DNA of 23,495 bases, from IMG/VR virus record IMGVR_UViG_3300036835_000065, positions 1 to 23,495 of that record, one strand, 5' to 3'. Source of the DNA: a virus. Both the position numbers and the translations under genes were made by a program. How positions within the stretch are numbered: position 1 is the first letter of the stretch; each line of letters begins with the position of its first letter. The notes beneath the pieces are model-generated. The model saw nothing but the letters and a program-made list of their open reading frames with translations. It searched no databases and was not told the DNA's origin. Below, piece after piece: positions 1-23,495 of this stretch.

Positions 1-17
1 CCGCCCCACCGGCCCCC
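1..17. other. Unreliable contig end
   Basis: These bases align to 23353-23369, just upstream of the duplicated integrase start, at 11 of 17 positions. At all six mismatches (5, 6, 9, 15, 16, 17) the left copy has C where the right copy has A or G. A one-directional substitution pattern confined to the extreme end looks like poor base calling, not biology. The 23353-23369 copy should be taken as the true sequence upstream of the integrase. Confidence 0.75.
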
Positions 18-143
18 CCCACGGCCCAAGGAGAACACCCTCCATGAGCACCGCCAAAGCTACCTCACGCCGGCCCCGCGGGACCGGCTCGATCGAGATC
101 AAGAACTGCGTCTATTACGGCACCTGGCGCCAGGATGGCCGAC
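18..143 (+). repeat. Left copy of 126-bp terminal redundancy
   Basis: Identical over 126 bases to 23370-23495. It holds the integrase ribosome-binding site and the first 100 bases of the integrase. Because the second copy runs to the last base of the window, the simplest reading is overlap of a circular (or circularly permuted) molecule of about 23,352 bp. Confidence 0.93.
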
Positions 144-1213
144 GAGTGAAACGGAGTCTTGGCCCGGTCCGCACCCCTGGCCGCACCGACGGTCTCACTG
201 TCACGATGGCCGAAACGAAGCTCCGCAAGCTGATGGGCGACAGCACTCCGCCGATCACTGAGCGGATCACCGTCGCTGAGGCCGGCGACCGCTACATCGC
301 GCGCCGCGAACTGCTCGGCCGTCAACCGTCGACGCTGCGGTCCTATCGCAACGTTCTCGCCAGGCAGATCAAGCCGCGTGCCGGTCACGTCCCGATCGTC
401 ACCCTCGAGCGCCGGCAGGTCGAGGCGATGATCGACGATCTCGTCCGCGACGGCTACACGCCGAAAACGATCCGCAACATCGTCGGGATCCTGTCCGGTA
501 TCTGCCGCTACGCCGTCAAGCAGGGCTGGGCGACGCGCAACGCGTGCGACGGTCTCGAGCTCCCGAAGGTCCGCCGCTCGACCGACATTCGGTACCTGAC
601 TCCCGACGAGCTCGAGCTGATGCTCGGCGCCGTCGACACGGATGACTATGGCCGCGTCTACCGCGCCGCCTACCTGACCGCCGCGCTCAGCGGCCTACGG
701 TCGGGCGAGATCCGGGCGCTTCGCTGGCGCGACGTCGACTGGACGGCACGTAAGCTCCACGTCCGTCAGAACCGTGTTCGCAAGCACGTCGGCACGCCCA
801 AGACCGCCCGATCTAGCCGCGCCGTGCCGCTCGCGACCCGCGTTGCCTCAGAGCTCGACGCGCTGTCGCGCACGACCGAGTGGCCCCGCGACGACGACCT
901 GGTGTTCGCCAACCCCTACACCGGCGACCCGCTCGACGGCGACGCGCTGCTGCAAGCGCTCTACCGCGCCGAACAATGCGCCGGCGTCCGGCGCGTCACC
1001 TTCCACGAGCTGCGGCACACGTTCGGCACGCAGACGGCCGCGGCCGGCGTGCCGCTCACGACGCTTCAAGAGTGGATGGGGCATGAGCACATTTCGACGA
1101 CGATGATCTATGCCCACTACGTGCCCGGCGAGCACGAGGCCGACATGCTCGACGCCGCGTTCCCCGACCGCGCGCAGCAGCTCGCCAGGGGGACTACCGG
1201 GGGGACAAACTGA
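44..1213 (+). CDS. int: Tyrosine site-specific integrase
   Basis: Catalyses integration and excision of the phage by tyrosine recombination. The 389-residue protein has a basic N-terminal arm-binding-like segment (about 10-50), a SAM-like core-binding domain (about 75-175) and a C-terminal catalytic domain. Catalytic residues visible are R219 (in SGLRSGE), K253, H321 and R324 (HELRH), H347 (GHEH) and the nucleophile Y356 (MIYAHY). The ATG follows a strong AAGGAG Shine-Dalgarno at 28-33 with ten bases between. On the circle the gene lies 69 bp downstream of the excisionase gene and immediately upstream of the predicted attP. Its last codons sit inside an arm-type repeat. Length and residues are complete, so it should be active. 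Confidence 0.97.
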   Translation: MSTAKATSRRPRGTGSIEIKNCVYYGTWRQDGRRVKRSLGPVRTPGRTDGLTVTMAETKLRKLMGDSTPPITERITVAEAGDRYIARRELLGRQPSTLRSYRNVLARQIKPRAGHVPIVTLERRQVEAMIDDLVRDGYTPKTIRNIVGILSGICRYAVKQGWATRNACDGLELPKVRRSTDIRYLTPDELELMLGAVDTDDYGRVYRAAYLTAALSGLRSGEIRALRWRDVDWTARKLHVRQNRVRKHVGTPKTARSSRAVPLATRVASELDALSRTTEWPRDDDLVFANPYTGDPLDGDALLQALYRAEQCAGVRRVTFHELRHTFGTQTAAAGVPLTTLQEWMGHEHISTTMIYAHYVPGEHEADMLDAAFPDRAQQLARGTTGGTN

Positions 1214-1233
1214 ACTCCGGGGGGACAAACTGA
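1187..1233 (+). repeat. Arm-type direct repeats, left of attP core
   Basis: The 17-mer CCGGGGGGACAAACTGA occurs perfectly at 1197-1213 and 1217-1233, a period of 20 bp. The first copy lies within a 27-base unit (1187-1213) that recurs at 1373-1399. Repeats flanking a recombination core beside int are typical integrase arm-binding sites; that role is inferred. Confidence 0.6.
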
Positions 1234-1311
1234 GGCCAACACGAGCCAACCCCGATCGACGAAATCCCCGCAAATGCAAACAAGCGCAACTTTGACCGTA
1301 TCGGTTGGAAC

Positions 1312-1335
1312 TATTCGAATCCCTCCCGCCGCACC
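1312..1335 (+). other. attP: Predicted attP core (tRNA 3'-end identity)
   Basis: The sequence parses exactly as the 3' end of a tRNA gene: seven-base T-loop TTCGAAT (1314-1320), five-base T-stem strand CCCTC (1321-1325), seven-base acceptor strand CCGCCGC (1326-1332), discriminator A (1333) and CC (1334-1335). The bases before the T-loop do not complete a T-stem, so there is no tRNA gene here. A fragment restoring a tRNA 3' end, immediately downstream of a tyrosine integrase, is the classic form of attP. The target tRNA would begin with a 5' strand near GCGGCGG. Exact core ends cannot be fixed without attB. Confidence 0.75.
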
Positions 1336-1372
1336 TTTCATTTCCCTGCAAAACACGATATTCCGGTGGCCG

Positions 1373-1399
1373 AGGGGGACTACGAGGGGGACAAACTTG
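1373..1399 (+). repeat. Arm-type repeat, right of attP core
   Basis: This 27-base unit matches 1187-1213 apart from two internal changes and the final bases. Both share AGGGGGACTAC followed by GGGGGACAAACT. It sits 38 bp to the right of the attP core, giving arms on both sides. Apart from the repeats and core, the 1214-1449 interval is less GC-rich than its surroundings and holds no supported gene. Confidence 0.55.
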
Positions 1400-1449
1400 T
1401 CGACCAGCGTCGTAGGATCCGCGGCGTAACCCGACACGGAGGCCGCCGC

Positions 1450-1590
1450 ATGAGCACCGGAACACCACCCGTCGAGCCTGATCCGCAGACCAACCCGCCG
1501 ACCGATCCGCCGCCCGACCAGCTGCCGGCCGAGCCGCCCGACGACGACGGCGCCAAACACGACGACGCCAAGGACGACGACGAGGACTAG
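1450..1590 (+). CDS. Small acidic proline-rich protein
   Basis: A 46-residue protein, unrecognised. The first half is dominated by Pro and Thr (PPTDPPPDQ), and the C-terminal third is a run of Asp and Glu ending DDDED. The frame is open back to 1366, but the ATG at 1450 has a GGAGG-type ribosome-binding site just upstream (CACGGAGGCC), so I chose it. It lacks a membrane segment and probably is intrinsically disordered. It is the first gene after attP and would be at one end of the prophage, leading the lysis cassette. A structural or regulatory role is unknown. Confidence 0.55.
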   Translation: MSTGTPPVEPDPQTNPPTDPPPDQLPAEPPDDDGAKHDDAKDDDED

Positions 1591-1599
1591 CCCGGCCCG

Positions 1600-1830
1600 A
1601 TGAACACGCTGCGGGACTCGCCGCTGGTCGTGACGATCATGCTGCTGGTCCTGGCCGCGATCGTCGTCATCGCCGGCGCCGTCGTGACGATCATCCAGCC
1701 GGCGACGCTGTCATTCCACGACTACGTGTTCGATGTGACGATCCTGCTCGGCGCGCTCGGCGTCGGCGTCGGGCTCGGCGGCGGCGCGGTCGCCGTCGCC
1801 CGGGCCGGCAACGGCAAGGACCGTGAGTGA
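1600..1830 (+). CDS. Two-TM membrane protein, holin candidate
   Basis: The 76-residue protein has two strong hydrophobic segments, about residues 8-31 and 43-68, separated by a short polar loop, and a charged C-terminus (NGKDRE). Small two-TM proteins a few hundred bases upstream of an endolysin are the usual form of class II holins, which permeabilise the inner membrane to time lysis. No family-specific motif was recognised, so the holin call rests on topology and position. The gene overlaps the next one by four bases (GTGA), so the two are translationally coupled. Confidence 0.6.
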   Translation: MNTLRDSPLVVTIMLLVLAAIVVIAGAVVTIIQPATLSFHDYVFDVTILLGALGVGVGLGGGAVAVARAGNGKDRE

Positions 1831-2009
1831 TCACGACGCCGTCCGCCGACGTTCGGACGCTGGCCGAGGCCGCCCCGATCTCATTCCTGCTGGGACTGTT
1901 CGTCGGCTTCTGGCTGTCTAGCTTCTACCGGATCGTTCGCCGGCAGGCGCCGGCTCGGCATGACGTCGGCAACGGGCGCGACACTGACACGCATGGCGCT
2001 GACCGCTAA
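1827..2009 (+). CDS. Single-TM small protein in lysis cassette
   Basis: A 60-residue protein beginning at GTG 1827, overlapping the previous stop. One hydrophobic segment (about residues 18-34) is followed by a basic stretch (YRIVRRQ), which predicts the C-terminus in the cytoplasm. Its pairing with the two-TM gene suggests a second holin or an antiholin, but sequence alone does not settle this. The 3' end overlaps the next gene by 17 bases. Confidence 0.5.
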   Translation: MITTPSADVRTLAEAAPISFLLGLFVGFWLSSFYRIVRRQAPARHDVGNGRDTDTHGADR

Positions 2010-2244
2010 GCAGCGCGCCAAGCTACCGAGCTCGGCGTTCGCCTACCCGTCGACACGCAAGTACCCGGTCCCGACCAAGACGCAGGCCAAGCGCGCCGGG
2101 ATCTCAGAACGCCAACGGCTCGGGCTGCACCGCAACGCGCTATCCCGAGCCGCGCAGAAGGGCACGGCCGGCAGCTATCGGCATGTCGCCAAGCACGTCG
2201 CCCGCCGGTCGAGCGGCAAGGTCACGCCGTCACGCAAGCGATGA
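1993..2244 (+). CDS. Small basic conserved-type phage protein
   Basis: The 83-residue protein starts MALTAKQRAKLPSSAFAYP. The 'LP-S-AFAYP-TRKYP' pattern resembles a segment I associate with DUF6582-type proteins of actinobacterial phages and hosts; the match is from memory and unverified. The rest is rich in Lys, Arg and Ala, suggesting nucleic-acid or capsid contact. ATG 1993 was preferred because the protein pattern begins there; an in-frame start at 1960 would add 11 residues. Its stop overlaps the endolysin start (ATGA). Function unknown. Confidence 0.55.
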   Translation: MALTAKQRAKLPSSAFAYPSTRKYPVPTKTQAKRAGISERQRLGLHRNALSRAAQKGTAGSYRHVAKHVARRSSGKVTPSRKR

Positions 2245-2987
2245 CCACGGTCGCGCTCACACCGCAGCAGCAGCAGGCTGCCCGCAACGCCGCCGTCGCC
2301 GCCGCGACGCTGGCGCTCAGTCACGAACCGTTCGTCCACTACACCCAAGACTCGCGACGCTGGCAGGGGATCGACCAGCGGCTCGACGCCAGCCGCGGCC
2401 AGTACCCGAACTACGCCGACTGCTCGTCGTTCGTGACCTGGTGCATATGGAACGGGATCTACCTGCCATACGGGATGGAGGACGTCGTCAACGGCCAGGG
2501 CTGGCAGGCCGGCTACACCGGCACGATGCTGCAACACGGCACCGCGATCAGTCGCGCATCTGATCTGCTGCCCGGCGACGCTGTGATCTACGGCGCTGCC
2601 GGCTCGACCGGCGCGCACACCGCGATCGTCGTGGCGTCCGGCTCGACGCCAACCGTGATCAGTCACGGCTCAGAGGCCGGGCCCTACCGGCTGGCCTACA
2701 ACTACCGGTCCGACGTGCAGTCGCTGCGCCGCTACATCGACGGCAACCCACACCAGGCAAGCGGCGGCACCGCACCCGCACCGACACCCCCACCAACGGA
2801 GGAGCCCGTCGTGGCAATCTCAGCAGTCGTCAAACAGGACGGACGCATCGAGGTGTTCTGTCAGACCGAAGGCAAAGACCAGGACACCGTTTGGCACACC
2901 TGGCAGGTCGCCAAGAACGGCGGCTGGACCGGCTCGGAGAAGGGCAAGGTCACGACCTGGCAGAACATGGGCAAGCTCGGCAAGTAG
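2241..2987 (+). CDS. Endolysin, NlpC/P60-like peptidase with C-terminal binding module
   Basis: Predicted cell-wall peptidase releasing progeny. In the 248 residues the catalytic domain spans roughly 25-165: nucleophile C61 in YADCSSF, then H126 in GAHTAIVV and H142 in SHGSE as candidate catalytic or polar residues. This order (Cys, then His after the 'LLPGDAV' strand) fits NlpC/P60 and CHAP-type folds. A Pro/Thr linker follows (about 176-188), then a roughly 55-residue C-terminal module with repeated aromatic residues (VWHTWQV, GGWTG), like a single blade of a carbohydrate-binding beta-propeller; that role is inferred. No signal peptide is seen, so export would need the upstream holin. It is the last gene before the terminator at 3085-3123. 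Confidence 0.85.
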   Translation: MTTVALTPQQQQAARNAAVAAATLALSHEPFVHYTQDSRRWQGIDQRLDASRGQYPNYADCSSFVTWCIWNGIYLPYGMEDVVNGQGWQAGYTGTMLQHGTAISRASDLLPGDAVIYGAAGSTGAHTAIVVASGSTPTVISHGSEAGPYRLAYNYRSDVQSLRRYIDGNPHQASGGTAPAPTPPPTEEPVVAISAVVKQDGRIEVFCQTEGKDQDTVWHTWQVAKNGGWTGSEKGKVTTWQNMGKLGK

Positions 2988-3084
2988 CGACGCCGAGACG
3001 ACGCGGACACCCGCCCCGCCCCCCTGTCGTCGGTCGTCGCGCCGGCGGTTTCTCGGGCCGTTGGTCGTGTCATCGTTCGTTTGT

Positions 3085-3123
3085 CCCGCCGTCAGACTGG
3101 CGGTTGGCGGCGGGGCGTTTTTT
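3085..3123 (+). terminator. Rho-independent terminator after endolysin
   Basis: A stem of CCCGCCG (3085-3091) with CGGCGGG (3108-3114), separated by 16 bases, is followed by GCG and six T residues (3118-3123). It closes the plus-strand unit that runs from the early genes through int to lysis, and isolates it from the structural genes starting at 3188. The 2988-3187 gap otherwise holds a pyrimidine-rich stretch (about 3152-3178) and is where a cos site would be expected. Confidence 0.8.
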
Positions 3124-3187
3124 GTGGGGACGCGCGCCGGAACGCGCCCACTTTTCGGTGATTTTCCCCCCTTTTCGACTGGTCTAG

Positions 3188-4942
3188 TTGACATCACCCT
3201 ACGATCGCAACTATCACCGCCGGGTCGCCGCGCTTCGCCAGGGACCGCCCGTTCCGTGCGCGCACTGCAAGCGGCGGCGCGCGACGACGCTGGATCACTA
3301 TCCGCCGCTGGCGATGCACGCGCACCGACCGAACAGCGGCTGTTGCCGGCTGATCCCGTCGTGCGAGCCGTGCAATCGCCGCGGCGGCGACCAGGTCGCT
3401 AAGGGGATCTGGCGGCCAAGCCTGGCGGTCGCGGCGACCGAGCCCGAGCCCGAGCGCGACGGGATCCCGGCGTCGCATCGGTGCTGGCGGGTCGCGTGGC
3501 TGCGCGAGCTCGTCGACACGATGCCGGCGGACGCGACCTGGCCGCGGCTGATGACGGTCCCGCATCCGCGGGCCGTCGGGTCGCTCGGCGGCGAGCTCAT
3601 CGCGTGGGCGCAGGCGCGCGAGGGGCGTCCGCTGCGCTGGTGGCAGCGGCTGGTCGCGGTGCGGCTGCTCGAGGTCGACGCCGACGAGCTGCTGGTGTGG
3701 GAGACCGCCGTGGTGTCGACGGCCAGGCAGGTCGGTAAGTCGTGGCTGCTGCGCGAGCTGGCGCTGTGGCGCGCACACCAGTCCGAACGGTTCGGCGAGC
3801 CTCAAGACGTCCTGCACACGGGCAAGGACCTGGCCGTCTGCAAGGAGGTCCAGCGGCCGGCGCGGATCTGGGCCAAGGCGCGGCGCGACGAGTATCGCGT
3901 CCGCGAGGTCAACGGCCAGGAAGAGATCGAGCTGATCGCCGACGGGTCGCGGTGGATGCTCAGGGCCAAAGAGGCCGTGTATGGCTATTCGGTCGCGCTG
4001 GCGCTGGTCGACGAGGGCTGGAAGGTCCGCGCGAGCAGCGTTGACGAGGGGTTGACGCCGACGATGGCCGAGCGCGAACAGCCGCAGCTCGTGTTGCTGT
4101 CGACGGCGCACCGCCGCGCTACGTCGCTGATGCTCGAGCGGCGCGCGATGGCGCTGGACACGCTCGAGACCGGCGACGGCGACCTGATCGTCGAATGGTC
4201 GGCGCCGGCCGGCTCGAGCCACGAGGACCGGCAGGCGTGGCGGCTGGCGTCGCCGCACTGGTCGCCGCGGCGCGAGCGGCTGATCACCAACGCGCACGCG
4301 AAGATGATGGCCGGCGAGATCGAGGATCCCGACGAGCCCGATCCGGTCGAGGCGTTCCGCGCGCAGTGGCTGAATCAGTGGCCGCGCAAGCTCGCCGAGC
4401 CGTCGGGGCCGACCGAGCCGCTGCTGGGCGACGGCGTCTGGACGGGGCTGCGCGCCGACGAGCGGCTCGACGCCGACGGTCCGATCTGGGTCGCGGTCGA
4501 GGACGACTACGGGCTCGGCGCGGCGGTCGCGTGCGCGCGACGGCTCGGCGATGGGCGGATCGAGGTCGACGGCTGGCTGCATGGAGACTGGGACTCGGCG
4601 ATCGTGTCTGTGGAGGCGCTGGCGGCCGCGTACAGGGTCCGGCGGCTGCTGGTCGGCGCGTCACTCATGGACCGGATCCCGGCGGTGCTACGCGCGCTGT
4701 CAGAGGCCAGGACGGGCGCTCAAACGCGCGCCGGCCTGTCGCTGCTGCGCGATTTGGCGAACAGCGGCCAGGTCGCGTATGACGACGCGCCCGAGCTCGC
4801 CGGCGCGATCGGCGTGGCGATGGTCCGCGAGGCGCCGACCGGGCTGCTGCTGGTGACCAAGGGGCCGACGCATCTGGTCCGCGCGTTGACGTGGGCGGTC
4901 GCCGCGGCGCACAAGCCGGCGCTCGAGCCCGCGATCCACTAG
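3188..4942 (+). CDS. terL: HNH endonuclease-large terminase fusion
   Basis: DNA-packaging ATPase/nuclease of 584 residues with an unusual N-terminal HNH-type domain. HNH part (about 20-75): C24-x2-C27, D36-H37 (TLDHYPP), CC52-53, then C59-x2-C62-N63 (SCEPCNRRGG), giving paired Cys zinc ligands around the DH motif. Terminase part: Walker A at 177-185 (STARQVGKS), Walker B at 271-276 (LALVDE), coupling motif LLSTA (303-307) and a nuclease-like region from about 433 (WVAVEDDYG). The frame is closed by TAG just before TTG 3188, which is the only start upstream of the HNH cysteines; no Shine-Dalgarno precedes it. HNH genes commonly neighbour terL in cos-type phages, but here the two are one frame. 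No separate small terminase was recognised. Confidence 0.9.
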   Translation: MTSPYDRNYHRRVAALRQGPPVPCAHCKRRRATTLDHYPPLAMHAHRPNSGCCRLIPSCEPCNRRGGDQVAKGIWRPSLAVAATEPEPERDGIPASHRCWRVAWLRELVDTMPADATWPRLMTVPHPRAVGSLGGELIAWAQAREGRPLRWWQRLVAVRLLEVDADELLVWETAVVSTARQVGKSWLLRELALWRAHQSERFGEPQDVLHTGKDLAVCKEVQRPARIWAKARRDEYRVREVNGQEEIELIADGSRWMLRAKEAVYGYSVALALVDEGWKVRASSVDEGLTPTMAEREQPQLVLLSTAHRRATSLMLERRAMALDTLETGDGDLIVEWSAPAGSSHEDRQAWRLASPHWSPRRERLITNAHAKMMAGEIEDPDEPDPVEAFRAQWLNQWPRKLAEPSGPTEPLLGDGVWTGLRADERLDADGPIWVAVEDDYGLGAAVACARRLGDGRIEVDGWLHGDWDSAIVSVEALAAAYRVRRLLVGASLMDRIPAVLRALSEARTGAQTRAGLSLLRDLANSGQVAYDDAPELAGAIGVAMVREAPTGLLLVTKGPTHLVRALTWAVAAAHKPALEPAIH

Positions 4943-4958
4943 TGCACGTAAGACCGCG

Positions 4959-5168
4959 TTATCGAGCGTGCTCGTAATCCGGGTCGTATTCGATTAGCGC
5001 CTCCCACGCGGGCATCTCAGCCTTGTCGAACTCGCCAAAGCGGTCGGCCAGATAGCGCCATGCGCGGTCACGTTCGCCCGCGTCCTGCATGTCTGCGAAC
5101 AGGCGACGCAGGTTCTCTAGCAAGTCAATGCCCTCTGACAGTCGGCTCAGTTCGGGTGATAGGTCCAT
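4959..5168 (-). CDS. Small charged helical protein, reverse cassette
   Basis: A 69-residue minus-strand protein, unrecognised. It is rich in Glu, Asp, Leu and Arg with heptad-like spacing (LSRLSEGIDLLENLRRLFADM), suggesting a helical bundle or short coiled coil, and ends in an acidic aromatic segment (YDPDYEHAR). A GAGGAA ribosome-binding site lies just upstream of the ATG. It is third in a three-gene minus-strand unit and converges on terL with 16 bp between stops. The sequence here is less GC-rich than the flanking structural genes, suggesting separate acquisition. Confidence 0.6.
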   Translation of the reverse strand: MDLSPELSRLSEGIDLLENLRRLFADMQDAGERDRAWRYLADRFGEFDKAEMPAWEALIEYDPDYEHAR

Positions 5169-5195
5169 CGTTCCTCAGCTTTCCGTAACGCGCGA

Positions 5196-5369
5196 TTATC
5201 GGACGAGCTCGTCGGGGCGGGTGACGATCAGCGCGAGCCCCGCTTGCCACCAGATCGCGCGGGTCTGGTCGAGCAGCGCGTCGGCGATCTCGGAGTCGGT
5301 CTCGTACCCGTAGGTGTGGATCGTGCTGGCGTCGTCGGCATCGGTGAGGATGACGATCGCGCGCTCCAT
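5196..5369 (-). CDS. 57-residue protein, reverse cassette
   Basis: Translation on the minus strand gives MERAIVILTDADDAS... ending RPDELVR, 57 residues. I do not recognise it. It has a hydrophobic beta-strand-like start (AIVILTDAD), an acidic helix (SEIADALLDQ) and a second hydrophobic strand (LALIVTRP), a small alpha/beta pattern. It begins seven bases after the stop of the secreted-protein gene upstream, consistent with coupled translation, and is followed 27 bp later by the 69-residue gene. Confidence 0.55.
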   Translation of the reverse strand: MERAIVILTDADDASTIHTYGYETDSEIADALLDQTRAIWWQAGLALIVTRPDELVR

Positions 5370-5376
5370 CACCGGT

Positions 5377-5721
5377 CTAGACGTGGCCGTTGTACGGCCG
5401 CAAACAGACGTTGACGGCGTGACGCTGGGCGCCCCGTGTGAGGCCGGCGCTGACGGTCATCGTCGCGCGCAACTGCCCGCGGCCGTCGACGTAGAACGGA
5501 TGCCATTCGAGGTAGTGCACGCTGGTCGCATCGAACGGCCGGGCGAAGTACGCGCGGCCGCCGCGGCCGTGATCGACGACCTGCAGCGCGCCGGCGTCGT
5601 GGCGCAGACAGCGCGCGATCTGCTTCGACGCGGCGGCCGGCGTGGCGGCCGTCGCGACCGCGGGGACGGCCAGGGCGAAGATCACGGCGAGGATGGCGGC
5701 GGCGGCCCGCATACAAGGCAT
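5377..5721 (-). CDS. Predicted secreted small protein, reverse cassette
   Basis: A 114-residue protein with a textbook signal peptide: basic start (MR after MPC), hydrophobic core AAAAILAVIFALAVP and an AVATAA cleavage region near residue 26. The mature part of about 88 residues has two Cys (C38, C106) that could form a disulfide. Function unrecognised. Either ATG 5721 or ATG 5712 could be used; the second removes MPC and suits both the signal peptide and a TATACG -10-like box at 5730-5725 (minus strand), which would give a nearly leaderless message. As the first gene of a minus-strand unit inside the head operon it fits a moron, possibly acting at the lysogen surface; that is inference. Confidence 0.65.
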   Translation of the reverse strand: MPCMRAAAAILAVIFALAVPAVATAATPAAASKQIARCLRHDAGALQVVDHGRGGRAYFARPFDATSVHYLEWHPFYVDGRGQLRATMTVSAGLTRGAQRHAVNVCLRPYNGHV

Positions 5722-5759
5722 TTACGTATAGCGGGGCCATCGGTTACAACTTGCGCTAG

Positions 5760-7016
5760 ATGACGCTGTTTCGGTCGATCCGTCCGCCGGACGATGTAAC
5801 GCCGAATCCGAACGACCCGGCGGACGTCCCGCCCGCGACCGTCGGACCGCCGAGCGCGACCCCGGGCGACCCGCACGGCGTCGTGGCCGAGGGCGACGCC
5901 GCCCCGTCGATCCCGCCGCCGACGATCGTCCCGTCCGCCTGGTCGGGCTGGCCGGCGGACTGGTGGCCGCCGATGTGGGGCGGGCGGCTCGACGAGCTGA
6001 CCGACACCGCATGGATGTGCCTGGACCTAAACAGCTCGATCCTCGCGACGATGCCGCCCTACCTCGTCGGCGCCGCCGAGTCGATCGACGCCGGCTGGAC
6101 GCGCAACCCCGACCCCGACACCTACACGTCCTGGGAAGAGTTCGCCAAGCAGCTGTTCTGGGACTACATGCTCGGCGAGGTGTTCGTGATCGCGACCGCC
6201 TGGTATGCGACCGGCTATCCGGCCCGGTTTCACGTCGTCCCGCCGTGGGCCGTCAACGTCGAGATGGGCGACGGCGTGCGGTCCTATTCGATCGGCAATC
6301 TCGACGTCACCCGCGACCTGCTGCACGTCCGCTACAAGAGCACGGTCGACGACTGTCACGGACACGGGCCGCTCGAGGCCGGCGCCGCCAGGCTCGTCGC
6401 CGAGCAGCTGCTGTCGCGCTACGTGACGCAGTTCGCCGCCAATGGCGGGATCCCGACCGGGATCCTCACGCACCCCGAAGAGCTGACCGCCAAACAGTCC
6501 GCCGACCTGCAGGCGCAATGGATCCAGGCCAGGGCCGCGAACATGGGCGCGCCGGCGGTCCTGTCGGGCGGCGTCGCGTGGCAGTCGGTCCAGGCCAACC
6601 CGAAAGAGACCGCGCTGGTCGATCTCGGGCAGCTGACCGAATCGAGGATCGCGGTGCTGCTCGGCGTCCCGCCGTACCTCGTCGGATTGCCATCCGGCGC
6701 CGACCAGTCGCTGACCTACTCAAACGCCAGCGGCCTGTTCGACTATCACTGGCGCGCCGGGCTGCGACCGAAGGCGCAAACGGTGATGGCGGCGCTGTCG
6801 GAGTGGGCGCTGCCGCGCGGGACGGCCGTCGAGGTCAACCGCGACGCCTACGTCGAGCCCGAGCCCTACCAGCGCGCGCAGACCGCGCAGATCCTCAACA
6901 ACATTCGCGACCCGCAAGGCAACCCCGCCTTGACCGTCGACGAGATCCGGGCCGCCGAGCGGCTGACCGTCGCCGGCGCGTCCGGGCTCGTCCCGGAGGT
7001 AGTGACCAATGAGTGA
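5760..7016 (+). CDS. Portal protein, HK97 type
   Basis: Forms the dodecameric ring through which DNA enters the head. The 418-residue protein has a Pro-rich disordered N-terminus (about 1-60), then the portal core: LNSSILATMPPYLV (about 90), LFWDYMLGEVFVIA (crown/stem region), RFHVVPPWAVNVE, DLLHVRYKS, and ILLG-type 'RIAVLLGVPPYLVGLP' near 310, all characteristic of the HK97-like portal family. There is no Shine-Dalgarno, and TAG directly precedes the ATG. It overlaps the protease gene by eight bases. It sits downstream of the reverse cassette, where most relatives have terL directly adjoining. Confidence 0.92.
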   Translation: MTLFRSIRPPDDVTPNPNDPADVPPATVGPPSATPGDPHGVVAEGDAAPSIPPPTIVPSAWSGWPADWWPPMWGGRLDELTDTAWMCLDLNSSILATMPPYLVGAAESIDAGWTRNPDPDTYTSWEEFAKQLFWDYMLGEVFVIATAWYATGYPARFHVVPPWAVNVEMGDGVRSYSIGNLDVTRDLLHVRYKSTVDDCHGHGPLEAGAARLVAEQLLSRYVTQFAANGGIPTGILTHPEELTAKQSADLQAQWIQARAANMGAPAVLSGGVAWQSVQANPKETALVDLGQLTESRIAVLLGVPPYLVGLPSGADQSLTYSNASGLFDYHWRAGLRPKAQTVMAALSEWALPRGTAVEVNRDAYVEPEPYQRAQTAQILNNIRDPQGNPALTVDEIRAAERLTVAGASGLVPEVVTNE

Positions 7017-7647
7017 GACCGACGCCGAGCTCGTCGAGCTCGAGACCGACGACCGCCCCGCGGGCGAACTGTGGATCCGGACCGCGCAGCTCGTCGACGT
7101 GTCATTCGCCGACCGGACGATCGAGCTGATCGTGATCCCCTATGACACGCCGACGCTCGTCGGCTACAACGGCCGGATGGTGCACGAGACCGTCCGCCGC
7201 GGGTCGTTTGACGGGATCGAACGGCGCGCCAACCGCGTCCGCGTCAACCGCGAACACGAGCGCATGCAGACCGTCGGGCGCGCCGTCGCGTTTCACCCGT
7301 CGCGCGACGAGGGGCTCGTGTCAGAGGTCAAGATCGCGCGGACGCCGCTCGGCGACGAGACGCTCGAGCTCGCCGCCGACGGTTGCCTCGACGCGTCCGC
7401 CGGATTTCTGCCGATGGCCGGCGGCATGCGGTGGCTCGAGCGGTCCGCCTACGAGGTCACCAAGGCGTGGCTCGGGCATATCGCGATGACGTCCGAGCCC
7501 GCGTATGAGGGCGCCAGGGTGCTCTCCGTCCGGTCTGCCGACGGCGACCCGCCGCTGTCGGCGACCCCGAACCTCGACCAGTGGCGCGCGATGGTCGCCG
7601 ATGACCGACTGGCCGCTTTGGTACGTTCCGGCCAAGCTCTTAGCTGA
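7009..7647 (+). CDS. Prohead maturation protease (HK97 S78-like)
   Basis: A 212-residue serine protease that cleaves capsid scaffolding regions during maturation. Family signatures are GSFDGIERRANRVRVNREHE with catalytic H83, and the DASAGFLP motif with catalytic S130. A strand rich in 'SFADRTIELIVIPYDTP' opens the domain as usual. The last 50 residues are less conserved. It is coupled to the portal by an eight-base overlap and precedes the capsid gene by 91 bp. Confidence 0.9.
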   Translation: MSETDAELVELETDDRPAGELWIRTAQLVDVSFADRTIELIVIPYDTPTLVGYNGRMVHETVRRGSFDGIERRANRVRVNREHERMQTVGRAVAFHPSRDEGLVSEVKIARTPLGDETLELAADGCLDASAGFLPMAGGMRWLERSAYEVTKAWLGHIAMTSEPAYEGARVLSVRSADGDPPLSATPNLDQWRAMVADDRLAALVRSGQALS

Positions 7648-7692
7648 ACTACCAGCCGTTGTAGACCACTGGGTGGGCCGGCTGTTGCGGGG

Positions 7693-7731
7693 GACGCAGG
7701 GCGTCACGAACTATCCGACGCTTTGAAGGAG
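7693..7731 (+). promoter_or_regulatory. Competing hairpins and strong RBS before capsid gene
   Basis: GACGC (7693-7697), GCGTC (7701-7705) and GACGC (7717-7721) allow the middle element to pair with either neighbour, giving two mutually exclusive hairpins. The second is followed by TTT and the AAGGAG ribosome-binding site (7726-7731) of the capsid gene. The arrangement could tune capsid expression or mRNA processing. The five-bp stems are short, so function is uncertain. Confidence 0.35.
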
Positions 7732-7738
7732 ACCCCGA

Positions 7739-8950
7739 ATGGGAGCAGGAGACGCACTACTCGCCCGCTACCAGGCCGAGATAGAAGAGCGCAGCAAGTT
7801 CATCGACGGGATCGTCGAGGCCGCCGAGAAAGACGGCCGCGACCTGACCGAGTCCGAGATGACGCAGCTTGCCCGCACCCGCGACCGGATCGGCGAGCTC
7901 AACGACCAGGTCGCGCCGCTGCAGTCGACGATCGCGCTCGCGGCGACGTCGCGCAAGCGGACCGCCGAGATCGCGCAGCAGTTCGCCGAGGCGCGCGACC
8001 CCGCGGCCGCCAAGCCGTTTGAGTACCGGTCCGCCGGCGAGTACATCATCGACGTGTGGCGGTCCGGGCTCGGGATCGAAGAGGCGCGCGAGCGGATGGA
8101 CCTGTTCAAGCGCGCCGCCGCGCACCAGACGACGGCCGATAACCCCGGCCTACTGCCCGAGCAGATCCTGGGTCCGGTCGTCAACTTCATCGACGCCAGC
8201 CGGCCGATCGTGTCGGCGCTTGGGCCACGCCAGCTCCCGTCGGGATCCTGGTCGCGGCCGCAGGTCACCCAACACACACAGATCGGCGTCCAGGCGGGCG
8301 AGAAAACCGAGCTCGTCAGTCGCAAGATGACGATCAACAAGGTGCCGGTCACCGCCAAGACGTTCGGCGGCTACGTCAACGTGTCGCGCCAGGACATCGA
8401 CTGGACACAGCCGGCGATCATGGACCTGGTCATCAACGATCTCGCCGCCGAGTATGCGGTCGAGACCGAGAACGCGACCGCCGACGATCTCGCCGCCGCC
8501 GCGACCGCCGGGCCCGTGATCCCGACCGGGCCGACCACGGGCGACGCCGTCGCCGCCGCCGTGTGGACCGCCGCGGGGCTGGTCTACGCGGCGACGAAGG
8601 GGCAAGGCCGGCTGCTGCTCGCGTGCTCGCCCGACATGCTCGGACTGATCGGCCCGCTGTTCGCGCCGATCAACCCGACCAACGCGCAGTCGACCGGCTT
8701 CAACGCCGGACAGTTCGGAACCGGCGCGATGGGCGCGATCTCAGGGATCACGGTCGTCTGTTCCGCCGGCCTGAACACCGGCACGATCCTCGTGCTGTCA
8801 ACCGCCGCCGCCGAGGTCTACGAGGACCGGATCGGCGCGCTGCAGGTCGTCGAGCCGTCGGTTCTCGGCGTCCAGGTCGCCTATGCCGGCTACTTCGCCG
8901 ACCTGCCGCTGGCGCCGACCGGGATCATCAAGATCACCAAGACCCCATGA
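7739..8950 (+). CDS. Major capsid protein, HK97 fold
   Basis: Builds the icosahedral shell. The 403-residue protein has an N-terminal helical/coiled-coil delta domain (about 1-90, with charged heptads such as ARYQAEIEERSKFIDGIVEAAE) expected to act as scaffold and be removed by the protease. The HK97 shell fold follows, including ADNPGLLPEQILGPVVNFIDASRPI (about 131-155), the KMTINKVPVTAKTFGGYVNVSRQDIDW strand region and the C-terminal 'YAGYFADLPLAPTGIIKITK'. AAGGAG at 7726-7731 is one of the strongest ribosome-binding sites in the window, fitting high expression. The next gene overlaps by four bases. Confidence 0.93.
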   Translation: MGAGDALLARYQAEIEERSKFIDGIVEAAEKDGRDLTESEMTQLARTRDRIGELNDQVAPLQSTIALAATSRKRTAEIAQQFAEARDPAAAKPFEYRSAGEYIIDVWRSGLGIEEARERMDLFKRAAAHQTTADNPGLLPEQILGPVVNFIDASRPIVSALGPRQLPSGSWSRPQVTQHTQIGVQAGEKTELVSRKMTINKVPVTAKTFGGYVNVSRQDIDWTQPAIMDLVINDLAAEYAVETENATADDLAAAATAGPVIPTGPTTGDAVAAAVWTAAGLVYAATKGQGRLLLACSPDMLGLIGPLFAPINPTNAQSTGFNAGQFGTGAMGAISGITVVCSAGLNTGTILVLSTAAAEVYEDRIGALQVVEPSVLGVQVAYAGYFADLPLAPTGIIKITKTP

Positions 8951-9168
8951 GCGAGCTATACGCCCCCAACCAGCAGGTCGTCCGGCCGGACGGATCCGGC
9001 CCGGCCGAAGAGGGCACCGGCGGGTCGACGCCCGAGCCCGGGCCCGAGCCGACCGACAACCTCGACGCGATGACCAAGGACGAGCTGATCGCCTACGCCG
9101 GCGCGCACGGCGTCGACGTCGACGCGTCGATGACCAAGGCCGACATCAGGGCGGCGATCGGCGCCTGA
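8947..9168 (+). CDS. Small protein with SAP/HeH-like C-terminus
   Basis: A 73-residue protein. The first 40 residues are Pro/Gly/Glu-rich and probably disordered. Residues 41-72 (MTKDELIAYAGAHGVDVDAS, then MTKADIRAAI) form the helix-extended loop-helix pattern of SAP/HeH/Rho-N domains. Genes like this often follow the capsid gene in actinophages, where their role in the head or connector is undefined. Start ATG 8947 overlaps the capsid stop; the longer open frame upstream is antisense-independent shadow of the capsid gene and was not used. Confidence 0.65.
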   Translation: MSELYAPNQQVVRPDGSGPAEEGTGGSTPEPGPEPTDNLDAMTKDELIAYAGAHGVDVDASMTKADIRAAIGA

Positions 9169-9491
9169 TGGCATACGCGACCGTTGACGAGCTCGCAGCC
9201 GCGCTGCGGATCGCGGTCACCGCGGCGAACGGGGCAGGCCTGCAAGCCTGCCTCGACGCCGCCGCGATCGAGATCGACGACACCGTCGACCGGATCGACC
9301 CGATCCCCGACGGCGACCCGCTGGCCAACCGCGTCAACGTGCTGCGCGGCGTCGAATGGTTCAAGGCCAACGACGCCGCGTTCGGCGTGATCGGCATCTC
9401 GGATACGGGCACGTTGCAGGCGCCGCGTAACACGATGCGCCGGCACGAGATCGAGCTGCTGCCGCTCAAACAGCAGTTCGGGATCGCCTGA
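9168..9491 (+). CDS. Head-tail connector (gp6-like adaptor)
   Basis: A 107-residue, mostly helical protein: YATVDELAAALRI, a central acid-rich helix (AAAIEIDDTVDRIDP) and 'NVLRGVEWFKANDAAFG'. The spacing and position after the capsid resemble gp6-like head-completion adaptors that attach to the portal. ATG 9168 shares a base with the previous stop (TGATG). The family call rests on pattern and synteny. Confidence 0.65.
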   Translation: MAYATVDELAAALRIAVTAANGAGLQACLDAAAIEIDDTVDRIDPIPDGDPLANRVNVLRGVEWFKANDAAFGVIGISDTGTLQAPRNTMRRHEIELLPLKQQFGIA

Positions 9492-9946
9492 TGACGACGG
9501 TCGGCGACGTCGACGAGCTCGAGCCCGACGGCGCCGGGCCCGTCGTGATGGCGCCGCTGACGCTGCTGCGCCACCAGGCCGCCGACGCGCTGCAGCCGGC
9601 CGACGAGACCGATCCGGTCGTGCTGACCGAGATCGTCGACTCGCTCACGCCGCCGGCGCTGATGGTGATGTGGGACGACCCCTGGCTCGAGCCGGGCGCG
9701 ACCCGCCCGACGATGGCGCAATGCATGTGGCGCGCACGGCTGCGGATCGTCTGTGTCGCGTGGCGGCTCGAGCCCGGCTCGGGCTATGACGAGCTGTCCG
9801 AGCTCGTCGCCTACACGCTCGGGCGGATGCGCGACGACGGCTACCCGTGGACGCTGGACCGCGTGTCCGCGCCGACGCAATTCGACCTAGCCGGGATCAC
9901 CTACCTGGCCGCGACCGTCAACTACTGGACCGAAACCTCGATCTGA
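9491..9946 (+). CDS. Tail terminator/completion protein
   Basis: A 151-residue protein beginning at an overlapping TGATG. It has an N-terminal helix after a short leader, beta strands such as RLRIVCVAWRLEP and the C-terminal 'GITYLAATVNYWTETSI', typical of phage tail terminators that cap the tail tube and join it to the head. It sits between the connector and the tail-tube gene, as expected. Confidence 0.6.
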   Translation: MTTVGDVDELEPDGAGPVVMAPLTLLRHQAADALQPADETDPVVLTEIVDSLTPPALMVMWDDPWLEPGATRPTMAQCMWRARLRIVCVAWRLEPGSGYDELSELVAYTLGRMRDDGYPWTLDRVSAPTQFDLAGITYLAATVNYWTETSI

Positions 9947-9958
9947 AGGGAGCCCAAC

Positions 9959-10399
9959 GTGGCCGAACCGATGCCGCTGATCCTCACCGACGCATCGATC
10001 AAGATCAACAGCAAAGAGCTCGCGTGTCTCGCCAATCACGTCGAGCTGTCACCGGACACCAGCGTCACGACGCTGGACACGATGTGCGGATCCCGGGACT
10101 ATCCCGGCACCGTCAAATGGTCGCTTGTCGCGACGCTCTACCAGTCGTTTGACACCGACGCGACCGAGCAGGTCCTGTCGGACGCCGTCGACGCGTACAA
10201 GACCGACGGGACGCTTGCGACCTACGAGGTGCTCGGCTACAAGGACCGGCCCGTCGGCCCGGACAACCCGTCCTGGACGGGCAACGTGATCCCCAAGGAC
10301 TACGCGCCGATCAACGGCGACGCCGGCGACGCGTCGACGGTCGACTTGGAATGGTCGTGCGCCGAGGCGCCGACTAAGTCAACGACCCCGACCCCGTAG
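9959..10399 (+). CDS. Major tail tube protein
   Basis: A 146-residue protein, GTG start with GGGAG eight bases upstream (AAGGGAGCCC). It is beta-rich (LILTDASIKINSKELACLAN, KWSLVATLYQSF) and has a Ser/Thr/Pro tail. Its size, location between terminator and chaperone genes and strand pattern fit a short major tail protein that polymerises into the tail tube. No distinct motif proves the family. Confidence 0.6.
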   Translation: MAEPMPLILTDASIKINSKELACLANHVELSPDTSVTTLDTMCGSRDYPGTVKWSLVATLYQSFDTDATEQVLSDAVDAYKTDGTLATYEVLGYKDRPVGPDNPSWTGNVIPKDYAPINGDAGDASTVDLEWSCAEAPTKSTTPTP

Positions 10400-10406
10400 C
10401 CGCCCG

Positions 10407-10808
10407 ATGGCCGGCGAGGTCGTCCAGATCAAGATCAAGGGGATCCGGCAGCTGAACAGCGGGTCGGTCGTGCTGTTTCACCACATCGAGCATGCGACCG
10501 ACACGCAGGCAATCAGGGTCACCGCCGGGCAGACCGCCGACACGATCCGCGCACGGGTGCCGCGGCTGACCGGCCGGCTCGCCGCGTCGGTCCACGACGC
10601 GATGCGCGGCCACGTCGGGCAGGTCGAGATGGGCGAGGGGCTCGCGTACGGCCGCTGGATCGAGTTCGGCCAGTGGGGCGGGCGCAAGCCGCGCGCCGGC
10701 CGGTACGTGTACCCGACCGCGAAACGGACCGAGCGGGCGTTTCGCAAGCATTGCGAGACCGCCGCCAGCTCGGAGATAGGAAGGATGCATTGGCCGACAC
10801 CAACCTGA
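10407..10808 (+). CDS. HK97 gp10-like tail component
   Basis: A 133-residue protein. 'PRLTGRLAASVHDAMRG' followed by 'YGRWIEFGQWGGRKPRAGRYVYP' is characteristic of the HK97 gp10-like family: TG-L--SI, then Y--W-EFG and R---YLYPA. These proteins act at the head-tail junction. It lies after the tail-tube gene rather than before the terminator, a rearranged order compared with many HK97-like phages. The 3' end overlaps the next gene by 19 bases. Confidence 0.72.
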   Translation: MAGEVVQIKIKGIRQLNSGSVVLFHHIEHATDTQAIRVTAGQTADTIRARVPRLTGRLAASVHDAMRGHVGQVEMGEGLAYGRWIEFGQWGGRKPRAGRYVYPTAKRTERAFRKHCETAASSEIGRMHWPTPT

Positions 10809-11119
10809 TAGCGGCGCCGACCGAGGTCGTGATCCATCGCGCCGACATGGCTAACCCGCGGTTTACGCCGCGCGAGCTGCGGCTGATCCGCGAGACGCTC
10901 GGCCGGTCGTTCTCGTCGGTCCTGGCCGACGAGGAGTCCGACGACAAGTTCGTCGTCCTGGCGTGGCTCAAGCTGCGCCGCGACGGGCACGAGCTCGCGT
11001 GGGAAGAGATGGACGACGTCGTGCTGACGTTCGTCACCGCTGAGCCTGAGGCGGCGCCGGACCCTATGAACGGGCAGCCGCCCACAATCTCGCCGCGTTC
11101 TGCCGGTTCTGGCGAATGA
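10790..11119 (+). CDS. Tail assembly chaperone, frame 0 (G-like)
   Basis: A 109-residue protein starting TTG 10790, preceded by GGAAGG. The core RFTPRELRLIRETLGRSF and 'KFVVLAWLKLRRDGHELAWEE' match the general pattern of G-type tail assembly chaperones of siphoviruses, which bind the tape measure before tube polymerisation. The C-terminus is low-complexity. The frame ends at 11119, overlapping a second frame shifted by -1 and placed before the tape measure gene, the usual G/GT arrangement. Confidence 0.75.
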   Translation: MADTNLIAAPTEVVIHRADMANPRFTPRELRLIRETLGRSFSSVLADEESDDKFVVLAWLKLRRDGHELAWEEMDDVVLTFVTAEPEAAPDPMNGQPPTISPRSAGSGE

Positions 11120-11235
11120 CGCCGCGCGACGTCGACCGGCTGACCGACGTCGAGCTGCGCGCGTTCTGGGAATACGCCGAGCGCGAGAGCCGCGATCAGC
11201 AGCGCGAGGCGCGTAAGGCCGCCCGGAGGCGCTAG
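11050..11235 (+). CDS. Tail assembly chaperone, -1 frame (T-like extension)
   Basis: This frame opens at 11050 after TGA at 11047-11049 and ends at TAG 11233-11235. It encodes YERAAAHNLAAFCRFWRM, then DVDRLTDVELRAFWEYA and a basic tail, the pattern of the T-type extension of tail chaperones. Relative to the G frame it is -1. The only start inside is an ATG at 11116 overlapping the upstream stop, which would omit the conserved helix. So expression by programmed -1 frameshift into a GT fusion is likely. The shift point is probably near 11056-11066, where CCC-T at 11062-11065 would let a Pro tRNA slip. Confidence 0.72.
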   Translation, partial: GGAGPYERAAAHNLAAFCRFWRMTPRDVDRLTDVELRAFWEYAERESRDQQREARKAARRR

Positions 11236-11238
11236 GCG

Positions 11239-13149
11239 ATGGCTAACCCCGCGGTCGTCGTCGATTTCGTCGCCAACACGAGGGACCTGCAGGCGGGATT
11301 CCGGTCGGCGTCGTCGGCGTCGACCGGTTTCGGATCCAAGCTCAAGAGCCTCGCGAAGGGTGCCGCGATCGCTGCCGGCGGCGCCGGGCTCGCCGGGCTG
11401 ACCGCCGCGGTCAAGATCGGGATCGACGAGTTCACCGAGCACAGCAAGGTCGCGGCGCAGACCGTGGCCGTGCTCAAGAGCACGCACGGCGCCGCGAACG
11501 TGAGCGCCAAAGCGATCGAGGATCTCGCCGGCGCGCTGATGAAGAAGTCGGGCGTCGACGACGAGACGATCCAGTCGGGCGAGAACCTGCTGCTGACGTT
11601 CACCCGGATCCGCAACGAGGCCGGCAAGGGCAACGACATCTTTACCCGGGCGACGAAGACCGCGCTCGACATGTCGGTTGCGCTCGGACAGGACATGAAG
11701 ACCAGCGCGTTGCAGCTCGGCAAGGCGCTAAACGATCCGATCAAGGGCGTCACCGCTTTGCAGCGCGTCGGCGTGACGTTCACGGCCGGGCAGAAGGAAA
11801 CGATCAAGAGCCTGGTCGAGCATGGCAAGACGCTCGAGGCTCAGAAGGTCATCCTGGCCGAGCTCAATAAGGAGTTCGGCGGATCCGCGGAGGCGCTGGG
11901 TAAGACGCTGCCGGGCGAGATCAACATCGCCAAGCAGACGTTTAACAACTGGATGGGCGACCTGGTCACCAAGGCGATCCCGGTCATCCAGAACCTGATT
12001 CAGCTGCTCCGCGACAACTGGCCAACGATCAGCGCCGCAATCACGTCGGCGTGGAACACGATTGGTCCGATCTTCGCCGCGCTCGGCCAGGACATCGCCG
12101 CCGCCGCGAAGCTGATCCGGGACAACTGGTCGACGATCGGCCCGATCGTGATGGGCGCCGTCGTGCAGATCCAGACGGCCGCGAGCATCATCGTCCCGGT
12201 CCTGAAGCTGCTCGCCGCGCTGCTCCGGGGCGACTGGTCGCAGGCGTGGCAGCAGCTCAAGGCCGTGATCGTCGCCGTGTGGAACGGGATCGTGACGACG
12301 ATCACGACGCAGATCGCCACGATCAAAGCGATCCTCACGCTAGCGTGGAACGCGCTGAAGGCGCTGACGTCGACGATCTGGGCCGGGATCCGCGCCGCCG
12401 TCACCGCCGCGCTCAACCTGATGGAGACCGCCGTCACCGGCACCACCGGCACGATTAAGAGCCTGATCACGACCGCGTGGAACACGATCCGCAACACGAC
12501 GAGCTCGGCATGGAGCAGCGTCCGCGCGACCGTCAACGACGTGATCGGCGACGTCAAGGGGTTTATTCAGGGGCTCGCGTCGTGGCTGTCCGGCACCGGG
12601 CACAATCTGATCTCGGGCGCCGTTAGCAAGATCAAGGCCGTGTTCTCGGATATTCGCGACGGCGCGGAAACGGCCGTGTCCGGGGTCAAGAGCGCGATCA
12701 ATGGGCTGATCGGATTCCTCGAGGGGATCGTCGGGCGCGTGAGGTCCGCCGCGGGGTCGGTCGCCAATGCGATCAAGTCGCCGATCAACGCCGTGATCGG
12801 CGCGTGGAACAGCCTCGAGTTCCCGCGCGTGTCGATCTCGATCCCGTCGGTCAAGGTGCTCGGCCACAAGATCGGCGGCGGGTCGTTCGGATTCGGGCCC
12901 GTCGGATTCCCCGACATTCCCTACCTTGCGGCCGGCGCGGTCGTCGACCAGCCGACGCTCGCCGTGATCGGCGAGCAGGGCCGCGAGCTCGTCACGCCCG
13001 AAAACCTGCTGCGGCAGATCCTCGCCGAGACCCGTCCCGAGGTCCGCGTGTTCATCGGCGACACCGAGCTGCGAGGCATCGTGCGGGCCGAGGTCGTCGA
13101 CGCGAACACTGGGCTGGCCAGGACGCTGCTCGCCGGCGGAGCGGCCTGA
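11239..13149 (+). CDS. Tail tape measure protein
   Basis: A 636-residue protein, largest in the window, setting tail length; by the usual 1.5 Angstrom per residue the tail would be near 95 nm. N-terminal helix-rich region (about 1-250) with KSLAKGAAIAAGGAGLAGLTAAV. The middle (about 250-480) has repeated Trp-containing helices (AWNTIGPIF, RDNWPTI, AWNALKALT, AWNTIRNTT) typical of tape measure proteins. The end contains hydrophobic stretches and 'AAGAVVDQPTLAVIGEQGRE', a common C-terminal signature. It begins three bases after the T-frame stop. Confidence 0.92.
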   Translation: MANPAVVVDFVANTRDLQAGFRSASSASTGFGSKLKSLAKGAAIAAGGAGLAGLTAAVKIGIDEFTEHSKVAAQTVAVLKSTHGAANVSAKAIEDLAGALMKKSGVDDETIQSGENLLLTFTRIRNEAGKGNDIFTRATKTALDMSVALGQDMKTSALQLGKALNDPIKGVTALQRVGVTFTAGQKETIKSLVEHGKTLEAQKVILAELNKEFGGSAEALGKTLPGEINIAKQTFNNWMGDLVTKAIPVIQNLIQLLRDNWPTISAAITSAWNTIGPIFAALGQDIAAAAKLIRDNWSTIGPIVMGAVVQIQTAASIIVPVLKLLAALLRGDWSQAWQQLKAVIVAVWNGIVTTITTQIATIKAILTLAWNALKALTSTIWAGIRAAVTAALNLMETAVTGTTGTIKSLITTAWNTIRNTTSSAWSSVRATVNDVIGDVKGFIQGLASWLSGTGHNLISGAVSKIKAVFSDIRDGAETAVSGVKSAINGLIGFLEGIVGRVRSAAGSVANAIKSPINAVIGAWNSLEFPRVSISIPSVKVLGHKIGGGSFGFGPVGFPDIPYLAAGAVVDQPTLAVIGEQGRELVTPENLLRQILAETRPEVRVFIGDTELRGIVRAEVVDANTGLARTLLAGGAA

Positions 13150-13152
13150 CGG

Positions 13153-13986
13153 ATGGCTCTCACCGCCACTGTAGAGCCGGAGGTCAAAAACGTGCGGCTG
13201 GACTACGCCGCGCCGGCGACGGCCGTGTCGGTCACGTTCACTCGCACCGGCCCGTCGGGCGTCCCGGCCGGCGTCCGCGGCTGGCAGAACACGACCGTGA
13301 CCGGGGGCAGCACGGTGATCGCTCGCGACTTTGAAGCGCCGATCGGCGTGCCGCTCACCTACACCGCCCAGGCCAAGAACAGCTCCGGCGCCGTGATCGG
13401 CACGCAGACCACGACGATCACGATCCCGTCAGGCGGCGTCTGCGACATGTGGCTAAACGACCTGGCCAGAGTCGGCAACACGCTCAAGATCACGATCGAC
13501 AGTCTGCCCGAGCTCGACTACGTGCTGTTTACGTCAGTGCACGACGTGATCGACCGGCGCGACCCGATCGTCTCGTCGGACATCGCGCACACCCCGGCGT
13601 TCACGCTGTCGTTTGTGACCGACACGCTCGACGAGCGCGACCAGGCCAAGTCGGCGCTCGGCAACGGCGTCCCGGTCCTGTTGCGCACGCCGCCCGACGA
13701 TGGGATCGGAAACCTGTATTTCGCCGTCACCGACTACAAGGAACAGCGGGTCGTCCAGCCGGCCGACATGCCGGCGCGGCTGTTCGTCGTCGACGGCCGC
13801 CAGGTCCAGCGGCCCGACCCGACCCTCTATCAGCCGATCGCCCCCGCGACCTACCAGTACGTCAAGGACACGTTCGCCACCTATGCCGACCTGAAAGCGC
13901 AGCGGGTCAACTACGACGCCGTCCTGTACGACTGGACGGGCGCCCAGCCGTCCGACGTCGTCCCGTGGCTGCCCGACGACGTCTGA
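13153..13986 (+). CDS. Distal tail/minor tail protein
   Basis: A 277-residue protein starting three bases after the tape measure stop. The first half looks like beta-sandwich (TATVEPEVKNVRLDY, VSVTFTRTGP, PLTYTAQAKN), and the second half has 'VQPADMPARLFVVDGRQVQR'. Position immediately after the tape measure fits a distal tail protein or baseplate hub component. No catalytic motif is visible. Confidence 0.6.
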   Translation: MALTATVEPEVKNVRLDYAAPATAVSVTFTRTGPSGVPAGVRGWQNTTVTGGSTVIARDFEAPIGVPLTYTAQAKNSSGAVIGTQTTTITIPSGGVCDMWLNDLARVGNTLKITIDSLPELDYVLFTSVHDVIDRRDPIVSSDIAHTPAFTLSFVTDTLDERDQAKSALGNGVPVLLRTPPDDGIGNLYFAVTDYKEQRVVQPADMPARLFVVDGRQVQRPDPTLYQPIAPATYQYVKDTFATYADLKAQRVNYDAVLYDWTGAQPSDVVPWLPDDV

Positions 13987-15170
13987 TGCAACCCGCGTCC
14001 GCACAGTTTTTCGAGTCGCTGCGGTTCTCGCACGTGATCGCGGTCGCGTGCGAGCTGATCTTTCCCGGCAAGACCGACGCCGACGCGATCAGTGTCCCTG
14101 TCGAGGCGGGCAGTATCACGATCGACCGGACCGCGCAGAACCGCCGCGCCGGGACGATCACGATCCCATGGTCGCTGGACGCCGGCGAGGATCTCGGGAT
14201 CGACATTCGCACGCTCCCGCTCGGCGGCTACGCGCTCGTGCACCGCGGCTTGCGGTATGCCAGCGGTCAGACCGAGCTGATCCTGCTCGGCCGGCTGCGG
14301 GTCGAATCGGTCACGTGGGACACGCTGGCCGCCAGCGCGTCACTCGAGCTCGCTGACCGTAACGCGCAGATCGCCGACGAGCCGTTCACCGCCCCCTATG
14401 CCGCCGCCGGGCAGACGCCGGCCGGCGCGGCCGTCGGGATCGTCCAGGGCGTGTTCGGCTCGACGATCGCCTACAACTGGCCATACAACCCGCCGGGCCT
14501 GCTCGGCGACGTCACCTACACCGGCCAGCGGACCGACGCGCTGTCCGCGCTCGAGCAATCCTATGCCGCCGAAACGTACTTTGACGCCAACGGCGACTTC
14601 GTGTTCGCCTCAAAGCCCGGCGACACCGACCCGGTCGTGTGGACCGTCGACGCCAGCCCGACCGGCGTGATGATCAACGCGCAAGAGAGCCTAGACCGGA
14701 CCGGCATCTACAACGGCGTGCTCGTCACCGGGCAGGGTGACGCCGACCAGCCGCCCGTTACCGGCCTGGCCGTCTACGACGATCCCGGCAGTCCGGTCCG
14801 CTGGGGCGGCCCGTTCGGCAAGGTCGCGTTACTCGCCGACTCGACCAGCGTCACGACATCAGACGAGGCCGTCGCGACCGCACAGTCGCTATTGAACCTT
14901 CGTCTCAAGCAGACCCGGTCGCTGAACCTGACCGCCGCGCCGAACCCCGCGCTCGAGGCCGGCGACACGATCGCCGTCGACTTTCCCGACGGCCGCAACG
15001 AGACGCATCTGATCGACTCCACGACCATCGACCTGTCGACCGCCGCGCAGACCATCACAACCCGGACACTGTTCGCGCCCGCCGCCGGCCCGGCCGTACA
15101 GACCGACCGGCTCTATTACGGCCGAGACGCGTGGCGCGAAGCGCAGGATGCGCAACTGGTGGCCGCGTGA
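13986..15170 (+). CDS. Minor tail protein, DUF5047-like
   Basis: A 394-residue protein beginning at TGATG overlap 13986. The pattern '[20 protein letters not shown]' followed by '[20 protein letters not shown]' resembles DUF5047-type tail proteins of actinophages (from memory). The middle is beta-rich, and the C-terminal part has '[18 protein letters not shown]', typical of hub/adhesin-carrier proteins. Longer upstream frame (from 13449) is a shadow of the preceding gene. Confidence 0.65.
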
Positions 15171-15781
15171 GCACGGTCCCCGCCAGCCGCACGCTCGAGG
15201 GTGTGCTCCGCGCCGCGCTCGAGCCCGGCAACCCGCTAAAGGTGATCGTCGGCACCTACGCGACCCTGGCGAGCACCGACCCGTGCTACGCCAACATCGA
15301 GATCGCCGGCGCCGTCTACCAGGTCCCGCAGCTAAACGGGATGGCCGCGCAGCCCGCCGGCAGCCCGGCCTATCTGCTCGCCGACAACACGCGCATGTGG
15401 GTACTCGGGACCGTCACCGAAACCGCCGGCACCGGCACGCCAGGACCAGCAGGACCGACCGGCCCGACCGGACCAGCGGGACCAGCGGGCCCGGCCGGAC
15501 CGGCCGGCGCGACCGGCAGCGCCGGACCAGCAGGACCGACCGGCCCCGCCGGGCCGACGGGACCAGCCGGCGCGACCGGACCGCAGGGCCCGTCAGGCGC
15601 GTCGACATTCGTGTCCGGCAGCGGCGCGCCGACCGCGGGGACCGGCGCCGACGGAGCGATCTACATGGACACCGCCAGCGGCCGCGTCTGGGGACCCAAG
15701 GCCGCCGGCGCGTGGCCCGGCGCCGCGTTCGGCCGCGTCGTCCCGCTCACCCCCACCTACGCGCAGATCAAGACCGGATAA
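15167..15781 (+). CDS. Collagen-like minor tail protein
   Basis: A 204-residue protein from GTG 15167, overlapping the previous stop. Residues 1-88 are a globular attachment domain, residues 90-146 are 19 uninterrupted Gly-X-Y triplets, and 147-204 form a C-terminal head ([20 protein letters not shown] is typical of tail-fibre collagen tips). The protein should trimerise into a rigid rod, placing the tip domain at the tail end, so it is a candidate receptor-contacting fibre. Its stop overlaps the ribosome-binding site of the next gene. Confidence 0.85.
15434..15604 (+). repeat. Collagen triplet repeat (Gly-X-Y)19
   Basis: Nineteen consecutive triplets with Gly first: mainly GPA and GPT, with GAT twice and GTP, GSA, GPQ, GPS and GAS once each. 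The codons form imperfect nine-base DNA repeats (ggaccagca type). Such repeats expand or contract by recombination, so fibre length could vary among relatives. Confidence 0.9.
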
Positions 15782-15792
15782 GGAGAACCACG

Positions 15793-16434
15793 ATGGGCCA
15801 GACGACGCTCTACCTGCTGCCATATCCCGAGCCGGCCGAGGTCGCCGACGTCCCGGCCGACATGAAGAAACTGGCCGACAAGGTCGACGGGCTATTACGC
15901 CCCCCGAGCGTAACGACGCTCCCGTCCAGTCCGACCGACGGCCAGGAGGTCTATTACAAGCTGGCCAGCGGCGGCTACTGGCACCTTCGCTATGGGGCGA
16001 GTAACGCCGGCTCCTACAAGTGGGATGCGGTCGGCTCATCCGCTCCGTTGTCGGCGGCCGGCGCCGGAGGTCAGACCGTCAACTCTGGCGGGGCCGGGAC
16101 GTTCATCGCGTGGCCGAGCGGCCCGCAGATCACGCTTCCGCTCGGCGGGATCTACCGCTACAGCTTCCAGTTCGGCTGGCAGCTACAGACGGCGGCGCTC
16201 AGCGAGGCTGACGTGCGCGTGCAAACGTCGGCTGGTGTCCCGATCACTCCCAACAAGGCCAAAGAGGTCCGCACGACTCAGTGGCAGGCGTCTGTCACGC
16301 ACTTCGAGGAAGCCGCGTCGATGGGGGCGGCCGGGACGATATTGCAGCTCGGCGTCGCGACGAGCGTAAGCATCGCCCTGCTCGGTGCCGACCCGCCGCC
16401 GACGATGCTGCTAACGCCGATCCAGGTCGGCTGA
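15793..16434 (+). CDS. Tail-tip/receptor-binding candidate protein
   Basis: A 213-residue protein with AAGGAG (15780-15785) and a good spacer before ATG 15793. The sequence 'TTLPSSPTDGQEVYYKLASGGYWHLRY' (about 40-66) is the usual fibre-tip segment (T-LP-SP-DG-E-Y-) found in minor tail proteins, followed by a beta-rich C-terminal domain. As the last plus-strand structural gene it is the best host-range determinant candidate. Its 3' end overlaps the methyltransferase 3' end by 24 bp on the opposite strand. Confidence 0.7.
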   Translation: MGQTTLYLLPYPEPAEVADVPADMKKLADKVDGLLRPPSVTTLPSSPTDGQEVYYKLASGGYWHLRYGASNAGSYKWDAVGSSAPLSAAGAGGQTVNSGGAGTFIAWPSGPQITLPLGGIYRYSFQFGWQLQTAALSEADVRVQTSAGVPITPNKAKEVRTTQWQASVTHFEEAASMGAAGTILQLGVATSVSIALLGADPPPTMLLTPIQVG

Positions 16435-17349
16435 CGCAAGTTGCGCTCGCGCCGCGGCCAGCTCGGGCTCGAGCTCGCCGAACAGACTGTCGCGATAACG
16501 CGCGAAGCTGACCGGCACGACCAGGTCGCGATCGGAACGGCGCAGGCTCGCGGCGATCAGCCCGTCGCCGCTGAACGACTCGCCGACCGTGTGCTCCGCA
16601 ACCACATGCGCACCGACGCTCTCAAGCAGCGCCAGACACCGCTGATGCGTCATCGGATCACCGGAAATCGAATGATGATGCGTCGAGACCACGACAAACC
16701 GGATCCGCCCCGCAGCCAACAGGCTCGCGGCTCGCTCAACCACGTCGAGCTCGGAGCCCTGCACGTCGACCAGCAACAGGTCGATCGCCCCAAGGCGCTC
16801 ATCCTCCAACAGTCCCGCGACGGTCACGACCGGCAGTTCGCGCTCGACATTGTCGCTTTCGCAGACCAGCCGCGCGCGGCTGCCATGCGCACCGCCGACG
16901 GCCGCCTGAATCAGTCGCGCATCCAGCCCGTTAAGCGCAAGGTTCACACGGCCGACGTCAAGGTTGCCCGGATCGGGCTCGACCAGCACCACCCGGAGGC
17001 CGAGCGCGCGCGTCGCCCAGATCGAGTAATAGCCCCAGAACGCCCCGAGCTCGACGATCGCTCCGGGCTGCGGACTCGGATCCTCGCGCAGTCGCTGCAC
17101 GATGTGATGAAACGCGAGCTCTTCTTGGGGCTCGTGATGGCCGCGCAACCGGCGGATGATCTCGGTCATCCAATCGCCGTGGTAGCAGCCCGCGACGATC
17201 CGCGTTCCTTCGTGCATCACCTGCACCCGCACGCCGTTCTCGTCCTTGATCGCGCCGGCGTCAGCAACCTTGGGGATCGGGTCGGCGTCGCGGCAGGAGA
17301 CCGTCAACGCCACCCGCCGCGCCGCCGGCTCCGGCAGGTTGACGGTCAT
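16411..17349 (-). CDS. FkbM-family SAM-dependent methyltransferase
   Basis: A 312-residue Rossmann-fold methyltransferase. SAM-binding motif I is 'AIVELGAFWGYYSIWAT' (E100-L-G-x-F-W-G), motif II 'VVLVEPDPGNLD' (E124-P-D), and the post-motif 'DLLLVDVQGSELDVVE' (190-205) is the FkbM hallmark D-V-x-G-x-E. The family typically O-methylates sugars or small molecules; the substrate here is unknown, though a surface glycan is a reasonable guess. It begins directly after the repressor stop, on the same strand, so it should be transcribed in the lysogen. Nothing structural for the virion depends on it, so it looks like a cargo or conversion gene. Confidence 0.88.
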   Translation of the reverse strand: MTVNLPEPAARRVALTVSCRDADPIPKVADAGAIKDENGVRVQVMHEGTRIVAGCYHGDWMTEIIRRLRGHHEPQEELAFHHIVQRLREDPSPQPGAIVELGAFWGYYSIWATRALGLRVVLVEPDPGNLDVGRVNLALNGLDARLIQAAVGGAHGSRARLVCESDNVERELPVVTVAGLLEDERLGAIDLLLVDVQGSELDVVERAASLLAAGRIRFVVVSTHHHSISGDPMTHQRCLALLESVGAHVVAEHTVGESFSGDGLIAASLRRSDRDLVVPVSFARYRDSLFGELEPELAAARAQLASADLDRR

Positions 17350-17670
17350 CTAGGCCGCGGCGCTGTCGTTTGTCGCGTCGTCGGGCTGCGAAAGCGCGAA
17401 GTACCGGTCGGCGGGCACATCGAGAACCCGAGCGAGCAACAGGCGATGCTGTTCGCTCGGCAACGAGCTGCGGGTTTCCCAAAGACTGATCCGAGTCGAA
17501 TAGCGTGGGCCGCCCGCGGCCGCCAACGCATCCACTAGATCTTGCTGGGTCCACCCTTTGGCGAGACGATCTCTTCTGATCCGCGGACCTACCCGCTGCA
17601 ACAACACGCTCACCGTCGAGAGTTTGACCATCTCGACGCGACACGTCGATAACGTTGCGCCGCTAGACAT
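17350..17670 (-). CDS. XRE-type transcriptional repressor, immunity candidate
   Basis: A 106-residue helix-turn-helix protein. The HTH (about 28-92) reads GPRIRRDRLAKGWTQQDLVD, then SLWETRSSLPSEQHRLLLAR, an XRE/Cro-CI pattern with the usual W-x-Q-xx-L and 'E-x2-...P'. It is transcribed away from the plus-strand XRE gene, the classic immunity-switch arrangement, and is followed immediately by the methyltransferase. ATG 17670 gives almost no leader if the TATTCT box at 17685-17680 (minus strand) is the -10, so it could be a leaderless message. ATG 17631 (M14) is an alternative start. Whether this gene or the opposing one maintains lysogeny is unproven. Confidence 0.8.
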   Translation of the reverse strand: MSSGATLSTCRVEMVKLSTVSVLLQRVGPRIRRDRLAKGWTQQDLVDALAAAGGPRYSTRISLWETRSSLPSEQHRLLLARVLDVPADRYFALSQPDDATNDSAAA

Positions 17671-17815
17671 GATGCGGTAAGAATACGCGACTAGCAGCCC
17701 TGGCGAAGTGAGGCGCTGGGATCGAGGAGAAGGCTGCGAGGCGGGTGGACTCCCGCTGCTCCGGAGGGCCCACCAGCCCCCAGGCGCTCGTTCCGGAGCA
17801 CGTAGGGAGGATGGG
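17655..17815 (+). promoter_or_regulatory. Divergent promoter-operator region of immunity switch
   Basis: Overlapping -10-like boxes face opposite ways: TATTCT on the minus strand (17685-17680) and TAAGAA on the plus strand (17678-17683), the latter 17 bases after TTGCGC (17655-17660). GCTAG (17662-17666) and CTAGC (17691-17695) form an inverted repeat around both boxes, an operator candidate. Downstream in the plus leader TCCGGAG recurs near 17760 and 17792, and a hairpin GGTGG/CCACC encloses CTCC/GGAG (about 17744-17774). AGGGAGG at 17803-17809 precedes the plus gene. All assignments are by eye. Confidence 0.45.
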
Positions 17816-18256
17816 ATGGACGGACAGCAGCAGCGGCCAGGCGGCGCGCTGGACTTCGCCGCGCTCGAGCACGACCACGATCAGGCGCACCTGATCCTGA
17901 AGGCGGGCCACCACAAAACTCCGCAGATAGCGGACTCCCAGTCTGCCAGGCTGGCCACGGTGGCCGATCTGGCCACTTATAAAGGCCGCGCGGACGTGGC
18001 ACCGTGGCCGCCCGTGATCACCAAGGCGGACATCGCGCAGACGATCGGCGAGAACATCAAGCTCGGCCGCAGGCTCGCCAACGTCACACAGGACGAGCTC
18101 GCCAGCCGCATCCAGGCGCGCGACCACAACGAGATCAGTCGCTACGAGCACGCACGCCGAAAGCCTGGCTATGACCGCCTGATTCAGATCGCCGCCGCGC
18201 TCGGACAGACCGTCGACTGGATGCTCACTCCGCACGACGACGACGGCGCCGGATGA
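17816..18256 (+). CDS. XRE-type regulator opening early operon
   Basis: A 146-residue protein whose C-terminal half (about 73-138) is an XRE HTH: AQTIGENIKLGRRLANVTQD, then 'EISRYEHARRKPGYDRLIQIA' and 'ALGQTVDWML', as in phage Cro/CI and Xre. The N-terminal 70 residues have no recognised domain and are polar. Start ATG 17816 is placed by AGGGAGG at 17803-17809; the upstream open frame to 17708 is ignored. It is divergent from the minus-strand repressor and likely the Cro-like lytic regulator, though a repressor role is possible. The next gene overlaps by four bases. Confidence 0.8.
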   Translation: MDGQQQRPGGALDFAALEHDHDQAHLILKAGHHKTPQIADSQSARLATVADLATYKGRADVAPWPPVITKADIAQTIGENIKLGRRLANVTQDELASRIQARDHNEISRYEHARRKPGYDRLIQIAAALGQTVDWMLTPHDDDGAG

Positions 18257-18483
18257 CCGACCTGCTCGTGATCGCGCTCATGCTGGTCCCGTCGCTGGCC
18301 GCGGTCGTCTACACGGTCGCGCTCGCGATCCGCACCGCGATGCGCGCCCGCCGGCGACGCCGCCGGCGGCTGCGCGGGATGACCGAGGCCGAGGTCGCCG
18401 ACGTGCTCGGCACGTTCGGCGTCGACATCAGCGTCTGGCCCGCCCGCGCGCCACGCAACGGCGCGACCGAAGAAACGCCATGA
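18253..18483 (+). CDS. Small membrane-anchored protein
   Basis: A 76-residue protein with one transmembrane helix (about 4-28: LLVIALMLVPSLAAVVYTVA) followed by an unusual run of Arg (ARRRRRRRLRG), then a soluble tail containing MTEAEVADVLGTFGVDISVW. The Arg run predicts the tail in the cytoplasm. Unrecognised. It is the second gene of the early operon and overlaps its neighbours at both ends by ATGA; superinfection exclusion is one possibility, unproven. Confidence 0.55.
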   Translation: MTDLLVIALMLVPSLAAVVYTVALAIRTAMRARRRRRRRLRGMTEAEVADVLGTFGVDISVWPARAPRNGATEETP

Positions 18484-18761
18484 CCGACGACGGCGACCAG
18501 CGCCAACGGGCGCGCGAGCTCGTCGGCAAAGCGCTGATCCCCGACGCCGGCCAAGGCGGGATCGCCGGCGCGTTTGACCAGCTCGAAACGCGCCTACGCC
18601 AGCCCTACGCCCGCGCGCTCACCGCCGACGACCTCGACGACATTCGCAGCTATCTGACCGCGCGGATGGACGTCATATTCGAGCTGCTCGCACCGCGGCC
18701 ACCCCGACTGCGTCTGGTCAGACGCCGAGGACCCTACGTTCGAGGATCTGAAACAAAGTGA
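18480..18761 (+). CDS. Small early protein, unknown
   Basis: A 93-residue protein. Helical, with 'AFDQLETRLRQPYARALTAD' followed by 'DDLDDIRSYLTARMDVIFEL', then a Pro/Arg-rich tail (PRPPRLRLVRRRGPY). I do not recognise it. It is coupled to both neighbours (ATGA, GTGA). The basic C-terminus could bind nucleic acid. Confidence 0.5.
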   Translation: MTDDGDQRQRARELVGKALIPDAGQGGIAGAFDQLETRLRQPYARALTADDLDDIRSYLTARMDVIFELLAPRPPRLRLVRRRGPYVRGSETK

Positions 18762-19402
18762 CCGACGGCGACTATGCGGTGCATCCCGGTACCGGCGAGA
18801 TCCTCGAGCATCTCGACCAGCAACCCGCCGAGGCGCTCGCCGAAACGCTCGACGCCGTCCGCGGTCGCCAGGACGAGCTCGACCGGTGGGCCGGGGCACT
18901 CGACCGTGAGCTACGCCGCCGGCTCAAATTGCGGTCCGCGAAACTCGCCGTGTTCGGCGACTGGGAGGTGCAGGCGCCGACCGGTAACCAGAGCGTCTGG
19001 GACGCCGACGAGCTCGAGCCGGTGCTCGCCGGGCTGGTCGCCGACGGGACCGTCCGCGCCGCCGATATCGCCGACGTGATCACGCGCCCGCCGGTCGTGT
19101 CCGTCAGCCGTGCAAACCGGCTGCTCGCCCGGCTGACCGGCGACGCGCATAGCGCCGTCGCGGCGTGCCGCACGTGGAAAGAAAAGCCCGGCAAGCTGCT
19201 CGTCGCCCGGTCGGTCCAACTTATGCCGGATGCTGAGCAGGTCCCGCCGTCACTGAGGCGAACGGCGACACACCAGGAGCACGGGCCCTCAATCGAGGGC
19301 ACGGCGGCGGGACCTGCTGAACACCCGTCAGACGCGCCAGAAACCCGCGAGCGGCCATCCGTAACCGAATCCGGGCTAGACCATAGGGAGCTGTTCGCAT
19401 GA
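18758..19402 (+). CDS. Early-operon protein upstream of annealing protein
   Basis: A 214-residue protein, GTG start. The N-terminus has a helical segment likely to coil (LAETLDAVRGRQDELDRWAG, ALDRELRRRLKLRSAK), a compact region (FGDWEVQAPTGNQSVWDADE) and a conserved-looking 'VSVSRANRLLARLTGDAHSA'. The last 45 residues are low-complexity. It is not recognised. Its place directly before the annealing protein suggests a partner in recombination, as with paired genes in other phages; this is inference from position. Confidence 0.5.
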   Translation: MTDGDYAVHPGTGEILEHLDQQPAEALAETLDAVRGRQDELDRWAGALDRELRRRLKLRSAKLAVFGDWEVQAPTGNQSVWDADELEPVLAGLVADGTVRAADIADVITRPPVVSVSRANRLLARLTGDAHSAVAACRTWKEKPGKLLVARSVQLMPDAEQVPPSLRRTATHQEHGPSIEGTAAGPAEHPSDAPETRERPSVTESGLDHRELFA

Positions 19403-20193
19403 CCACAACAGCCTTAGAACGCGTCGTCGAGCCGCTGTTGCCGATGACCGCCGACGACGCCGCCGGCGCGATGGCCGCCTATCAGGAGCTCACCGCGCAC
19501 CTGCTGACCGGCGACGACTGGCAGGGGATCCCCGGCCGCGATCAAAGCTTCGTCAAACGGTCGGGTTGGGCGAAGCTCGCGACGTTCTATGGCGTCTCGA
19601 CCGAGCTGCGCGCCCGCGAGATCGACCGCGACGACGACGGCCAGATCCTCCGCGCCCGGTGCCTCGTCCGCGCCACCCACCCAAACGGCCGCTACGCCGA
19701 GGGCGACGGCGCCTGTTCGGCGACCGAACGGCGGTTCGCGCAGCCCAGCGGCCGCCAGAAACTCGAACACGACCTGCTCGCGACCTCGTTTACCCGGGCG
19801 ATCAACCGGGCGACCAGCAACCTGATCGGATTCGGCGAGGTCTCAGCCGAAGAGCTCGACGGGACCATGCCCCCTACGGCCGCGCCCAGCATCCCGGCGC
19901 AGCCGTGGGGTCCCGTCACCGACTCAGACGAGCAGCTCGAACAGGCCGCGCGCGCCGTGACCGTGATCGCCGGCGACACGCCGGTAAACGCCGAACAGTT
20001 CATCCTCGCAATGGGCCAGCACTTTGACGGGATCCCCGAGGCGTGCACGACGATGCTCCGCGGGCTCGCCAGGTTCGTCGGCGACGCCCGCGCCAAACAG
20101 ACGCCCGAGAACGCGCCGCCCGACCAGTCCGCCTACCACACCCACCCGACGGCCGACGACGACCCCGGCGGCCAGCAATACCACGGCGACTAG
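19399..20193 (+). CDS. Probable single-strand annealing recombinase
   Basis: A 264-residue protein. The core (about 38-152) reads TGDDWQGIPGRDQSFVKRSG, WAKLATFYGVSTELRAREID, 'RATHPNGRYAEGDGACSATE' and 'HDLLATSFTRAINRATSNLI', with a short 'GFGEVSAEEL' end. This combination of a basic SGW-K-A segment, beta strands with 'R-A-PNGR' and a terminal A-T-A-N-R helix is seen in annealing proteins of the Sak/Rad52-like group. I cannot confirm the family without a search. The C-terminal 110 residues are acidic and Pro-rich. The SSB-like gene lies three bases downstream of its stop, which strengthens the recombination call. Confidence 0.5.
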   Translation: MTTTALERVVEPLLPMTADDAAGAMAAYQELTAHLLTGDDWQGIPGRDQSFVKRSGWAKLATFYGVSTELRAREIDRDDDGQILRARCLVRATHPNGRYAEGDGACSATERRFAQPSGRQKLEHDLLATSFTRAINRATSNLIGFGEVSAEELDGTMPPTAAPSIPAQPWGPVTDSDEQLEQAARAVTVIAGDTPVNAEQFILAMGQHFDGIPEACTTMLRGLARFVGDARAKQTPENAPPDQSAYHTHPTADDDPGGQQYHGD

Positions 20194-20195
20194 CG

Positions 20196-20642
20196 ATGAG
20201 CTGGCTAGACGACTTCAAATCCGAGGATCGCGGCGAGCCGGTCGATGGCACGCACACCGCCGCGCTCGACGCCGCCGCCGTGCTCGACACCAAGAACGGC
20301 CGGCGGATCAAACTGACGTGGCAGACCGCCGACAACGCGCACTGGTGGGAGTCGTGGCACGGCGTCGAAGGCAAGGCGAAACCGTTCACAAAAGCCGTGC
20401 TGACCGGGCTCGGAATCGATCTCGCCGAGATTCGCAGCGAGGAACAGCTCGGCGACGAGCTCGCCGCCCGCGAGGGCCAGCTCTACGAGGTCGCGGTCGA
20501 GCACAACGGCGACTGGATCAACACGACCGTGATCGGGCCCGCCACCGACGTGCAGCTCGACTTGCCGGTCGACAACGGCGGATTGCCGGCGCCGCAGACG
20601 GCCGCTACCGAGGGTCTGTTCGACGATGACATCCCGTTCTGA
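20196..20642 (+). CDS. SSB-like protein with DDDIPF C-terminus
   Basis: A 148-residue protein. Beta-rich body: RRIKLTWQTADNAHWWESWH with several Trp/aromatics, then 'KAKPFTKAVLTGLGIDLAEI' and 'LYEVAVEHNGDWINTTVIGP'. It ends with the tail FDDDIPF, the hallmark acidic tip of bacterial SSB that docks recombination and replication proteins. The body does not look like standard SSB; it resembles DUF669-type phage proteins, which fold similarly. Role: coats ssDNA alongside the annealing protein. Start ATG 20196; the longer upstream frame is a shadow. Confidence 0.75.
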   Translation: MSWLDDFKSEDRGEPVDGTHTAALDAAAVLDTKNGRRIKLTWQTADNAHWWESWHGVEGKAKPFTKAVLTGLGIDLAEIRSEEQLGDELAAREGQLYEVAVEHNGDWINTTVIGPATDVQLDLPVDNGGLPAPQTAATEGLFDDDIPF

Positions 20643-20923
20643 TGGACGGGCCGACGTACGCGGAGCTCGTCGCTGATGTGCTCGACGCGCTGACGCGCTC
20701 GAGCGTGCAAAAGACCGGCGGGCGCCTCGCGATCGGCGGGCTCGGCGCTGGTAACGGCGATTACACCGGGTGGTGTCCGACGTGTCTTGGCGGGATCGTC
20801 CGGATTCACGTGCTGGACACGATCCCGCTGCGCGTCCGTACCTGGACGTGCGAGGACGGATGCCCGCCCGAACTGATCGAAAACACGATATGGCCGAACC
20901 TGACAACGATCGCCACGATCTGA
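20642..20923 (+). CDS. Zinc-ribbon-like small protein
   Basis: A 93-residue protein. Two Cys pairs, C45-x2-C48 (WCPTC) and C70-x3-C74 (TCEDGC), are spaced as a zinc ribbon. Starts at TGATG overlap with the SSB-like gene. Possibly a DNA-binding or replication accessory factor; unrecognised. It overlaps the next gene by 34 bases, the longest same-strand overlap in the window. Confidence 0.6.
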   Translation: MDGPTYAELVADVLDALTRSSVQKTGGRLAIGGLGAGNGDYTGWCPTCLGGIVRIHVLDTIPLRVRTWTCEDGCPPELIENTIWPNLTTIATI

Positions 20924-21726
20924 CCGCCGACGAGATCGCCGCGCGCCGCCACTATCGCGAGCTGCACAAGAAACGCAAGAACGGCCGGCTACCGCCGCTG
21001 CCAGGGTTTGACGCGACCGCCGGCGACCTCCGCGACTGGCTGACCGTCGCGTTGAATCCGGCGCCCGGCTGGCGTGTCACCGAGTTTCTGCGTCACGGTC
21101 GTCAGAAAGCTGACTGGTGCGTGCTGACGCTCACCGGGCCCGACGGCAGCCGACACGCGTTCGACGTCGGCGAGCAACGATCGTTATCGCCCGCCGCCGT
21201 CGAAATGGCGATCGTCGTTGCGACCGACGGGCTATGCCGACCCGACTGCAAGCTACCCAGCGAACGCAAGGACATCGGCACGGGGCTCGTCGCGTTCGCG
21301 ACCGTCACCGCCAACCAGAGCCGCGAGGCCGAGACGCGCGACTGGACCGCGCAGACCGTCGACGCCGCCGAGCCGCTGACCGGGCACACGTTCACCGCCG
21401 ACGGTCGAGCCGATGCGATCAGCGCGATGCTCGCCCGCCCGAAATTCGATCTGGTCGCCGCCCGCGAATACGCCGATCAGAGCACGATCATCAAGCCACG
21501 GCCGACGCTGCTGATCGACAAAGAAACCCCCGACCAGTGGATCCGCGTCGGCGACTTCGCGACGTTCTGGCGGCACATTCTCGGCGTCGGGATCATCGGG
21601 CAACTGACGATCGACGGGCGCCTAGCGGCGATCGGTATCAAGCGACACAACCTCAACGGTCGCAACCGTGAGCGTCAGCCGCGGCGGCTATGCCTGTATC
21701 GGATCGGCACCGAGCATGACCTGTAG
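20890..21726 (+). CDS. Protein of unknown function next to origin-like region
   Basis: A 278-residue protein. N-terminal basic helix (about 10-35), a domain around 'DLRDWLTVALNPAPGWRVTEFLRHGRQ' (45-72) and a beta-strand 'WCVLTLTGPDGSRHAFDVGE', and a C-terminal domain 'WIRVGDFATFWRHILGVGII' (217-236) with 'AIGIKRHNLNGRNRERQP', a winged-helix-like, basic end. The N-terminal two-thirds reminds me of proteins on actinobacterial mobile elements (DWL-A-----P---V---R-GR, A-V-ATG), but no family name can be given. It ends just before the repeat region at 21727-21842, so a replication-initiator role is a candidate. Start ATG 20890 chosen because the upstream reading frame is a shadow. Confidence 0.55.
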   Translation: MAEPDNDRHDLTADEIAARRHYRELHKKRKNGRLPPLPGFDATAGDLRDWLTVALNPAPGWRVTEFLRHGRQKADWCVLTLTGPDGSRHAFDVGEQRSLSPAAVEMAIVVATDGLCRPDCKLPSERKDIGTGLVAFATVTANQSREAETRDWTAQTVDAAEPLTGHTFTADGRADAISAMLARPKFDLVAAREYADQSTIIKPRPTLLIDKETPDQWIRVGDFATFWRHILGVGIIGQLTIDGRLAAIGIKRHNLNGRNRERQPRRLCLYRIGTEHDL

Positions 21727-21730
21727 CAGC

Positions 21731-21831
21731 GTAGTAGCGATAGTCGCGTTTATACGTATGCGCGCGCGCGCGTGTCCGTGTTGTTTCACAAGACTATGGC
21801 TACTACACGACTACGGCTACTACACGACTAC
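21731..21831. other. Origin-like intergenic repeat and stem region
   Basis: In the 116-bp gap (21727-21842), GTAGTAGCGATAGTC (21731-21745) can pair with GACTATGGCTACTAC (21792-21806), a 15-bp stem with one mismatch. The 46-base loop holds TTTATACGTATG (containing the palindrome ATACGTAT) and an alternating CG run of six dinucleotides. The 17-mer GGCTACTACACGACTAC is tandemly duplicated perfectly at 21798-21814 and 21815-21831. The second copy offers an alternative 16-bp stem to the left arm with two mismatches. Iteron-like repeats, a large inverted repeat and a relatively AT-containing core resemble a replication origin or a complex regulatory site. Function unproven. Confidence 0.5.
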
Positions 21832-21842
21832 ACGGGTGCCTC

Positions 21843-22187
21843 ATGCCCGCTAGCCAGGGCGCCGGCCAGCGAGACAAGGGCGCCAGCGGCGAGCTCGAAG
21901 TCGTCGAGCTCGTCCGCATCTTCTGGCCACGCGCAACCCGCAACTTTGCGTCCGGTGCCGCCGGCAACAGCGACATCGCGCACGGGCCCGCCGACGTGCT
22001 GCTCGAAGTCAAACGCACCGAACGTTTACGGCTGCGCGAATCGTGGCGGCAGGTCGAGCGCGACGCGTGGGCGGCCGGGCCCGGGATCCTGCCCGTGCTC
22101 GCGACCCGTTGGAACCGCGGGCCGTGGCTGGCGGTCACCGAGCTCGACGAGCTGCTCGCGCTGCTCGCGCTCAGAGAGCGGACCTGA
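21843..22187 (+). CDS. PD-(D/E)XK nuclease, Holliday-resolvase-like
   Basis: A 114-residue protein. E17 in ASGELEVVELV precedes 'SDIAHGPADVLLEVKRTE', with D44/D51 and E55-V-K57 forming the PD-(D/E)XK signature, followed by a helix 'RESWRQVERDAWAAG' and a strand 'LPVLATRWNRGPWLAVTELD'. Size and layout match small Hjc-like resolvases and other small nucleases. Expected to process recombination or replication junctions. No Shine-Dalgarno precedes ATG 21843; initiation may depend on the upstream region. The next gene overlaps by one base. Confidence 0.72.
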   Translation: MPASQGAGQRDKGASGELEVVELVRIFWPRATRNFASGAAGNSDIAHGPADVLLEVKRTERLRLRESWRQVERDAWAAGPGILPVLATRWNRGPWLAVTELDELLALLALRERT

Positions 22188-22429
22188 TGGACCGGTGCCG
22201 CACGTGCAAAGCGCAGATCCGCTGGGCCGTCACCGAACAGGGGTATCCGATCCCCCTGGACGCCGAGCCGGTCGGCGACGGGAATCTGCGGCTCGCCGGC
22301 GCCCGGTTCAAGGGCGGCACGCCCCGAGCGCTGATCGTCCCCAAGGCCGAACGCGCCGGCCTGGACGGCGAGCTCTACCGGACGCATTTCGTCACCTGCC
22401 CGTTCGCCGACGAGCACCGGAAGCAATGA
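22187..22429 (+). CDS. Small zinc-binding phage protein
   Basis: An 80-residue protein. C4-x2-C7 (RCRTC) at the N-terminus and H67-x3-C71 (THFVTC) near the end, with H77 nearby, form a likely zinc site. The motif 'RW--TE-G-PIPLD' between them is typical of a small protein common in actinophages, without a defined role. TGATG coupled start. Confidence 0.65.
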   Translation: MDRCRTCKAQIRWAVTEQGYPIPLDAEPVGDGNLRLAGARFKGGTPRALIVPKAERAGLDGELYRTHFVTCPFADEHRKQ

Positions 22430-22809
22430 ACGTCCTGGCTGCGATGCTCGCCGCGGTCGCCGTGCACGTCGGCGACCACTGGCAGCTAGACCGCCACCAT
22501 CGCCGGCACCTAAAGCCCGACCCGGCGCCGGTCCTGACCTGGCATTCCGCGGTCGCGTCGTGGTACGCCGAGCACGGGCCCGGCGCGTGCGGGCTCGGGC
22601 CCGACGTGCAGTCCGGCTACCGGTTCGCGAGCCTGATCCTCCGGTGCGGCACCCGTGTGCGGTTCTGTCGGGCTGGCCGGTGCGCTGACGCGATCATGGC
22701 CGACCACGGGCCATATGTCGCCGGTAGGACGTTCGACCTGAACCGCGCGCTGTCGGTCGTGCTGGACTGTCCCGGCGTGTGCACCGTGAGATGGGCGGTC
22801 CTGAGCTGA
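22426..22809 (+). CDS. RlpA-like double-psi beta-barrel protein
   Basis: A 127-residue protein. Residues 42-127 match RlpA/expansin-like double-psi barrels: AVASWYAEHGPGACGLG, 'RFASLILRCGTRVRFC', 'DHGPYVAGRTFDLNRAL' with D93-H-G-P-Y and G100-R-x-F-D-L, and a closing 'VCTVRWAVL'. RlpA acts on denuded peptidoglycan glycans. Five or more Cys suggest disulfides outside the cell. The short hydrophobic start (MNVLAAMLAAVAVHV) is a weak signal-like segment. The usual catalytic residues of RlpA (Asp in DHGPY) are partly present. Finding such a protein in the early operon is unexpected. Confidence 0.75.
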   Translation: MNVLAAMLAAVAVHVGDHWQLDRHHRRHLKPDPAPVLTWHSAVASWYAEHGPGACGLGPDVQSGYRFASLILRCGTRVRFCRAGRCADAIMADHGPYVAGRTFDLNRALSVVLDCPGVCTVRWAVLS

Positions 22810-23123
22810 TGCCGCGCGGCACTGACTACAAGATCCCGCTCGTTGACCTTTTGGACGCGGCTCGTCGTCACGAGGGCGGCTGGTCGCTGCGGTCGATCGC
22901 GCGGCTGCACTGGCGGCGCTGGGAATACTCGAGCGACCGCAGTGCGCTCGAGGGGTTGCGCCGCGCGCTGCGGACGATCGACGCGCCCGTCCGCGATCGC
23001 GTCGAGGCGACGATTCTCGCGAGCACCATGCATGGCAATTCAAGCCGCGCGGCGCGTGAGCCCGGACATCCCGACCATGCCCGGTTTCTCGCGCACCGCC
23101 GGGCGACCAGGGCGCGGACGTGA
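22809..23123 (+). CDS. Small basic early protein with HTH-like segment
   Basis: A 104-residue protein. 'DLLDAARRHEGGWSLRSIAR' then 'LHWRRWEYSSDRSALEGLRR' could form a helix-turn-helix (GWSLRSIARLHW). The rest is strongly basic. DNA-binding is likely; a small-terminase role was considered but no supporting evidence seen. TGATG start at 22809; overlaps the excisionase gene by four bases. Confidence 0.55.
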   Translation: MPRGTDYKIPLVDLLDAARRHEGGWSLRSIARLHWRRWEYSSDRSALEGLRRALRTIDAPVRDRVEATILASTMHGNSSRAAREPGHPDHARFLAHRRATRART

Positions 23124-23326
23124 CCGGCCGGCTGTTGACCGTCGACGACGTCGCCGAGCTGACCGGCATGGGCCGCGACTGGATCTACGCGCAGGTCCGC
23201 GCCGGCCAGATCCCGCATGTCCGAATGGGCCGGTACGTCCGGTTTCGCGAGGCCACGATCGACGAGTGGCTCGCCGAGCTCGAGCGGCGGTCCAAGAAAC
23301 CCACCCGCCTACGCGGTGTAGGATGA
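23120..23326 (+). CDS. xis: Excisionase-like MerR/HTH_17 protein
   Basis: A 68-residue protein, GTG start. 'LLTVDDVAELTGMGRDWIYA' followed by 'VRAGQIPHVRMGRYVRFREA' and 'TIDEWLAEL' is the DNA-binding fold of HTH_17/excisionase proteins. On the circle it lies 69 bp upstream of int in the same direction, the normal order for a recombination directionality factor bending DNA at attP/attR. It closes the early operon. Confidence 0.82.
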   Translation: MTGRLLTVDDVAELTGMGRDWIYAQVRAGQIPHVRMGRYVRFREATIDEWLAELERRSKKPTRLRGVG

Positions 23327-23343
23327 GGCAGCTCCCGAAAATC

Positions 23344-23372
23344 GGGCTCGCGCCGCGACAACGGCCGAGCCC
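23344..23372 (+). promoter_or_regulatory. Hairpin in xis-int spacer
   Basis: GGGCTCG (23344-23350) pairs with CGAGCCC (23366-23372), loop 15 bases, 8 bp before the AAGGAG of int. No T-run follows, so it is more likely a message-level control of integrase than a terminator. It is lost in the left copy at 1-17 because of the six C mismatches, another reason to mistrust that end. Confidence 0.35.
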
Positions 23373-23495
23373 ACGGCCCAAGGAGAACACCCTCCATGAG
23401 CACCGCCAAAGCTACCTCACGCCGGCCCCGCGGGACCGGCTCGATCGAGATCAAGAACTGCGTCTATTACGGCACCTGGCGCCAGGATGGCCGAC
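23370..23495 (+). repeat. Right copy of terminal redundancy
   Basis: Same 126 bases as 18-143. The copy runs to the window's last base, so it could continue beyond it. It should be collapsed with the left copy when closing the circle. Confidence 0.93.
23396..23495 (+). CDS. int: Integrase 5' end, duplicated by circular overlap (partial)
   Basis: The first 33 codons of the integrase, identical to 44-143, truncated by the window end. This is not a second gene: it is the same start seen again through terminal redundancy, and it gives the correct upstream context (xis, hairpin, AAGGAG at 23380-23385). Confidence 0.9.
   Translation, partial: MSTAKATSRRPRGTGSIEIKNCVYYGTWRQDGR

Follow-up and report, generated by a model that had tools for sequence, protein, structure and literature searches.

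An HNH nuclease-like module fused to the large terminase of a probable small temperate phage: a candidate one-piece cut-and-pack terminase

Which domain cuts the genome end when an HNH-type nuclease and a packaging motor share one polypeptide? A separate HNH protein encoded beside terL, which the first-pass annotation of this locus had mentioned, is an established partner of the large terminase (TerL) in cos packaging (PMC9410871 and PMC5304195, both citing Kala et al. 2014). The HNH is thus a known terminase helper in cos phages, while the division of work between it and the terminase nuclease is unsettled. In the gene described here the HNH module is fused to a terminase whose own nuclease site is altered, so that this division of labor becomes directly testable on one protein. 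The reading that we favor, with reasonable though not strong confidence from sequence comparison and structural models, is a one-piece cut-and-pack terminase, in which the HNH module would cut at cos, the ATPase would package, and the RNase-H-like domain would have lost its usual site.

The window (the whole stretch of DNA that was analyzed, 23,495 nucleotides) is probably a circularly closed and almost complete assembly, as its ends (1-143 and 23353-23495) form an imperfect overlap with a 95.8% match over 143 bases, and the excisionase gene at 23120-23326 extends as far as the integrase gene at 44. The genome is probably a closed circle of about 23.35 kb that belongs to a small temperate phage. 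Contigs of several relatives are of comparable size (23,064, 23,147, 23,324, 23,554 and 23,613 bases). On the 3' side of the fusion gene lie genes for the portal (PF04860), prohead protease (PF04586) and major capsid (PF25209) proteins. Farther along, a tail-region protein (15131-15781) contains a tract of collagen-like Gly-x-y repeats, and a methyltransferase-like gene (16411-17349, minus strand; phrog_8156, E 2e-12) lies on the opposite strand between the tail and repressor genes. The features of the locus are the following.

2988-3187, plus strand: intergenic stretch between a lysin-like gene and TerL, from which a small terminase gene is absent
3118-3171, plus strand: predicted cos region, with a T-run (3118-3123), a predicted left genome end near 3151 and a T/C-run (3162-3171)
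3188-4942, plus strand: HNH-TerL fusion gene, 584 amino acids plus stop, TTG start (open-reading-frame call, PHROG 9 match, same layout in relatives)
3188-3409, plus strand: predicted HNH/EndoVII-like Cys4 beta-beta-alpha module, type A (AlphaFold2; phrog_10378 HNH, E 1e-4; 5h0m, Z 5.2)
3410-3529, plus strand: linker from the HNH module to the ATPase, residues 75-114 (pLDDT profile, with low confidence at 79-85)
3716-3742, plus strand: Walker A, S177-S185 (STARQVGKS), aligned with HK97 R56/K60
3998-4015, plus strand: Walker B, L271-E276 (LALVDE), aligned with HK97 D153/E154
4415-4918, plus strand: RNase-H-like nuclease domain, approximately residues 410-577, with an altered triad (5c12 fold match, residue mapping, conservation in 79 sequences)
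5760-7016, plus strand: portal protein, downstream of TerL (PF04860, E 3.6e-36)

A stop codon lies in frame immediately 5' of the TTG, which is the sole ATG, GTG or TTG codon in frame upstream of C24; its position agrees with the starts of the relatives. No clear Shine-Dalgarno sequence was seen upstream of this TTG (3188).

The first-pass annotation had read from the letters an HNH pattern at C24, C27, D36-H37, C59 and C62-N63 ahead of Walker A (177-185) and Walker B (271-276), and all of these positions proved right. It had made the HNH reading depend on a beta-beta-alpha fold. Residues 1-101, modeled alone by AlphaFold2 (mean pLDDT 87.8), gave a helix, strands at 34-38 and 54-58, and a helix at 60-72, which is the beta-beta-alpha arrangement, with a paired-cysteine, putatively zinc-binding site made by C24, C27, C59 and C62. 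Across 42 type-A sequences (38-65% identity to the window over the module region) the residues C24, C27, A32, D36, H37, P39, P40, H44, H46, C52, C53, P57, C59, C62, G73 and G92 are invariant, a pattern that is far beyond chance. It includes D36-H37, with the putative general-base histidine placed after the putative metal-binding aspartate. The strict H-N-H triad is absent, as the middle position is occupied by R54 (H37-R54-N63), and N63, which is present in the window, gives way to A, Q or G in a small number of relatives. The HNH pattern of the annotation hence stands in its Cys4 site and its D36-H37 pair and falls short in the middle asparagine. The loss of this asparagine need not abolish activity, because in the GVE2 HNH protein alanine at H93, N109 or H118 cut nicking by 94, 60 and 83%, respectively (PMC5304195).

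Comparisons with known structures and families gave low scores. Foldseek with the model of residues 1-101 returned no significant match. VIA-align on the Foldseek candidates gave the top rank to 5h0m, the HNH endonuclease of phage GVE2 (Z 5.2, 71 residues, 25% identity), and placed T4 endonuclease VII (Z 4.7), the Gme HNH protein 4h9d (4.1) and Hpy99I (3.6) in the top ten; thymidine kinase chains and Lsr2 reached Z values similar to those of the HNH matches. The Pfam family with the most matches was Endonuclease_7 (PF02945), in 11 of the 42 type-A members, with a best E of 0.0015. A PDB sequence search with the HNH profile gave weak matches only, one of them to an HNH nuclease (4h9d), and annotated phages searched by tblastn with the type-A module yielded no match at E<1. 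In light of these low scores, we base the HNH fold assignment on the combination of the residue pattern, the PHROG HNH match, the Endonuclease_7 matches and the structure prediction. Together they bear out the proposal of an HNH/EndoVII-like module fused in frame to the TerL N-terminus, with the predicted strands and helix in place and a solved HNH structure ranked first, if at weak scores.

The remainder of the protein is a terminase. Its body matches phrog_9 (terminase large subunit; E 2e-31), and the full-length AlphaFold2 model (mean pLDDT 87.4) superimposes on HK97 TerL (6z6d; Z 23.9, 412 residues, rmsd 8.4 over two domains) with the two-domain fold of a TerL, an ATPase followed by an RNase-H-like nuclease. 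With the TerL profile, a sequence search of the PDB gave nothing credible. The ATPase is of the TerL type, with K184, D275 and E276 opposite HK97 K60, D153 and E154. The nuclease domain (residues 410-577) matches that of Sf6 gp2 TerL (5c12) with a Z of 14.2 and an rmsd of 2.9. Yet the three catalytic aspartates of an active TerL nuclease are not found in it: by alignment, the HK97 triad D302/D388/D471 (residue roles from PMC9410871) corresponds to E438/G490/H562, with the assignment of D388 being the less certain. The D302-E438 and D471-H562 pairs were repeated in a profile-profile alignment (E 4.4e-7), for which hhalign required an HK97-family profile, the family against HK97 alone having failed. 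The D388-G490 pair, which is based on a low-identity alignment with HK97 and on the location of G490 at the end of the matching strand, was reproduced by neither the profile-profile nor a joint alignment. Among 79 sequences, 76 have E and three have D at position 438, D439 is present in 78, and D495, near G490, in 63. The prophage relatives L090-L092 keep an aspartate at the third triad position. Since the triad is altered and nearly invariant in its altered form, the HNH module probably does the cutting, as judged from these alignments. Loss of the triad is not unique to fusions, because the TerLs of six isolated actinophages (L093, L094, L095, L097, L104 and L106) have altered triads as well, each differently, and several of these phages carry a separate HNH gene. 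This suggests that loss of the terminase site accompanies the presence of an HNH more widely.

The conservation of E438, D439 and H562, almost invariant among the relatives, can also be taken as an argument for kept function. By this account, the strongest of the alternatives though still unlikely, both nucleases work, the HNH nicking one strand and the RNase-H-like domain, with its E/H site, cutting the other or making the end cut. HK97 offers a precedent, in that its TerL has an intact triad in addition to an HNH protein, and gp74 and TerL are thought to cooperate. A histidine at the third triad position is used in SPP1 (H400). What weakens the two-nuclease account is the second position, where G490 leaves no aspartate at the strand end and the nearby D495 is missing in about 20% of the relatives.

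We located a predicted cos site from the ends of related contigs. Of these contigs, 61 are cut off upstream of the gene, and 29 of the 61 stop within 16 nt of a conserved pyrimidine/C-run, compared to 0.6% for random positions, a clustering that may owe something to breaks of the assembly at hairpins or low-complexity sequence. Physical ends are favored because the end position agrees across many samples. A run of five or six T precedes the C-run in 25 of 28 loci, always at a distance of 41-46 nt (by chance, 0.7% of 42-nt stretches would hold a T-run of this kind). The contig end of relative L007 (CTTTTCTTGTGTTTTCCCCCC) aligns with window position 3151. We predict, from these motifs and ends, that the two-part site just upstream of the gene is the cos site. 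The arrangement of T-run, about 44 nt and C-run is common to loci with either of the two HNH types found on this TerL (types A and B, below), and so the HNH type does not track the main motifs of the site. In many relatives the fusion gene starts at most a few tens of bases from the predicted genome end. Among the unknown open reading frames of the window that were tested, neither PHROGs nor Pfam detected a small terminase; a single weak PHROG small-terminase match (E 0.033) was to an excisionase-like protein, for which excisionase families rank higher. As no small terminase was detected, the HNH module may also help to recognize cos.

A scan of IMG/VR gave 147 relatives, 80 of which were kept, and each of the 72 sequences whose N-terminus is complete (the window included) has the HNH-like module in frame. 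Two unrelated HNH types occur on the same TerL body: type A, as in the window, and type B, which corresponds to PHROG 1808 in 23 of its 24 members and retains an invariant H61 and N78. When the A/B label is mapped on a maximum-likelihood tree built from the TerL body alone (74 rows), parsimony counts eight changes, of which well-supported branches make at least five unavoidable. One pair is illustrative, as L023 (type A) and L054 (type B) are 82% identical in the TerL body and 28% in the N-terminus. As reconstructed on this tree, the HNH module has been swapped at least five times and never lost. Prophage relatives of Nocardioides and Acidimicrobiia (37-41% identity) have an HNH in the same place; L090 and L092 lie in Nocardioides genomes, and L091, in an Acidimicrobiia MAG, is of type A. 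Further scans from these prophages brought more HNH kinds in the N-terminal position, one with a Pfam HNH match (PF01844; L119, score 22.0 against a cut-off of 21.4), two with weaker matches to this family (L125 and L137), and others recognized by motif (L113/L114, L090/L143/L144 and L092). Like type B, the distant types retain the H and N of active nucleases. Some of the distant relatives are without the module or cannot be judged: L138 has no in-frame module, and the start of L136 is close to the contig end. Genome searches suggest that the fusion is rare in bacterial genomes. The bacterial genome L234 has the usual unfused layout, in which an HNH open reading frame (444-740) and a TerL-like one (1339-2844) are separate, with the HNH lying some 600 bases upstream.

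These patterns bear on the remaining alternatives. The module could be a zinc-held domain without catalytic activity that binds DNA and recognizes cos in place of a small terminase, an idea that gains from the lack of a small terminase gene between the predicted cos and TerL and of any detected elsewhere in the window, from the absent middle asparagine and from the variability of N63. We regard it as improbable, given that D36-H37 is invariant in the 42 type-A sequences, that type B and the distant types keep the H and N of active nucleases, and that substitution is always by another HNH-type module, which points to a nuclease function. It is very improbable that the module is what is left of an intein or homing endonuclease that invaded the terminase gene: such elements are known in phage genes, terminases included (PMC5050341), but this module is N-terminal and outside the conserved motifs, every close relative with a complete N-terminus has one, and it is swapped rather than lost, and we set this explanation aside. 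An artifact, with two genes joined by a sequencing error (which the first-pass annotation had named as a way for the fusion to fail) or by an over-called start, has a negligible chance of being correct despite the TTG start and its lack of a clear ribosome-binding site, as about 70 other, independent contigs from many samples carry the HNH pattern and the terminase in the same frame and layout, which rules out the sequencing error.

The one-piece cut-and-pack reading can then be laid out as a mechanism. The virus would be a small temperate actinophage-like virus from a group of soil-bacterium viruses. Its HNH/EndoVII-like module would cut the concatemer at cos, some 20-70 bp upstream of the fusion gene itself, acting as the full nuclease or at a minimum as its essential nicking half, and the ATPase behind it would then drive the DNA through the portal. 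The RNase-H-like domain, lacking the usual three-aspartate site and presumably inactive or weak, would keep its fold, probably for holding DNA or for contacts with the portal and neighboring subunits. A separate small terminase would not be needed. We infer cutting by the HNH, its location at cos, the inactivity or weakness of the RNase-H-like domain and the dispensability of a separate small terminase from sequence and predicted structure; a single protein would then probably make the cut at the genome end and also reel the DNA in. More tentatively, and with less confidence than in the mechanism itself, the whole lineage of small actinophage-like viruses could have moved cutting from the ancestral RNase-H-like domain to an exchangeable N-terminal HNH module, and perhaps now does without a classical small terminase. 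If true, this would be a single-polypeptide cos terminase with its nuclease as a swappable cassette, the cutting domain of a packaging motor having been exchanged repeatedly in evolution without loss.

Relative to the known packaging with a separate HNH, the fused form appears new, judging by the homologues in annotated phages and the open literature searched. Among annotated phages no full-length relative turned up, as no match reached 80% coverage of the query and the alignments listed begin at residue 105 or later; with the distant relatives L119, L144 and L137 as queries, the matches listed comprise the terminase part only. We found no report of an HNH-TerL fusion in the portions of the open literature that the search covered, which do not include Kala et al. 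2014. Cluster EE Microbacterium phages, which have small genomes, are described with other gene fusions and with the HNH as a separate gene.

Among single nucleases, T4 endonuclease VII has the pattern C-x2-C, DH, C-x2-C-N. The module here shares this pattern and matches its structure weakly (rmsd 8.1), and some type-A members match its Pfam family; T4 endonuclease VII, in contrast, is a Holliday-junction resolvase without a motor. The GVE2 HNH protein, the best structural match, is a phage HNH encoded beside the terminase (PMC5304195) and has a Cys4 metal site and a general-base histidine, but it is a separate gene with a true H93-N109-H118 triad. HK97 shares the TerL fold and an HNH encoded beside the genome end. 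It differs in that its HNH, gp74, which promotes cos cleavage (PMC9410871), is a separate gene across cos (39054-39413 of 39732, adjoining the right end), that its TerL triad is intact and that a small terminase is present. The closest isolated TerLs among the matches listed, at about 26% identity, are those of BFK20-like and other actinophages (PHROG 9), which resemble the window in their altered triads and in an HNH at the genome end beside cos. The cysteine patterns that the first-pass annotation mentioned near actinophage terminases are indeed present, as separate genes at the right genome end beside cos rather than fused: BFK20 gp55, Kuleana gp76 and Sbash gp89 are separate HNH proteins, the genes of the first two adjoining the right end, and in 146 annotated phages the type-B module has a gene of its own, which among the matches listed lies at the right end of the linear genome in nearly every case. 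Unlike the window, BFK20, phi673, TinaLin and Kuleana have a small terminase (TerS; PF23931) directly upstream of TerL. Thus, the usual order at the junction in separate-HNH phages is HNH, cos, TerS, TerL, and here it is cos, HNH-TerL.
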